A stretch of 64,000 nucleotides of DNA. Source: Thiomargarita sp. GTDB taxonomy: Bacteria; Pseudomonadota; Gammaproteobacteria; Beggiatoales; Beggiatoaceae. This document shows, piece after piece, positions 1 through 64,000 of the stretch. The stretch is from positions 1-64,000 of the forward strand of contig DYNP01000002.1 of NCBI GenBank assembly GCA_020721005.1. Reading direction: 5' to 3'. Both the position numbers and the translations under genes were made by a program. Within the stretch, counting starts at the first letter, position 1. The number at the start of each line of letters is the position of its first letter. The notes beneath the pieces are model-generated. The model searched no databases and was not told the DNA's origin. It was given only the letters and a program-made list of their open reading frames with translations.

Positions 1-381
1 CCTTGGAGTGGAGGCTTTAGCCGGCCAGTGGTAAGCCCTTGGAGTGGAGGCTTTAGCCGGCTAATGGTAGTCCCTTGGAGTGGAGGCTTTAGCCGGCCAA
101 TGGTAGTCCCTTGCAACTTGTATATGTGGGGTGATGCCTACGGCTGACCGGCTAAAGCCTCCACTCCAACCCACCGGCTAAAGCCTCCACTCCAACCTAC
201 CGGCTAAAGCCTCCACTCCAACCCACCGGCTAAAGCCTCCACTCCAACCCACCGGCTAAAGCCTCCACTCCAACCCACCGGCTAAAACCTCCAATCCAAC
301 CCACCGGCTAAAGCCTCCACTCCAATCTACCGGCTAAAGCCTCCACTCCAACCCACCGGCTAAAACCTCCACTCCAACCTA
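1..381. repeat. Inverted array of short GC-rich repeats (partial mobile element)
   Basis: Three forward units of about 36 bp, built on GGAGTGGAGGCTTTAGCCGG, run from 1 to about 108. A unique turn of about 40 bases (CCTTGC...GTGGGGTGATGCCTACGG) follows, then nine reversed units of 26 bp built on CCGGCTAAAGCCTCCACTCC run from about 149 to 381. The same turn sequence occurs inside the complete elements near 9870 and 59022, so this is the core of another copy whose left end lies outside the window. No right terminal repeat is seen after 381, so that end is missing or decayed. Each unit contains the small palindrome GGCTTTAGCC. From 382 to 511 nothing is recognisable. Confidence 0.85.
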
Positions 382-511
382 TGGCTCTTCAGCCTAACCA
401 ACGACACTGTCTAGCTATTCTGAATAGTTTTGGGTGGGTGCTCCGAATTAAAATTCACTTACAAAATACTCCAAATCTATTCTGAAAATCTCGGTACAGA
501 CGCTCTATTCC

Positions 512-1588
512 TTAGCCACGTTCCAATAAACTGTACAATTCAATCAAACCCGTGTTGGCTCGAGATACATAGGAAGATAAAACCAGAGAATGATTCGCGA
601 ACAGTCCAAATTCTGATCCGTTTAAAATCAAGGGACTCCAAACTGTTTTCTGGGTAGATTCCAATTCCATAATAATTTGTCTCACCAAAATCAAAGCATT
701 ACGCGTTTCTAACACATCCTTAAAATCCACTTCAATAGCCTTAAGAAAGTGAATCAAGGCCCAACAATTCCCTCGAGTTTCAAAAAATATATTGTCTATT
801 TGAGACCAAGGCGTCTGAGCGGTTATCGTTTGGGCAGTGTCTGTGGATTGTCGGGCATTTTTATCTCCAGCCAAGTCAGTATTTTGACGCTGTTGTCCCA
901 CACTGTCACTGAGACGTTGAGACAAACTGCCCAACCGTTTGATCACTTCTCCCAACCAATCTCGTAAATTATCGGCCCGAGCAAAAAATTGGGCATTTCG
1001 ATGAGTGGGATCAGCCAATCGATGTAGATAATTTTCCACTTTTTCAATACCTTCTCGATATTCCCGTTCTGGGGTTGGCCAAAACCAGGAATTGGGATCG
1101 ACATTGAATTTGGAATCTGCCTTGGCCAAATCTTGATCTTCACTGGATTGAGTTCGGGAACGGCTGATATCATTGCGCAAGGCCTTGGTCAAGTCACGAA
1201 TTTGTTGCAACACTCCCAATTCCCAACTGGGCATATCATCCATGAATAAGGAGGGTGGCAATAAGTCATTGTGTAAATAACCTCCTGATTTATCAAGCAA
1301 AGTGTTAGCTACTTCAATCAAGGTATTGGTGGTCAAATATCCAACGACCATTTTTTCTTCATAGTCTTCCACCTTATCTTCTGCCAATGACTGGAGGTCC
1401 AATTGACCCGGATAGCGTCCCCACCAAAAACTCAGTAAGATCAAAAAAACCAGCATGCCAGCAATGCTGATCAAGAATCGTTTTTCGGGGCTGTGTTGTT
1501 TAAATCGTTCCCCATAAGTCAACAGTTTTTCCCAACTGAGTTTGAAAAAAGCGCGCAATTTGTCCATATTGGAGGGATTTTCGGTCAT
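512..1588 (-). CDS. DUF2333 family membrane-anchored protein
   Basis: Protein of 358 residues with a cytoplasmic N-terminal tail, one transmembrane segment at about residues 38-56, and a long helical periplasmic part. The spacing and sequence (for example the WGRYPGQ segment just after the membrane helix, the WFWPTPEREYREG segment and the C-terminal GLIELYSLLERG) match my recollection of the DUF2333 family, which is conserved in gammaproteobacteria and has no established function. A Gln/Ser/Thr-rich linker near residues 225-255 is less conserved in character. It is the first gene of its strand and reads towards the repeat array; the AEC transporter upstream ends 38 bases before its start, so the two may share a transcript. 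Confidence 0.75.
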   Translation of the reverse strand: MTENPSNMDKLRAFFKLSWEKLLTYGERFKQHSPEKRFLISIAGMLVFLILLSFWWGRYPGQLDLQSLAEDKVEDYEEKMVVGYLTTNTLIEVANTLLDKSGGYLHNDLLPPSLFMDDMPSWELGVLQQIRDLTKALRNDISRSRTQSSEDQDLAKADSKFNVDPNSWFWPTPEREYREGIEKVENYLHRLADPTHRNAQFFARADNLRDWLGEVIKRLGSLSQRLSDSVGQQRQNTDLAGDKNARQSTDTAQTITAQTPWSQIDNIFFETRGNCWALIHFLKAIEVDFKDVLETRNALILVRQIIMELESTQKTVWSPLILNGSEFGLFANHSLVLSSYVSRANTGLIELYSLLERG

Positions 1589-1625
1589 GATAGCTCCTGT
1601 TCAGATTAGAAAATAGATAGATTAT

Positions 1626-2540
1626 TCAAAGGGTAAGGGCAATGGGTAAAGTCAACATTGCCAATAGGGTTTGGGCTGTGATAATATTGGCCATCAAACT
1701 GGCATTGCCACCCATTTGTCGGGCCAGAATGTAGCCAGAGCTGGCCGTGGGCACAGCGGCAAAAATAACTGCCACATGGGTGGTTTGAGGGTCAAGTTGC
1801 CAAAATTGACAGAATAGTTTGACCAGAATGGGGAATATGAGGAGTTTGACCGCGCTGCTGATCAGCAGTCCCCAATGATCTTCAGAGACCAGACGAAATT
1901 GTAGACCTGCCCCAATGGCCAACAATCCAAAAGGGAGGGCAGCGCGGCCCAAAATATCTGTAGTTTCTCGCAGGGCATGAGGAATGGGAATTTGAGTCAG
2001 ATTTAAAATAATTCCAGTTAAACAGCCTAAAATCAATGGGTTACGGGTAAGTGCTTGGAGAATGGCTTGCCAACGCATGCGTTCATGGCTGGCATAGTGA
2101 GCGAGAACTGTGACACAAAGTACGTTGATGACTGGCACCATGGCCGCTATGGCAAGAGCAGACAGGGTAACGCCAGGGGCACCGTGAAGGGCCAGGGCGA
2201 TGGCGATGCCAATGTAACCGTTAAAGCGAATGGCGCCTTGAAAAATAGAGGTGAATGTGGGACCGCTAACCGGTAGCCAAGGTTGAGAAATGATTAACAG
2301 TCCCGACATGAGCAACACAGTGCTCAAAAGGGCAAGTCCCATAGACAGCACCGTTAGATTTTGAAGGGGACTGGCAGAGATCAGATTGTCGATCAGCAGG
2401 GCTGGAAATAGTACAAAGTAGGTGACTTTCTCCATTAGTGGCCAGAATGCGTCTCCTGGAAATTGGAGGCGTTTGAATACATAGCCCAAAAGGATGATGA
2501 GAAATACTGGAGTTAATGCAGTAATTACAGGAATTATCAT
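1626..2540 (-). CDS. AEC family transporter (auxin efflux carrier type)
   Basis: Integral membrane protein of 304 residues, hydrophobic throughout, with about ten predicted helices in two inverted halves, typical in length for bacterial AEC/PF03547 permeases that export small carboxylates or amino acids. The second half carries the family-like stretches AALPFGLLAIGAGLQ and FAAVPTASSGYILARQMGG, the latter close to the conserved P-x-A-S-x-x-Y region that lines the pathway in this family. The substrate cannot be told from sequence. Its start codon lies only 3 bp from the start codon of the divergent macrodomain gene, so both must be controlled from promoters lying inside each other's coding sequence. 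Confidence 0.85.
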   Translation of the reverse strand: MIIPVITALTPVFLIILLGYVFKRLQFPGDAFWPLMEKVTYFVLFPALLIDNLISASPLQNLTVLSMGLALLSTVLLMSGLLIISQPWLPVSGPTFTSIFQGAIRFNGYIGIAIALALHGAPGVTLSALAIAAMVPVINVLCVTVLAHYASHERMRWQAILQALTRNPLILGCLTGIILNLTQIPIPHALRETTDILGRAALPFGLLAIGAGLQFRLVSEDHWGLLISSAVKLLIFPILVKLFCQFWQLDPQTTHVAVIFAAVPTASSGYILARQMGGNASLMANIITAQTLLAMLTLPIALTL

Positions 2541-2543
2541 GGT

Positions 2544-3080
2544 ATGTCAACAAATTATCAGTTAATTGAAAAGGATATTACTCAGTTGTCCATGGATGCC
2601 ATTGTCAATGCAGCCAATGAATCCTTGTTAGGAGGAGGTGGCGTGGATGGGGCAATTCACCGTGCTGCCGGACCAAAATTGTTGGCAGAATGCCGGAGTT
2701 TGAGGGGCTGTGCCACAGGTCAAGCCAAAATTACTCAGGGTTATCAGTTACCTGCACGTTTTGTAATTCACACCGTAGGACCTATTTGGCGGGGGGGACA
2801 GAGTGGAGAGGCCGCTTTGCTGGCCAGTTGTTATCAACAAAGTTTAGAATTGGCTTGGGCCCATTGTATTAAAAGCATTGCCTTTCCTGCAATCAGTTGT
2901 GGAGTGTATGGCTATCCCTTGGCGGAAGCCAGTCGAATTGCCGTGGAAACTGTGGTAAGCCGGACTCAAGAGAAATCAGGGATAGACACGGTTTACTTTG
3001 TGGTTTTCAGCCCAACAGTTTTCAACGCTTATCAACAAAGATTTTCCGAATCGGAGTACCCATTGACTGAGCGCTCTTGA
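2544..3080 (+). CDS. Macrodomain protein, O-acetyl-ADP-ribose deacetylase type
   Basis: Single macrodomain of 178 residues, the usual size of YmdB-type enzymes that hydrolyse O-acetyl-ADP-ribose or remove ADP-ribose from proteins. The ligand-binding signatures are intact: NAANESLLGGGGVDGAIH (adenine/ribose loop, with the Asn and Asp used in catalysis), GCATGQAKITQGYQLPA, VIHTVGPIW, and the diphosphate loop FPAISCGVYGYP. The start overlaps the region in front of the divergent AEC transporter with 3 bp between the two ATGs. The gene is monocistronic; a consensus-like promoter for the next gene begins 29 bases after its stop. Confidence 0.92.
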   Translation: MSTNYQLIEKDITQLSMDAIVNAANESLLGGGGVDGAIHRAAGPKLLAECRSLRGCATGQAKITQGYQLPARFVIHTVGPIWRGGQSGEAALLASCYQQSLELAWAHCIKSIAFPAISCGVYGYPLAEASRIAVETVVSRTQEKSGIDTVYFVVFSPTVFNAYQQRFSESEYPLTERS

Positions 3081-3108
3081 TTCAACAAGATTGGTCACAG
3101 TTTCTATT

Positions 3109-3137
3109 TTGACAAAATGCGTAAAATCCTGTATCCT
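3109..3137 (+). promoter_or_regulatory. Sigma-70 type promoter for the methyltransferase fusion gene
   Basis: TTGACA at 3109-3114 and TATCCT at 3132-3137 are separated by 17 bases. The first box is perfect and the second matches 4 of 6. The ATG of the downstream gene is at 3168, which leaves a short leader. Confidence 0.55.
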
Positions 3138-3167
3138 TAAACATTTCTTATCCAGTGAGACTTGTTT

Positions 3168-5348
3168 ATGAATTCACCTTTGCAACTTCCTTCTCCACAT
3201 CGACGAATCAATCTTGGCAGTGGCAACATTCAATTGCCAGGATATTGGAATGTGGATATTCATGCCCAAGCTGATATTGTATTGGATCTTGAACGGGACA
3301 ATTTGCCATTTCCAGATGACAGTGTGGACAGTTTAGTCTGTATTTCTGTGATCAACTATTTCACCAGGGAACGGGCTCAAATCCTTATCCAAGAAGTGTT
3401 CAGAGTGTTAAAACCCGGGGGATTGACTCGATTTGCCAGTCAAGACTTGCGCATTTTGACTCAAAAATATTTGCAGCGAGATGATGCCTTTTATCGACAA
3501 AAATTGGCTTCTGGTCAAGAGCGTTTTCCTGGAGAAACTTTGGCTGACAAACTCAATGCTTTCTTCTATGGCTTTCCCACTGCGGGTAATAAACATTGTC
3601 AGTATGTCTATGATTTTGAAACTTTAAGTTTATTATTTCACAAAGCTGGTTTTGTTCAGATTCAACAAAAAAACTACTTGGAAAGTCAACTGCCTGACAT
3701 TGATAAAATTGACAATCGTCCAGAGCAAATGTTTTTCTTAGAAGCCAACAAGCCCTCCAAAAATGAGATCACTGTTGCGCTTCCAGCAAGCCCTGCTCAT
3801 CCTGTGCCCGATCAAGAAACCCGGCTCAATTCCCCCTCTCTCACTGATTTGCCTCCTTCTGGTACCGACTTGCAAATGGCACGGGAATTGTGGAAAACAG
3901 GCCGGTCCCAAAAGGCTTGGCAATATTTGCTCAAATCGTTAACAGAGCATCCGGATGATCGTGAAGCTGTGCTCATGGCCGGTGAAATTCTGATTCATTT
4001 ACAAAAGGATGCAGAGGCCAGTCAACTGTATCAAACTTATTTACAACGACATTCCCAAGATTTGAAAATTCAACAGGCTCTAACCGCGCTCATCAATTCC
4101 CCAACAAAATCCCCCCTCTCCAAAATGGCTCATCCGCTACTGGCTTCCCTGAAAACCTATCAAAATCCAGTCCTTTCTGATCGGGAACATTTACAGGCTT
4201 GTATGCACTGGCTGAGAAGAGCCCAACAGGTAACTGGCAATGGAGGAGTGGCTGCCACTTATAACTTGCAGCAACAAGAATGGGGGGTAGCTTATCCAGA
4301 AACCACAGGTTATATCATTCCCACATTCTTAGCCTATGCCCATTTAACTGGAAAAGAAGAATATCGAGCATCGGCAGTGGAGATGGGAAATTGGGAAATA
4401 GAGATTCAGTGGCCAGATGGAGGAGTTGGAGAACCTTTAGGGGTCTATGGACACAGGCCTAGGGTGTTCAATACCAGTCAAGTGATCCTGGGTTGGTTGG
4501 CACTTTATCGAGAAACCCAAGAGCCACGTTATCTAACTGCGGCTGAATTGGCAGGTCACTGGATTGTTGCGCAACAAGACAGCGATGGCAAGTGGACAAA
4601 AAGCACTTTCAATGGGCCCAAAAGTTATAAAATCAGAGTGGCTTGGTCCCTGTTAGAATTGTTTGCCTGCACTCAATATCCCGGCTATCGCCAAGCTGCC
4701 CAACGTGCCATTCAGTGGGTATTGAGTCAAGCCCATCCCAATGGCTGGTTTGCTTCCCAAAATCTAGCCGTTGCCGAGCCTTGGACACATTTGATCGGTT
4801 ACACTCTGCAGGGACTGTTAGAAATCTGTTTACTGGATGAGGTGCAATTTGATCGAGCCACCGCCTTGCATTCACTGCAACAAGCGGCTCATCATCTGTG
4901 CCACCGTTACTATGCTCTTAAACAATCTTCCTCAACTCCCTTCTTGGGACTGGCTGGCACTTTAAATTCTCAATGGTCCAGTCAAGATTCCTGGTCTTGC
5001 GTGACTGGGAATGCACAAATTGCCTTTTTCCTGCATAAATTGGCAACCCATTACACTCGCTTATTAACCGTCAATCAAGCTTATATCTCTTCGGTTGAAG
5101 AATTAAATTCCCAAGCTCGGCTTCTTGAATGGTTGCAAGTGGCTAATGGGTTGCACACTGATCTTAAGAAAATACACTGGGTTACGCAATTTTCAGCAGA
5201 TGAAAATTTGTATGGTGGCTTGCCCGGTTCTCATCCTATTGAAGGTCCTTATCTTACCAATGCCATTCCCAATTGGGGAGTTAAATTTTTTGCAGACACT
5301 TGTTTGCAAAAAACATTGCCAGAGGAATGGTTGCGCTATTTGGGGTAA
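3168..5348 (+). CDS. Fusion of SAM methyltransferase, TPR-like linker and alpha/alpha-toroid domain
   Basis: Protein of 726 residues. I prefer ATG 3168 over a TTG six bases upstream. Residues 8-190 form a class I SAM-dependent methyltransferase: INLGSGNIQLPGYWNVDI is motif I with the post-I acidic residue, and the LPFPDDSVDSL and EVFRVLKPGG motifs follow. Residues about 235-310 contain two tetratricopeptide-like helices (ARELWKTGRSQKAWQYLLK, AVLMAGEILIHLQKDAEASQLY). Residues about 340-725 form repeating helical hairpins rich in Gly, Trp and Tyr (for example GVAYPETTGYIIPTFLAYA, VAWSLLELFA), resembling the six-hairpin/terpenoid-cyclase toroid fold found in exopolysaccharide gene sets. Methylation of a sugar or polymer is plausible, but no partner gene is adjacent. 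The end product is unknown. Confidence 0.7.
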   Translation: MNSPLQLPSPHRRINLGSGNIQLPGYWNVDIHAQADIVLDLERDNLPFPDDSVDSLVCISVINYFTRERAQILIQEVFRVLKPGGLTRFASQDLRILTQKYLQRDDAFYRQKLASGQERFPGETLADKLNAFFYGFPTAGNKHCQYVYDFETLSLLFHKAGFVQIQQKNYLESQLPDIDKIDNRPEQMFFLEANKPSKNEITVALPASPAHPVPDQETRLNSPSLTDLPPSGTDLQMARELWKTGRSQKAWQYLLKSLTEHPDDREAVLMAGEILIHLQKDAEASQLYQTYLQRHSQDLKIQQALTALINSPTKSPLSKMAHPLLASLKTYQNPVLSDREHLQACMHWLRRAQQVTGNGGVAATYNLQQQEWGVAYPETTGYIIPTFLAYAHLTGKEEYRASAVEMGNWEIEIQWPDGGVGEPLGVYGHRPRVFNTSQVILGWLALYRETQEPRYLTAAELAGHWIVAQQDSDGKWTKSTFNGPKSYKIRVAWSLLELFACTQYPGYRQAAQRAIQWVLSQAHPNGWFASQNLAVAEPWTHLIGYTLQGLLEICLLDEVQFDRATALHSLQQAAHHLCHRYYALKQSSSTPFLGLAGTLNSQWSSQDSWSCVTGNAQIAFFLHKLATHYTRLLTVNQAYISSVEELNSQARLLEWLQVANGLHTDLKKIHWVTQFSADENLYGGLPGSHPIEGPYLTNAIPNWGVKFFADTCLQKTLPEEWLRYLG

Positions 5349-5467
5349 GCAACAATGAATGGTCTTAATGCGAATCACAGTCCCACCGATGAGCAATGAA
5401 AATTATAGATGGTTAGCCATTGTTTTGAAGAGTTCAAAAGTTAAGCCAACGATTTTAAAAGGATGAT

Positions 5468-7018
5468 ATGAACGAGGAAGTTTTAATCAATGTCACGCCA
5501 CGAGAAACTCGGGTGGCAATAGTTGAGAATGGGATTTTGCAAGAGGTGGCTATTGAGAGAACGCGTCATAAAGGAATAGTGAGTAACCTTTATAAAGGTA
5601 AAGTTTGTCGGGTGCTGCCAGGTATGCAAGCTGCTTTTGTGGACATTGGGTTAGAGCGGGCGGCTTTTTTACATGTTTCTGATGCAGTGACTCATCAGGC
5701 AGAGCCGCATCCAAAATCTGATCAAATTCATGCTGTTTTACGGGAAGGTCAATCGTTATTGGTGCAGGTAATCAAGGAACCTTTGGGAACAAAGGGGGCT
5801 CGTCTCACTACCCAAATCTCAATCCCCTCACGCTATGTTGTGTTTTTACCTTATTCTCCGGGCATGATTGGGGTCTCAGCTAAGATTGAACGGGAGGAGG
5901 AGCGGAAACGACTTAAACAAATTGCTTTAAATTACATGGGGATAGCAGAGCAAGCCTTGATAGAGCAAAACAGTTTCAATGAAACAATTTTGGTCGCAGT
6001 GTCTGCAGAAAAGAGCAGTTTGAAAAATTGTGGACAGTATGGTTTTATTGTTCGCACTGCTGCTGAGGGAGCAACTGAGTCTCGATTGTGTGCCGATATG
6101 GAATTTGTATGTCGATTGTGGAAAGATATTGTAGATAAAAGTAATCACAGTATGACTTGTTCCCTGATTTACAGTGATTTTTCTTTGGCAGTGCGGGCTC
6201 TAAGGGACTTGATTGGCACTTCTGTGGAAAAAATACGGGTAGATTCTGAAAAGACTTATCATGAAATTGGAGAATTTACCCAGAAATTTGTTCCAGATTT
6301 GGTGGGTAAAATTGAGCTTTATCAGGAAGATCGTCCTATTTTTGATTTGTACACCATTGATGATGAGATCACCAGGGCCTTGGAACGTAAGGTGAGTTTG
6401 AAATCTGGGGGATATTTGGTCATTGATCAGACGGAAGCGATGACCACTATTGATGTAAATACCGGAGCTTACGTGGGAAGTCGAAATTTGGAAGAGACGA
6501 TCTTTAAGACGAATTTGGAGGCTGCTCAAGCGATTGCGCGTCAGTTAAGATTGAGGAATTTGGGGGGAATTATTATTGTCGATTTTATCGACATGTTAGA
6601 TTTTGAGCATAAGCGACAGGTTTTGCAGACTTTGGAGCGGTCTTTGGAACGGGATCATACCAAAAGTCATATCAGCGAGGTGTCTTCATTGGGACTGGTG
6701 CAGATGACTCGTAAACGGACCCGAGAGAGTTTAGAGCATTTATTATGTGAGACTTGCCCAATTTGTGGGGGACGTGGGAATATTAAAACTCCAGAGACTG
6801 TATCTTATGAGATTTTGCGAGAAATCAGTCGGGAGGCTCGATTGTTTGACACGCAGCAGTTTTTGGTATTGGCTTCTCCGGAGGTGGTGGATTTTTTATT
6901 GGATGAGGAGTCGAGTAGTATTGCTGAGTTGGAAGATTATTTGGAGCGAACGATTAAGTTGCAGGTGGAAACTTCTTATACTCAGGAGCAATATGATATT
7001 ATTCCCACTTCAGTTTGA
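5468..7018 (+). CDS. rng: Ribonuclease G
   Basis: Endoribonuclease of 516 residues, the usual length of RNase G, which lacks the long C-terminal scaffold of RNase E. It matures the 5' end of 16S rRNA and cleaves some mRNAs. An S1 domain occupies residues about 38-130 (GNLYKGKV-like start, PGMQAAFVDIGLERAAFLHV). The catalytic DNase I-like domain carries MTTIDVNTG and IIIVDFIDM, whose aspartates bind the catalytic magnesium. The zinc-link CETCPICGGRG lies near residue 430. A ribosome binding site (AAAAGGATG) precedes ATG 5468. It is followed after 44 bases by a flavodoxin-fold gene, probably in the same transcript. The usual neighbour maf is absent. Confidence 0.97.
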   Translation: MNEEVLINVTPRETRVAIVENGILQEVAIERTRHKGIVSNLYKGKVCRVLPGMQAAFVDIGLERAAFLHVSDAVTHQAEPHPKSDQIHAVLREGQSLLVQVIKEPLGTKGARLTTQISIPSRYVVFLPYSPGMIGVSAKIEREEERKRLKQIALNYMGIAEQALIEQNSFNETILVAVSAEKSSLKNCGQYGFIVRTAAEGATESRLCADMEFVCRLWKDIVDKSNHSMTCSLIYSDFSLAVRALRDLIGTSVEKIRVDSEKTYHEIGEFTQKFVPDLVGKIELYQEDRPIFDLYTIDDEITRALERKVSLKSGGYLVIDQTEAMTTIDVNTGAYVGSRNLEETIFKTNLEAAQAIARQLRLRNLGGIIIVDFIDMLDFEHKRQVLQTLERSLERDHTKSHISEVSSLGLVQMTRKRTRESLEHLLCETCPICGGRGNIKTPETVSYEILREISREARLFDTQQFLVLASPEVVDFLLDEESSSIAELEDYLERTIKLQVETSYTQEQYDIIPTSV

Positions 7019-7062
7019 AAAGAGGGGAATTGATATGTGATTTTAGAGACAGGAGAATTGTA

Positions 7063-7632
7063 GTGACAAAATCTATTCTGGTGATTCAAGGACATCCGGA
7101 TCAGGAATCTTTCAATGAGGCATTGATGGACAGTTATGTGCAAGGGGCACGGTCTGTTGGTCATGAGGTTAGAATATTGGCGGTGCGCGATTTGAGTTTT
7201 GAATTAGTGGCACATCATTATGCCAAGGAGAGAGAATTAGAGCCAGATTTGCGGCAGGCTCAGGAGTTGATGAGTTGGGGAAAACATTGGGTGTTGTTTT
7301 ATCCGATTTGGTGGGGGGGCATGCCAGCTTTGTTGAAAGGTTTTTTGGATCGAGTGTTAACTGCTGATTTTGCTTTGCGTTATCAGGAGAATGGGGTGCC
7401 ATTGGGATTGTTGAAAGGTCGCACATGTGAGATATATAACACGTCAGATACTCCACCGATTGCACAATGGTGGTATCTTCAAGGGAATAAAGCGCAATTG
7501 AAGCGTAATATTTTGGGACTTTGTGGGGTAAAAATTAAGCGTCATCAGACTTTTGGTCCCTTGTTCAATTCAACCTTGGAGAAACGTCAAGATTGGTTGC
7601 AGCAGATGGTGGGGCGTGGGCGGGTTGTTTAG
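7063..7632 (+). CDS. NAD(P)H-dependent flavin oxidoreductase (KefF/NQO1 type)
   Basis: Flavodoxin-like fold protein of 189 residues of the NAD(P)H:quinone oxidoreductase/KefF group. These proteins reduce quinones with FMN or FAD, or regulate potassium efflux. Seen: the N-terminal strand-loop ILVIQGHPDQESFNEAL, the flavin-binding FYPIWWGGMPALLKGFLDRV, and EIYNTSDTPP in the third loop. I place the start at GTG 7063, preceded by GACAGGAG at 7048-7055, instead of the longer frame from 7015 that overlaps the rng stop and has no such signal. No Kef channel gene is adjacent, so quinone reduction or detoxification is the simpler reading. Confidence 0.85.
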   Translation: MTKSILVIQGHPDQESFNEALMDSYVQGARSVGHEVRILAVRDLSFELVAHHYAKERELEPDLRQAQELMSWGKHWVLFYPIWWGGMPALLKGFLDRVLTADFALRYQENGVPLGLLKGRTCEIYNTSDTPPIAQWWYLQGNKAQLKRNILGLCGVKIKRHQTFGPLFNSTLEKRQDWLQQMVGRGRVV

Positions 7633-7658
7633 GGGAAGTGGAATTTTTCTTTTTGTCT

Positions 7659-7735
7659 GAATCAGAGTTTCCAGAATTATGGGGTTGGGAGATTATTTGT
7701 TAGAATTGAGGAGTCTATTCTGGGAATTCTGATTC
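7659..7735. terminator. Long inverted repeat between convergent genes
   Basis: Arms of 19 bases at 7659-7677 and 7717-7735 are complementary apart from two positions, with a loop of 39 bases. The repeat sits exactly between the converging flavin oxidoreductase and era genes and could terminate transcription from both sides, although no strong T tract follows either arm. A small mobile palindrome is the alternative. Confidence 0.45.
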
Positions 7736-7755
7736 AAACTGTTAAGTTGTCTGAT

Positions 7756-8652
7756 TTATTCTCCATAGCCGAGTTGTCGCAGGGCTTGTTCATCATTGCT
7801 CCAGCCTTGTTTGACTTTAACCCACAGTTGTAAAAAGACTTTCTTATCAAGCAGTGTTTCTAGGTCTTTACGGGCTGCTTCGCCGATGGTTTTTAGAGTT
7901 TTGCCTTGTTGACCGATGACTATGGGTTTTTGATTGGGTTTTTGTACCCAAATTAGGGCAGCAATGCGGGTGAGTGTGGGGGCTTCGATAAATTGTTCAA
8001 TTTCTACGGTAATTTGGTAGGGAAGTTCGTCTCCCAAACGGCGAATAAGTTTTTCACGGATGATTTCAGCGGCCAAAAATCGTTCTGTGCGATCGGTGAG
8101 TTGTTCTTCCGGATAAAGTGGGGTTTGAAGAGGGAGGTGGTTGAGAAGCAGTTGTTCTAGGGCAGCTAAGTTGTCTTGTTTCAGGGCAGAAATGGGAATG
8201 ATGTGCTGGAAATTGAAGCGGGCCGCTGTTTGTTCCAAAAAGGGTAAGAGTTGAGTTTTGTCAGATAATTCATCAATTTTGTTGATTCCCAAAATGACTG
8301 GGGGAGATTGGGAATTGAGGAAACTTAATACATAATCATCCTCAGTGGTCCAACGCAGGGGCTCAATCAGCCAAATAATGGCTGCCACTCCTTCAAAAGC
8401 TGTAAGGGCGGCCCGGTTTAGATAGCGGTTGAGGGCTTGCCCTTGTTGATGGTGGTGAAGACCTGGGGTGTCTACATAAATGATTTGGTAGTTGTCGGTG
8501 GTTTTGATGCCCAGTATTCGATGACGGGTGGTTTGGGGCTTGCGGGAAGTGATGCTAATTTTTTGGCCCAAGAGGTGGTTGAGTAGGGTGGATTTGCCTA
8601 CGTTAGGACGACCAATGATGGCGACATGGCCACAGGGGAGTTTATTTTTCAT
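7756..8652 (-). CDS. era: GTPase Era
   Basis: Ribosome-assembly GTPase of 298 residues that binds the 3' end of 16S rRNA. GTPase motifs in order: G1 GRPNVGKST (residues about 13-21), switch SRKPQTTRHRI, G3 DTPGLHH, G4 GINKIDEL. The C-terminal KH RNA-binding domain contains the variant loop VIGQQGKTLKTIGEAARKDL. It overlaps the 3' end of rnc by 11 bases, indicating translational coupling, and closes the lep-rnc operon. The recO gene that usually comes next is not present; the gene instead converges on a flavin oxidoreductase. Confidence 0.97.
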   Translation of the reverse strand: MKNKLPCGHVAIIGRPNVGKSTLLNHLLGQKISITSRKPQTTRHRILGIKTTDNYQIIYVDTPGLHHHQQGQALNRYLNRAALTAFEGVAAIIWLIEPLRWTTEDDYVLSFLNSQSPPVILGINKIDELSDKTQLLPFLEQTAARFNFQHIIPISALKQDNLAALEQLLLNHLPLQTPLYPEEQLTDRTERFLAAEIIREKLIRRLGDELPYQITVEIEQFIEAPTLTRIAALIWVQKPNQKPIVIGQQGKTLKTIGEAARKDLETLLDKKVFLQLWVKVKQGWSNDEQALRQLGYGE

Positions 8653-9322
8653 ACATCAGTTGGTTGAGGGCTTGTAAGGCAGCGGCTTGTTCAGCACGCT
8701 TTCGAGTGTCACCCGTGCCATAGGTTGGGGCAGCCAGACAGGGAACTTGACATTCCACCTCAAAGTATTGAGCATGCGGGGCGCCGTTGGTAGAAAGGAC
8801 TTTGTAAGTGGGTAAAGATTGTTGTTTGGCTTGTAGATATTCTTGCAATTGGGTTTTGGGGTCTTTGTGGACTTGATGTGGGGAAAGGTTGTTCAGTTCG
8901 GATTTGAGTAAACGCAGGACTACATTTCGACATTGAGTCATGTCCGAGTCCAGGTAGATGGCGCCAATCAGGGCTTCTAGGGCATCGGCTAGGATGGAGG
9001 AACGTTGCCAGCCTCCGCTTTTCAGTTCTCCTCCGCCCAGCAGCAGATATTGGCCCAAATCCAAGTCTTGGGCCACTTTGGCCAAGGTGTCGCGGTTGAC
9101 TAAAGTGGCGCGACAGCGGGTTAATTCGCCTTCGGTGGCGATTGGGAAGCGTTCAAACAGGGCTTCGGCTACGATGCTGCTGAGTAGGGCATCTCCGAGA
9201 AATTCTAAACGTTCATTATTGGGGCTACCGGCACTGCTGTGAGTCAACGCGGTGACCAGATAGTGCTCTTTGTGAAAATGGTAGCCCAATATACGACATA
9301 AGCGAGAGTAATCAGGTTTCAA
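8642..9322 (-). CDS. rnc: Ribonuclease III
   Basis: Double-strand-specific endoribonuclease of 226 residues, the standard length. It processes rRNA precursors and structured mRNAs. The signature ERLEFLGDALLSSIVAEALF and the second metal-binding segment ADALEALIGAIYLDSD are intact. A double-stranded RNA binding domain starts near residue 153 (DPKTQLQEYLQAKQQ) and ends with the KRAEQAAALQAL helix. The start overlaps the stop of the upstream DUF4845 gene by 4 bases (ATGA). Era overlaps its 3' end. Confidence 0.97.
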   Translation of the reverse strand: MKPDYSRLCRILGYHFHKEHYLVTALTHSSAGSPNNERLEFLGDALLSSIVAEALFERFPIATEGELTRCRATLVNRDTLAKVAQDLDLGQYLLLGGGELKSGGWQRSSILADALEALIGAIYLDSDMTQCRNVVLRLLKSELNNLSPHQVHKDPKTQLQEYLQAKQQSLPTYKVLSTNGAPHAQYFEVECQVPCLAAPTYGTGDTRKRAEQAAALQALNQLMYEK

Positions 9323-9702
9323 GGGGCTTCAACAGTTTTCTCAAAGCGGTTGAGGAAGGATAGAGTACTATTGATGGGAACTTCTTGTTGATATTGGACT
9401 GTGATTTCAAATCCCTCACCTGCCGCTACTCCTCTGGTAACGCTGATATGGTTTTTCATATTTTCTTGGGTGATGCGATCGAGTTCTTTTTCTCTCAGCC
9501 CATCATAAACCAAACGTTGTAATTCAGTGTTGGTTTTCTTAAGAGCTTCCGGATTGGTGCGCACTTGTTCAAGGACTGCAGTGACTTTGCGGTTTTCCAT
9601 GTAGAAAGGGAAGAGTTTTAAGAAGAGCCAGACACCAAAGATACCAATCACAATCAATAAAATAAGTCCAGAGGTGGCCAAACCAGTTTGGTATTTCTTC
9701 AT
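9319..9702 (-). CDS. DUF4845 single-pass membrane protein
   Basis: Protein of 127 residues with one N-terminal transmembrane segment (residues about 8-30) and a periplasmic domain of about 95 residues. Position between lepB and rnc is characteristic of DUF4845 proteins of gammaproteobacteria, whose role is not established. The start is placed at 9702, where AAAGGA stands 7 bases ahead of the ATG. The longer open frame to 9801 extends into the mobile element and has no start signal. The element inserted at 9776-10024 separates this gene from lepB, so rnc and era may now depend on a promoter near or in that element. Confidence 0.8.
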   Translation of the reverse strand: MKKYQTGLATSGLILLIVIGIFGVWLFLKLFPFYMENRKVTAVLEQVRTNPEALKKTNTELQRLVYDGLREKELDRITQENMKNHISVTRGVAAGEGFEITVQYQQEVPINSTLSFLNRFEKTVEAP

Positions 9703-9770
9703 GAGAATTTCCTTTGTCAAGTGGTAGTAAAATGGATGTGCAAGGTTTCGGTCAAAATTTCTATTCGGTT

Positions 9771-10029
9771 TAAGGGACCTCTTGTGAAAGTATGCGATCA
9801 TGGAAAAATGAGAATTGCCCTTCAGTTAAAATACGTTGGAGTGGAGGCTTTAGCCGGCCAGCGGTCGGACCTTGCCATTTGTGTATGTGGGGGGGGGATG
9901 CCTACGGCTGACCAGCTAAAGCCTCCACCCCAACTTACCGGCTAAAGCCTCTATTCCAAAAGAGATTTCCCTTTTATTTTTTCGTATCTCATCTTTATTG
10001 GGTCATTTACTTTTGCAAGAGGTCTAAGG
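9771..10029. mobile_element. Complete MITE-like element with 5-bp target duplication TAAGG
   Basis: The element spans 9776-10024 (249 bp). It begins GACCTCTTGTGAAAGTATG and ends with the inverted counterpart TTTACTTTTGCAAGAGGTC. The flanks 9771-9775 and 10025-10029 are both TAAGG, a perfect 5-bp direct duplication. The interior holds one forward GGAGTGGAGGCTTTAGCCGG unit, the conserved turn (CCTTGCCATTTG...ATGCCTACGG) and two reversed units. There is no transposase gene, so mobilisation must be in trans. It is inserted between lepB and DUF4845. Confidence 0.88.
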
Positions 10030-10047
10030 AGAAAACTTAATTTATTA

Positions 10048-10893
10048 CTACTGAATCGAAGTGCCCAATCGTTGCCAACTGATCCCTCCATTTTGTAAGT
10101 CCCAGTTCATCCAGATTAAAAAGGCTTTACCAATCAGGTATTCTTCTGGAACTGTTCCCCAATAACGACTGTCTCGACTGTTGTCCCGATTGTCTCCTAA
10201 CACAAAATAATGACCTTGGGGAACGGTCATTTCTTGGTATTTAGCTGTGGTTGTTTGTCGAGGAAATACCAATAGGGAATGAGGTGGTTCAGAGAGATAC
10301 TCCGTTCGTGATTCTGCGCCAGTCATATTACTTCCGGCGCCAACTCCTTGATAAACGCCAATAATATCTTGCTCAACAGGTTCCCCATTGATGTATAAAG
10401 TTTTATTGATGACATGGTAGACCAAATGGTCACCTGGCAGTCCCACCACTCGTTTGATGAACGGTAAGGAGGGATCTTCAGGGTAACGAAATACCACTAC
10501 ATCTCCCCTTTCAGGAGAATCCAGTGAGATGATCTTGGTGTGAATTACGGGCAAACGAATGCCATAGATGAATTTGTTGACCAGAATAAAGTCCCCAATC
10601 AACAGGGTGGGCATCATGGAGCCAGAGGGAATGCGAAAGGGTTCAATTAAAAATGAGCGTAAACAAAGTACAATAAAGAAGATAGGGAACAGGGAACGAG
10701 ACAACTCGATGACAAGTGGGATTTCATCTGCTTTAAAAGAGGTCTTTTCAAAAGGATGCGCAACTGGCAATTTGTTCCGGTTGGCAACTCGTCTTCGGGC
10801 TAAAAACAGGACATCAAGTAGCCAAATTAGCCCACTGACAATGGTCAATATAACCAAAATAATGGCGAGATCCAAACTCATGTGTATACTCAT
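10048..10893 (-). CDS. lepB: Signal peptidase I
   Basis: Inner-membrane leader peptidase of 281 residues that cleaves Sec and Tat signal peptides. Two N-terminal membrane segments lie at about residues 8-31 and 65-82. The catalytic serine is S92 in RIPSGSMMPTLLIGDF. The general-base lysine is K147 in FIKRVVGLPGD. The C-terminal box GDNRDNSRDSRYWG is intact. M5 is an alternative start. It follows lepA by 28 bases, the conserved order. Confidence 0.96.
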   Translation of the reverse strand: MSIHMSLDLAIILVILTIVSGLIWLLDVLFLARRRVANRNKLPVAHPFEKTSFKADEIPLVIELSRSLFPIFFIVLCLRSFLIEPFRIPSGSMMPTLLIGDFILVNKFIYGIRLPVIHTKIISLDSPERGDVVVFRYPEDPSLPFIKRVVGLPGDHLVYHVINKTLYINGEPVEQDIIGVYQGVGAGSNMTGAESRTEYLSEPPHSLLVFPRQTTTAKYQEMTVPQGHYFVLGDNRDNSRDSRYWGTVPEEYLIGKAFLIWMNWDLQNGGISWQRLGTSIQ

Positions 10894-10921
10894 TTAATTG
10901 TGGGGAGGTGATATCTATGGG

Positions 10922-12721
10922 TCATTGATTCTTTTTCCCAACATATAGTACCGCTAAAAAGGCATCTTGTGGAATGGTTACAGAGCCCAGTTGTTTCATT
11001 CTTTTCTTTCCTTCTTTTTGTTTTTCTAGAAGTTTGCGTTTGCGAGTGATATCACCACCATAGCATTTTGCGGTGACATTTTTACGCAAGGCTTTGACAG
11101 TTTGGCGAGCAATGATTTGAGCCCCAATAGCTGCTTGAATGGCAACATCAAACATTTGTCTGGGAATCACTTCCTTCATTTTTTCAACCAGTTCTCGTCC
11201 CCGATATTGACTTTGGAATCGGTGCACGATGGTTGACAGGGCATCGATACGTTCCCCATTGATTAGAACTTCTAATTTGACCAAGTCAGCAGGTTGGAAG
11301 CGTAAAAAGTTGTAGTCTAAAGAAGCATAACCTCTGCTGACTGATTTTAAACGGTCAAAAAAGTCGAGGACCATTTCACTGAGAGGTAATTCATAACCCA
11401 AAGACACTTGAGATCCTAAATAGAGTAACTTTTTTTGGACTCCGCGTTTTTCTTCACAAAGCGCAATGACATTCCCCAAATAATCTTGAGGAAGTAACAT
11501 ATTGGCTTCAATGATGGGTTCTCGAATCTCAGCAACTTGTCCGATGGGGGGAAGCCGAGCAGGATTGTCGACCATAATCACTTCCCCAGAAGTGGTTAAG
11601 ATTTCATAAATTACGGTGGGGGCAGTGCTAATTAAATTGAGTTGATATTCTCGTTCAAGACGTTCCTGCACAATTTCCAGGTGGAGCATGCCCAAAAAGC
11701 CACAACGGAAACCGAATCCCAAGGCTTGAGAAGTTTCGGGCTCATAGTGCAAGGCAGCATCGTTCAATCGCAGTTTGGCAAGGGCTTCTCGAAAGGCTTC
11801 ATAGTCCGAAGAATCAATGGGGAATAGGCCGGCAAATACCCGAGGTTGAATGGTTTGAAAACCGGGCAGGGCTTGGTCAGTGGGATTATCCTCACTGGTC
11901 AGTGTATCACCCACCGGGGCGCCATTAATATCCTTAATGCCTGCCACTACAAAACCGACTTCCCCAGCCGCCAAGCAATCTCGCTCTTGTTGTTTGGGAG
12001 TGAAGATGCCCAGTTTTTCGACTTGAAAGCTGCGTTTGGTAGACATGACGCGGATTTTTTGACGACGATTAAGTGTGCCTTGCATAACACGAACTAATGA
12101 GACCACTCCCAAATAGTTGTCAAACCAGGAGTCGATGATCAGAGCTTGTAATTTGGCTTGAGGATCTCCTTTAGGAGGAGGAATTCGTTGAATCAGAGAT
12201 TCTAACAGGTCATGAACACCCAAACCTGTTTTGGCGCTGACTTTGATTGCATTGACCGCTTCAATACCAATAATTTCTTCAATTTGTCGAATGACTCGTT
12301 CCGGATCAGCAGAAGGCAAATCGACCTTATTCAGTACCGCAACCACTTCAAGTCCTTGTTCTATGGCAGTATAACAGTTGGCCACGCTTTGGGCTTCAAC
12401 TCCTTGAGCCGCATCTACTACCAACAGAGCACCCTCACAAGCGGCTAGAGAACGTGAGACTTCATAAGAGAAGTCGACATGGCCTGGAGTATCAATAAAA
12501 TTAAGTTGATAAGTTTGACCGTCCTTAGCTACATAGTTTAAGGCAACGCTTTGGGCTTTGATAGTGATCCCACGTTCTCGCTCCAAGTCCATGGAATCTA
12601 AGACTTGTTCAGACATTTCTCGGGTGGTTAACCCCCCACAGATTTGGATGAATCGATCAGCTAGGGTGGATTTGCCATGGTCTATATGGGCGATGATGGA
12701 AAAATTACGAATAGGATTCAT
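10922..12721 (-). CDS. lepA: Elongation factor 4 (LepA)
   Basis: Ribosomal back-translocase and biogenesis GTPase of 599 residues, standard length. G domain motifs: [34 protein letters not shown]-like domains II, III and V follow, and then the LepA-specific C-terminal domain with [19 protein letters not shown] near the end. It is preceded in the operon by the Do-type protease gene, with a 197-base gap that may hold a separate promoter, and followed by lepB. Confidence 0.98.
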
Positions 12722-12918
12722 GAAATGTGTGGGGGTTGAAATACCAGATTGTAGAGGCGCACGGCCCTTGAGAGGATCAAATTGTCTTTCTCCCTTGAAT
12801 TTAGAGCAGGGAATGTTATTCTTTCCTCAGAATTTGGGGGATTGAGCACCCCTACTCCCTCCAAAGGAGAGAGGTTGTGGTCTTCCTTTTTGTTTAAGGA
12901 GGAGCAGAGGGGAATTGA

Positions 12919-14337
12919 TTATTTTTTCGGAACTTTAAGGGCTAAGAATAAGGGACTGCCCCCACGATGTACCAAAACGGGCACTGATTGTCCTTCTTTC
13001 AAAGCCTCCACAATTTCCTTAAATTGTTGAGTATTTTGCAGTTCAGTTTCACCAATTCTCAAAATCACATCTCCCTTTTGCAATCCAGAACTTTCAGCAG
13101 AGCCTTCGACTCGTTGGATCAAAACTCCGCCTTCAGGTAAGCCAAGGCTGTCCCGGTCTTTGGCTTCAAGATCAGTGACAGAAAGTCCCAAACGATCGCT
13201 GGTAGCAGTTTTCGATCCTCCCTTGCCAACAGCCAATTTGATATCATCTTCCGAAGGTAACTCCTCGATTTTTATAGTTAAAACCACCTCCTTACCTTGG
13301 CGGATAACCGTAGCTTCTGAAGTAGTACCTACTTTTGTACTGCCGACTATAGGAGGGAGATCAGAGGAACGTATGATTTCTTTACCATCAAATTTAACAA
13401 TGATATCGCCGACTTGTAAGTCAGCTACCTTGGCAGGACTGTCTGGTAGCACTTTGGCCACGAGGGCACCGCGGGATTTTTCCATGCCAAAGGATTCTGC
13501 AAGTTCATGATTGACATCTTGAATCAAAACGCCTAACCAACCACGAGATACTTTCCCGGAGGTTTTAAGTTGTTCAACCACATCTTTCATCACATCTACA
13601 GGTATAGCAAATGAGAGTCCCATAAATCCACCGGTCCGACTGTAGATTTGGGAATTGACGCCAATTACCTCGCCTTCCATATTAAACAGGGGACCTCCGG
13701 AGTTACCGGGATTGATGGCGACGTCGGTTTGAATAAAAGGTACGTAATTATCACTGGGAAGATTTCGACCCTTGGCGCTGACAATTCCGGCAGTTGCAGA
13801 GTAGTCAAAACCAAAAGGAGAGCCAATGGCCAATACCCACTCGCCCACTTTTAAGTTTTCCGAAGTACCTAACTTCACGGTAGGTAAATCTTCCCCGCTT
13901 ATCTTCAGTAGGGCGATATCACTGCGGGAATCTGCCCCAATGACTTCAGCTTTAAAACTGCGGCGATCGCTGAGTCGCACGATAATTTCTTCTGCGTCCT
14001 TAATAACGTGGTTGTTAGAAATAACATATCCATCCTTGGAAAGGATAAACCCAGAACCTAAGGAAGTGGAAGGATGATCAGGAGAAAAACCGCCTTCTTC
14101 ATCGTCAAAAAACCGTCGAAAGAAGTCATTAAATGGACTTCCTTCTGGGAATTCCGGCATCTCTTGATGCGCAGACTTGTCTTCTTTAGCACTGCTCTTT
14201 TTGGGAGTTGTACTGATATTAACAACTGCCGGACCGTATTGCTCAATCAGTTGCGTAAAATCTGGAAGTTCCTTGGCCCCGACACTGCTGGCCAGCATGA
14301 GTAAAATTCCACATAGAAAGCTTAAATAGTCTCTCAT
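12919..14337 (-). CDS. Periplasmic Do-type serine protease (DegQ/MucD)
   Basis: Protein of 472 residues with a signal peptide (residues 1-21, cleavage after VGA). The chymotrypsin-like protease triad is H110 (ISNNHVI), D140 (DSRSDIALLKI) and S213 (INPGNSGGPLF). Two PDZ domains follow, at about 280-370 and 390-465. Position after rseC and before lepA is that of mucD in pseudomonads, where the protease degrades misfolded envelope proteins and dampens the sigma-E response. Its ATG overlaps the rseC stop by one base. Confidence 0.95.
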   Translation of the reverse strand: MRDYLSFLCGILLMLASSVGAKELPDFTQLIEQYGPAVVNISTTPKKSSAKEDKSAHQEMPEFPEGSPFNDFFRRFFDDEEGGFSPDHPSTSLGSGFILSKDGYVISNNHVIKDAEEIIVRLSDRRSFKAEVIGADSRSDIALLKISGEDLPTVKLGTSENLKVGEWVLAIGSPFGFDYSATAGIVSAKGRNLPSDNYVPFIQTDVAINPGNSGGPLFNMEGEVIGVNSQIYSRTGGFMGLSFAIPVDVMKDVVEQLKTSGKVSRGWLGVLIQDVNHELAESFGMEKSRGALVAKVLPDSPAKVADLQVGDIIVKFDGKEIIRSSDLPPIVGSTKVGTTSEATVIRQGKEVVLTIKIEELPSEDDIKLAVGKGGSKTATSDRLGLSVTDLEAKDRDSLGLPEGGVLIQRVEGSAESSGLQKGDVILRIGETELQNTQQFKEIVEALKEGQSVPVLVHRGGSPLFLALKVPKK

Positions 14338-14864
14338 TAAGTTTGCCTCTTTATTAATTGTTGGGGATGATCAATTATATTCAATATGACCGGAAGATCG
14401 CAAGTCAGTAGTTTGGGTGCTCGGTATTTAAGGATAAGCAAAACAAAGGCAAATCCCAATGCGCCACTGAGTAAATTTAAAAGTTCATGGTGAGGAAAAT
14501 GAAAATAATTCACGGGTATTTGATACCCAATGATGCCCAAAAACATTCCTAGCAATGGGAATAAGTAAACTGTAAGTGCTGCTTTTAAGAGGGTTTGTTC
14601 TGAAAGTCCGAGAGTAACTGTTTGACCGACTCGAGCAGAAACCCTGTTCAAGGCAATGACTTCGCTATGGGTGAGTTGGAGTACCCCCACATTCTCTTTG
14701 CCAAATCGAGGGACTGCGGTTTTTCTCTGTCCCCACCACTGAGCCAATGCAGCGGTACCACAATTTTCAGTACTGGCACAGTGTTGACAAGCGCTGGTGC
14801 GTTGAGTTTGCACCACCGCAAATTCTTCATGGGTACTCACAACCCACCCTATTTGTTCAAGCAT
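14337..14864 (-). CDS. rseC: RseC/MucC-type sigma-E modulator
   Basis: Inner-membrane protein of 175 residues. The N-terminal soluble part has the cysteine cluster CQHCASTENCG (residues about 26-36), which is typical of RseC proteins and may be redox-active. Two membrane helices lie at about residues 82-103 and 120-150. RseC proteins modulate sigma-E signalling and reduction of SoxR. The normal upstream genes rpoE, rseA and rseB are missing here; a transposase fragment begins about 100 bases upstream instead. Confidence 0.88.
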   Translation of the reverse strand: MLEQIGWVVSTHEEFAVVQTQRTSACQHCASTENCGTAALAQWWGQRKTAVPRFGKENVGVLQLTHSEVIALNRVSARVGQTVTLGLSEQTLLKAALTVYLFPLLGMFLGIIGYQIPVNYFHFPHHELLNLLSGALGFAFVLLILKYRAPKLLTCDLPVILNIIDHPQQLIKRQT

Positions 14865-14973
14865 AAAAAAACCTCATCACATTAGACCATTCACTAGGAT
14901 ATATCATCAATCATAGACATTGACAAAATAGACAAACTGTGGATGTAAAGGACGCGGCTAAAACAGGCCTATA

Positions 14974-15159
14974 TTACCCGAAAATCACCAAAGTATTAAG
15001 TAGCACTATCCAGATTATCTCCGCTCGATAACAGTATAACACTGCTTCCACGAATAGACGGTTATCCTTGACTGTTACTCCTACATCTCCCTCCCGTCCA
15101 GGTAGTAAATCTTTTATTCTTCTCCATTGATCATCGCGTAATCCATATCCGTCTGTCAT
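14974..15159 (-). pseudogene. Remnant of an IS5-type transposase (N-terminal fragment)
   Basis: The 61-codon frame begins MTDGYGLRDDQWRRIKDLLPG and continues through VKDNRLFVEAVLYCYRA, which is the N-terminal helix-turn-helix region (DUF4096) of IS5-family transposases. After that the match is lost: the expected residues FGDFR reappear in another frame before a stop. A frameshift has therefore occurred and the catalytic DDE region is gone. It is the scar of an insertion next to rseC. Confidence 0.75.
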
Positions 15160-15561
15160 TTTCGCTCCTTTTGGTTTACTGACCTCTTCCTCTATTCTAA
15201 CATCTTTTTTTATGTTTAGTCCTTATATGTTTAGTCTTTAATTGGTGATACGCTCTAGAGCTTGTCATCGAAGAAGTCGAAAAGAGATATAATAGGCCTC
15301 CCGCAAAAGAAAAAGGTAAGTTAGCGTAGTTTGACCCAACCATTGAGCAAAATTTTTATTAAGACCTCTTATATAAGTCAACCTTGGCCACCTTGTAGTC
15401 CGTATAGTTTGGAATGTAGCACATTTCTCTGCCCCTAAAGAACAAACCTACAGTAAAGTGTCATGCACCTTTTGGGTTTAGACGGATGACGGTAAAAAGG
15501 GAGGCAGCTATCCACTTTATGCGGATTTTATGTACTTAATTAAACGAGGAGTTTATTTCGT
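15160..15561. other. Non-coding stretch in front of the P-type ATPase
   Basis: No credible gene is seen. Fragments reminiscent of the terminal sequence GACCTCTTGCAAAAG occur near 15190 (GACCTCTTCC), 15295 (GCCTCCCGCAAAAG) and 15363 (GACCTCTTATATAAG). They suggest decayed insertion-sequence ends. A ribosome binding site CGAGGAG at 15545-15551 serves the ATPase gene at 15562. Confidence 0.45.
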
Positions 15562-17568
15562 ATGTTTTTATTAGATGGGGGTATCCTACTTGGGACCTAT
15601 TTCGGTGTTAGACTGATCGAAAAATATCGAAAAAGTGGGAAAAATAGCAAAAATAAAGTGAGTTCAAAAAAATCATCACAACCCATGATTTCAGATAAAC
15701 AAAACTTGCCGGGTCCAACTGAAAAGCAATTCAATCACTACTTAAAATTGAGTACCGTTTCAGTCGGTGTGGCAGCAACTCGACAATTTTTTCTCCCTTC
15801 TTTGGGCTTGTTCAATGCCGTGCTTTTTACCTACATTGCATTCCCAATGCTCAGAGAGAGCGAAAAATCATTGCTTCAAAATCGAAAAATCAATGGCTAT
15901 GTACTTGAAACTTTACTCACCGTTTTGGCACTCAGTCAGGGTCAATATTTTGCAGCAGCCATGGTACTTTGGTCCTACTATTTGGGCCACAAAATTCTCG
16001 CCAAAACTGAAGACCATTCCAAAAAAACCCTGACCGCTGTTTTTGCGCAACAACCTAATTTCGTCTGGGTACTTAAGGATGGGGTTGAAATCGAAGTGCC
16101 TCTGTCAAAACTGAAAATCAATGATATTGTGGTTGTAAATACTGGAGAAGTTGTACCGATTGATGGTACAATTGTCAAGGGAATAGCACTGATTGATCAA
16201 CGTGCGTTGACTGGCGAGTCGCAACCGGCTGATAAGGGAATGGGTGATACGATTTTTGCATCAACCTTGCTGATCAGTGGTAGGATTTTTGTCAAAGTCG
16301 AAAAAACCGGTCAAGACACTACCGTGGCTAAAATTGGTCAATTTTTGGCCCAATCCGCTTATTTTAAAACCAATCTCCAATCCAAAGGAGAAGAGTTGGC
16401 TGATAAAACGGTTAATCCAATTTTGGGACTGGGCTTACTCACTTTACCTTGGGTGGGCCCTTATGGTATGGCGGCAGTTTTATACTGCAGTTTCGGAAAT
16501 GTCATTAGAGTATTAAGTTCACTGGGCACATTAAATTTCCTGACTGTCGCTGCTCGTCAAGGTATTTTGGTCAAAGATGGACGAGCTATTGAGTATCTAA
16601 ATGAAGTAGATACTGTACTTTTTGACAAAACCGGAACTTTAACTAAGGAAGAGCCCGAAATTGGACAAGTCATCGTTTGTGACAATCAATACCAAGCAGA
16701 TGAGGTATTACAGTATGCGGCAGCAGCTGAACGTAAACTTGCTCATCCTATTGCCAGAGCCATTCTAAAAAAAGCCAGCCGCTCAAATCTCATTTTACCA
16801 GATATAGGAGATGCCCAATATCAAATGGGCTATGGTATTACCGTCATTTTGAAAAACCAAGTCATTCGCGTGGGCAGTCTTCGCTTTATGACCATGGAAA
16901 ATATTGTCATTCCCCAAAGTTTAGACGCCCTGCTCACTAAAACACATGATGAAGGACATTCATTGGTCATGGTGGCAATCGATGATCGCTTAATAGGCGC
17001 CATCGAATTACAAGCATCCGTGCGTCCGGAAATAAAATCCATTGTCGCTGGCTTGCGTCGGCGCGGAATTAAACATCTTGCCATTGTGTCCGGTGATCAT
17101 CAACAACCCACCCAAAAATTGGCTGAAACACTGGGCATGGACGATTATTTCTATGAGATATTGCCGGAACAAAAAGCGGAAATTATTGAAAAATTACAAC
17201 AACAAGGCAGAAAAGTTTGCTTTGTTGGCGATGGCATTAACGATGCCATTGCTCTAAAAAAAGCCAACGTTTCGGTCTCTTTGAATGGCGCAACCACCAT
17301 TGCCACCGATATGGCCCAAGTTGTGTTAATGAACGGGACTTTATCTCACCTGTGCGATTTATTTGACATATCAAGAGATTTAAACAAAAACTTACATTAC
17401 AGTCTTCTCACCACAGTCATGTCCAGCGTTGTTAATCTGAGCGGTATTTTTTTGTTCCACTTTGGATTGCTAAGTGTTGTATTGGTTGCCAACACAGCAA
17501 CCGCAATCGGTGTGAGTAATGCAATGAGTCCCTTATTAAAACTGGAAAAACCAAACAAGAAACGATGA
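15562..17568 (+). CDS. P1B-like P-type ATPase lacking the CPC metal motif
   Basis: Membrane ATPase of 668 residues with no N-terminal metal-binding domain. The catalytic core is complete: actuator TGES (about 217-220), phosphorylation site DKTGTLTKE from residue 355, the HP locus KLAHPIARAIL (about 391-401) and hinge VGDGINDAIALKKANVSVSL (about 554). The family's membrane motif CPC/SPC should sit 27 residues before the GILVKDG turn; here those positions read F311-G312-N313, preceded by Y-C-S. A classical copper or zinc site is therefore not evident, and the transported species is uncertain. The gene ends with an ATGA overlap onto the PP-loop gene, so the two are translationally coupled. Confidence 0.82.
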   Translation: MFLLDGGILLGTYFGVRLIEKYRKSGKNSKNKVSSKKSSQPMISDKQNLPGPTEKQFNHYLKLSTVSVGVAATRQFFLPSLGLFNAVLFTYIAFPMLRESEKSLLQNRKINGYVLETLLTVLALSQGQYFAAAMVLWSYYLGHKILAKTEDHSKKTLTAVFAQQPNFVWVLKDGVEIEVPLSKLKINDIVVVNTGEVVPIDGTIVKGIALIDQRALTGESQPADKGMGDTIFASTLLISGRIFVKVEKTGQDTTVAKIGQFLAQSAYFKTNLQSKGEELADKTVNPILGLGLLTLPWVGPYGMAAVLYCSFGNVIRVLSSLGTLNFLTVAARQGILVKDGRAIEYLNEVDTVLFDKTGTLTKEEPEIGQVIVCDNQYQADEVLQYAAAAERKLAHPIARAILKKASRSNLILPDIGDAQYQMGYGITVILKNQVIRVGSLRFMTMENIVIPQSLDALLTKTHDEGHSLVMVAIDDRLIGAIELQASVRPEIKSIVAGLRRRGIKHLAIVSGDHQQPTQKLAETLGMDDYFYEILPEQKAEIIEKLQQQGRKVCFVGDGINDAIALKKANVSVSLNGATTIATDMAQVVLMNGTLSHLCDLFDISRDLNKNLHYSLLTTVMSSVVNLSGIFLFHFGLLSVVLVANTATAIGVSNAMSPLLKLEKPNKKR

Positions 17569-18959
17569 GTACACTTTGGCTTGAACACTACACCCGTTCC
17601 AGACATCAATTATCCATGATTTTTGGGATCGACGATCTCCGTTTTTCCACATCCTATTGGTACAACGATGTTGACCTGCTTGAATTGGAACATCGACTTG
17701 GCATCGATTACATGGAAAAAATTTACTTTCACATCATCGCTTTTGAAGCGAATAAATTGACCAGTTTACAACCGGATACTTTTGATTTAGGTCCCTTCAA
17801 ACGATTTCACACCCCTGAATTTCAAACACTGTGGTTAACCATTCAAAACAATGTCTGGGCACAATGGCGATATGAAAACCAACTTCCCGAATATGCGGGT
17901 CCCCATTTCTCAAGTCAACCTGTCCAAACCGTTCCCCTGCCTCAACACATTGCCGAAAACAACGACTCAATTCTCCTATTTTGTGGAGGCGGAAAAGACA
18001 GTTTAGTCTCCCTAAAATTGTTAGAAAGAAGCAATCTTTCCTATGCCAGCTGCGCCTATTCCAGCTCAATCTATGGTCGTGCCGCCCCCCAACACCAACT
18101 GATAGATGCACTGTTGGACACTGCCAAACCCCAAACACGACATAAGATTTGGATTTACGAAGACTTTTTAGACAGTCCAGTGACCCAATTGGCAGCAGAA
18201 TATGGTGTCACCTCATTGACCGCAGCAGAAACTCCCAGCTCCCTCTTTGCTTCTTTACCTCTTGTTTTGCAGCATCAATATCGCTACATCAGTTTGGGGC
18301 ATGAACGGAGTGCGGATCTGCCTAATTTGGTTTGGGAATTAACGGGTGAACCGGTTAACCATCAATGGGGCAAATCTTCTGAAGCTGAACAATTGCTAAA
18401 CAATTACCTGCAACATCAATTTATTGCCAACAGTCAGTATTTTAGTTTACTCAAACCAATTTACGATGTTGTCATTTTTAACTTACTTCGGTTAGACTTG
18501 GACAATGTACCCTTCACCCATTCCTGTAACGTGGCCAAACCCTGGTGTAAAAAATGTGCCAAATGTGCCTATGTTTGGCTCAATTACATGGCTTACCTGC
18601 CCATTGATTTAGTCAACTCCCTGTTTCAAACCAACCTATTTGACATCCCAGAAAATCAACTCTGGTTTAGACAAATGTTGGGACTTGAAAAACACACCCC
18701 TTTTGAATGTATTGGGCAAATCCACGAATCCCGACTCGCTTTTGAAATCTGTCGTCGTAAAGGGCTCACTGGTCAAGCCATGCAACTATTTATCAACGAA
18801 GTCAAAGATTTTAATCCCCATGCCGCTGTAAATGACACTGTCACTGTCGATCACAACTACCCATTGCTCCCGCCCACCCTGGCGAACAAAATCTACCCTC
18901 AACTGACTCAAGCCGCCAAAGCCAGTCAGGAATATCTAAACCATTTACTGTCACAATAA
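17565..18959 (+). CDS. PP-loop ATP pyrophosphatase-type protein resembling MurL epimerase
   Basis: Protein of 464 residues. Residues about 139-150 hold the PP-loop LLFCGGGKDSLVSLKLL of adenylating N-type ATP pyrophosphatases. Residues about 321-334 carry four cysteines in CNVAKPWCKKCAKC. Downstream, LFDIPENQLWFRQMLGL and HTPFECIGQIHESRLAFE resemble my memory of MurL, the ATP-dependent epimerase that converts the L-Glu of UDP-MurNAc-L-Ala-L-Glu to D-Glu. MurL genes normally sit beside murD2, which is absent. The operon with an unusual ATPase and a radical SAM enzyme may mean that this paralogue adenylates a different carboxylate. I am sure of the PP-loop and only moderately sure of the MurL relation. 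Confidence 0.6.
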   Translation: MSTLWLEHYTRSRHQLSMIFGIDDLRFSTSYWYNDVDLLELEHRLGIDYMEKIYFHIIAFEANKLTSLQPDTFDLGPFKRFHTPEFQTLWLTIQNNVWAQWRYENQLPEYAGPHFSSQPVQTVPLPQHIAENNDSILLFCGGGKDSLVSLKLLERSNLSYASCAYSSSIYGRAAPQHQLIDALLDTAKPQTRHKIWIYEDFLDSPVTQLAAEYGVTSLTAAETPSSLFASLPLVLQHQYRYISLGHERSADLPNLVWELTGEPVNHQWGKSSEAEQLLNNYLQHQFIANSQYFSLLKPIYDVVIFNLLRLDLDNVPFTHSCNVAKPWCKKCAKCAYVWLNYMAYLPIDLVNSLFQTNLFDIPENQLWFRQMLGLEKHTPFECIGQIHESRLAFEICRRKGLTGQAMQLFINEVKDFNPHAAVNDTVTVDHNYPLLPPTLANKIYPQLTQAAKASQEYLNHLLSQ

Positions 18960-18975
18960 AGAACGAAGAATCCAT

Positions 18976-20481
18976 ATGTCACGCTTAAACACTCCAACAA
19001 TAGGTTTGGTTGAACTCCCTGAATTAGGTATTTTCGATCCAGAAGGCAAAAACAGAGCTTCAGTCCGTAAAGGATCGGCTTTAATCAGCAAACAAGTGCT
19101 ACTGGCTGATCTACAAGCCAAAGGCTTCGATGCCCAATTAATCAATCTAAAACAAGGGCATGAAGCAATCGAATATGGAAAAGTGAATTGGGGAAACACG
19201 GAGCTGACTAAAGTTTACCTAGGCAGCAACATAACTGAACTTGATCCACAAGCCCATGATGTTTGGGGAATTACCAATAATTTTTCCCAACATCGAGAAC
19301 TTGCCGGCATGACCATCAAGCATCTCGCAAGTCAAGGCAAACCAGTTGTTGTTGGCGGCTCTGATGCCTTTGCAGAACCCCATTTTTACCTTAAAGCAGG
19401 GGCAACCGCTGTGGTCTTAGATCAATCGGGGGCTGTGAATGCGCCCATCATAGACCATGTATTGGGAAGGACGCCAAGAGACATGCTCTCGGAGGTTGTG
19501 TTGGCTGATGGCAAGCCCGTGCCCAGACGCTTGCCTGCATTAAGCCCAGAAGATTGGTCCCTGCCAGACATGTCTGTGGTAACCCAATGTTTGGGCACAG
19601 AATATTGGAACCTAGACTATCCACAACATTTATTACCCATCGGTTCAGTATTTACAGACATTGGTTGTGATCGGCAATGCGACTTTTGTCAAACCCCCCA
19701 ATATCGCTTAGGATATCGTGCCATGTCACCTGAAAGAGCCTTACAATGGTTTGCCGCGCAAAAAGCGGCCGGTGCCGGCTCAGTCATCGGCTCCTCCGAC
19801 CAATTTTTAGCGCGCATTCTCAAAAAAGGGGGACGAGATGATATCCTTCGTATCATGGAAGGAATAAGAGAATTAGGCATCGCAATTCTTTGGCCCAATG
19901 GCTTAGAACTCAAAAAAGTAACATTGGGACGTGGCATCAACCGCGGCACCCCTGATCTAACTCCAGATGAAGAATTAATTGCAGCCCTTTGGGGTTGGGA
20001 CGGTAAAGTGGGATGTTATCACGCTTACATTCCAGCAGAAAGACCCGTTTTTGGACGAGAAAACTACCAAAAATTACTGCCCTGGCAAGATCATTGTAAA
20101 ATTGTTAAAACCATTGTCAGCACCGGCTTACCTCATCTAACATACGGTGTTATCATTGGATTTGCAGATGACAGTGAAGAAACATTATTGCGCCTTGAAG
20201 AAGCCATTTTAGAACTGCATCATGAACTCTTGACTATTAACCCTACATTACAATTCCAAGTGTCCCCATTTTCAATCTTTCCAATACCGGGCACTCCACA
20301 ATCAATTCAATTGCGCCAATCAGGACTGCTTGAATATCAAGAAGAATTAAGCATTTTTGGTGGACTCTGGACTCCCTCAATTAACACACGCTATCTTAGC
20401 TACAAAGACATTGCGCGTTGGCAAAATCGACTCAAACAAATTGGATGCCTTGCAGGCAAAACCGACTTTATTTTATTCTGA
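18976..20481 (+). CDS. Radical SAM protein with N-terminal B12-binding-like domain
   Basis: Protein of 501 residues. The radical SAM cluster motif is C231-x3-C235-x2-C238 (IGCDRQCDFCQTPQY). Residues 1-200 form an alpha/beta region in the place of the cobalamin-binding domain of class B radical SAM enzymes (LVVGGSDAF-type loop: GKPVVVGGSDAFAEP), but no DxHxxG cobalamin ligand motif is visible, so B12 binding is uncertain. C-terminal part: VIIGFADDSEETL, typical of the barrel end in this class. It starts 16 bases after the PP-loop gene and is the last gene of the operon. The reaction is unknown. Confidence 0.78.
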   Translation: MSRLNTPTIGLVELPELGIFDPEGKNRASVRKGSALISKQVLLADLQAKGFDAQLINLKQGHEAIEYGKVNWGNTELTKVYLGSNITELDPQAHDVWGITNNFSQHRELAGMTIKHLASQGKPVVVGGSDAFAEPHFYLKAGATAVVLDQSGAVNAPIIDHVLGRTPRDMLSEVVLADGKPVPRRLPALSPEDWSLPDMSVVTQCLGTEYWNLDYPQHLLPIGSVFTDIGCDRQCDFCQTPQYRLGYRAMSPERALQWFAAQKAAGAGSVIGSSDQFLARILKKGGRDDILRIMEGIRELGIAILWPNGLELKKVTLGRGINRGTPDLTPDEELIAALWGWDGKVGCYHAYIPAERPVFGRENYQKLLPWQDHCKIVKTIVSTGLPHLTYGVIIGFADDSEETLLRLEEAILELHHELLTINPTLQFQVSPFSIFPIPGTPQSIQLRQSGLLEYQEELSIFGGLWTPSINTRYLSYKDIARWQNRLKQIGCLAGKTDFILF

Positions 20482-20539
20482 TTTTCCAGTCGATTAATCT
20501 ATAGGAAATTGAATTTCAAGTTGGACAATAGTTTCATTA

Positions 20540-20661
20540 GACTTCTTGCAAAAGAAAATGATGCGATAAAAATGAGATACGAAAAAATAAAATTGCTAAA
20601 AGTCTAATGGTAAGGTGGGCAACTCTCGTCTTTTCATTAGCGCATACCTTTGTAAGAGGTC
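20540..20661. mobile_element. Minimal MITE without internal repeat array
   Basis: The element is 122 bp, starting GACTTCTTGCAAAAGAAAATG and ending CTTTGTAAGAGGTC. Its left half matches the reversed right end of the copy at 9776-10024 (shared GATGAGATACGAAAAAATAAA-like stretch). Its right half matches the reversed left end (GGGCAACTCTC...). The orientation is therefore opposite, and the 26/36-bp units are absent. It fills the gap between the converging radical SAM and egtD genes and ends two bases from the egtD stop codon. A clean target duplication is not seen (CATTA left, TACTA right). Confidence 0.75.
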
Positions 20662-20663
20662 TA

Positions 20664-21620
20664 CTATTCCACTCTTAAACAATGCACGCTGAACAAAGCA
20701 TCGGAATCACTCCATACTTGTATTGGCTGAAAACCGACTTCACTGGCCAAATTCTGAAATTGGGTAACTGTGTATTTATACGAGTTTTCTGTATGAATAC
20801 TTTCACCTTCCTCAAATTGAAAACGTTGCCCATCCACTTGAACTTCATGGGAAACCTGACTCACTAAGTGCATTTCTATCCGTCCTTGCTGTTCATTATA
20901 AAAAGCATGGTGGTTAAAACGTGACAAATCAAAATCAGCATTTAACTCTTGATTGATGCGCGTCAGCAAATTGAAATTGAAAGCGGCGGTAACCCCGGCA
21001 GCATCATTGTAAGCGGCATTTAAACGTTCCTGATCTTTTTTAAGATCAACACCTATTAATAAGGTACTGCCTGAACCTAAAAAATCAGCAACCCGTTGCA
21101 ATAAATTTTGCGCTTGCGGGGGATCGAAATTGCCAATACTTGAGCCAGGAAAAAAAACCGCTTTGGGTTTGTCATTCGGATCATAAGGCAAATGAAAATG
21201 GTCTGAATAATCTGCACAAGTGGCATGAATGTCTAAATTTGGATAATCGTTAGCAAGAATGTGCGCTGATTTTAATAAATGTGCTTTACAAATATCGATG
21301 GGCATGTAAGCCGCGGGTTGCAACGCGTTGAGTAACAGGCGGATCTTCAAACTACTGCCACTGCCCAACTCGATTAACAAACAATCCTTGCCCAGCAACG
21401 AAATCATCTCTTTACCATGCTCTTCTAAAATGCTTATTTCGGTCCGAGTTGGATAATATTCTGGCAACTCTGTGATTTGGTCAAACAATTGGGAACCATA
21501 CTCATCATAAAAAAATTTGGGTGAAATGGTTTTTGGTTGACTGGCTAAACCTATCAACACCTCAGTTTTTAGATCAGCCACCGGTGGATGCAAATCGTGA
21601 AAATGCACCGTCCCTTTCAT
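20664..21620 (-). CDS. egtD: L-histidine N-alpha-methyltransferase EgtD
   Basis: SAM-dependent enzyme that trimethylates the alpha-amino group of histidine to hercynine, the first step of ergothioneine synthesis. From ATG 21620 the protein has 318 residues, the usual size. Seen: the substrate region SPKFFYDEYGSQLFDQITELPEYYPTR (shown here in part: FFYDEYGSQLFDQIT), the SAM-binding LIELGSGSSLKIRLLL, and the FFPGSSIGNF loop. The start is fixed by a one-base overlap with the egtB stop (TGATG), so the two are translationally coupled. Its stop lies two bases from a MITE end. Confidence 0.93.
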   Translation of the reverse strand: MKGTVHFHDLHPPVADLKTEVLIGLASQPKTISPKFFYDEYGSQLFDQITELPEYYPTRTEISILEEHGKEMISLLGKDCLLIELGSGSSLKIRLLLNALQPAAYMPIDICKAHLLKSAHILANDYPNLDIHATCADYSDHFHLPYDPNDKPKAVFFPGSSIGNFDPPQAQNLLQRVADFLGSGSTLLIGVDLKKDQERLNAAYNDAAGVTAAFNFNLLTRINQELNADFDLSRFNHHAFYNEQQGRIEMHLVSQVSHEVQVDGQRFQFEEGESIHTENSYKYTVTQFQNLASEVGFQPIQVWSDSDALFSVHCLRVE

Positions 21621-22894
21621 CACAAATCCTCCGCCAAACGAAAACCTTTGAACTGCCAACGTTCATGTGGGTAGAAAAAATTGCGGTACGTGACGCGAAT
21701 ATGATCGTTCGGTGTGACGCAAGAACCACCGCGCAAAACCATCTGATTACACATGAATTTACCATTATACTCGCCTAACGCTCCAGATTGGCAACGGTAA
21801 CCAGGATAAGGACTATAAGGCGACTGCGTCCATTCCCACACATCCCCAAACATCTGTAATAAACCCGTATCCTGCTCAGCCACAACCGGCTGTAAAAATC
21901 CACTATCACGCAAATTCCCTTGAATCGGCAACTCACGCGCTACAAATTCCCATTCCGCTTCAGTGGGCAACCGTTTTTCCTGCCAAGTCGCAAACGCATC
22001 CGCTTCATAATAACTGACATGACACACAGGTTCATCCATCACCAGTAAACGCATTCCAGCCAACGTCATTTGCCACCATTGCCCATCCAGCTTTTCCCAG
22101 TACAATGGCGTTTTCCAACCCATCTTCTTCACAGCACTCCAACCGTCAGATAACCACAATTCAGCACGTTGATAACCCTCAGCTTCGACAAAGGCCAAAA
22201 ACTCACCATTCGTGATTAACCGTGAGGCCAACTTAAAAGGGGGAATGTACAGTTGATGACGAGGAGACTCATTGTCATAGGCAAATCCGTCGCCTTGAAA
22301 ACCGATGGATTCTAGGCCCCCCGTATATTCAAACCACCTCAACAAAGGTGCGTTTTTACAGGATGATATCGGCAAATCTTCACGATAAGCCGGGCGTAAG
22401 GGATTAAACGCTAAATTATATTTTATATCCGTCAATAACAATTCTTGATGTTGCTGCTCATGGTTCAATCCAATCAACAAACGCGCCTCAATATCAAACC
22501 AGTCTTCTTCTTCAGCGGTTTCAAGCAACATTGCCATTTGCTCATCCACGTAGGCACGATAACGGTAAGTTTCCTCTACAGTCGGACGAGATAATAAACC
22601 GCGTTGCGGACGTGGCCAAAACTGTCCCACCTGTTCATAGTAGGAGTTAAACAAATAACGAAAACGGGGATGAAAATCACGATAATTCGGAGAAAAAACA
22701 GTTAAAATAAATGTCTCATAAAACCAAGTCACATGAGCCAAATGCCATTTCGCTGGACTGGCTTCTGGTGTAGTCTGAATTATATAATCCTCAATCTGAA
22801 GCGACTGACACAATCGTTCGCTATTTTGACGGACAGTGTAGAAATACTGTATGGACTCTTGGCGAGACAACGACACTGTGATTAATGAACTCAT
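21620..22894 (-). CDS. egtB: Ergothioneine sulfoxide synthase EgtB
   Basis: Non-haem iron enzyme of 424 residues joining hercynine to a cysteine-containing thiol with oxygen. A DinB-like N-terminal domain carries the iron ligands H51/H54 region (WHLAHVTWF) and the canonical HX3HXE motif H145-H149-E151 (NHEQQHQE). The C-terminal formylglycine-enzyme-like domain shows RLPTEAEWEFVAR, QMFGDVWEWTQSPY and VLRGGSC. The gene leads the egtB-egtD pair. No egtC amidohydrolase or egtE lyase is nearby, so whether cysteine or gamma-glutamylcysteine is used cannot be read from context. Confidence 0.93.
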   Translation of the reverse strand: MSSLITVSLSRQESIQYFYTVRQNSERLCQSLQIEDYIIQTTPEASPAKWHLAHVTWFYETFILTVFSPNYRDFHPRFRYLFNSYYEQVGQFWPRPQRGLLSRPTVEETYRYRAYVDEQMAMLLETAEEEDWFDIEARLLIGLNHEQQHQELLLTDIKYNLAFNPLRPAYREDLPISSCKNAPLLRWFEYTGGLESIGFQGDGFAYDNESPRHQLYIPPFKLASRLITNGEFLAFVEAEGYQRAELWLSDGWSAVKKMGWKTPLYWEKLDGQWWQMTLAGMRLLVMDEPVCHVSYYEADAFATWQEKRLPTEAEWEFVARELPIQGNLRDSGFLQPVVAEQDTGLLQMFGDVWEWTQSPYSPYPGYRCQSGALGEYNGKFMCNQMVLRGGSCVTPNDHIRVTYRNFFYPHERWQFKGFRLAEDL

Positions 22895-22984
22895 AAATAA
22901 TCCTAATTAACATGTTGAACAGGTGGGATATAAAAATTTGACACTCTGTGGAACTTGCTTCAATTCAGTACCAAACTTCCTGTA

Positions 22985-23109
22985 TAATAGACCTCTTGCA
23001 AAAATATGCGATCATAAAAAAATGAGAGTTGCCCACCGGTTAAGATACGTTGGAGTAGAAGCTTTGGAGTGGAGGCTTTAGTCGGTCAGCGGTGGGCCCT
23101 TGCAATTTA
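22985..23109. mobile_element. Truncated MITE copy (left end only)
   Basis: TAATA (22985-22989) is followed by GACCTCTTGCAAAAATATGC and the conserved left segment through GAGAGTTGCCC. One and a half GGAGTGGAGGCTTTAG units and the start of the turn (CCTTGCAATTT) follow. The sequence then diverges at about 23110 and no right end is found before lon, so the copy is broken. Confidence 0.75.
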
Positions 23110-23220
23110 TAGTATTTTAGTTGGTCTGAAAAATTGACTCAATACCAGAATAAATACCATCACATTGCATCAAGATATTCTTCAACTTTCTCTTGATCAC
23201 CGCCCAACATTTTACACACA

Positions 23221-23264
23221 TTCCCACGCAGAGCCTGGGAACGAGAGAAAACAGAGCGTGGGAA
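23221..23264. repeat. REP-like palindrome TTCCCACGC...GCGTGGGAA
   Basis: Nine-base perfect arms at 23221-23229 and 23256-23264, with an inner CAGAGCCTGGGAACGAG segment that repeats the same motif. This type of CCCACGC-AGAGCGTGGG palindrome is a common dispersed repeat in bacterial genomes. The surrounding 23110-23439 has no convincing gene; a 66-codon frame here is produced by the palindrome. Confidence 0.55.
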
Positions 23265-23439
23265 CCAGAAAATACTCGAATATCACATTCAGACAATCTG
23301 CATCTAACGATAGACAATTCATTTTCATCTTCACATCATAACAATAATTCTCCCTACACTACGTAACATCAGTTAATTACAGACTTTTGACCCACCCCAT
23401 TAACAAAAAACCTGTCCATTAAACACAGAAAATTGGCAA

Positions 23440-25923
23440 TTACCAAAGAACCTTGAGGACCTCCGGATATTCCTTGACAAAGTGGACCCTCAAGCCCTCC
23501 CGAACATACTCAGGCAACTCCTCAAAATCCCGACGATTGGCTTCGGGCAACAACAATTCATAAATTTTCACGCGTTTGGCGGCAATGACTTTTTCCCGAA
23601 TACCTCCTACTGGTAACACTTGCCCAGTCAAAGTCAGTTCTCCTGTCATGGCAATTTCCCGAATAATAGGTCGATGAGTGGCTAAGGAAAATAGCGCAGT
23701 GGCCATAGTAATGCCTGCACTGGGACCATCTTTAGGAGTAGCCCCAGCTGGCACATGAAGATGAATAAAACCGGTGGCAAAAAAGCCTTTCTCAATCCCA
23801 AAAACTTTGCGTTGGGAGACCATATAACTGTAGGCAATCTCTGCCGACTCTTTCATCACATCGCCCAATTGCCCAGTCAGTTTAAAACCTCGTGCATACT
23901 TATGAATACAAGTGGCCTCCACACTCAGAGTCTCTCCCCCCATAGCGGTCCAAGCCAATCCAGTAACGACCCCAATACCTTTGATGGCTTTCTCATTCTC
24001 AAATACTGGCTTGCCCAAATAATCGCTCAATTTTTCGGGAGTGATTCGAATCGGTATGGGAGTCCCTTCAAGATATTTGAGAGCCACTTTGCGGGCAATG
24101 GTGGCAATGCGTTTTTCCAAATTACGCACTCCAGCTTCCCGGGCATATTCCTCAATGATCTGTAACAAACTGTTATCAGGCAACTCCAGACAATCATTTT
24201 GTAAACCTGCCTTTTCAATTTGTCGTTTCAACAAATGTTTCTTGGCAATTTGCAATTTCTCACTGCTCAAATAACCTGATAATTTAATAACCTCCATGCG
24301 ATCCAACAAAGGTGCTGGAATAGTATCGAGTTGATTGGCGGTACAAATAAATAACACTTTTGAAAGATCAAAGCGCACATCCAGATAATGGTCGAGAAAA
24401 TCAACATTTTGTTCTGGATCTAACACTTCCAATAAAGCAGAAGCTGGATCTCCTCGATAAGAAGAACTGATTTTGTCAATTTCATCTAACATAATGACCG
24501 GATTCGCATATTCAATTTCTTTCATGGCTTGAATAAATTTACCAGGCATGGCACCGATGTAAGTGCGCCGATGTCCTTTAATTTCAGCCTCATCATGAAT
24601 GCCTCCCACTGAGAATCGGTAAAAATTGCGGCCCACAGCAGAAGCAATAGAACGACCGATAGAAGTTTTTCCTACCCCGGGGGGACCGACCAGCAATAAA
24701 ATCGTGCCACCGATGCTGCCCTTGAGTTTGCCAACGGCCAAGAATTCGATAATGCGTTCCTTAACATCTGCCAAACCCTCATGGTCTTGCTCCAACACTT
24801 GGCGGGCTTCAGCAATCTCTAATTTGTCTGCGGAATAACGTCCCCAAGGCATGAGGGTTAACCAATCCAGATAATTGCGGGTGACTGCATATTCGGCAGA
24901 GCCCACCTCCAAAACTGACATTTTTTGGATTTCGTCATCAATCCGTTTTTGCACAAGTTCAGGAAGAATTAAGGAAACCAGTCGTTCTCGAAACTTTTCT
25001 ATTTCCGCAGTTCGATCATCTTTTTCCAGACCCAATTCCTTTTGGATAGTTTTCAACTGTTCTCGCAAAAAGAATTCCCGCTGTTGATTTTGCATTTTTT
25101 CTTCAACCTGACGACGAATTTCCACTTGAGCCTTGGCTTGTTGTAACTCCTTGTTCAGTAAGATCAATACTTTTTCCAGACGATTAAAAATGGAAACTGT
25201 CTCTAAAACTTCCTGCAATTCCTGTTTGGTCGAGGTGGTCAAACTGGCCGCGAAATCGGCTAAAGAAGAAGGTTCTTCGGGTCCAAATCGTTCGAGGAAG
25301 ATTTTAAGTTCCTCATTATACAGGGGATTCAGCGGCAGCAATTCTTTAATGGTATTGATGATGGCCAGTACATAAGGTTTGATGTCATCCACATTTTTGT
25401 AAGATTTTTCAAGGTAATAAGTAACATTTGCCATGAGTGGAGGATGATCAGTCACCCAATTTTTGAGGCGAAATCGTTGGAGACCTTCGACCACAATTTG
25501 CAATTTATCCTCAGATTGAGCAACTCTGTGCAAACGACAGGCAGTACCCATAGTATGGAAATCAGTGGTCTGAATATCGGCAATCTGATCTTTTTTCGTC
25601 AAAACCAAGCCAATCAATTTGTGTGGAGAATCAGCCACCGCTTTGATAGTTTCCCCCCATAGATTATTTTCAATGATCAGGGGAATGATTTGATGGGGAA
25701 AGAAGGGGCGGTTGGAAAGGGGTAGAATATGTAAGAGAGTGGGTAAAGCGTCTTTGTAAGAAATAAGCTCGGTACTGCTTTGTACATTTTCCAAAGGTTG
25801 AGTGAGAGAATCTTCGGTTGATTCTTCAGAAACGGGAATATCCGAAGAAGAAGTTGAATCTGAGGGAGTATCCAGTTCAGGTGGAGAATGAAGTGTGGAG
25901 TCGTGAGAATTGTCGTCAGTCAT
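23440..25923 (-). CDS. lon: ATP-dependent protease Lon
   Basis: AAA+ serine protease of 827 residues that degrades misfolded and regulatory proteins. Seen: the LON substrate domain (about 65-260, LPLSNRPFFPHQIIPL), a coiled-coil region, Walker A GPPGVGKTSIGRSIA (about 412), Walker B VIMLDEIDKI, and the protease domain with serine about 734 in KDGPSAGITMATAL and lysine about 777 in EKVIAAKRVKI. Residues 1-50 form a Ser/Asp/Glu-rich extension not present in Escherichia coli Lon. The gene stands alone. No clear heat-shock promoter was recognised. Confidence 0.97.
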   Translation of the reverse strand: MTDDNSHDSTLHSPPELDTPSDSTSSSDIPVSEESTEDSLTQPLENVQSSTELISYKDALPTLLHILPLSNRPFFPHQIIPLIIENNLWGETIKAVADSPHKLIGLVLTKKDQIADIQTTDFHTMGTACRLHRVAQSEDKLQIVVEGLQRFRLKNWVTDHPPLMANVTYYLEKSYKNVDDIKPYVLAIINTIKELLPLNPLYNEELKIFLERFGPEEPSSLADFAASLTTSTKQELQEVLETVSIFNRLEKVLILLNKELQQAKAQVEIRRQVEEKMQNQQREFFLREQLKTIQKELGLEKDDRTAEIEKFRERLVSLILPELVQKRIDDEIQKMSVLEVGSAEYAVTRNYLDWLTLMPWGRYSADKLEIAEARQVLEQDHEGLADVKERIIEFLAVGKLKGSIGGTILLLVGPPGVGKTSIGRSIASAVGRNFYRFSVGGIHDEAEIKGHRRTYIGAMPGKFIQAMKEIEYANPVIMLDEIDKISSSYRGDPASALLEVLDPEQNVDFLDHYLDVRFDLSKVLFICTANQLDTIPAPLLDRMEVIKLSGYLSSEKLQIAKKHLLKRQIEKAGLQNDCLELPDNSLLQIIEEYAREAGVRNLEKRIATIARKVALKYLEGTPIPIRITPEKLSDYLGKPVFENEKAIKGIGVVTGLAWTAMGGETLSVEATCIHKYARGFKLTGQLGDVMKESAEIAYSYMVSQRKVFGIEKGFFATGFIHLHVPAGATPKDGPSAGITMATALFSLATHRPIIREIAMTGELTLTGQVLPVGGIREKVIAAKRVKIYELLLPEANRRDFEELPEYVREGLRVHFVKEYPEVLKVLW

Positions 25924-26402
25924 TTGATTTGTCAGTAGAATATGGATGATGGGTAGGGACTGCCCTTAACTCCCCTTAAAGGGGGAAAACATTGTTCACT
26001 TTCTTGAAAAAAGGCAGTTGAGTTTTGATCCTTTTTTCTCACCAAAACCTACCCTTGGCAGGTTTCTGTTTGATTTAGCAATCCTTTGAAAGGTTTAAAA
26101 ATATCAACAATAAAGGATCAAAGCCAAGTAAATTGGACTATTGCACGTCTTTTTGCATCATAACCCAACATTAAGATCGATATTGGGTTAAGCTATGCTA
26201 ATCCTATCTATTGACACTATTTTTCACGTTCAACTGATAAGGTATTGATTATGAGGTTATCATTTTACTAAAAAATCGCTTGGAGATCAATTGTGTTTCT
26301 GTCTCTGGCAAGTACAATTTCAAATGAGGGAACTCAAGGGGATAATATTCCTTAAAGAGGGATTCTTTTTAGGAGAACTTAAATTCTTGTTATTTAAGGG
26401 GA
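25924..26402. other. Non-coding stretch upstream of lon
   Basis: About 480 bases between the lon start and a decayed nuclease-like gene. It includes short palindromic tracts such as CCCCTTAAAGGGGG at 25970-25983 and CCTTAAAGAGGG near 26350. A 68-codon frame from 26291 has no recognisable content. The lon promoter presumably lies here, but I could not pick out convincing boxes. Confidence 0.35.
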
Positions 26403-26605
26403 ATGATCAGTGTTGCTCGTTATGGCTACCAAAAGATGCGAATATTAACAAAAGAGAAACAAGAGGAATTTACAAAAAGGTTGGAACAGGGAATTGAGCT
26501 TGGAGAACAACGTCTAAACTAAAAATCGCTCGCAAACTACAAGCTCAAAGAATGTCCACAGAATTGATTGAACAATTGACTGACATTGCGCTTCTTCATT
26601 CTTAG
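26403..26605 (+). pseudogene. Decayed C-terminus of a PD-(D/E)XK (Rpn-like) transposase-associated nuclease
   Basis: Frame 26403-26522 ends with MRILTKEKQEEFTKRLEQG and then IELGEQRLN. After a frame change at about 26522 the reading continues as KIARKLQAQRMSTELIEQLT and ends at 26605. This charged 'G..GEQ..K.IARKL...G...E.I...T' tail is typical of Rpn/PD-(D/E)XK family proteins. No N-terminal nuclease domain is found upstream, so this is a fragment. It lies in the 740-base gap between lon and gspJ. Confidence 0.5.
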
Positions 26606-26661
26606 ATGCCGTATAAATCCAATATTTGGCTCTTTGGAGTAATATCTTATGACGATACTGT

Positions 26662-27303
26662 TTAGGGTTTAGTGCGACGCATTGACAAATGCTCACTGGC
26701 TTTAACAGCCCCAATGATCTCAAAAGCCTGTTCAATTTGAGGAGATTCCAAACGAATTCTCACTGCATCAGGCAACCCTTGTAATTCCTTAGCCGACCAT
26801 TTTTCAAACCATTGGGCGTCCTTAGGAAAACGTTCATCAAAATAAAAATATTCAAAGGAAACCTTATGATTCTCAAATAATTGTAGAGGATCTGCCTTTT
26901 CTAGACGGGAACTGGGATCATTTGCAAAAGCAGGAGCTATTCGCAACTCAACTCCAGTTTTTTTATCTGCCTTCAAAGACCAAGCTGTAAGGCCTCCTGT
27001 TCGACCGGGAGAAACTGTGGAAACCCAAGCCAATTCATTTTCCTTACCTTCAAAAAACAAATAATTCTTGTTGTCATCTTGATCAAAGTACAAATGGGGA
27101 AAGGCGCCTTCCAAAGCCCGTTCAATTTGCAAAGCCGTCAAACTTGCCTCTAAACTCACTTCCAAATGCTGATTAGAACGTTCCCAGTCTTTCAATACTG
27201 TATTCATGCCGATGGCCAACACTGACATCACCAAGGCTGACAAAGCCATTGCAATGATCAATTCTAACAACGTAAATCCTTGGATCTTATCAATTTTCAT
27301 CAT
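26662..27303 (-). CDS. gspJ: Type II secretion minor pseudopilin GspJ
   Basis: Prepilin-like protein of about 213 residues with the cleavage and hydrophobic segment GFTLLELIIAMALSALVMSV near the N-terminus (residues about 8-30), including the conserved Glu at position +5. Length of over 200 residues and the RIRLESPQIEQAFEI end agree with GspJ, which caps the pseudopilus with GspI and GspK. I place the start at 27303, giving an ATGA overlap with the gspI stop; 27300 is an equally possible ATG. No gspK follows. Confidence 0.8.
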   Translation of the reverse strand: MMKIDKIQGFTLLELIIAMALSALVMSVLAIGMNTVLKDWERSNQHLEVSLEASLTALQIERALEGAFPHLYFDQDDNKNYLFFEGKENELAWVSTVSPGRTGGLTAWSLKADKKTGVELRIAPAFANDPSSRLEKADPLQLFENHKVSFEYFYFDERFPKDAQWFEKWSAKELQGLPDAVRIRLESPQIEQAFEIIGAVKASEHLSMRRTKP

Positions 27304-27680
27304 CGAGTCGTCGTTAATTTCTTCCAACGAATAGAAGTCAATTCCACCCCTTTCCCTTCAAGTTTTACCGTATAAGGCTCTAAAGCCAAAAAAATCGGAG
27401 TTGTTTGACGCTCTGGTTTTTCCAATAACTCAGCAGTTTCAAAACTCAACTGCTCTGCATACCGTTGCGGTAATTCTGGTTGTTTGGGCGCCTCCAACAC
27501 TTGCCCGATATTGACCGCTGATCGTAAAAATAAAACTTCGTTAATACTGTTAGTTGCCTTAAACGCCAACCGTTTACTTCCCGCCAGTAGACCAAATGCA
27601 GTACCCAAAACCAGTCCCACAATTGCCATTGCCACAATCACTTCCAACAAAGTAAAACCAAGCGGTTTCCGCCCATTCAT
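27300..27680 (-). CDS. gspI: Type II secretion minor pseudopilin GspI
   Basis: Protein of 126 residues with the prepilin peptidase site and helix GFTLLEVIVAMAIVGLVLGT. Small size and position between gspH and gspJ identify it as GspI. A strong ribosome binding site (GGAGGTGG) precedes the ATG. It is 34 bases from the end of gspH and overlaps gspJ. The conserved EALVAMAI-type core of the family appears here as EVIVAMAI. Confidence 0.8.
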   Translation of the reverse strand: MNGRKPLGFTLLEVIVAMAIVGLVLGTAFGLLAGSKRLAFKATNSINEVLFLRSAVNIGQVLEAPKQPELPQRYAEQLSFETAELLEKPERQTTPIFLALEPYTVKLEGKGVELTSIRWKKLTTTR

Positions 27681-27714
27681 AGAGCCACCTCCATTTGCTC
27701 CAATTCCCCGGACA

Positions 27715-28164
27715 CTATAAATTCTCCTCCAAAAATTCAGAACTTACCTTGCCAGTCAAAGGATTAACAACCACTTTTACTTTGCGATTCTGATAACTTA
27801 AAACAAATTCTCCACCCGTGCTACCCCCTTCTGGGTAAAAAGTGATCGCCTGCTCCTGGTTATCCAATTGTTGACCTTCTTGACTTGCTCCCCATTGCAA
27901 AGTAGCGCCACGGCTGATCCAAGTCCCTGATTGCGATGTATTCTGAGAACGAGCCGATTCATAAAAAAAAGCCGTTTTTGAGCGCCCTTCCACTATAGCT
28001 GAACGACGTGCATAATTCAAAACTGCAGTAGCCTCGCGCACCTGAGCCTTGAGCAAACTGACTTGTCCACCACTGATGCGAGGCACAATCAAGGCTGAGC
28101 CCATGGCAATAATAGCCATCACCACCAACACTTCTAGTAAAGTAAACCCGATAATCAGTCTCAT
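27715..28164 (-). CDS. gspH: Type II secretion minor pseudopilin GspH
   Basis: Protein of 149 residues starting MRLIIGFTLLEVLVVMAIIA, the type IV prepilin signature, followed by a beta-rich domain ending in FYPEGGSTGGEFVLS, a segment shared with GspH/FimT minor pilins. It overlaps the end of gspG by 4 bases and precedes gspI. Confidence 0.82.
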   Translation of the reverse strand: MRLIIGFTLLEVLVVMAIIAMGSALIVPRISGGQVSLLKAQVREATAVLNYARRSAIVEGRSKTAFFYESARSQNTSQSGTWISRGATLQWGASQEGQQLDNQEQAITFYPEGGSTGGEFVLSYQNRKVKVVVNPLTGKVSSEFLEENL

Positions 28165-28598
28165 TGGGGCTGACTTCCTCCCTGATCAGTCCAGCTTGTG
28201 ATATCTGCATTCTCCGTCTCTCCACCTTCCACTCCGTCTGCTCCAAAGGAGAATAAGTCATAGTCTCGAGCTTCTCTGCCAGGTTTACGATACTGATAAT
28301 CGTTACCCCAAGGATCTTTGGGTACCCCATTTTTCAAATAGGGACCATCCCAAGTGGGTTTGCCTACTGTATTTTTAGTCAAACCTTCTAAACTATCTGG
28401 ATACTTGAAAGTATCAATACGATGCTGGTCAAGGGCAGATTCAATCAAACGAATCTGAGTCAAAGCCGCATCTCGTTGAGCCCCAAAAAACTTTTTGAAA
28501 ACAGTGGGGCCTACCAATGCCGCTAACATGCCAATAATAGCCATGACGATCAACAATTCGATCAAGGTAAATCCACGTTGGTAACGTTTTGCTTTCAT
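28161..28598 (-). CDS. gspG: Type II secretion major pseudopilin GspG
   Basis: Major pseudopilin of about 145 residues. The prepilin site RGFTLIELLIVMAIIGMLAAL lies at residues about 7-27. The globular part has the calcium-loop region characteristic of GspG: WDGPYLKNGVPKDPWGNDYQY and DYDLFSFGADGVEGGE. First gene of the set G-H-I-J. I start at the second ATG (28598, MKAKRYQRG), which keeps the leader short; ATG 28604 is possible. None of the other secretion genes (gspC-F, K-M) is within the window. Confidence 0.92.
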   Translation of the reverse strand: MKAKRYQRGFTLIELLIVMAIIGMLAALVGPTVFKKFFGAQRDAALTQIRLIESALDQHRIDTFKYPDSLEGLTKNTVGKPTWDGPYLKNGVPKDPWGNDYQYRKPGREARDYDLFSFGADGVEGGETENADITSWTDQGGSQPQ

Positions 28599-28604
28599 TA
28601 TCAT

Positions 28605-28970
28605 TACTCCTCAATTTGCTACTGGGTTTAACATTTTAAAAAAATTATTCACATCCAACATCAATTTATTATAAAGGCAATTGCAAACAATAGCCACAGA
28701 AACTATTCATTGCAATGGGTAAAAGTAACCATTGTTGCCACAAACTGAATCTAACAAACAATAATCGGGGAGACTGGCGGTCCCCTAACAGTCTATACCA
28801 TCCACTTATTCCCTAACTGAATGGTATTGAGATAGAGTTTCGTTGTTACCCATTCTACTTGATTCAGAAAGTAAAACACTATAACACCCATTGATACTCA
28901 GTAAAACTGAAATTTACAACTTCGTGTTGAACAAATGACCAAGATCCTAATAAAAAAGCATCCATTCCCT
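28605..28970. other. Intergenic region upstream of gspG
   Basis: A 366-base gap between the start of gspG and the end of the acyltransferase gene. It is AT-rich. It contains repeated GGGTAA/TTACCC motifs (28717-28735 and 28845-28852) but no gene or RNA that I recognise. Confidence 0.4.
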
Positions 28971-29648
28971 TCAATCCTTGCCCTCCAACCAAGTTTGTAT
29001 CATCTCCAAATGAGTCTCTACAGTCCAATAAATGGTTGGATAAACAATCAGTTTTGCACGACTCCGAAACAAAATACTCCGAAAAATATGGCCGGCTTTA
29101 GCAATTCCAGAAATATGCACCGTATAAATGGGACTTTCAGTCTGTTGAGCCAACCACATTCCTCCTTTCTTCAAGGGACGAGACTCCCCTGGCAACACAA
29201 TAGTCCCTTGTGGGAATAACACGATGACTTTGCCCGATTCCAAAGCCCGCAAGGCCATTCGTAAAGCCTGATCTGGACGCCTTTGCCGATCCACGGGAAT
29301 ACAACCCACTGCACGAAACAACCAAGTCAATCCAAACCGATTATACTGTTCCTTGGCAATTAGAAAATGCAGGGGTCGCTCCGTGGCTGCAAATAATAAA
29401 AAGGGATCTAATCCGGAAACGTGATTGGCCAAAATTACTGCCGGTCCTGTGGGTGGTAATTGAATGGGAATATATTCAAAACGGTGATAATAGCGACAAA
29501 ATAAACGGTTGAGCCCATCTAAATAGTTCAACCAAGCTTTTCCCCATTCTGTCCTTTGAGCCCTGGCACATACTTTTAAACCATAATACAGTCCCAATGA
29601 AATAAATATTCCCAAAACCGCAATAATTATCACCTCAAAATTGCTCAT
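28971..29648 (-). CDS. PlsC-like acyltransferase
   Basis: Membrane-anchored lysophospholipid acyltransferase of 225 residues, with one N-terminal helix (residues 4-26). The catalytic HX4D box is H76-V-S-G-L-D81 (ILANHVSGLDPF). The second conserved block reads FPQGTIV, where FPEGTRS is usual. The block PVDRQRRPDQALRMAL is also present. The family acylates lysophosphatidic acid in phospholipid synthesis; this short form could also act on other glycerol or ornithine lipids. It follows def by 15 bases in the same direction. Confidence 0.85.
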   Translation of the reverse strand: MSNFEVIIIAVLGIFISLGLYYGLKVCARAQRTEWGKAWLNYLDGLNRLFCRYYHRFEYIPIQLPPTGPAVILANHVSGLDPFLLFAATERPLHFLIAKEQYNRFGLTWLFRAVGCIPVDRQRRPDQALRMALRALESGKVIVLFPQGTIVLPGESRPLKKGGMWLAQQTESPIYTVHISGIAKAGHIFRSILFRSRAKLIVYPTIYWTVETHLEMIQTWLEGKD

Positions 29649-29663
29649 GTTAACATACTTTAT

Positions 29664-30179
29664 TTAAGAAGAATTGGTTTTCTTATAACTTTTGCGTTGA
29701 AACAAATCCCGGCGCCGACTTACCAAACGATCGATAAATAATATCCCATCCAAATGATCAAGTTCATGTTGCACAGCTCGGGCCTCATAACCCTCCATTG
29801 TATATTTATGCTCCTTCCCTTGCTCATCTTGAGCAACCAATTGCAAATGGGTGGCCCGCACCACATTCCCTGTATAATCGGGAACTGACATACAACCTTC
29901 CCGACCAATTTCAAATCCTTCCCAATCCAAGATTTCTGGGTTAATCAATATCAAACGTCCATGATGACTGATTTTAGGTTTGGAAGACACATCTACAATC
30001 ACAACCCGTTGTAAATGACCTACTTGAGTAGCCGCGATTCCCACGCCACCGGGACTGGCTCGCATAGTTTCCTCCAAATCAGCCACCAACAACTGTAATT
30101 GTGCATCAAATTGCGACACCGGCTCTGCAACCTGTTTCAAACGAGGATCTGGATAAGTCAGCAGGGTCAATCGAGCCAT
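29664..30179 (-). CDS. def: Peptide deformylase
   Basis: Metalloenzyme of 171 residues removing the formyl group from nascent proteins. All three motifs are present: GGVGIAATQVG (usual GxGLAAxQ), EGCMSVP with metal ligand C96, and QHELDHLDG with H138, E139 and H142. It lies 4 bases after the GcvR-like gene. It is not next to fmt, unlike the common arrangement. Confidence 0.96.
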   Translation of the reverse strand: MARLTLLTYPDPRLKQVAEPVSQFDAQLQLLVADLEETMRASPGGVGIAATQVGHLQRVVIVDVSSKPKISHHGRLILINPEILDWEGFEIGREGCMSVPDYTGNVVRATHLQLVAQDEQGKEHKYTMEGYEARAVQHELDHLDGILFIDRLVSRRRDLFQRKSYKKTNSS

Positions 30180-30183
30180 AATT

Positions 30184-30711
30184 TTACATTACCACCATTT
30201 CAATGGGTGCCAACTGCACCTCCAAATCCGGCTGTTCCCTTAAAATAGTCTGTAAAGCAGTTTCCAATGCTGACCATCCCTGGGTAGCTATTCCCTCAAT
30301 GTGCATCACATAAAATGGCGCTTCATTAATTCCACCCACATCAGATTCCAAATCCAAAATATTTAACCCGGCTGCAGCTAAAGCACTTGTGACCTGAGCC
30401 ACAATCCCAACTCGATCAGCCCCATACACAGTCACGCGCACATCAGGCAATTGATGTTGATGCAATTGCCCCTCAATTTTATCAACATGTAGATGCAAAT
30501 GCAATTTTTGGGCAATGGGACGCAAAATTTGCATCAATACTTCCGTTGAATCCATTCCTCCCACCATCATCATAATGGTGAAATTACCTCCTAAACGCAA
30601 CATAGAAGCTTCCCCCAAATGACAACCATTTTGATAAAGCAAATTGGTCACTTGAGCCACAATTCCCGCTTGATCCTGACCCACCAAAGTGACCATAAAC
30701 CATGGTAACAT
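30184..30711 (-). CDS. GcvR-like double ACT-domain regulator
   Basis: Protein of 175 residues composed of two ACT domains, residues about 4-78 (TLVGQDQAGIVAQVTNLLYQNG) and about 92-170 (VTVYGADRVGIVAQVTSALAAAG). This is the composition of GcvR, which represses the glycine cleavage system with GcvA, and of related formyltetrahydrofolate-deformylase ACT proteins. A ribosome binding site AAGGAG precedes ATG 30711. It heads a likely operon with def and the acyltransferase. Confidence 0.8.
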   Translation of the reverse strand: MLPWFMVTLVGQDQAGIVAQVTNLLYQNGCHLGEASMLRLGGNFTIMMMVGGMDSTEVLMQILRPIAQKLHLHLHVDKIEGQLHQHQLPDVRVTVYGADRVGIVAQVTSALAAAGLNILDLESDVGGINEAPFYVMHIEGIATQGWSALETALQTILREQPDLEVQLAPIEMVVM

Positions 30712-30787
30712 TTTGTAAATTCTCCTTATAAATCATTGATAAATGAGAACAACTCTCGACAATTCCTTGCTTGGAAAAACTGACTTC

Positions 30788-31522
30788 CTAAAATACCCTT
30801 GGTACAAAACCTTGACTGTTGAGCACGTCCATTAATTCTTCTCCAAATCCCAATACGACCAAGCCCAATCTTTCACCCCGCACAACCAAAGTCTCATCCA
30901 CATACAGAGAAGCCATGACTCCAATAAACTTCTTTTCTGCCAACTCTGGAAAATAATCCCGAATTCCCAACATTAACTGATGAAATTCGTTGATATACTC
31001 TGGACGCAAAGTGCTTTTGGTCTCATTGATCAACACCCATTCCCCACAAACTGCCACCACATCAAATTCCTGAACCTTGGGTTTCCCCTTCTTAATTCTA
31101 ACAGCCAAATAATCCAATTCCTCCATACAACCAGTCACTTGCCTTAAAATTCGGGGCACACTGGGTGCCACCAAATCTTCAGCCATTGTACCCAATTTTC
31201 TGGCCAACTCTCCCCACTTCTTATCCAAATCCTTTCTGGAACGACGAGTTTCTTCCTTGAATTCCTGCATTTCATCTTTGAATTCCCGCATTTCATCTTT
31301 GAATTCTTGCATTTCACCCTTAAATGCCAACATTTCATCCTTAAATTCTCGCATCTCGTCCTTAAATTCTCGCATCTCGTCCTTAAATTCTCGCATCTCG
31401 TCCTTGAATTCTCGCATTTCATCCTTGAATTCTCGCATCTCCCTAGAGGTGCGATCAACAGTCCGAATAAGTTGAGCCATCAATTCTTCTAAGAGACTGA
31501 CTCGTTCTTCAATTATTGGCAT
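30788..31522 (-). CDS. Heptad-repeat coiled-coil protein with PD-(D/E)XK-like C-terminal domain
   Basis: Protein of 244 residues from ATG 31522, which follows GGAGGT. Residues about 30-92 are nine tandem heptads of the form EMREFKD, giving a long coiled coil. Residues about 120-244 resemble the DUF3782/PD-(D/E)XK nuclease-like fold, with EFDVVAVCGEWVLINETKST containing the D...E-x-K pattern. The function is unknown; similar proteins are frequent in cyanobacteria and filamentous sulfur bacteria. The heptads are encoded by near-identical 21-bp DNA repeats. Confidence 0.7.
   Translation of the reverse strand: MPIIEERVSLLEELMAQLIRTVDRTSREMREFKDEMREFKDEMREFKDEMREFKDEMREFKDEMLAFKGEMQEFKDEMREFKDEMQEFKEETRRSRKDLDKKWGELARKLGTMAEDLVAPSVPRILRQVTGCMEELDYLAVRIKKGKPKVQEFDVVAVCGEWVLINETKSTLRPEYINEFHQLMLGIRDYFPELAEKKFIGVMASLYVDETLVVRGERLGLVVLGFGEELMDVLNSQGFVPRVF
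31254..31442. repeat. Tandem 21-bp repeats encoding EMREFKD heptads
   Basis: Nine in-frame 21-base units, for example TTGAATTCTCGCATTTCATC and its close variants, run without interruption. Unit length is a multiple of three, so gain or loss of units would lengthen or shorten the coiled coil without breaking the gene. Confidence 0.85.
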
Positions 31523-31574
31523 AAAATTACCTCCAATGTCCAAAATGAATCATCGGCCTATAATTTAATTTGGG

Positions 31575-32819
31575 TTAACTTAATTCCAGTTGGCTGCATT
31601 CGACCACCACAAATTCCACACGCCGATCAATAACATCCCTTGAATCATCGCTGCCAGAGCCCACAATGTTATTTTCAAATCCCTTGCCCACTGCCTTGGT
31701 TTGTTGAATCAACTCCGGAAAATGAACTTTCAGCAAATCCTGCACTTTTTCCGCCCGCTTTAAAGATAATTCCTTATTGTACTCTGGACGTCCAGTGTGA
31801 CTGCTATGTCCTACAACATGAAAACATTCTTGACTTTGTTTAAAGAAATTACCAATTTCTTCCAACCACAAAGCATATTGCTTTCTTAAAGCGCTGTCCT
31901 CAATAAATTCAGTGCTATTCACACTGAATAAAAATTTCACATTCAATCGCCCAATTTCTTGTAAACTGCTTTCTAACAGTTGACGAAAAGCCCGTTTGGC
32001 ACTGGACAAATCACCCAATTTCAAATGGGTCTCATAACTGCCAGCAAAAGTTCTCATCATCTTACCATCTTCTCGTTTCTCAGCCAATGCAAAGGCTAAC
32101 AGAGCCTTCTGATAATCGCCCTTTTCATAAAGGCTTTCAGCTTCCACTAACAAAGCTTGAGTAGTTAATCCTTGATAATAAGCTTCTTCTGCCAATTCCC
32201 CTGCCGGTTTTTGAACCGTGGTTACTAAACTGTCCACCCGTTTATCTTTGATGTAAACTGGACTGTCTTGGTAAGAAGCAGTTGGGGCATAATTCAAATT
32301 TCGATCAGCCACCCAAACTTCTGCTTGTGCCACAATTTTGCCGGTTTGTTTGTGAATCACTGCCGAAGAAAGTTGATAAATTGGCAAAGTATCCACCGTG
32401 GTTACCGAAACTGGAGAAGTTTCCATTTTATTGGGTTTAATCGTGCCACTGATAATATAGTGAGCTTGTTGTAAATTCTGAGCTGTAATTCGAGTCAGGG
32501 TGTACTTTTTAAAATACTGTTGAGCTTGCTTCATCAACAACTTTTCAATTTCGCGACTGGCTTCAATCACTTCCCCTGTGTTGGCATCCACAAAGGGATC
32601 AAGCACAATTGCAGTTTGCTCAAATAATCCAATCACCCCTTGACTATTTTGTAACTGTAATAGTAGAGCGCTGCTCAGTTTCTGCACCGCTTGTTCAAAG
32701 GGAAAAGGAACCTTTTCCACTGGGGCTACTTCTTGAATGGGGGAACTACAAGCAGTCAGTAGTCCCAAACTGATAATAATCATACAATTTATCTTGAAAA
32801 AAGCGATTTTTTTCAACAT
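31575..32819 (-). CDS. OmpA-family lipoprotein with N-terminal FlgO/CsgG-like part
   Basis: Protein of 414 residues. The start is set at 32819 behind AAAGGA. A lipobox LLTAC places the lipidated cysteine at C24. Residues about 45-220 resemble the FlgO/CsgG type of outer-membrane-associated domain (ALLLQLQNSQGVIGLFEQTAIVLDPFVDANTGE). A short TPR-like stretch follows (LYEKGDYQKALLAFALAEK). The C-terminal peptidoglycan-binding OmpA domain reads GHSSHTGRPEYNKELSLKRA and RDVIDRRVEFVVV. Probable role: an outer-membrane lipoprotein linked to the cell wall. The J-domain gene upstream could be a partner but is separated by 116 bases. Confidence 0.75.
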   Translation of the reverse strand: MLKKIAFFKINCMIIISLGLLTACSSPIQEVAPVEKVPFPFEQAVQKLSSALLLQLQNSQGVIGLFEQTAIVLDPFVDANTGEVIEASREIEKLLMKQAQQYFKKYTLTRITAQNLQQAHYIISGTIKPNKMETSPVSVTTVDTLPIYQLSSAVIHKQTGKIVAQAEVWVADRNLNYAPTASYQDSPVYIKDKRVDSLVTTVQKPAGELAEEAYYQGLTTQALLVEAESLYEKGDYQKALLAFALAEKREDGKMMRTFAGSYETHLKLGDLSSAKRAFRQLLESSLQEIGRLNVKFLFSVNSTEFIEDSALRKQYALWLEEIGNFFKQSQECFHVVGHSSHTGRPEYNKELSLKRAEKVQDLLKVHFPELIQQTKAVGKGFENNIVGSGSDDSRDVIDRRVEFVVVECSQLELS

Positions 32820-32935
32820 ATTGCAATCCTTTTGTTTCAATTAGTGAGTATTTGACCTGATAATCTAGCAAGACCACCCAAAATCAGATTTTTCAAACAT
32901 CATGACTGAGGGAAGCAAGTTCCAGTTTATTGTGG

Positions 32936-35185
32936 TCAGTTACAACGTTTCTGGAAAAATTCATTTTCCTGTGCAGTCAATGGTTTAACTCCGATGGAAA
33001 TTTGTCTTAACAAATCGGAACAATTACAACCTTCACAAACTTCTACTGAAGCAGCCGGTTTTTTGGGAGGTACAACTTCTGGTTTGGGAATTGGGGGGAG
33101 GGGATCTTTAACTACAGTGGGTGCAACTGGCTTTGACATTGGGGGTGCTGGAGGAGGAGATTCCACCTTAACTTTTTCCGGCTCAATCTTTTCAGTTACC
33201 CGGGCCTTGGGCTCAACCTCTTCATGGACCTTATCCTGCTTTTGCGCTTTACGTTTTTGAAAGGCAGCAGCTAAGCGTCCTTTTAGCCGGCCCAACTCTT
33301 TGGACTTTGGATTGACTCTGACCAAACCTTTCAAATAAGAATCAGCCTTTTCCAATTGACCATTTTGTAAAGCATTTTCGACCCATCGTTGATAGCGATC
33401 TTCTATTTTATACAAACCTGATTTGGCCTGTTGATTGCTGGGATCTAATTGTAAAACCTGCTGATAACAATTTAAGGCAGTCCCATTCCCAGTGGTCAAA
33501 CGGTTGGCATTAAAGTGAGCATCACATTCTCCCAATAGCCCATCGACGCCAACTGGTTTGGGTGAAGCGGCTGAAGATTGATCGATTGAAGGAGTAGCCA
33601 CGGTTGAATTTTGATTTTTTACTTCTGCTTTGTCATTTTCATGTTTAGGCTCACTACCCAGTGTTGGCGGAGTTTGTTGTTGTCGAGCAGAAGTCAACCA
33701 TTTCTGTAATGCTTCCGGAGTCATTTTTAATTTATCTTCCAAATAAGATAATAATTGCCCATCTTGTTCAGTTTTAGCCAATACCAGCGCCTCCTCTACA
33801 TGATAAAGCATCAAATTACGTCGCACTTGGGGAGTTTGTAAAATTTCTTGCTGCAATGATTTGTCCAAACTGGTTAATTGGTACAAGTTATTGATAATTT
33901 TACTTTTATCTCGGCTGGATAATTCTATGACCATGTCATCAATTTCTTGGTACTGTTTCCATTTTGCCTGATAAAGGGCACGTTGCTCAGTTTGTTCCGG
34001 AAGTAATTTTTCCCAGTCAGATAACAAATCGGAAACTTGAGAATATTCTCGAGCTTGTAAAGCCAAATCAATGGCTTCTCCATACAAAGTGGCCAATTTG
34101 GGATCAACAGGCAAATCATGTCCCACTCCGACCTGTTTTATTTTATCCCGAGTTTCATTGACACAATGCGTTTTTTCTAATAGGGAAGCTTGAGGTTGTT
34201 CTAAACAACGAGCATATTGATCAGATAAGTCAGCCAAACGTTGAATTTTCTGTTGGCTGATTTTTTCCAATAATGCTGTGACAGCAGCCAGTTTAGGTAA
34301 CTTTTCTTGCACTGTTTTTAACAGTTGGGAAGCTTGCTCAAATTGGTCAGTTTTCACCAATTCTTGGGTAAGACTTTTATAATAATCAACAAGAAAAACT
34401 TGGGCAGACTCATCTTGAAGAATAGCTTGTTGAGTCGGTAGAGGCAAGGTGGAAAGTTGTTGTAGAAGTTCCGGTGGAGAATGTTCTACATAGTAGTTGA
34501 GCAGAGCCTTTTTAGTGTCTTCCCCTTGTAGAATGATCAATTGAGTTTCCAGCGGTGATTTTCCCAATTGTTCAATCCCTGTCGGTTTCTGAGTTAAAAT
34601 CGCTTCTCTCAGTTTTTGATGTCCTTGCCAGTCTTCTAACTTTTCCAGGATCAAATAGGTGGTTATTAAAATGGACGCTATAAAAATAGTTCCCCCTCCC
34701 CAAAGGAACCACAATTTTTTCTTCTGAAAAAAGTGGCCAGAGTGTTGATTATCATCAAAAATGGGCGGAGGTGAGTGGGCATTCATAGTGATTTTCACCG
34801 ATTGATTGAGTTGGGCATTGATGCGGTTTTTGGTACTAATTTGGGCATACAGTTGGGCCACGATTCGTAAACGGGCTGCAACTTGTAAGCGCATCCATAT
34901 ATAAGTATAAGGTCGAACAATGGTTTTTTCTCGATAGGAAAAACGAGTTAGAGGATTGGTAAGGACCTCATAGGCTTCTTTAATGAGTTTGAATTGTTGT
35001 TCAGCATCCCTTTCAGTACTGACATCAGGATGAAATTTTCGGGCCAAGCGCCGATAAGCTTGTTTAATTTGCTCCTGATCGGCATTTGGCGATAATTCTA
35101 AAATTTTGTAATGGTCTTGTAATTCCGGGTGAGTCATGTAGGCTACCACTGCGGGTCTAATTACTGATGAGAATAACCTACCCAT
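32936..35185 (-). CDS. Membrane J-domain protein with helical repeats and Cys-rich tail
   Basis: Protein of 749 residues. The J domain at about 20-85 contains the HPD tripeptide H52-P53-D54 needed to stimulate DnaK. A single membrane helix lies at about 157-178. The rest is a large region of helical repeats, with a TPR-like unit around ALNCYQQVLQLDPSNQQAK. A Pro/Lys/Val-rich linker follows, then a C-terminal segment with five cysteines in VCEGCNCSDLL and FFQKRC. It may bring DnaK to the membrane while a long arm lies across it. An alternative start is M17 (35137); neither has a strong ribosome binding site. I know no exact family. Confidence 0.7.
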   Translation of the reverse strand: MGRLFSSVIRPAVVAYMTHPELQDHYKILELSPNADQEQIKQAYRRLARKFHPDVSTERDAEQQFKLIKEAYEVLTNPLTRFSYREKTIVRPYTYIWMRLQVAARLRIVAQLYAQISTKNRINAQLNQSVKITMNAHSPPPIFDDNQHSGHFFQKKKLWFLWGGGTIFIASILITTYLILEKLEDWQGHQKLREAILTQKPTGIEQLGKSPLETQLIILQGEDTKKALLNYYVEHSPPELLQQLSTLPLPTQQAILQDESAQVFLVDYYKSLTQELVKTDQFEQASQLLKTVQEKLPKLAAVTALLEKISQQKIQRLADLSDQYARCLEQPQASLLEKTHCVNETRDKIKQVGVGHDLPVDPKLATLYGEAIDLALQAREYSQVSDLLSDWEKLLPEQTEQRALYQAKWKQYQEIDDMVIELSSRDKSKIINNLYQLTSLDKSLQQEILQTPQVRRNLMLYHVEEALVLAKTEQDGQLLSYLEDKLKMTPEALQKWLTSARQQQTPPTLGSEPKHENDKAEVKNQNSTVATPSIDQSSAASPKPVGVDGLLGECDAHFNANRLTTGNGTALNCYQQVLQLDPSNQQAKSGLYKIEDRYQRWVENALQNGQLEKADSYLKGLVRVNPKSKELGRLKGRLAAAFQKRKAQKQDKVHEEVEPKARVTEKIEPEKVKVESPPPAPPMSKPVAPTVVKDPLPPIPKPEVVPPKKPAASVEVCEGCNCSDLLRQISIGVKPLTAQENEFFQKRCN

Positions 35186-35296
35186 GGTTGGTTAGATGGG
35201 GTCACCGTTAAGTGACCATCAACTTGATGAAAAGTTGGAGTTAAGAAATATATTCTTCCTTACTTTTAAGAAAAGGTAAAATGTATCTTGTTGTGT

Positions 35297-35773
35297 TTAG
35301 AGGTATTTTACCTCCAAAATTTCATATTCCCTATTCCCACTGGGAGCTTGTACAACTGCCACATCGCCTTCCTGTTTGCCAATCAATGCTCTGGCAATTG
35401 GGGAACTGATAGAAATGCGATTGGCTTTGATATCGGCCTCATCGTCACCCACAATTTGGTAGCTCACTTCCTCTTCAGTATCAATGTTATGCAACACGAC
35501 TGTGGTGCCGAAAACAATGCGTCCCCCGGCATTTAAGGTGGTGACGTCGATGATTTCTGCGGTGGACAATTTACCTTCAATTTCAGCAATGCGTCCCTCA
35601 ATAAAACTTTGTTGTTCCCGAGCAGCATGGTATTCTGCATTTTCCTTTAAATCACCCAAAGCCCGTGCTTCAGCAATGGCTTGAATGACTTTGGGTCGTG
35701 CAACTGTTTTCAGTTCATGTAACTCTTCCCGCAATTTTTGGGCGCCAATGGCAGTCATAGGTGATTTGTTCAT
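35297..35773 (-). CDS. greA: Transcription elongation factor GreA
   Basis: Transcript-cleavage factor of 158 residues, standard length. The N-terminal coiled coil carries the acidic tip region ([20 protein letters not shown]), with D and E residues that act in the RNA polymerase secondary channel. The C-terminal FKBP-like domain ends with [20 protein letters not shown]. Its start overlaps the carB stop by 4 bases, the conserved carAB-greA arrangement of many gammaproteobacteria. Confidence 0.97.
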
Positions 35774-38700
35774 GGTGAAATCCCTTGTAATTCCTTATGT
35801 AAATCTTGTAACCGATTGATTTCAATGCTGTTCAATGCCTTAAGTGCCAACACTGTGGCACGAGCACCAGCGATGGTAGTGGTGTAGGTGATCTTGTGTT
35901 GTAAAGCCATGCGTCGAATGGAGAAAGAATCGGCAATGGCCTGTTTACCTTCTGTAGTGTTAATGATGAAGTTAATTTCATCATTGATGATGCGATCAAC
36001 AATGTGGGGACGTCCTTCTAAAACTTTGTTGACAATCTGGCAGGGAATGCCAGCCTGTTGCAAAATTTGAGCAGTGCCGCGGGTGGCAATGAGTTCAAAT
36101 CCCAGTCCCAATAGATCCCGAGCCACGTCAACCGTGGCTAATTTATCAGCATCTCGCACGCTTAATAGGGCTAAACCCGATCGCGGGAGATCAACGCCAG
36201 CCGCCAGTTGAGATTTGGCAAAGGCTTCGCCAAAAGTTCTGCCCACCCCCATGACTTCACCAGTGGATTTCATCTCGGGTCCCAACACTGGATCAACTCC
36301 AATGAATTTGACAAAGGGGAATACGGCTTCCTTAACTGAATAGTAACCGGGGTGTGATTCATGAGCCAAGGGTTGATCAGCCAATTTGCGACCGGCCATG
36401 CAACGGGCTGCAATTTTGGCTAAGGGAAGACCTGTGGCTTTGGAGACAAAGGGCACGGTGCGAGAGGCTCTGGGATTGACCTCGAGAACGTAAACGGCTT
36501 GATTCTGGATGGCAAATTGGGCATTGACTAAGCCGATGACTTGTAAGGACATTGCCAGACGACTCATTTGTTCCCGCAGTTGATCTTGGATCATGGGGGA
36601 GAGACCATAGGGCGGAAGGGAACAGGCTGAGTCTCCAGAATGCACGCCTGCTTGTTCAATGTGTTCCATAATGCCTCCGATCAGGACTTCTTGACCGTCA
36701 CAAATGGCATCAATGTCCACTTCAATGGCTTCGTCTAGGAAACGATCAAGCAGCACAGGTGAGGAGTTGGAGACTGAGACTGCAATTTTCATGTAATTTT
36801 TCAGATCTTCCGCATGATGAACAATTTCCATGGCTCGTCCTCCCAACACATAGGAGGGTCTGACTACCAAGGGATAACCGATTTGTTCTGCGGCAATGAG
36901 TGCTTCTTCAGGAGTACGAGCCGTTCGATTGGGAGGTTGGCGCAGTCCCAATTGGTGAATGAGTTGTTGAAAGCGTTCCCGATCTTCAGCCAAATCGATG
37001 GAATCTGGAGTGGTACCGATGATCGGTGCTCCGGCTGCTTCTAAGTCTTTGGCGAGTTTTAGGGGGGTTTGCCCTCCATATTGAACAATGACTCCTTTGG
37101 GTTTTTCGACGGCGATAATTTCTAGAACGTCTTCTAAAGTGAGAGGTTCAAAATAGAGGCGATTGGAGGTGTCATAGTCGGTGGAGACTGTTTCTGGATT
37201 GCAGTTGATCATGATGGTCTCATAACCGTCTTCGCGCAAGGCTAAAGAGGCTTGGACGCAGCAATAGTCAAATTCAATGCCTTGGCCAATGCGATTGGGT
37301 CCCCCACCCAATACGATGATTTTGTCAAATTCGGAAGGGTTGGCTTCACATTCTTCTTCGTAAGTGGAATAAAGGTAGGCGGTGGAGGCTGCAAATTCTG
37401 CAGCACAGGAGTCGACTCGTTTGAAAACGGGTCGAATGCCCATTTTATGGCGGGTTTGGCGCAGGGTGGTTTCGTCCACGTGGAACAGTTGGGCCAAGCG
37501 TCGATCGGAAAAGCCTTTTCTTTTGAGGGCCCGCAATCGTTCCGGGTCCATCATTTCTAAACAGCCCACGCATAGACTGCTTTCTTCATCAACGAGTTGC
37601 GCAATTTGGATGAGGAACCAAGGGTCAATGTGGGTAAAGTGTTGCACTTCTTCTAGAGACCAGCCGGCTCGGAAGGCATCTGCAATGTACCAGAGTCGTT
37701 CTGGACCGGGAATTCTTAAATAGTGTCGCAATACATCTTTAACTTCGTCGGAAGTGGGATCTAAACTGGGATCTACTTGTTCGTCCAGTCCATTGACTCC
37801 GGTTTCCAAACCTCGCAGGGCTTTTTGTAAAGATTCTTGGAAAGTGCGACCTATGGCCATGACTTCTCCCACGGATTTCATTTGGGTGCCTAGTATTGGT
37901 TCGGCTTGAGGGAATTTTTCAAATGCAAAGCGGGGGACTTTGGTAACGACATAGTCTAGGGTGGGTTCAAAGGAGGCTGGGGTGGCGCCGCCGGTAATTT
38001 CGTTTGCGAGTTCATCTAGGGTGTAACCAATGGCCAGTTTGGCTGCGACTTTGGCAATGGGGAAACCAGTGGCTTTGGAAGCCAGAGCAGAGGAGCGAGA
38101 GACTCGAGGGTTCATTTCAATGATGATCATGTCGCCATTGGCTGGGTTGACCGCAAATTGGACATTGGAGCCACCAGTATCCACGCCAATTTCTCTTAAC
38201 ACGGCTATGGAAGCATTGCGCATGCGCTGATACTCTTTATCCGTTAGAGTTTGAATGGGGGCCACGGTGATGGAATCTCCGGTGTGAATGCCCATGGGGT
38301 CTAGATTTTCAATGGAGCAGACGATGATGCAATTGTCTTTAGAGTCCCGCACGACTTCCATTTCAAATTCTTTCCAACCGATGACTGATTCTTCGATCAG
38401 TAATTCGTGAATGGGGGATAATTCGAGTCCACGCCGACAAATGATTTCAAATTCTTCGCGATTGTAAGCGATGCCGCCGCCACTGCCTCCCAAGGTGTAT
38501 GAGGGACGAATGACAGCGGGGAATCCAATTTCTAATTGGGCTTGTAAGGCTTGTTCCAGGTTGCGAGCAATGCGCGAATGAGGCATTGCGAGGCCAATGT
38601 TTTGCATGGCGGCACGGAATTTTTCCCGATCTTCGGCTTTTTCAATGGCTTGAATGCTGGCGCCGATCAGTTCCACATGATAGGTAGAGAGGATATCATT

Positions 38701-39012
38701 GCGCCATAAGTCAAGGGCACAGTTGAGGGCGGTTTGTCCACCCATGGTGGGTAAGAGGGCTTGAGGGCGTTCTCGTTCAATGATTTGGGCGACGGTTTGC
38801 CATTGAATGGGTTCAATGTAGGTGGCATCGGCCAATTCTGGATCAGTCATGATGGTGGCTGGATTGGAGTTGACAAGAATGACTCGATAGCCTTCTTCCT
38901 TCAAAGCTTTACAGGCTTGAGTGCCGGAATAATCAAATTCGCAGGCTTGTCCAATGACGATGGGACCTGCTCCGATGATCAATATGCTGGTTAAGTCGTT
39001 ACGTTTTGGCAT
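35770..39012 (-). CDS. carB: Carbamoyl-phosphate synthase large subunit
   Basis: Enzyme of 1080 residues making carbamoyl phosphate for pyrimidine and arginine synthesis. Two homologous ATP-grasp halves are visible (starting [20 protein letters not shown] and [20 protein letters not shown]). The oligomerisation domain between them carries [14 protein letters not shown]. The MGS-like allosteric domain lies at the C-terminus ([18 protein letters not shown]). The length is standard. It lies downstream of carA with a 154-base gap holding a palindrome, and overlaps greA. Confidence 0.98.
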
Positions 39013-39088
39013 GAGTGCTGAGTGGTTGGAAGGTTAAGGGGGTGCCAGTTTGGGATTGTGGAACTGTCATACTCATGGGTCAAAGAAA

Positions 39089-39172
39089 GGATAACATTCC
39101 CTCTCTCAAGGGAGGTTATCCTTAGATTGGTTTGATAAGGGGGGATAACTTCTCTTTAGGGGAATGTTATCC
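39089..39172. promoter_or_regulatory. 13-bp inverted repeat GGATAACATTCCC / GGGAATGTTATCC in the carA-carB gap
   Basis: The arms at 39089-39101 and 39160-39172 are perfectly complementary. Between them lie two further GGTTATCC/GGGATAAC half-sites, so several alternative hairpins can form. The right arm overlaps the last codons of carA. It may modulate carB expression or RNA stability. Related palindromes occur elsewhere in the window (60785-60815). Confidence 0.5.
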
Positions 39173-40297
39173 TTGGTTGGTTTGGGAATTGTTTTCCATC
39201 AGGGTGACGAATTGTTTAAATAGCGAGGTAATATCGTGGGGACCGGGACTTGCTTCTGGATGTCCTTGGAAACTGAAGGCTGGGTAATGTTGGTGTTGGA
39301 TGCCTTGTATAGTACCATCGAACAAAGAGCGATGGGTGACTTGTAAATGGATGGGTAAATGAGCGTCGTCTATGGTAAAGCCATGATTCTGGCTGGTGAT
39401 TAAGACTTGACCGGTGCGGCAGTCTTGAACTGGATGATTGGCGCCGTGATGACCAAATTTCATTTTAAGGGTTCGTGCTCCACTGGCCAGTCCCAATAAC
39501 TGGTGGCCAAGGCAAATTCCAAAGGTGGGAATTCTAGCTTCTACAATTTGTTGGATCGCAGTGATGGCATATTGACAAGGTTCTGGGTCACCGGGACCGT
39601 TGGAGAGGAAAATGCCATCGGGTTGTTGAGCGAGGAGTTCGGAAGCGGGAGTTTGCGCAGGGACCACGGTAACTTGACAGCCTTGTTCTACTAACCTGCG
39701 TAGAATTGCTCGTTTTACTCCGAAATCATAGGCAAATACCTTCCAGCGAGGAGTTATTGGTGGGACTGTGCTCAGTAATCCGTCCTTCCATTGATAGGAT
39801 TGATGAACTGTGACTTCTTTAGCCAAATCGAGTCCCTTTAGACCACCAAATCCTCGGGCAACTGCAATGGCTGCTGCGGGATCTAAGGCTTCTCCGGTGA
39901 CCAAGCAGCCGGCTTGGGCCCCTTTTTCTCGGAGCAATCGGGTCAGTCTGCGGGTGTCAATGTCGGCAATACCGACCACTTGTTGGCGACGCAGATAGTC
40001 TTCTAAAGGTTCTTGGGATCGCCAATTGCTTTCCAATAGGGGTAAATCACGGATAACTAGCCCGGCTGCGTAAACTCTTGAAGATTCTTCATCTTCTGCA
40101 TTGGTGCCAACATTACCGATATGAGGGTAGGTGAGCGTGACAATTTGTTTGTAATAGGAGGGGTCGGTGAGAATTTCCTGATAACCAGTGATTGAAGTAT
40201 TGAAAACGACTTCCCCCACACTTTGTCCTGCAATGCCTATAGAGCGGCCATAAAATAGGCTACCGTCTTGCAATGCCAGCAAAGCTGTTTGTCTCAT
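39167..40297 (-). CDS. carA: Carbamoyl-phosphate synthase small subunit
   Basis: Glutaminase subunit of 376 residues. The N-terminal CPSase domain begins [17 protein letters not shown] and includes [20 protein letters not shown]. The C-terminal class I amidotransferase domain has the nucleophile in [15 protein letters not shown] and the His-x-Glu pair in [17 protein letters not shown] stands in front of the ATG. The 193-base divergent region to the next gene must contain the carAB promoter. Confidence 0.98.
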
Positions 40298-40490
40298 GGT
40301 GATACTCCGTAATATGGAAAAATTGGGTCAGAAGAGGGGGCATAACGGTCACTCTTTCCCCCAAGTTACCTGGCAATAGCTTGGGGTTGTAAAGCTTCTA
40401 TTTAGGTACCTTATAGACACTTATGATCATTTTAGCATAATATACGGGTTTACAAAAACTAGCCAACTATTCTGAAAGTTTCCTTACCCC

Positions 40491-42329
40491 ATGCCAATAT
40501 CCTTTGTTTTGCGAAGACTTCACGTCATTATACACGATATCATCATGATCGCGAGTGCTTGGGTTCTTGCCATCCTCCTTCGTTATGGTTGGCCCTTGGA
40601 AGAAGAAGTGGTCAAGACTTTTTGGATGGTACTGCCCATTGTCATCATCACTCAAAGCTGGATCATTGGTTATCAAGGCTTACACCAAGGCATCTGGCGT
40701 TTCACCAGTTTGCCGGATTTAACCGTGATTTTGCGCTCTGTTATCATCGGCAGTCTAGCCATTGTCCTCATTTTAGTATTAGTGAATCGTTTGGACACCA
40801 TTCCCCGATCTTCCTTACTGTTTTACCCCTTATTGCTCACCTTTTTACTGGGGTTGCCGCGCCTATTATACCGATTGTGGCATGAACATTCCCTACATTT
40901 TCTACTGGCCACCAATACGCGTAAAAAAGTACTCATTCTTGGTGCAGGTACTTTGGGTGATCGCTTAGTTCGCGACATGTTAAGAAATCCTCATTTAGGT
41001 TATCAGCCCATCGGATTTTTAGACGACAATCGCCGTCTTTATGGCGGAAAAGTCCAGGGTATTCCCGTATTAGGGGGAATAGAACAACTGCAAACCCTCG
41101 TTTATTCCCTGCAAATTGAACTGATTATCATTGCTGTCAACTCAGCCACTGAGCCACAAATGCGCCGTATTGTCGAACAATGTGAAAACTCTCAAATCCC
41201 CTTTCGCATCCTGCCTAAAGACAACCTGGTGACCGAACAAATTCCCTTGCAATCTTTGCGAGATGTAGCCATTGAAGACTTGTTGGGTCGTGAAAAAATC
41301 GAATTGGACTGGCACAAATTGCAGGAAGGTATTTGTCAACAAGTCATTTTGGTCAGTGGCGGAGGGGGGTCCATCGGTGCAGAACTCTGTCAACAAATCG
41401 CCCGTTTATCCCCCAGTGCTCTGATTGTTATTGAACGCTGCGAATTTAATCTCTACCAAGTTGAGATGCAACTGCGGCAAACCCATCCAGACTGCCCACT
41501 TCATGCCTATTTGGGAGATATCACGGATGCCAAACTGGTTGACGTTTTGCTCAAACGTCATCAACCCAACCTGGTATTTCACGCCGCTGCCTACAAACAC
41601 GTGCCCCTTCTACAGGGACAGGGACGGGAGGCCATTCGGAACAACGTATTGGGCACCCAAATCTTGGCGGAAGCCGTCGCTCGGCAGGGTTGTCGTACGT
41701 TTATCATGATTTCCACAGACAAGGCTGTCAATCCTACCAACGTCATGGGCGCAACCAAACGCGCCGCAGAAATCTTTTGTCAAACCATGAATGGACGCAC
41801 AGCCACCCGTTTTGTCACCGTACGTTTTGGGAATGTGCTGGGCTCAGCAGGCAGCGTTGTGCCTCTCTTCAAAACCCAAATTGCCAATGGTGGACCAGTC
41901 ACCGTCACTCATCCTGACATCACTCGTTACTTCATGACCATTCCCGAAGCCTGCCAACTCATTTTACAAGCCGCCATCATGGGACAAGGAGGAGAAATTT
42001 TTGTCCTGGACATGGGAAAACCCATCAAAATCCGTTACTTAGCAGAACAAATGATCCGCTTAGCAGGAAAAATTCCCGACAAAGACCTTGAAATCATCTA
42101 CACTGGTTTACGTCCCGGGGAAAAATTGGATGAAGAACTTTTTCACTGCGAAGAAAAAAGAGGTCAAACCCCTCATCCCAAAGTCCTGCTGGCTGCCCAT
42201 CGCAACCCAGACTTGCCGGTCCTACAAACGCATTGGGAACTGCTGAGAAAAAGTTGTGAAAACTATGAAGAAACCAACATGTTACGCATCTTATCTCAAA
42301 TTGTGCCAGAATGGGACCGTAAAATATGA
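40491..42329 (+). CDS. Polytopic nucleotide-sugar 4,6-dehydratase (WbpM/CapD type)
   Basis: Protein of 612 residues of the polysaccharide biosynthesis CapD/FlaA1 family. Four membrane helices occupy residues about 10-130. A first nucleotide-binding fold (KVLILGAGTLGDRLVRDML) is followed by the catalytic SDR domain with VSGGGGSIGAELCQQIA (about 286), VFHAAAYKHVPL and the substrate stretch MISTDKAVNPTNVMGATKRA. It removes water from UDP-GlcNAc or a similar sugar at the start of O-antigen or capsule sugar synthesis. It overlaps sanA by 4 bases, and no other sugar gene is beside it. Confidence 0.9.
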   Translation: MPISFVLRRLHVIIHDIIMIASAWVLAILLRYGWPLEEEVVKTFWMVLPIVIITQSWIIGYQGLHQGIWRFTSLPDLTVILRSVIIGSLAIVLILVLVNRLDTIPRSSLLFYPLLLTFLLGLPRLLYRLWHEHSLHFLLATNTRKKVLILGAGTLGDRLVRDMLRNPHLGYQPIGFLDDNRRLYGGKVQGIPVLGGIEQLQTLVYSLQIELIIIAVNSATEPQMRRIVEQCENSQIPFRILPKDNLVTEQIPLQSLRDVAIEDLLGREKIELDWHKLQEGICQQVILVSGGGGSIGAELCQQIARLSPSALIVIERCEFNLYQVEMQLRQTHPDCPLHAYLGDITDAKLVDVLLKRHQPNLVFHAAAYKHVPLLQGQGREAIRNNVLGTQILAEAVARQGCRTFIMISTDKAVNPTNVMGATKRAAEIFCQTMNGRTATRFVTVRFGNVLGSAGSVVPLFKTQIANGGPVTVTHPDITRYFMTIPEACQLILQAAIMGQGGEIFVLDMGKPIKIRYLAEQMIRLAGKIPDKDLEIIYTGLRPGEKLDEELFHCEEKRGQTPHPKVLLAAHRNPDLPVLQTHWELLRKSCENYEETNMLRILSQIVPEWDRKI

Positions 42330-43093
42330 AAAAACTCATTCCCCACTTCAAACACTGGCTTACTCAACGCCGACCTCTCTTAAACAACCTTCGCACTCGA
42401 CTCGCTCGCTGGCTTCACTTCCCACTTGCCCTTCCCATTTCTTATTTTAGCGGACTCAGAAAAACCCTCTGGTGGATTTTCAAATTATTACTGGTGCTCA
42501 CCATAATCATTTGGGCCTGCAATCTGTGGATAGAATTACAAACCCGTTCCCAAATTTACACTGCACTTGAACAAGTGCCTGTCAAAAAAGTGGCTTTGGT
42601 TTTGGGAACTGTGCGATTTCTCGGAAATGGACGTATCAACCGTTACTTTCAATACCGAATTGATGCCGCAGTTGCCTTATACCGAGCAGGAAAAATCAAA
42701 CACATCCTAGTCAGCGGCGACAATCGCACCATCTATTACAATGAACCCCTTGAAATGCGTAAAGCCCTGTTAGAACAAGGGATTCCAGCCACAGCGATTA
42801 CTTTAGACTACGCCGGATTTCGCACCTTGGACTCTGTAGTGCGGGCTCACAAAGTATTTTCCCTTAACGACTTTATCATTGTGTCCCAAGGCTTTCACAA
42901 TCAACGCGCCTTATTTATCAGCCAATTCTATGGCATTCAAGCCATTGGTTTTAACGCTCAAGACGTGAGCCTAACAGAAGATTATAAAACACCTGTGCGG
43001 GAATATTTTGCCCGATTTAAAGCCGTTTTAGACCTTTATCTACTCAAAACTCAACCTCGATTTTTGGGTGAAAAAGTCGATATTATTCTCTAA
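42326..43093 (+). CDS. sanA: SanA-type DUF218 envelope protein
   Basis: Protein of 255 residues with one membrane helix (about 48-68) and a periplasmic DUF218/ElyC-SanA domain. Typical stretches: VALVLGTVRFLGNGRINRYF, AVALYRAGKIKHILVSGDN, DYAGFRTLDSVVRAHKVF and IVSQGFHNQRALFIS. SanA contributes to the outer-membrane barrier in enteric bacteria (vancomycin sensitivity at high temperature). It starts within the stop of the sugar dehydratase gene, suggesting a joint role in the envelope. Confidence 0.88.
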   Translation: MKKLIPHFKHWLTQRRPLLNNLRTRLARWLHFPLALPISYFSGLRKTLWWIFKLLLVLTIIIWACNLWIELQTRSQIYTALEQVPVKKVALVLGTVRFLGNGRINRYFQYRIDAAVALYRAGKIKHILVSGDNRTIYYNEPLEMRKALLEQGIPATAITLDYAGFRTLDSVVRAHKVFSLNDFIIVSQGFHNQRALFISQFYGIQAIGFNAQDVSLTEDYKTPVREYFARFKAVLDLYLLKTQPRFLGEKVDIIL

Positions 43094-43155
43094 TAAACCT
43101 CGTTCAAAGTAGCAGACCGTTGCACGGTCAAATTGAAACAGCAGGAGTCTTCCTT

Positions 43156-44490
43156 ATGAATTCCCCCTCCCCAGAACGTTTTATTCCCATTGCTCGTCAA
43201 GAAATTGTCAAACACCTGCTCGCCAGGACAGAAACCTGGCAAAATGTTCGTGAAGCTCAACAATTTAAAGAGTTTTGCGATCTGCTCACCGCTTTTTACC
43301 ACTTTAAATTTCTTGCCAATTTGGAACAGCTAAAGGGCAGTTATTTTCCCTTTGACCCAGACACTGACTTGATCAGTTTGCACAATTATGAGGAACCAGA
43401 AAAGGAAGAATTGCATCAACAACTTCAAACCGCAGTGAAATCTATTCTCACATCTGCCAATTATATTCCCATGACCCTTGAGGAGTTGCAGCGCAATTTT
43501 GCAGCCGCTTCGTACTATGGGGTCAATGTCTCTGTGGATTTGGATGATTTTGCAGATCTGTTGATTTACTATCGGGGGTCAACAACGAGAACGGAACAGG
43601 TGCGCAATTGGAAAACTCTGTTTTTTACTTACAAAACGGTGGAAGTCCCCATTTATAAACGCTTGTTTATCATGCTCAAAATCAAAAAATGGGAAGATCG
43701 GGTGCAAGAAGTGGTGGCAGAGTTGAACCGGGAACATCCCAACTGGTCCCGGGAGAAAATGGTTAAGAAAGCAGAGAATCGAGTACAAAGAGCCCGCCAA
43801 GATTTGCCAGAAAAGGTGGGGGGGCAAATATTTTTTAAGTCCTTCAAAAATATACCATGTTCCGATTTGGAAATGATTTTTCCCAATCCAGAAATTCGCC
43901 TCAAGTTGTTTGACAAGATCAAGTTGACTATTACTGGAGGGGGAGGCACAGTGGGAGGCGTGTTGGGCATTTTTTTCAAAGTGAGCACTGCGGTATTTAA
44001 TCCATTGGCCCTGATTGGGGCCTTTGTGGGTTTTGTGGGGGTGATTATCAGACAGATCATGGCCATTTTTAATCATCGTACCAAGTACATGATGGTATTG
44101 TCTCGCAATCTCTATTTTCACAACTTGAGCAATAACTTGGGTGCTTTAAGTGGGTTATTGGATGAAGCAGAGGAAGAGGAAGGTAAAGAGGCGATTTTGG
44201 CTTATTATTTTTTACACACTCAATCTGCCCAGGGATCTACCAAGGACAGTTTGGATAAGGCGGTTGAGAGTTATTTACGAGAATTTTACGGGGTAACTTT
44301 GGATTTTGAGATCGACGATGGTTTGCGCAAGCTTCGAGAACAGGAGATTTTAACTGAAGCAGAGGGAATTCTTTCGGTCTTGTCCCCGGAGCGGGCTTGT
44401 GAACATTTGGATCGGCAATGGGATGAGCTTTTTAAGTATCATCAGAGTTTGGAGGAACAGATGCTTGGGGAGTTGGTCGGGCATTCTTAA
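43156..44490 (+). CDS. DUF3754 (TMEM143-like) membrane protein
   Basis: Protein of 444 residues starting at ATG 43156, which follows CAGGAG by 8 bases. The pattern RFIPIARQEIVKHLL at the N-terminus, VEVPIYKRLFIMLKIK in the middle, and two hydrophobic helices around residues 260-305 (LGIFFKVSTAVFNPLALIGA, FVGVIIRQIMAIF) fit DUF3754, shared by bacteria, plants and the mitochondrial TMEM143. No function is established. It is 62 bases after sanA and could belong to the same transcript. Confidence 0.8.
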   Translation: MNSPSPERFIPIARQEIVKHLLARTETWQNVREAQQFKEFCDLLTAFYHFKFLANLEQLKGSYFPFDPDTDLISLHNYEEPEKEELHQQLQTAVKSILTSANYIPMTLEELQRNFAAASYYGVNVSVDLDDFADLLIYYRGSTTRTEQVRNWKTLFFTYKTVEVPIYKRLFIMLKIKKWEDRVQEVVAELNREHPNWSREKMVKKAENRVQRARQDLPEKVGGQIFFKSFKNIPCSDLEMIFPNPEIRLKLFDKIKLTITGGGGTVGGVLGIFFKVSTAVFNPLALIGAFVGFVGVIIRQIMAIFNHRTKYMMVLSRNLYFHNLSNNLGALSGLLDEAEEEEGKEAILAYYFLHTQSAQGSTKDSLDKAVESYLREFYGVTLDFEIDDGLRKLREQEILTEAEGILSVLSPERACEHLDRQWDELFKYHQSLEEQMLGELVGHS

Positions 44491-44666
44491 GTTGAGTCAA
44501 ACAGAATTTGTGGTTTCCGGGTTTTTATGTGGGAGTGTGGGAACGCGGAAAAATTTTCTGAGCAATAAATTAACTGTAATTTTATGGTCATTTATTTGGT
44601 ATAATCTCACCTTTCCACTTTTTTCCACACTGACTGGGTTGGATTCTTTAACTATTGGAGGTTATT

Positions 44667-47600
44667 ATGCTGTCCGCAGTTGATAAAGTCAAAATCGCAG
44701 TATTTACTTATTCGTTTTTATTGAAAATCCCTCCTTGGCGACGCTTAATAAGAGTGTTGCTACAATTCATAGTATTATTAGTATTCTCTATTCACGGAAA
44801 CACAGCTTATGCTTATACAGTAAAAGTGGTTGCATTAGGAACAGACGCTACAAAAGCAACGGCTTCGGGAGCAGGTAACTACAATGCGAGAGCAATAGTC
44901 AGGGTTAGTGTTACACCGTTTGACTACAATACTGTCGTTTCAAGTTGGTCCCCTTCCTTCTGTGCATCTCCTTTTACCATGCCCTCTCAAAATGTGACTT
45001 GTTACGCACAACTGACTGCTGCGCCTCGTTATAGTTTTAGTATCAGAACAACGGGAACTTATGGCACAGGTTCCACAAGTGGTAGCACTGCAGCAGGTTC
45101 TTATCCTAGAGGTAAACCTATTACCTTAGTTGCTCAGGCGGCAAGCGATTCAATTTTTGCCGGTTGGACCCCAGCCATTTGTACTTCTTCCTTTACCATG
45201 CCTGCTTATAACTTGGTTTGTACTGCAACTTTCAATCAGTTACCTTTCTATACTCTTCAGGTGAAAATCAATGGTAGAGGTAAAGTGACAAGTAATGCGC
45301 TTAGAGGACTTTATGACGGTCAATTTCAAGCGGGTCAAGTCATCGACTTAAAACCGGAGCTGCTAGAAAATCCCAGCGAATGGTATTTTAGCGGATGGAC
45401 TCCCGCACCCTGTGCCAATAGTTTTAAAATGCCCGAACAGAATTTAATTTGTACTGCAAACTTCTCGGCTCTGGGTTATCCCTTTAGCGTGAAAACGGCT
45501 GGCTTAGGCAAAGGGACTGTCACGGGCGGTACAGCCAGCGGTAATTATGCTGCTGGCACAATGATCAGTTTGGGAGTACCGACCCCTGAACCTGGATCGG
45601 TTTTCGTTGGCTGGAGCCCAGAAGGCTGTAGAAAAAGTTCTACAGGAAATATCATATCTTCCCAAGGGGGAACATTCGCTATGCCGCAGAACGGTTTAGA
45701 ATGTACTGCAAATTTTTCAGTCCCCGCTAAATTGAGCGTTAGAGTGGCTGGATCGGGTGCGGGTAACTTTTCGGTAGACAGAGCACTTATTTACAGCGTC
45801 AATCATTATGTATCCGGTCTATCTGACCCTAAGACAATATTTCGCGTAAAAACGGGGGCAACACAGTTCAATCAAGACCTTGTCAGCGGTGATTACATCC
45901 GTTTGATCGCAACACCGACTGATATAAAAACTGATGATATTGTTTGGGGGAATGGGAGCGGAAGCAATATCGTGGTAAATTCAACCTTTAAAGGTTGGAG
46001 TCCCTCAGAACTTTGTGGGAATGGTAGCTTCGATATGCCTGCTCAAGATGTCACGTGTACTGCGACTTTTGATCGCCCTTCTTACACATTGAGTACTGCA
46101 ACCGCTGGTAGTGGTACAGGCAGTGTCGCTGGTACAGCCAATGGCAGCTATGTATCTGGTACTCGAGTATTGCTTTCTCCACAAGCTGCACCTGGGTCAG
46201 TCTTCATCCGTTGGGAACCTACACAACCTGTTCTTAACGAATACTGGAAAGATACAATTACCTCACTAAACGGATGCTCAGGAAGTTTTAAGCTTTACTC
46301 CAATACAGTATGCACGGCTTACTTTGAAGTTGGTTACGCATTCAATACAGTAACCGATGGTACGGGTACAGGCACTGTGACTGGTACAGCCAACGGTACG
46401 TATGCCAATGGACAAACGATCAATTTAGTAGCCACTCCGACAGGAAATTCGGTTTTTACAGGGTGGAGTGCGGGTTGTTCAAATTCATTTCCCATGCCCG
46501 CCCAAAATCTCACTTGTACTGCGAATTTCACAGCCACCCTTCCATTGAATACAGCAACTACGGGTACTGGTGTAGGCACTGTGCTCGTCACTGCTGATAA
46601 CTTTGTAGAACAGTATATATATGCTGTAGCAGGGACAGACACTCAAGGATACACTGGCGACGGTGGTTTGGCGACTGATGCGCAACTAAAAATGGCGTCT
46701 TCTTTGGCTTTTGATAATGAAGGTAATTTGTACATTGCAGATACTCTCAATAACCGTATTCGCAAAATAGACACCACAGGCATTATCAATACGGTAGCAG
46801 GTAACGGGGGTTGGCAAGAGAGTGGTGATGGCGGTTTGGCTGTCAACGCAGGAATACCAAGACCGGATAGTTTGGCTGTGGACAGTAATCATAATCTGTA
46901 TATTACGGATACTTATCATCCAAGGATTCGTAAGATAGACGAAGCAGGTATCATCAATACGGTGGTAGGGACCGGAACGGGATATTACAGCAGTGGTGAC
47001 GGTGGATTGGCCATCAATGCGGAGCTGTCCGAGTTTGTTACATCTCTAGCCATAGACGGCAATGACAACCTATATATCGCAGACACTAATCGCGTTCGTA
47101 AGGTAGATACACAAGGAATTATCAATACTGTAGCAGGTGGTGGAAGTCATTATGAGTGCAGCGGATCAGCCACCGATCTAGAATTTTCTTATATAGACCA
47201 GATTACCTTTGATCGTGAGGGTAACCTGTATATCATCAACGACGGTATTAAAATCTGCAAGGTGGATACGACAGGGTTTGCCAGCACCGTTTTTGAAAGT
47301 CAAACAGGTTATGTGATGAGCATAGCTCTGGATGACGAAGGCAATCTGTATATTGCAGAGGACAGTAGCTACATAGGTATTCTTAAACTGGATACAAAAG
47401 GTGTCATCAGCACTCTAGCAGGAAATGGGAGTGGAAATAGTGGTGATGGGGGGCCTGCCCGTAAAGCCGGATTGAGCTATATAACAGCTTTAGCCGTTAA
47501 CGATGGCAACCTATATTTGGGTTTGGAGGCAAATATTCGCAGAATAGAACTCTTAGGCAATAAAGGTTCGACTTACTACTACCTCAGTGGCACACCGATC

Positions 47601-48113
47601 CGCTTAACAGCCACACCTAAAAAAGGGTCGGTTTTTGCCGGTTGGAATACGAGTTGTACAGACACATTCACCATGCCTGCTAATGAACTCACCTGCACAG
47701 CCACCTTCAACTTGGAAAATGTTTCCACTTCTGCCGAAGACAATAATGCCATTCCCATAGAAGATTCCAAAGCGGGAATTATTACCAGCACTTGTCCCAA
47801 AGCCTCCTTGGATAACGAATTTACCCTCAAAATTCCTTGTGTCAAGGTAAACAACCTCCAATATGCGGCTGAACTGCATTACATGGGCAAAGAAAATAAC
47901 AATCCTTACTGGCGTCTAGACAGTGCCATTAACAGCAATTGCATTGGGGACGCCGACAGTTGTGCGCTTGTAAATGACGAATTGCGAGTTACCCTTCCTA
48001 ACATTTTAATAAATGGACTACCCACCACCGTCCAATTAAAACCCTATCTCCATCCGATATTTTCAGAACAGTTATTTTGGAAATATGAAACTGCATCGGA
48101 TGCAACTCAGTAA
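44667..48113 (+). CDS. Large secreted protein of InlB-type repeats with an inserted NHL propeller
   Basis: Protein of 1148 residues from ATG 44667, preceded by GGAGG. A long leader with a hydrophobic core lies at about residues 30-47, cleavage likely after YAYA. Eight modules of the divergent InlB B-repeat kind follow. Each has the form GxVxG...GSVFxGW...C...F.MP...CTAxF and contains two cysteines. The eighth is split: its first half (TTGTGVGTV) is followed by about 340 residues with six NHL-like blades (LAFDNEGNLYIADTLNNRIR and variants), and only then comes the second half (KKGSVFAGWNTSCTDTFTMP). A tail of 130 residues has four cysteines. Likely cell-surface or matrix adhesin. No sorting signal was seen. 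Confidence 0.8.
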   Translation: MLSAVDKVKIAVFTYSFLLKIPPWRRLIRVLLQFIVLLVFSIHGNTAYAYTVKVVALGTDATKATASGAGNYNARAIVRVSVTPFDYNTVVSSWSPSFCASPFTMPSQNVTCYAQLTAAPRYSFSIRTTGTYGTGSTSGSTAAGSYPRGKPITLVAQAASDSIFAGWTPAICTSSFTMPAYNLVCTATFNQLPFYTLQVKINGRGKVTSNALRGLYDGQFQAGQVIDLKPELLENPSEWYFSGWTPAPCANSFKMPEQNLICTANFSALGYPFSVKTAGLGKGTVTGGTASGNYAAGTMISLGVPTPEPGSVFVGWSPEGCRKSSTGNIISSQGGTFAMPQNGLECTANFSVPAKLSVRVAGSGAGNFSVDRALIYSVNHYVSGLSDPKTIFRVKTGATQFNQDLVSGDYIRLIATPTDIKTDDIVWGNGSGSNIVVNSTFKGWSPSELCGNGSFDMPAQDVTCTATFDRPSYTLSTATAGSGTGSVAGTANGSYVSGTRVLLSPQAAPGSVFIRWEPTQPVLNEYWKDTITSLNGCSGSFKLYSNTVCTAYFEVGYAFNTVTDGTGTGTVTGTANGTYANGQTINLVATPTGNSVFTGWSAGCSNSFPMPAQNLTCTANFTATLPLNTATTGTGVGTVLVTADNFVEQYIYAVAGTDTQGYTGDGGLATDAQLKMASSLAFDNEGNLYIADTLNNRIRKIDTTGIINTVAGNGGWQESGDGGLAVNAGIPRPDSLAVDSNHNLYITDTYHPRIRKIDEAGIINTVVGTGTGYYSSGDGGLAINAELSEFVTSLAIDGNDNLYIADTNRVRKVDTQGIINTVAGGGSHYECSGSATDLEFSYIDQITFDREGNLYIINDGIKICKVDTTGFASTVFESQTGYVMSIALDDEGNLYIAEDSSYIGILKLDTKGVISTLAGNGSGNSGDGGPARKAGLSYITALAVNDGNLYLGLEANIRRIELLGNKGSTYYYLSGTPIRLTATPKKGSVFAGWNTSCTDTFTMPANELTCTATFNLENVSTSAEDNNAIPIEDSKAGIITSTCPKASLDNEFTLKIPCVKVNNLQYAAELHYMGKENNNPYWRLDSAINSNCIGDADSCALVNDELRVTLPNILINGLPTTVQLKPYLHPIFSEQLFWKYETASDATQ

Positions 48114-48132
48114 ACCTTTGGCATAAATTTAT

Positions 48133-48167
48133 GTAGGATGGGCTGACCCACGGGAAATCCATCCTAC
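48133..48167. terminator. REP-like hairpin after the repeat protein gene
   Basis: Perfect nine-base arms GTAGGATGG (48133-48141) and CCATCCTAC (48159-48167), 20 bases after the stop codon. The sequence belongs to the common GTAGG(A/G)TGGGC...CC(A/C)(T/C)CCTAC class of dispersed palindromes. It may end or stabilise the transcript. Confidence 0.5.
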
Positions 48168-48240
48168 CTTACTTTCAGCATGACCGCTCAAGTAAAATTT
48201 ACAAACACTTTTTAAGTATAAAAAATATTTGTATAAACGC

Positions 48241-48269
48241 TTGACAAACGCCAAATGACCTTCTATAAT
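48241..48269 (+). promoter_or_regulatory. Perfect sigma-70 promoter ahead of tRNA-Met
   Basis: TTGACA at 48241-48246 and TATAAT at 48264-48269 with a 17-base spacer, a full consensus match. The tRNA starts 144 bases after the -10 box, so a structured leader of about 138 bases is transcribed first. Confidence 0.8.
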
Positions 48270-48413
48270 GGATAACTATTGATTGGGTTGATAAGTTTTT
48301 ATTTTAGACACCCCATCAATTGTGGCTCATCAGGCGGTTGCTAACCTGTGGATTGAACCAGTGCTTCAAAAAAGCCGTGGGACAGTGGCCACACCCTCCA
48401 AGTATAATGTTTT

Positions 48414-48490
<77 letters not shown>

Positions 48491-48908
48491 ATTCATCACT
48501 TCCAATCCGGTTTGACATCCCCTTTTACGTTGGGTCTCCAAAACTGAAAACCTGATTTGCGCCGGCCTTCTGTCAACATTCTCCCGCTATTTTTTTCCTC
48601 TCCCCCCAATCTGGTTTATCCTTCTCTTGAGCTCATTGTAAAATTGAGATGCCATTAAAATAAACTGGATATTAGCACTAAAACTCCTTCCTGCTTGAAA
48701 AGATGCTTGAAAGATTTGTCCTTCATGCTCAAAGCAATATCCATTCTTTAATGGACAGGATAGACTTAATTTCTGGAATTTTTCCCACCAATCACGTTAC
48801 AATACCAACAGACGTTATCTTGGGGAATGATCAGGTACACTCAGTTATTCTATTCCCTAAAATGGGAAATGAACCTTCCTAACTGTGAGGTGTGAAATAG
48901 GAGACAAC
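48491..48908. other. Non-coding region between tRNA-Met and speD
   Basis: A 418-base gap, AT-rich, with no recognised gene, RNA or repeat. The speD ribosome binding site ATAGGAGA lies at its end (48897-48904). A speD promoter is expected but not identified. Confidence 0.4.
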
Positions 48909-49718
48909 ATGTCTAAAAAACTGAAATTTAAATTACAAGGTTTCAATAACCTCACAAAAACCTTGAGCTTTAACATTTATGATGTGTGTTATGCAAAAAC
49001 CGCCAAGCAGCGGAAGGGATACATCGAATATATTGATGATGCTTACAATGCCGAACGGTTGACGGAAATCCTGACCACAGTTTCCAATATCATCGGGGCA
49101 AATATACTTAACATTGCACATCAAGATTATGATCCCCAAGGTGCCAGTGTCACCATGTTGATCTCAGAAGAACATGTGCTGGACAAACTACTCGATCACA
49201 ATGAAGGAGAAGGTCCAGGTCCCCTGCCAGATGCAGTGGTGGCTCATTTGGACAAAAGTCATATCACCGTACACACCTACCCGGAAAGTCACCCAGACAA
49301 TGGAATAAGTACTTTTAGAGCCGATATCGATGTATCCACTTGCGGACGCATTTCTCCCCTCAAAGCCCTCAATTACCTCATTCACAGTTTTGATTCTGAC
49401 ATTGTTATCATGGACTACCGAGTACGCGGATTCACGCGGGATGTTGGCGGACTGAAACACTACATCGATCACAAAATCAATTCCATTCAAAACTACATCT
49501 CCGAGCAAACCAAATCCCTCTACCAAATGATAGACGTCAACGTCTACCAAGAGAATATTTTTCACACCAAAATGATGCTGAAAAAATTCGATCTGGATAA
49601 TTATCTATTTGGAATTCAAACCGTTGACCTCTCTCAGTATGAAAGAGAACGCATCGAAAAGCGCCTGCGCAAGGAAATGCTCGAAATTTTTTATTCTCAA
49701 AACGTGCCTACACTCTAA
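48909..49718 (+). CDS. speD: S-adenosylmethionine decarboxylase proenzyme
   Basis: Protein of 269 residues from ATG 48909, the long gammaproteobacterial type. It self-cleaves into two chains with a pyruvoyl group and produces decarboxylated SAM for spermidine. The cleavage site is K116-S117 in [17 protein letters not shown], as in the enteric enzyme. [20 protein letters not shown] and [13 protein letters not shown] complete the active site. The speE partner is not in the window. The gene is followed at 42 bases by ychF. Confidence 0.97.
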
Positions 49719-49760
49719 CCCCCCCAATTGCCAAACCATTCACCTCAAGAGTAATTTCCA

Positions 49761-50852
49761 ATGGGCTTCAAATGTGGAATCGTGGGCCTACCCAACGTGG
49801 GGAAATCCACCCTATTCAATGCACTCACACAAGCCAGTATTCAGGCGGAAAACTACCCATTCTGTACCATTGACCCCAACATTGGCGTGGTCCCTATGCC
49901 GGACACCCGTTTGGATGCCTTAGCCGCCTTGGTCAAACCCCAAAAGATCATTCCCACCAGTATGGAATTTGTCGACATTGCCGGCTTGGTCGCAGGTGCA
50001 TCCAAAGGAGAAGGACTGGGCAACCAATTCCTGGCCAACATTCGCGAAACCCAAGCCATTGCCCATGTTGTCCGCTGTTTTGAACATGAAGACATTATCC
50101 ATGTCACAGGCCAAGTTAACCCGCAATCTGACATTGAAACCATTCACACAGAACTGGCTTTGGCAGACTTAGATACAGTAGATCGAGCCCTGCAACGAGT
50201 CAATAAAAACACCAAATCTGGACAAAAAGAAGTTCTTGCCAAAAAACAACTCCTTGAACAACTGCAAACCCAACTCAATCAAGGAATTCCAGTACGAGCC
50301 CTTGCTCTCACTGAAGAACAACAATTGTGGATACGTGATTTACACCTATTGACCCTCAAACCCACTCTGTACATTGCCAATGTGGATGAAAATGGCTTTC
50401 ATAACAATCCCCATCTTGACCAAGTGATCCAAATTGCCCAACAAGAGCACGCAGAAGTGGTGCCAGTTTGTGCCGCCACTGAAGCAGAATTGACCGGTCT
50501 CACCCCAGCAGAAAAACAAGAATTTTTAGCCACCATGGGACTCACTGAACCGGGTCTCAATCGAGTTATACAAGCCGGCTACCACCTATTGGGACTACAA
50601 ACTTTCTTCACAGCCGGTCCCAAAGAAGTCCGAGCTTGGACCGTGAAAAAAGGCGCCACTGCCCCTCAAGCCGCGGCAGTCATTCACACCGACTTTGAAC
50701 GTGGCTTTATCCGCGCAGAAGTAATTGCCTATGCCGATTTCATCACCTACAAAGGGGAACAAGGCGCCAAAGAAGCCGGCAAATGGCGCTTGGAAGGCAA
50801 AGAATATCTCGTTCAAGAAGGAGATGTCATGCACTTCAGATTCAATATCTAA
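49761..50852 (+). CDS. ychF: Redox-regulated ATPase YchF
   Basis: Obg-family P-loop protein of 363 residues, standard length. It prefers ATP over GTP because the G4 motif is NVDE ([10 protein letters not shown]) and not NKxD. The P-loop is [15 protein letters not shown] and the switch II is [20 protein letters not shown]. The TGS domain is at the C-terminus ([32 protein letters not shown]). It binds ribosomes and is linked to the oxidative stress response. Confidence 0.97.
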
Positions 50853-50916
50853 ACCCATATCCTCTCTCTCATCCTGCCTAACAGGAATATCTGCCTCAAA
50901 ATCTACTTGATGAAAC

Positions 50917-50969
50917 CTTTGCAAGACCCTCCCTAAGTTTTTACCTTCTTGAGAAAGGGTCGTGCAAAG
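50917..50969. repeat. 14-bp inverted repeat after ychF, insertion-sequence-end-like
   Basis: CTTTGCAAGACCCT at 50917-50930 pairs with AGGGTCGTGCAAAG at 50956-50969 with one mismatch and a 25-base loop. It could terminate ychF transcription, although no T tract follows. The ends also recall IS5-family termini (CCTTTGCAAGACC), so a 53-base MITE relic is possible. Confidence 0.45.
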
Positions 50970-51132
50970 ATCTTAAATACGAGGGTAATCTCTCTTGAAG
51001 TGGTGTTATTCTCCAAATTTAATAGGATGAATTGACGGCAACAAATCCATCAATTGCGTTACTTTAAAACGTGCCCACCTCTCGACTTGGAACTCGACAA
51101 AGGGAATCTGTTTCAACCAAAATAAGTGTGGC

Positions 51133-53814
51133 TCATTCCAAATGACTTCTAATCAATTCGATCAACTGCCTTTCTTGAAATCCCCTTGCCAATTCAACCA
51201 CCTCATTGGCAAACTCCTGCAAATCTCCATCATTCTCTAATAAATATCGAGTATATTCAATCACTCCCTGAATATCACCTATCAGACTCAATTCCAATAA
51301 CTCATTTAACTGTTTAACTTTGGGTACACTATAAGGGAATGCCATTTTTTGAGCAATCGTTAATTGATCATATTCAGTTAATTGAACAGTCCCAGTCTGT
51401 TTCGTTGCCAAAGATGGAGGTACTACAATTTCCACCGCCAATTGAATTTGAAAGCGAATTCCCTTATCCAGTGCACTTTCCCCTTGCAATTTCCCCCCCA
51501 TTTTCTCAATTAAGCGCTTGATAACCCATAAACCGATGGCAATGCCACGACTATCTTGAAAGGTCTGCACAGGATTTAATAAAGCATCCAATTCCAATTG
51601 CTCAATTCCTGCTGAATTAATCCCTTCCATCTCAAAATGAAAAATATTGTCTTGACAATCAACTTTTAAAATAATGGTTCCTCCTTGACTGCAACTCACC
51701 AAATAATTAATCAAGTTAAATAAAATTTGGCGCAATCTCTGTTGATCAGTTTTGATCAAGATTGGCAATGGACAAACCGATCGGTAATAAAAAGTAATTT
51801 TTTCCTGTTGAAAACGCGGCTGAAAAGTTTGGAGCAGTTCCTGAATGAATTGTTTAAAGTCAAACTCATGGTGAACAAGTTCCAACTTCTGCGCTTCAAG
51901 TCGAGCAAAGTCGAGTAAGTCATTGATCAACAATAATAAATATTCTCCACTTTCATGAATGATTTGAAGATTATTTTTTTGCTCTGGGGTTAATAAAGTG
52001 TTCCGGCCTAATATTTGGGAATAACCCAGAATGCTGTTTAAAGGAGTGCGTAATTCATGACTCATATTGGCCAAAAACAGAGTTTTAGCCCGATTGGCGA
52101 TTTCTGCCTCCTCTTTAGCTTGTTTAGCCAAATTTAAGGCCTGTTGTAATTGTGTGGCAATATGTTGTCGCTCCTTAATTTCTTGCTGCAACAATTCATT
52201 TTTTTCTGCCAATTCTTGAGTCCGCTTTGTAACTTGGTCTGCCAAAGTCTGATTGTATTCTTGTAGCAACAATTCTGCTTGTTTACGTTCCGTAATATCT
52301 TCCGCAGTGATCAAGGTACCAACCACTTGCCCTTTACTGTTATGCAAGGGAATGCAATTGCTGTCTATCCAAAGTGTTTGAGAATCATTTCCAACCACCT
52401 TCTCAATTCTATGGTATTCTGCGGCATTGTTGGCCATGACTTGTTCCCCAATTTGTATGAAGTAATCAGCTTGATCCTTGGCAAAAAAGTCGAAATCGGT
52501 CTTGCCCACTACTTTTTGAGGATTTTCCAGTAAGGTAGATTGGGAAAAAGTTTTATTGCAGCCTAGAAATATGGAGCGGTGATCTTTCCAAAAAATATAT
52601 TGGGGAATGTTGTCAATGATGAGGCGTAAAAATTCTTCTTGTTCCCGTAATCGATCTTCAACCAATTTGCGCTCAGTGATGTCTATGCCCATGCCCAATA
52701 CCAATTGGCTGCCGTCGACATCTGTAAAGATGTGGTCATGAATTTGATAAACGCGACCATCTGCGGCTGTTTTTTCCCAAATTTGAGGGTGATGTGGATT
52801 GTCAAATACTTGAAAAGTTGGACATTTTTCACAGGGATGGTTGCCACCGACTATGGCTCTATAACAAAGTTGGTTATCAACTTGCCCAAATTGTTTCTTG
52901 AAATAATGGTTGGCATATTTAATTGAATAATCAATAGATTGCAGATATATAAATACCGGAATACGGTCTAAAATGGCAGTGAAACGTTTTTCCAGTTGTT
53001 TTTGTTGAGTAATGTCACAAATGGTGATGAGAAAGCGATGGGTTTGATTTGTAATTGGAGGTAACAGTGAGAATTTTAAGATAAGGTGTATGAGTTGGTT
53101 ACGTAAAGTTTTATTGGTGGCTTGTAGGGTGAATTGAGAGTTGCCTTTTGCAATGTGGTGGAGGACTTGAATAAAGGCTTCGGTATCGATCAGGAGATGA
53201 TTGAGGTTGCCAAGGAGAATATCCCGATTAATGGCTTGAAATAGGTCAATACTGGCTTGATTAATATAGGTTACTTTGACGCTATTTGCCAATTCCAATA
53301 GGGTTTCTGGCTGATCTTTGAGATAGTCAGCAAAGTTGGTAATATTACGTTGCTTGAGACGATCGATGGATTTTTTAACTTCAGAAAAGTCTTGTTCCCA
53401 AATCGAGATAGGAAGATTATCAAATGAAGTATAGTGATGAGAGGAATTTTTTTGAAGTTGTTGTACGAGTTGCTCACAGTTTTTGAGTTTTTCCAGTAGC
53501 CCATGATGGGCTTTTAAGGTGGGTAGATTAAGGATTTGAGTGATTCCCCAAGTGCTTAAAATGAAAAGGAGGAGGGTCCCAAGCAGGGCAATGCCGATTT
53601 CAGTCAGGATGATTAGCCAAGAGCTGGGATTCCAAAAGGTTAGGAGACTGTTGAGGAGGAAAAAGCCAAATAGGAGGACCAGTAATTTTTGCACAGTTGG
53701 GCTAATATCTATTCTTTTGTAAAGTATGATTATGCTAAATATGGCAAAGAAATAGTAAATTAGGCTGATTGTAAGGTGAATCAAGTGTTCCAAGTGGTGC
53801 GTTGTCCATAGCAT
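51133..53814 (-). CDS. Membrane PAS-domain sensor with HisKA and degenerate ATPase domain
   Basis: Protein of 893 residues. Three membrane helices lie within residues 10-105. Three PAS-like domains follow: about 130-220; about 280-385, with C-x2-C in [10 protein letters not shown]; and about 395-510, ending [11 protein letters not shown]. After a coiled coil, HisKA has the phospho-acceptor histidine in [19 protein letters not shown]. The ATP-binding domain is eroded: the N box reads NLINYLVSC, the expected DTGxGI is replaced by MEGINSAG and the G2 box reads [10 protein letters not shown]. Autophosphorylation is doubtful. The last 60 residues resemble the tail of the neighbouring kinase. The next kinase lies 98 bases upstream. 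Confidence 0.85.
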
Positions 53815-53912
53815 GTAATTAGTACCCCCATTTAGTAGGAAAATTGGGTGTGCAAAGTTGGGATGAGTTGTTTGTGTTAAGCTGTGGTTTTGGGTTAGTA
53901 ATTTTGAGGGGT

Positions 53913-56192
53913 TTATTTCAAGTAGTATTCTATAAATTCACAGAGTTGTTTTTCTTTAAATCCTTTGGCAAGTTGGCGAATAGTTTGGGTAAATTCTAAC
54001 AATTCAGGGTTGTTGGCTTGTAGTTTGTCAATTTCTTCCAAAATGCCATGAATGTCTCCCATCATAGCCAGTTCAAATAGAAGTTCAGCTTGTTCCGGGG
54101 TGGGTTTCAAGAGGGTATGTGATTTTATGGGCGGGACTGGGATGTGTTTTGGAGTGGAAGTAAGGGGAATAGAAGGGGGTGTTTTTTCATAAATCCATTC
54201 AAGATTGAGTAAAGTTTGGATTTGTTGAAATAGCAGGTCGAGTTGAATAGGTTTGTGTAAAAAGAGGTTGCAGCCGGCTTCTAGGCTTTGTTGTTTGGAA
54301 ATATCGAGTACACTGGCTGAGGTTGCAATGATGGGGATTTTGCATAGGCTGGGGATTTTTCTCATTTGGCGAGTGGTTTCAAATCCGTCTAAAATGGGCA
54401 TGACCAAGTCGGTAATGATGAGGTCGGGTTGGTGTTGGCAGGCAAGGTTGAGACCAGTTAATCCGTCAGGAGATTCAAGGGTGAGAAATCCGAGTGGGGT
54501 TAGGGAATTGATCAGCAGTGAGCGGTTTTGCAAACAGTCATCGATGATGAGAATGGTTTTGGGTTTGCCGCGAAAGCCAATGGGGGTAGCGAGGGTTGGT
54601 TCTTGTTGAGAGAATAGTTCGGAGATTTCGTGCAGGGTTAGGGTGAACCAGAAGGTACTGCCTTTGCCTAGGGTACTTTTGACTTGGAGTTGTCCTCCCA
54701 TCATGTGGATGAGTCGTTGGGAGATGGCCAGTCCGAGTCCAGTGCCTTCGGCTTTTTGATAGGAGGTGCTGGCTTGTTGAAAGGGCAAGAAGATGCGTTC
54801 TAGGTCTTGAGGGGCAATGCCGATTCCAGTGTCTTCTATTTGAAATCTAAGGGATTTTTCTGGGGACTGGGAGGGGGAAGGGTCAGGAAAGTCTTGTTCG
54901 TAGCCAATTTTGAGGGTTACTCCGCCTTGTTTGGTGAATTTAAGGGCATTGCTGAGTAAGTTGACTAGAATTTGGCGCAGTCTTTTTTCATCGGTTCGTA
55001 AGCCAATTGGCAGTTGGGAGAGGGATTGGTAGTTGAAAGCGATGTCTTTTTGGATGGCACGAATGTGGAAAAGTGCAAGGAGTTGGTCAATAAGGCGTTG
55101 AAAGTTAAAGTCTATGGAGTGGAGTAACAGTTGGCCAGTTTCGAGTTCGGAAAGATCTAAAATGTCATTGATGAGAGTGAGTAGATATTCTCCACTGTAT
55201 TGGATGATGTGAATGCCTTCTTGTTGTTTGGGGGTGAGAGTGGGATCGCGTTTTAGAATTTGAGTGTAGCCGAGAATGCCATTTAGAGGGGTGCGTAATT
55301 CATGGCTCATGTTGGCTAGGAAGTTACTTTTGGTTTGGTTGGCCAATTCGGCAGCTCGTTGAGCTTGTTCGGCTTGTAGGCGTTCTCGTTTTAAACGCTC
55401 TTGGTCTTGGAGTTGTTGGATGGTATGAATGAGCATTTCTCCCAATTGTTTGATTTCATTGTTGGGAAGGTGAAGGGGAAGTTTGAGTTGGTGGGCGGGG
55501 GAATTGAGGTCAATGGTTTGGTGCAGTTGGTAGAGGGGACTGAGGACTTGCTTGCGAATGAGCAGTGCCATGAAAAAAAGGATGAGCAGGTTACCCAGAA
55601 GTAGGGTGAGGGTGGAGTTGAAGAAGATATATTGAGCTTCTTGTCGGATTTTGTTAAGATCAAGTAGTACAATAATGGCACCTCGTTTTCCCGGCATGTC
55701 AAATATAGGACTACTAAAAGGGAGTATTTGCACAAGGACTGATTTGTGATTGAGTTCCAGGTCAACACTGTTTTCAATTCCCATTTCTATTGGCTTGTTT
55801 AAGAAGAAGTCTAGTTTTGGATACAAGGTTGGGTAAAATTTGTTTTGAAAAGGATAGTGGCTACTGGCAATAACCCGCTTATTGGGGTCAATTACAGTGA
55901 TTTCAAGTACGGTCGGTAAAGTTGCGTAATTTTGAACGATTCTTTTGAGTAAGGACAAACGACCGGCTTCTATCAGTGCTTCAATGCTGAATTCTATTCC
56001 TTGGGTAATGGATTGGGCTTGTTTTTGGACTTGTTGTTGGAGGTTGGATTGAGTTAGGAAGTAGTTGATACTTAAAGTACCGATACCTACAATAAACAGG
56101 AGTATTGAAAATTGCAGTAACAATTGTTTTGAAAGTTGTTGTTTAAGCAAGGAAAAGTCAGCTAATTTCAAATTAATACCTATGTAAAGCAT
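53913..56192 (-). CDS. Hybrid sensor histidine kinase with receiver domain
   Basis: Protein of 759 residues. The N-terminal sensor consists of two membrane helices (about 25-48 and 195-215) around a periplasmic domain. A coiled coil is followed by HisKA ([19 protein letters not shown]) and an intact HATPase_c domain ([42 protein letters not shown]). A receiver domain from about 550 has the phospho-acceptor Asp in [15 protein letters not shown] and Lys in LFLHKPI. A Pro-rich linker leads to a helical tail of 60 residues ([19 protein letters not shown]). No transcription factor is adjacent. The gene diverges from a substrate-binding lipoprotein gene with 54 bases between. Confidence 0.93.
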
Positions 56193-56246
56193 ACATTATC
56201 ACAGTGATGTTGTAAAGCATTCATCATAAACCAGGAGCATTAGAAA

Positions 56247-57230
56247 GTGAAATTATTCCCTATAATTGTCATGAGCGTTATTTGGTTTACCCTCAGTGCT
56301 TGTACTTTTGATAAGGAAATTGAGCAATTACGTATTGGTCTTGTAGCTTGGCCAGGTTACGATGTCATTTTATATGGAGTGGAAAAAGGGTTATTTAAAC
56401 AACAGGGTATTGATCTGGAGTTGGTTCGTTTTCAAAATGATTCGGATGCATGTCGGGCTGCGATGCGTGGGAACTTGGATGCGGCTTTTACTCCCTTATG
56501 GAATATATTGCAGGTTGATGTTGAAAGCGATCATCCAGTTATCTTAGCGGCAGTCAATATTTCTTATGGCTCAGATGGTATTGTGGCTCAATCAGAGATT
56601 CATCATTTCCGGGATCTGCAGGGTAAAACTATAGCGGCCAAATTAGGAACAATCAGTCATCTCATCTTGTTGGAAGCTTTACGGTTGCATAATATGCCCC
56701 TTACGTCTGTTATCATTGAGGATATATCTAATGAGGCCGGTATGCAAGAAATAATTGATCGGCAAGTGGATGCAGCGGTTATGTGGGAACCACTGTTGTC
56801 TGAAACTCGGCAGAAAACTCAAGGAAATATTGTTTATACTACTCGAGATGTGGACAGTTTGGTATTGGATGGTTTGGTTGCTCGTGCCAACACTGTTGCC
56901 GAAAAGCAGGATACGTTTGTCCGTTTCTTAACCGTGTGGTTTGACGTGATGGACGCCGTAGAAAAACGTCCAGAGGAGGTTTATGCCAGTGTGGGCCGAC
57001 AATTGGGACAGACCACGGAAGAATTTAAAAGGGATTATCAGGGGTTGAAAAAGGGGGATATTGCCATGAACCAGTTGATGTTCTCTAAGCGTTTTAAAGA
57101 AGTTATTCCTCAATATCTCAGTTTATTGAAAGAGGATCAACGACATAAAAAGGCGTTGCGAGATGATCTGTTAATTGATGCCGGTCCGATCACTCAGGCC
57201 ATCCAGCGTTGGCAGTCTGCTAATCCATAG
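56247..57230 (+). CDS. SsuA/THI5-like substrate-binding lipoprotein
   Basis: Protein of 327 residues starting at GTG, with AGGAG 14-18 bases ahead. The signal peptide ends in a lipobox (TLSAC, C at about 19). The NMT1/SsuA periplasmic-binding fold is clear: IGLVAWPGYDVILYGVEKGL, GNLDAAFTPLWNILQ, GKTIAAKLGTISHLILLEAL, QVDAAVMWEP. The family captures taurine, thiamine precursors, nitrate or similar ions for ABC importers. No permease or ATPase gene follows. The divergent kinase suggests a role in sensing, but that is inference. Confidence 0.85.
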   Translation: MKLFPIIVMSVIWFTLSACTFDKEIEQLRIGLVAWPGYDVILYGVEKGLFKQQGIDLELVRFQNDSDACRAAMRGNLDAAFTPLWNILQVDVESDHPVILAAVNISYGSDGIVAQSEIHHFRDLQGKTIAAKLGTISHLILLEALRLHNMPLTSVIIEDISNEAGMQEIIDRQVDAAVMWEPLLSETRQKTQGNIVYTTRDVDSLVLDGLVARANTVAEKQDTFVRFLTVWFDVMDAVEKRPEEVYASVGRQLGQTTEEFKRDYQGLKKGDIAMNQLMFSKRFKEVIPQYLSLLKEDQRHKKALRDDLLIDAGPITQAIQRWQSANP

Positions 57231-57550
57231 TAATTGCATGGATTAAAAACAGGTTGAGGTAAGGATTTTCTAGCTGTTTCCTTGACAGCATAAGGTTATT
57301 ATGCCATACTCAACACTAGATAATTTTAATTTTACGCAGGCTCAATCCACTTCGGGCTGACCAATGAATAAGTTGCCAGCTTATCCTTTGGCAATCCCGA
57401 GTTTGTGGTAGGAGTTAGAGTATGGCAAAGTCCACCCTAAAATTAATTCATGATGACAAACCCGGTGCCCGCCCATATTGAGACCAAGTCGGAGAGCAGT
57501 AAAAAAACAAACGTCTGTCACAACGACAGCTTGTTTTAAGGAGCAGAATC
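57231..57550. other. Leader region with small frames and a hairpin before 57551
   Basis: No gene is recognised in this 320-base stretch. Several very short frames follow one another (57300, 19 codons; 57363, 15 codons; 57422, 19 codons). A hairpin with arms AAACAA...CTGTC and GACAG...TTGTTT (about 57508-57537) ends directly before the AAGGAG of the next gene. It may be a regulated leader. Confidence 0.35.
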
Positions 57551-57847
57551 ATGTTAGTAGAAAAGTATATTTTCAAAGTTCACCGTAATGGTCAAGTGGA
57601 ACGTATCAAGGACTGTAATCAGTTGCGAGTGTCTGATATCACCGCGGGTTTGGGAATTGACTCCAAACAGATGACCTACCGACCTATTCAGGATAGTGGG
57701 GTATACGCCTTTTACGGCAATGATCAGTGTGATATATTGATTTTAGGGGTGCCCGAAAAAACCTCTCAATTGTCAGAAACTGATATCATTCACGGTTTTT
57801 TTTCCAATCAATTTAAAATTCTCTCCACTCAACAACCTTCCTTGTAG
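57551..57847 (+). CDS. Hypothetical protein of 98 residues
   Basis: I do not recognise this protein. It is soluble, without signal peptide, and has alternating strand-like stretches (EKYIFKVHRNGQVERI, YAFYGNDQCDILILGVPEK). It is very likely a real gene: AAGGAG lies 8 bases before the ATG, and a strong Rho-independent terminator begins 27 bases after the stop. It is a single-gene unit with a long leader. Confidence 0.6.
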   Translation: MLVEKYIFKVHRNGQVERIKDCNQLRVSDITAGLGIDSKQMTYRPIQDSGVYAFYGNDQCDILILGVPEKTSQLSETDIIHGFFSNQFKILSTQQPSL

Positions 57848-57873
57848 GAAATAGCCCACACTTTACTTTCATA

Positions 57874-57906
57874 GGGTTGCAACAAAGCGTTGTTGTAACC
57901 CTTTTT
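57874..57906 (+). terminator. Rho-independent terminator
   Basis: Arms GGGTTGCAACAA (57874-57885) and TTGTTGTAACCC (57890-57901) pair over 12 bases with one G-T pair and a 4-base loop, followed by TTTTT. It terminates the 98-residue gene. Confidence 0.85.
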
Positions 57907-57986
57907 GTTGGCTATAATGAATCAGTTATCAATATCACCGTTAATTATTTATAATCCCCTCTTCTCACCCAATCGAAAAGGACTGT

Positions 57987-58628
57987 ATGCAAGCTACAAA
58001 AGTATTCATCGTACGCCATGGTGAAACGTATTGGAATGTCGAAGGGAGAATTCAAGGTCATGATGACAGTCCTCTCACTGAAATTGGCATTACTCAAGCA
58101 GAGTCTTTAGCCAAACGTTTAAGGGACTACCAATTTGCTGCCATCTACAGCAGTGATTTACCTCGTGCCCAAGAGACTGCTCAACACATTGCCAATCGAC
58201 GTAAAAATCAATCTATCATTTTAAAACCCTGTTTGAGGGAACGAAATTTCGGGATTTTACAAGGAATTGTCAAAAAAGACTTACAAAAGTTCTTCCCAGA
58301 AGAATCCACTCACTATGAAAACAATGATCCCGATCATATCATTCCCGATGGAGAAAGTCTAAGGACCTTTCGACAACGTTGTGTAGACTGCCTAGAAGAT
58401 CTGGTCTCACAACATGAAAATGAAGTCATTCTGGTTGTTGCTCACAGTGGAGTACTTCGCAGCATTTTCAAACACACCTTTAACCTTCCTTTTAACATCC
58501 CTCGCTATTTTGAAATGTTAAATGCCAGTGTCAACGTCTTTCTGCGCACCAGGGAACATTGGGTACTAGAAACTTGGGGAGACATGGGACATTTACAACA
58601 CATTCGCGCTTTGGACGACATCTACTGA
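57987..58628 (+). CDS. Histidine phosphatase family protein (phosphoglycerate mutase-like)
   Basis: Protein of 213 residues. The catalytic RHGE motif is R10-H11-G12-E13 (FIVRHGETYWNVEGRIQG). The second histidine is in VVAHSGVLRSIF and the phosphate pocket arginine in YSSDLPRAQETA. The arrangement is that of the cofactor-dependent PhoE/CobC/GpmB-like phosphatases; a substrate cannot be named. Its last codons are followed by a mobile element at 58680. Confidence 0.88.
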   Translation: MQATKVFIVRHGETYWNVEGRIQGHDDSPLTEIGITQAESLAKRLRDYQFAAIYSSDLPRAQETAQHIANRRKNQSIILKPCLRERNFGILQGIVKKDLQKFFPEESTHYENNDPDHIIPDGESLRTFRQRCVDCLEDLVSQHENEVILVVAHSGVLRSIFKHTFNLPFNIPRYFEMLNASVNVFLRTREHWVLETWGDMGHLQHIRALDDIY

Positions 58629-58674
58629 TTTTTACCCTACCTTCTCATAAGGAGATGAGAATCAACTATTATTA

Positions 58675-59295
58675 TAATAGACCTTTTATAAAAGTATGCG
58701 ATCATGAAAAAATGAGAGTTGCCCCTATAGGTCCTTGGAGTAGAGGCTTTAGCCGGTCAGCGGTAAGTCCTTGGAGTGGAGGCTTTAGCCGGTCAGTGGT
58801 AAGTCCTTGGAGTAGAGGCTTTAGCCGGCCAGCGGTAGGTCCTTGGAGTGGAGGCTTTAGCCGGCCAGCGGTAGGTCCTTGGAGTGGAGGCTTTAGCCGG
58901 TCAGTGGTAAGTCCTTGGAGTAGAGGCTTTAGCCGGCCAGCGGTAGGTCCTTGGAGTGGAGGCTTTAGCCGGTCAGTGGTAGGCCCTTGGAGTGGAGGCT
59001 TTAGCCGGTCAGTGGTAAGTCCTTGCAATTTGTGTATGTGGGGGGGATACCTACCGCAGACTGGCTAAAGCCTCCATTCCAACCTACCTTTTAGAGTCTC
59101 CACTCCGGCTAAAGCCTCCACTCCAACCTACCTTCTAGAGTCTCCACTCCGGCTAAAGCCTCTATTCCAACCTACCTTTTAGAGTCTCCACTCCGGCTAA
59201 AGCCTCCACTCCAATTCCACTCCAACGGGGATTTCCCCTTTATTTTTTCGTATCTCATCTTTACCGCACCATTTACTTTTGCAAGAGGTCTAATA
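58675..59295. mobile_element. Complete MITE-like element with large inverted repeat array and TAATA duplication
   Basis: The element spans 58680-59290 (611 bp). It starts GACCTTTTATAAAAGTATGC and ends TTTACTTTTGCAAGAGGTC. Both flanks (58675-58679 and 59291-59295) are TAATA. Inside are eight forward 36-bp units (about 58731-59020), the conserved turn (CCTTGCAATTTGTGTATGTG...), and four reversed 44-bp units containing GGCTAAAGCCTCCACTCC plus TTTTAGAGTCTCCACTCC. No transposase is encoded. Because 36 is a multiple of three, both strands show long repetitive open frames that are not genes. Confidence 0.9.
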
Positions 59296-59341
59296 CCCTC
59301 ACTACAATCACCAATTTACCCACGACTTAAGGAAGACCAAC

Positions 59342-60454
59342 ATGGCCTGTGATTTTTTCCAATTAGCCACCCCTGGAGTGCAAGGATTACAACCTTATCA
59401 ACCCGGTAAACCCATTGAAGAATTGGAACGGGAATATGGTATCAAAAATGCCATCAAATTGGCCTCCAACGAAAACCCACTGGGTCCCAGTCCGCGTGTC
59501 CTCCAAGCTTTGGAAAAAGCCCTGACTGGTATCACCCGTTATCCTGATGGGAATGGCTTCCTTTTAAAACAGGCCTTAGCCAAAAAATGGGGCGTAGATT
59601 TAGATAATATTACCTTGGGAAATGGATCCAATGACATTCTCGAACTCATTGCCAGAGCCTTTGTCACCTCAAACCATTCTGTCATTTTCTCAGAATATGC
59701 CTTTGCAGTCTATCCCATCGTTACTCAAGCCTTGGGTGCCACTGCCTTAATCGTCCCAGCTCAACACTGGGGACATGATTTGACCGCCATGCAAGCCGCG
59801 GTGCGGGAAGACACCAAAGTCATTTTTATTGCCAATCCCAACAATCCAACGGGCACTTGGTTGGACAAGGAAAATTTACAAAACTTTATTCAACAAATTC
59901 CCGAAGAAGTGATCATTGTATTGGATGAAGCCTACTTTGAATATGCGCGGGAAAATCCTGCCTATCCCAACAGTTTAGAATGGTTGCCCAAACATCCCAA
60001 CCTGATTGTCTGTCGCACCTTCTCAAAAGCCTTTGGATTGGCTGGATTACGGGTAGGATATTCCATCTCTACTCCCCAGATCACCAACCTATTAAATCGT
60101 GTTCGCCAACCTTTTAACGTCAACAACCTCGCCCTGGTTGCTGCCACCGCAGCTTTGCAGGACGAAGATTATTTGACCAAGGGACTCGCAATCAATCGGG
60201 AAGGTATGTCGGAATTAACAGCAGGATTTCAAGAATTGGGCGTGAACTACATAAATTCCATAGGGAATTTTATTTTGATTGACGTTCAACAACCGGCGGA
60301 AAAAATCTACCGAAAATTGCTGGCGGAAGGGATTATTGTGCGACCGGTAGGTACTTACAATTTACCCCAACACTTGCGCATCAGCGTCGGTTTAGAGGAG
60401 GAAAACTTTTTATTTTTGGAGGCACTCAGAAAAGTACTAAAATTCATGTCCTGA
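59342..60454 (+). CDS. hisC: Histidinol-phosphate aminotransferase
   Basis: PLP enzyme of 370 residues in histidine synthesis. Seen: KLASNENPLGPSP near the N-terminus, NPNNPTGTW, VLDEAYFEYA and the PLP-binding lysine in RTFSKAFGLAGLRVGY. This is the class I/II aminotransferase HisC type. It stands alone, away from other his genes, behind the mobile element, and is followed by a terminator. Confidence 0.95.
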   Translation: MACDFFQLATPGVQGLQPYQPGKPIEELEREYGIKNAIKLASNENPLGPSPRVLQALEKALTGITRYPDGNGFLLKQALAKKWGVDLDNITLGNGSNDILELIARAFVTSNHSVIFSEYAFAVYPIVTQALGATALIVPAQHWGHDLTAMQAAVREDTKVIFIANPNNPTGTWLDKENLQNFIQQIPEEVIIVLDEAYFEYARENPAYPNSLEWLPKHPNLIVCRTFSKAFGLAGLRVGYSISTPQITNLLNRVRQPFNVNNLALVAATAALQDEDYLTKGLAINREGMSELTAGFQELGVNYINSIGNFILIDVQQPAEKIYRKLLAEGIIVRPVGTYNLPQHLRISVGLEEENFLFLEALRKVLKFMS

Positions 60455-60504
60455 ATACTTTTCAGGAAAACACAAAATAGGGGGATGCAAAAACAGATGG
60501 GGAA

Positions 60505-60538
60505 GGGAGCGATTATGAGGGGGTAACCGCTCCCTTTT
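60505..60538 (+). terminator. Rho-independent terminator of hisC
   Basis: GGGAGCG (60505-60511) and CGCTCCC (60528-60534) form the stem, which extends inward through ATTA/GGTAAC with wobble pairs, and TTTT follows. It stands 51 bases after the hisC stop. Confidence 0.75.
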
Positions 60539-60615
60539 AGGGGGAAGGATAAAACAGGGAATCCAAACGAATTCCACTAAAGAGCAGGACAACAAGTATA
60601 GGAGGTTACAAAAAT

Positions 60616-60692
60616 TGGCTCCCCGGGACGGACTCGAACCGCCGACCCACTGGTTAACAGCCAGTTGCTACTACCGACTGAGCTACCGAGGA
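60616..60692 (-). tRNA. tRNA-Asn (GTT)
   Basis: A 77-base cloverleaf on the minus strand with encoded CCA. Acceptor TCCTCGG/CCGGGGA, anticodon stem ACTGG/CCAGT with GTT at 60658-60656, T arm with GGTTCGAGTCC. The D arm reads GCTCAGTCGGTAGTAGC, one base longer than the usual GCTCAGTCGGTAGAGC, which leaves a 13-22 mismatch. The rest is canonical. Confidence 0.93.
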
Positions 60693-60784
60693 ATCACTTC
60701 AAATATTATGCCCAAATAATAGTGCTCTCTCTTTAAAAAGTCAAGCGTTCAGTCAAAAATTTTATACATCCCATTTTGACCCAA

Positions 60785-60815
60785 GGGATAATACACCTTA
60801 AAAGAGTGTTATCCC
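60785..60815. repeat. Palindrome GGGATAA...TTATCCC
   Basis: GGGATAATACAC and GTGTTATCCC pair with a two-base bulge around a short AT loop. The sequence resembles the palindromes in the carA-carB gap (39089-39172). It is located between tRNA-Asn and the NorD/CbbO-like gene. Confidence 0.45.
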
Positions 60816-60898
60816 TCAAATCTTTCCGATAATCCGTTTTTTGGTTCGGGATGTTACCCCTTAAAATAGTTACTACCTTGAAAACAAAGGATAGATCT

Positions 60899-63037
60899 AT
60901 GCCCCTCTTTAAAATACCTCTCAACGACTTAGAAATGGAAGAACAACTGGAACGCTTTCTCATTTCTGCGCTATCCTCAAGAAGGACAGCAACGGGCATT
61001 GCCAAAATGTTGGCCACTTGTCAACGCACACAACAAGAATTTGTGCTCCAATGGGTAGAAGCCATTGCCCACAGCAGTGCAGCTGAATTGGCCTATCAAT
61101 TTGCCAGTCATGCTCGACAAGCCTTTGAATACCTGGATGAAAAAGGCATTGAAGCCTGGGTGATTCATGCTATGGACATCTATGATCAAAAGGGACTTCA
61201 TCCTGCAATAGCGATATTACAATCCGTTGCCCAATTTGCCCAAACCCAAAAGGCCGCAGGACTGACTTTAGGAGAAATTGAAAATATCTTACTCACCTTT
61301 TTACAAGGACTCAGTGGACGCTCCTTAAAACTTCAAACTCATTCCATTGCCTACACTGATACAGACACTATTTTTTTACCCACGTTCATCAATTACTTTT
61401 CTCAACCTGAACACAATTTTCGACTTTACAAAGTGATCGCAGTTCACCTGTGGGCTCAAACCCGATTTGGCACTTGGCGCCTCAATGTACACCAAGCCTT
61501 AACTCAGTTTTCTCAACCCGATAAAATGGTCGCTCTCTTTCACCAATTGGAACGATTGCGCCTTGATGCTTGCATTGCCAGAGAATTGCCGGGCATCTAC
61601 CGCGATCTCAACCAAGTCCTCACTGCGCTGGGACAAACTCGCATTCCCCCAGGGTGGCAAACTATCGCTGAGCACCTTACTCAACCCACTGCCACTGTGC
61701 AAGACAGCTATAATTACTTATCCCAAATTCAAAATTGGGAACTTCCTCCAACCCTTTGTTATCAAGGCATGTTAATGCCGGAGGAAGTGGAAATAATCAA
61801 AGCCGTGCGCATGGCTAAGGAAAGAGAATTATTTCGTTTGGGACTGGTCCAACTTGCCCAAGATCATCCAGAATTACATTCCCCACTTGAACCTTTGGAA
61901 ACCTTACAAGGCCGTTTTACCCTAGATGCCCTGCCTGATGAAGATTCCCCATTCACCCAATTAACCTTTGAATTGCGCTTAGATGGACAACCATTAGCAC
62001 CTCCCACCGCACTTAAAAGCATCATTGAATCCATTATCCAAGACCTTGGAAAAATTCCCGAGGAATATCTAGTCCCAGCCGGAGATGGCAACTACAAACA
62101 TTTTCTTGAACTGCCCAATGAACCTGATCCAAGCACAGTTTGGCAAGGAATTTACCATGAAAAAGGCGCTTTTTTATACCATGAATGGGACTATAAACGC
62201 AAACACTACCGCAAAGACTGGTGTGTGCTCCGAGAATTGGAAGTTGACCCCCAACCAGAAAGTTTTATCACCACCACTTTGCAGCGTCATCAGGGAACAG
62301 TCAAACAACTGCGTCGAACCTTTGAAATGTTACGAGGCGAAAACAAATTACTCAAGGCGCAACCCAATGGAGAAGATATTGATTTAGAAGCCCTCGTAAA
62401 AGCCTATACAGAAATGAAATTGGGATTGGAAATGGACCCCTGTCTATTCACCAAAATGTACAAAGAAGATCGCAATATTGCAGTCATGCTCATGATTGAC
62501 ATGAGCGGCTCCACTCAAGGCTGGATTAACGAAGCAGAACGAGAAGCCTTAGTTTTACTGTGCGAAGCCCTAGAAATTCTAGGAGACCGCTACGCCATCT
62601 ATGGATTTTCCGGCATGACCCGCAAACGTTGCGAAATTTACAAAATAAAAACCTTTCAAGAACCTTACAATAACCTGGTCCAACAACGCATCAGCGGCAT
62701 AAAACCCAAGGATTATACCAGAATGGGAGTTGCAATCCGCCATCTAACAAAAATTCTCCAACAAGTTGAAGCCCGCATCAAACTGTTAATCACCCTATCT
62801 GATGGTCGCCCCGATGACTACGGTGATAATTACCGAGGACAATACGGTATTGAAGACACTCGACAATCCCTGATTGAAGCCAAGCGGATGGGTATCCACC
62901 CATTTTGCATCACTTTGGACACTGAATCCAAAGACTACCTGCCTCACATGTACGGTGCAGTCAATTACATTGTCATCGATGAAGTCCGTAAACTGCCCCT
63001 CAAAGTTTCAGACATTTACCGGAAACTGACCACCTGA
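60899..63037 (+). CDS. NorD/CbbO-type von Willebrand factor A protein
   Basis: Protein of 712 residues from ATG 60899, preceded by AAAGGA at 7 bases. The C-terminal VWA domain (about 520-710) has a complete metal-ion-dependent adhesion site: DMSGSTQ (D-x-S-x-S), YTRMG for the threonine, and LSDGRPDDYG. The N-terminal 500 residues are helical, as in NorD (nitric-oxide reductase activation) and CbbO (Rubisco activation with CbbQ). These proteins work with a MoxR-type AAA+ partner, but no norQ/cbbQ gene is next to it. NorD versus CbbO cannot be decided here. Confidence 0.8.
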   Translation: MPLFKIPLNDLEMEEQLERFLISALSSRRTATGIAKMLATCQRTQQEFVLQWVEAIAHSSAAELAYQFASHARQAFEYLDEKGIEAWVIHAMDIYDQKGLHPAIAILQSVAQFAQTQKAAGLTLGEIENILLTFLQGLSGRSLKLQTHSIAYTDTDTIFLPTFINYFSQPEHNFRLYKVIAVHLWAQTRFGTWRLNVHQALTQFSQPDKMVALFHQLERLRLDACIARELPGIYRDLNQVLTALGQTRIPPGWQTIAEHLTQPTATVQDSYNYLSQIQNWELPPTLCYQGMLMPEEVEIIKAVRMAKERELFRLGLVQLAQDHPELHSPLEPLETLQGRFTLDALPDEDSPFTQLTFELRLDGQPLAPPTALKSIIESIIQDLGKIPEEYLVPAGDGNYKHFLELPNEPDPSTVWQGIYHEKGAFLYHEWDYKRKHYRKDWCVLRELEVDPQPESFITTTLQRHQGTVKQLRRTFEMLRGENKLLKAQPNGEDIDLEALVKAYTEMKLGLEMDPCLFTKMYKEDRNIAVMLMIDMSGSTQGWINEAEREALVLLCEALEILGDRYAIYGFSGMTRKRCEIYKIKTFQEPYNNLVQQRISGIKPKDYTRMGVAIRHLTKILQQVEARIKLLITLSDGRPDDYGDNYRGQYGIEDTRQSLIEAKRMGIHPFCITLDTESKDYLPHMYGAVNYIVIDEVRKLPLKVSDIYRKLTT

Positions 63038-63075
63038 AAAGGAAGGCAGCAGTGTTAAGTGCCTACAATTTTGTA

Positions 63076-63580
63076 GCGCAGGATATTTATTGGGGAGATT
63101 GGGGATATGAAGGTAAAGACAAAATCTATATGGAGGGGGGGGCACGACAGATGCGCTTCGCAAGAAGCGCTCGCACATTCTACAAAGCCTAAGCAACTAC
63201 AAAAATAAGTAATGTCACTATCGCAAATAAACCTGCTGTTATACCTGATCTTACTGCTACATCTGAACTACCGGACCAAGTAAGTGTAAGAGCGGCAAGT
63301 ACAGTCACAACAAATGAAATAGACAATCCAGCATACAGTAATTCTATAAGTTCTTGTGAGTACGTTCCTTCTTTTTGCAAAGAACACCCATTCAAAAAAA
63401 GTATAGAAAATAACATAAAGTATGCGTAAGATGCGCTGTGCGTCTTTCTTAAAAGGGCATAAATCGAGGAAGGCAATATTCGAGTCTTCATAATTTTTTG
63501 GCGCAGGGTGTTTATTGGGCGGATTGAGGATATGGGGTCAGTTTGAATTCCATACCAGAAAGCAACGCGACAGATGCGCT
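63076..63580. repeat. Pair of imperfect direct repeats flanking a small gene
   Basis: Copy 1 (63076-63157) and copy 2 (63501-63580) share GCGCAGG(A/G)T(A/G)TTTATTGGG and (A/G)GATTG(A/G)GGATATG at one end and CGACAGATGCGCT at the other, in the same orientation. They bracket the lipoprotein-like gene at 63189-63491. Copy 1 ends in a hairpin GCGCTTC-GCAA-GAAGCGC (63153-63170). Confidence 0.6.
63189..63491 (-). CDS. Small membrane lipoprotein-like protein, hypothetical
   Basis: Protein of 100 residues with a basic N-terminus, a hydrophobic stretch with lipobox-like LFLNGC (C at 36) and two further membrane helices (about 49-71 and 82-100). It has no clear ribosome binding site, and M26 is an alternative start. 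I do not recognise a family. The flanking direct repeats suggest it may be part of a cassette. Confidence 0.45.
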   Translation of the reverse strand: MKTRILPSSIYALLRKTHSASYAYFMLFSILFLNGCSLQKEGTYSQELIELLYAGLSISFVVTVLAALTLTWSGSSDVAVRSGITAGLFAIVTLLIFVVA

Positions 63581-63721
63581 ACAGAGTCTTCTTATGGTGC
63601 ATTAGCCAGTTATAAATTCGAGTACACTCATTTCAAATTTCATGTTACAATCATATCAGTCTTAATGAGTTGAAGTACACTCTCACTTTGTTATAGCTAC
63701 CTGCCCAAAATTGGTAACTTT

Positions 63722-64000
63722 ATGCACCTTCATGAAAAACTCGGCTTGATACGACTTTTAAGAGGACTGACTCAGGAAGAAATGGCGGATAAACTCAGTA
63801 TGTCAACCACTGGTTATGCTAAGATTGAGAGGGGTGAAACGCAGCTAAAAGTCCCTAGGTTAGAGAAAATTGTTGGTGCTTTGGAAATGGAACTTAAGGA
63901 TTTTTTGAGTTTTGATGAGAAAATATTATTCACAGCATCATTTCACGATGAGAGTCATCAAAATAATTATGTTAATTCGGCCAAAGAGATGGTACATGAA
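63722..64000 (+). CDS. XRE-family helix-turn-helix regulator (partial, runs off the window)
   Basis: The frame opens at ATG 63722 and stays open to the window end (93 codons). Residues 5-60 form an HTH_3/XRE DNA-binding domain: LGLIRLLRGLTQEEMADKL is helix 1-2 and SMSTTGYAKIERGETQL is the recognition helix and following turn. Residues after 60 are not recognised. The context suggests an accessory regulator; its target is unknown. Confidence 0.82.
   Translation, partial: MHLHEKLGLIRLLRGLTQEEMADKLSMSTTGYAKIERGETQLKVPRLEKIVGALEMELKDFLSFDEKILFTASFHDESHQNNYVNSAKEMVHE

Follow-up and report, generated by a model that had tools for sequence, protein, structure and literature searches.

The locus studied here raises the question of what three adjoining genes do together in a bacterium related to the giant sulfur bacteria, and whether they form a pathway of their own or belong with the ergothioneine (EGT) genes beside them. 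The window, that is the whole stretch of DNA that was analysed, comprises 64,000 nt of Thiomargarita sp. (GCA_020721005.1, contig DYNP01000002.1, positions 1-64,000). At 15562-20481 it holds three ATG-to-stop open frames on the + strand, which encode a CPC-less P-type ATPase (P0001, 15562..17568, 668 aa), a MurL-like PP-loop protein (P0002, 17565..18959, 464 aa) and a radical SAM protein of apparent B12-type fold (P0003, 18976..20481, 501 aa). All three genes are present with intact frames; the first two overlap by the ATGA at 17565-17568 and a spacer of 16 bases (18960-18975) precedes the third, as the initial annotation had described. Its labels for the three proteins likewise held, and by score none of them is a known equivalog.

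Downstream of the trio and convergent with it lie egtD, encoding L-histidine N-alpha-methyltransferase (20664..21659, - strand; 417.3 bits on TIGR03438, cut-off 290.9), and egtB, encoding the ergothioneine biosynthesis protein EgtB (21620..22894, - strand; 562.7 bits on TIGR03440, cut-off 360). Both score above their NCBIfam cut-offs, and the locus thus carries the EgtD and EgtB pair by which ergothioneine biosynthesis is recognised. The listed start of egtD is the TTG at 21659, and an ATG 13 codons inside the frame is the likelier start. The trio and egtB-egtD together look like an extended EGT locus, and the trio does not look free-standing. Reasoning from sequence, we consider it probable that the five genes form an extended ergothioneine cluster which modifies and moves an EGT-type product; the observed part of this is the scores of EgtD and EgtB and the recurrence of P0002 and P0003 beside EGT genes in several genomes, whereas the chemistry and the cargo of the trio are inferred.

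The recurrence became apparent when neighbours of the homologues were counted, as the initial annotation had suggested. The MurL-like gene lies 14-4802 bp from egtD in 8 of 14 non-cyanobacterial loci (the window, L041, L043, L045, L046, L064, L066 and L067), and the hosts range from Thiotrichaceae to Bacteroidetes. No egt genes were seen in the fetched flanks of the other six loci, one of which ends at a contig end, and an EgtD homologue is missing from 3 of the 14 genomes (G493, G495 and G496); this search and the radical SAM and ATPase searches of MurL-like genomes covered the set other than L077. Five genomes of the same bacterial family encode a close MurL-like protein (54% or more). All five have egtD within 5 kb of it, three have the radical SAM gene adjoining, and in four a CPC-less ATPase lies no more than 10 kb away. 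An EgtD of at least 50% occurs in 5/5 of these genomes against 9/42 genomes overall (P=1.5e-4), and four further family genomes (G002, G005, G013 and G017) have an EgtD of 63-79% and no close MurL-like protein. The homologues do co-occur, but the trio as such was rejected as a conserved unit: G003 and G035 gave no radical SAM homologue, and at 1e-50, a threshold that also admits canonical ATPases, the matches listed include no ATPase from G006. In G035, moreover, the MurL-like frame contains an in-frame TGA, and the 20-kb stretch around it showed no egtB.

Outside the family, Crenothrix polyspora carries within 7.3 kb the radical SAM gene (63%), egtD, egtB, a CPC-less ATPase and an EgtE-like PLP enzyme, with the MurL-like gene (62%) on another contig and running into its end. 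A search of 16 other genomes with a MurL-like protein found radical SAM homologues in four (Crenothrix and three cyanobacteria) and ATPase matches of 39% or more in two (Scalindua and Crenothrix); the Bacteroidetes gave neither. In cyanobacteria, the MurL-like homologues (33-37%) are part of another cluster.

These counts also bear on whether an independent pathway landed beside egtB-egtD by chance, perhaps via a transposable element. A transposase-like fragment outside the system (14974..15159, - strand, a 61-aa frame), which we take to be the N-terminus of an IS5-type transposase, lies 0.4 kb upstream of the trio, and ATPases of this clade as well as the radical SAM family are found in non-egt contexts too. 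Nevertheless, partial association recurs in G007, G006, G035, G003, Crenothrix, the gammaproteobacterium L064 and the Bacteroidetes L066 and L067, in differing gene order and orientation, and we regard a chance landing as very unlikely. The egtB-egtD pair, which the initial annotation had treated as a mere flank, most likely belongs to the system and does not mark its boundary. The earlier proposal of small-molecule modification and transport fits the data but was incomplete, since it did not count in these two genes.

An extended ergothioneine cluster would also need a lyase. Of 10 egt genomes searched, 6 gave an EgtE-like protein, and no such match was found in the genome of the window or in G035; a lyase other than EgtE could serve. 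In G006, G003 and Crenothrix a class-V PLP enzyme neighbours the genes, and in G007 it is encoded elsewhere in the genome; its score on the EgtE model is only 44-46 bits, against a cut-off of 400.

P0002 matches the MurL model NF041275 with 98.9 bits over residues 99-395. As the cut-off is 700, it counts as a MurL homologue and not, by this score, as the equivalog; MurL-type proteins from the same bacterial family reach 495-547 bits and likewise stay below the cut-off. When P0002 was aligned with 14 homologues, three of them such MurL-type proteins, 25 columns were invariant, and the G-x-GKDS motif (GGGKDS in P0002), C321/C328/C331/C334 and E381-C382-x-G384 were kept in all 15. In a variant of the extended-cluster reading, P0002 would not epimerise: it might convert an adenylated carboxylate into an amide, nitrile or conjugate, or its activation might be directed at a different atom. 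General PP-loop chemistry, e.g. that of QueC, which P0002 presumably resembles, would be consistent with the PP-loop and Cys motif, but the invariant columns shared with the MurL-type proteins point the other way, and we consider this variant possible but somewhat doubtful. No sequence relatives of P0002 were found in the PDB at E 1, and its structure model was set aside as too poor to use (pLDDT 51.7, pTM 0.38). MurL spends one ATP and yields AMP, and the activity of the Xanthomonas enzyme is described in PMC8788868.

P0003 scores 26.9 bits on Pfam Radical_SAM, just below the cut-off of 29.5, and its CxxxCxxC motif (C231, C235, C238) is invariant in 9/9 aligned homologues. The Pfam B12-binding match is below cut-off (E 0.052), and the PDB gave no sequence match at E 0.01. 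Judged by its predicted model (mean pLDDT 69.2), P0003 resembles B12-type radical SAM enzymes: MgmA, AprD4, TsrM and OxsB are Foldseek neighbours among the best matches (E 2e-11 to 2e-8), a fold match that is loose given 12-15% identity, a TM-score of 0.33-0.46 and an rmsd near 10. AprD4 has the B12-type fold without B12. At 12/12 informative radical SAM loci (a raw count without control), egtD (5), another methyltransferase (6) or a gamma-butyrobetaine-type dioxygenase (1) lies within 5 kb; the 12 include the G017 copy, split over two frames, and the 3.5-kb contig of G036, while G039 (contig C613, radical SAM genes only, plus fragments), G018 (disrupted) and G026 (a fragment) stand outside the count. 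No link of MurL-like or such radical SAM proteins to ergothioneine was found among the listed titles and abstract openings of the open-licence literature.

P0001 has the catalytic motifs of P-type ATPases (TGES, DKTGT at 355, HP and GDGIND) and scores 402.1 bits on TIGR01525 (cut-off 346.25). At the columns of the P1B metal motif, its residues 311-313 read F-G-N, whereas C-P-C stands in 29/29 aligned canonical Cu ATPases, as is expected of a set chosen by a Cu family model; R316 lies in the same helix as FGN. The related CPC-less clade is expanded in the bacterial family of the host. Its motif survey covered 81 loci, part of them retrieved on account of other genes and the remainder taken from the best matches listed; about 12 candidates were scored per genome, so that more distant members are under-represented. 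The partner survey used ATPase matches with alignments longer than 400 residues, and the 78-row motif count, the tree and the 92-member alignment used those longer than 450; of 30 canonical ATPases fetched, 29 entered the motif alignment and 6 the tree. Among the matches listed, DKTGT is kept in 77/78 clade members, HP in 78/78 and TGES in 51/78, the remainder being mostly TGEA or TGEF. In the former metal helix, a conserved Arg/Lys at position 316 (80/92) and Asn at 325 (84/92, again among the matches listed) may bind a cargo carboxylate.

P0001 could alternatively be a divergent metal exporter, in which case the enzymes would make a metallophore, or an EGT derivative able to bind metal, for transport together with the metal. 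Heavy-metal ATPases are the nearest named families and solved structures to P0001, and in PMC12210259 the authors link the P-type ATPase of the lusichelin cluster to siderophore export/import. However, CPC/SPC/CPH and the N-terminal CxxC are each found in 0/92 clade members among the matches listed, against 29/29 canonical Cu ATPases for both. Mean entropy is 1.95 bits in M6 and 2.29 in M7-M8 of the clade against 0.81 and 1.07 in the canonical set, an unequal comparison of many paralogues with orthologues; the catalytic motifs are similar in both. The clade's operon partners, moreover, are varied biosynthetic enzymes, and apart from the family name we found nothing pointing to a metal as cargo, an option that the initial annotation had left room for. 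We consider a metal exporter unlikely.

The operon partners of the clade are enriched in methyltransferases and assembly-line enzymes, and the partners of 30 canonical Cu ATPases are not, it being noted that the flanks of the canonical loci are only about 1.5 kb, so that a neighbour is less likely to be seen there. Against a random-gene control of 1/87, P=1.5e-4 for methyltransferases (0.03 if six control methyltransferases, 3 Methyltransf_33 and 3 MTS, are counted) and P=0.03 for AMP-binding proteins, statistics in which related loci are counted and not independent. The control was drawn from the same loci, some picked for egt or radical SAM genes, and is therefore conservative but not independent; it contains 3 EgtD-like proteins and one MurL-like protein. 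Its Methyltransf_11 and AMP-binding counts are 0 or 1, because the last of the best 25 of 158 families has one member. Frames shorter than 75 aa or containing X were dropped from the survey.

In the ATPase tree, P0001 and the EGT-linked ATPases of G035 and G007 form one clade (98, SH-aLRT only, no bootstrap). A single lineage of EGT-linked ATPases was rejected: the copies of Crenothrix (on a long branch), G003, L165 and L166 lie elsewhere. The group test on the tree left out 85 unlabelled rows, so the 'one change' that it gave for the egt group does not argue for a single origin.

Taken from sequence comparison, the clade data suggest P-type ATPases dedicated to small organic molecules. Our tentative reading, which we put a little short of even, is that the clade, having lost the metal site, now consists of dedicated pumps for small organic metabolites (betaines, NRPS/PKS products, amino-acid derivatives) which biosynthetic operons have recruited time and again, and that the window copy would move an ergothioneine that has been modified, perhaps to a D-configured or C-methylated form. 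P-type ATPases are known to carry ions, lipids, polyamines and protein helices; we are aware of no member for which transport of natural products or amino-acid betaines has been demonstrated. The idea of an organic cargo becomes testable with a clade that lacks the metal site and is tied to biosynthetic operons.

In the proposed cluster, EgtD would form hercynine, EgtB would add sulfur and a PLP lyase would release EGT. P0002 would use ATP to adenylate a carboxylate, either that of EGT or that of an intermediate, and would then most likely epimerise the alpha carbon, since the residues shared with MurL-type proteins are kept; the alternative outcome would be an amide or conjugate. P0003 would alter a carbon, e.g. 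by methylation, and the CPC-less ATPase would, via its aspartyl-phosphate cycle, transport the completed zwitterion and not a metal through the membrane. If this is true, the biology of ergothioneine, an antioxidant of wide occurrence, would gain a new branch with a tailored and transported form that is made with the help of two uncharacterised enzymes.

Compared with known systems, the locus is like ergothioneine biosynthesis (EgtB, EgtD, EgtE) in that egtB and egtD adjoin the trio and that three genomes have the class-V PLP enzyme next to these genes, and differs by the extra MurL-like protein, radical SAM protein and P-type ATPase. P0002 shares homology and motif residues with MurL, but scores far below the equivalog cut-off and below the family's MurL-type proteins, and has egt genes as neighbours. 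P0003 is like the B12-type radical SAM enzymes MgmA, TsrM and OxsB and like AprD4 in Foldseek ranking, and unlike them in its low identity and loose match. P0001 resembles the P1B heavy-metal ATPases (CopA, ZntA) in family score and catalytic motifs, while it and its clade miss CPC/SPC/CPH and the N-terminal CxxC and have variable membrane helices. P-type ATPases as general natural-product exporters were not found proposed among the listed titles and abstract openings of the open-licence literature. P-type ATPase genes are, however, listed inside the lusichelin and miuraenamide NRPS/PKS gene clusters in PMC12210259 and PMC10051162, single annotations that we liken to the clade by annotation and not by CPC status.

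The three genes described in the initial annotation (15562-20481, forward strand) were confirmed in the sequence together with their arrangement, an ATGA overlap followed by a 16-base gap. They encode a CPC-less P-type ATPase (P0001), a MurL-like PP-loop protein (P0002) and a radical SAM protein (P0003). Directly after them follow egtD (20664..21659) and then egtB (21620..22894), both on the reverse strand and hence convergent with the trio, and each exceeds its NCBIfam cut-off. The trio is associated with the egt genes, and the most fitting reading of the locus is an ergothioneine (EGT) cluster extended by two tailoring enzymes and a pump of its own; what the enzymes do and what the pump carries we infer. 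Records named Thiotrichaceae bacterium, Thiomargarita and Marithrix belong to the same bacterial family as the window's genome.

Among 95 genomes, P0002 homologues at 55% identity or more were found in the window's own genome and four others. Alignment A2, run against the genome collection, picked out 21 MurL-like loci, of which 13 were non-cyanobacterial (Thiotrichaceae, other gammaproteobacteria including Crenothrix, Scalindua, Bacteroidetes, Planctomycetales and Acidimicrobiales); with the window this makes 14. An egtD lies within 5 kb of the MurL-like gene in 8 of these 14 loci and an egtB within 6 kb in 7. Under a uniform 4-Mb model the egtD count would be very improbable, though related loci do not count as independent. 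At the genome level 11 of the 14 hold an EgtD homologue, some at just 37-44% identity, and no homologue was found by genome search in the remaining three (G493, G495 and G496); the homologue of locus L067, the only one of these scored against the EgtD cut-off, passes it at 312.5 bits. Nine of 42 family genomes have an EgtD of 50% or more, among them all five with a close MurL-like protein (P=1.5e-4). As the other four (G002, G005, G013 and G017) have EgtD without such a protein, the MurL-like protein is an addition to the EGT pathway and not a core step.

The cyanobacterial loci L073-L080 (Symploca, Okeania, Hydrocoleum, Moorena, Trichodesmium and Spirulina) carry MurL-like homologues at 33-37%. 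In several of them the gene stands with genes reading as nadA, nadB or nadC, an isochorismatase-type hydrolase, an SDR, a gamma-butyrobetaine-type dioxygenase and a sarcosine/DMG-type methyltransferase, apparently a recurring, uncharacterised cluster.

In alignment, P0002 keeps the residues G141-x-GKDS, S320-C321, W327-C328, C331, K333-C334, E381-C382-x-G384 and E388 of the family's MurL-type proteins. At 495-547 bits against the MurL model's cut-off of 700, those proteins are themselves probable, not proven, MurL. The analogy suggests that P0002 would act by adenylating a carboxylate, either that of EGT or that of an intermediate, epimerisation being the favoured candidate outcome.

P0003 is probably of the B12 type, judging from the Foldseek neighbours of its structure model (mean pLDDT 69.2), where MgmA, AprD4, TsrM and OxsB are among the best, if loose, matches (TM 0.33-0.46); its Pfam B12-binding match is below threshold. 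Homologues are rare, being found in 1 of 398 phylum-sample genomes, namely its own, and in 11 of 95 in the relatives search, own genome included, with tandem arrays in some. One 25-kb contig of G016 (C139; L049, L050) has seven matches along with methyltransferases, an Asp/Glu-racemase-like gene and CPC-less ATPase genes. At L054 a frame-split homologue is flanked by two KamA-family (aminomutase-like) radical SAM genes (2851-4194 and 5881-6981), with a double methyltransferase and a CPC-less ATPase close by.

Twelve radical SAM neighbourhoods were readable. An egtD lies within 5 kb in five (the window, G007, G006, Crenothrix and Okeania G500), and in Okeania G500 (L234) the EgtD-like protein, an OvoA-type 5-histidylcysteine sulfoxide synthase (TIGR04344, 609.6 bits, cut-off 400) and the P0003 homologue share 7.6 kb. 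Another methyltransferase is found in six (G016, G025, G037, G036, G017 and Trichodesmium G502), that of G037 being assigned by likeness to the G025 gene; three of the six were scanned against NCBIfam, with the sarcosine/dimethylglycine type as best match at 92-290 bits, below the cut-off of 550. The twelfth, Okeania G498, has a gamma-butyrobetaine-dioxygenase-like protein. From these 12 loci alone, an N-methylated amino acid as substrate would be the common thread.

The clearest case outside is Crenothrix, where one contig holds within 7.3 kb the radical SAM gene (63%), egtD, egtB, a CPC-less ATPase (42%) and an EgtE-like PLP enzyme, and the MurL-like gene (62%) is cut off at the end of a different contig. 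The gene set is smaller outside such Gammaproteobacteria; the egt-linked Bacteroidetes have the MurL-like gene, with no radical SAM or ATPase match at the thresholds used.

P0001 is one of many related ATPases. Matches at 1e-50, canonical ATPases counted in, occur in 71 of 95 genomes of the relatives search, often several per family genome and up to 13 in one among the matches listed; at 1e-95 a match is present in 5 of the other 397 phylum-sample genomes. None of the 78 full-length clade members in the first set of loci has CPC, SPC or CPH; 77 retain DKTGT, all 78 HP and 51 TGES. In the wider set these metal motifs are absent throughout from all 92 members, as is an N-terminal CxxC, whereas 29 of 29 canonical copper ATPases have both. 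A new pattern marks the former metal helix: 80 of the 92 have Arg or Lys at position 316, and 84 have Asn at 325. Mean column entropy of the membrane helices is roughly double the canonical value, and that of the catalytic motifs is similar in both sets. In the tree, full SH-aLRT support separates the clade from six canonical sequences.

Within 250 bp, 70 of 92 CPC-less ATPases have a neighbour on the same strand, compared with 13 of 30 canonical ATPases (P=0.001). The 87 CPC-less partners include, in classes that can overlap, 15 Methyltransf_11, 7 AMP-binding, 7 PP-binding, 4 Condensation and 5 Aminotran_1_2. Among the 17 canonical partners there is one methyltransferase and, within the best 25 of 31 families, no assembly-line domain; 87 control genes gave three EgtD-like proteins and at most one each of Methyltransf_11 and AMP-binding. 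In the window's own genome two CPC-less ATPases lie directly downstream of genes reading as NRPS (L135, 120-bp gap; L136, 4-bp overlap). The same arrangement is seen outside the family: in G164 and G168 there is a 4-bp overlap between the ATPase gene and one reading as NRPS, a PKS overlaps the ATPase in Crenothrix, and in Scalindua (L237) the ATPase adjoins a 2633-aa PKS frame carrying an AprA MT2-like domain. An EgtD-like methyltransferase, narrowly missing the cut-off at 280.2 bits, adjoins a CPC-less ATPase in G040, and another lies near one in G014, with one small frame between.

Two further neighbours were observed. In the own genome a gene reading as NAD-synthetase-like (L133:5515-6306) overlaps a CPC-less ATPase by 4 bp. 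In G035, the gene immediately upstream of the EGT-linked ATPase is a 1135-aa open frame (L041:8175-11582) that combines a molybdopterin-oxidoreductase-like part with a NifS-like cysteine desulfurase.

The ATPase clade is a more general finding than the EGT locus, and a more surprising one. Within the open-licence literature searched, by titles and abstract openings, we found no proposal of a general role for such cluster-linked P-type ATPases; in the parts seen, two papers (PMC12210259 and PMC10051162) each list a P-type ATPase in a single cluster, so that such co-location has been seen before.
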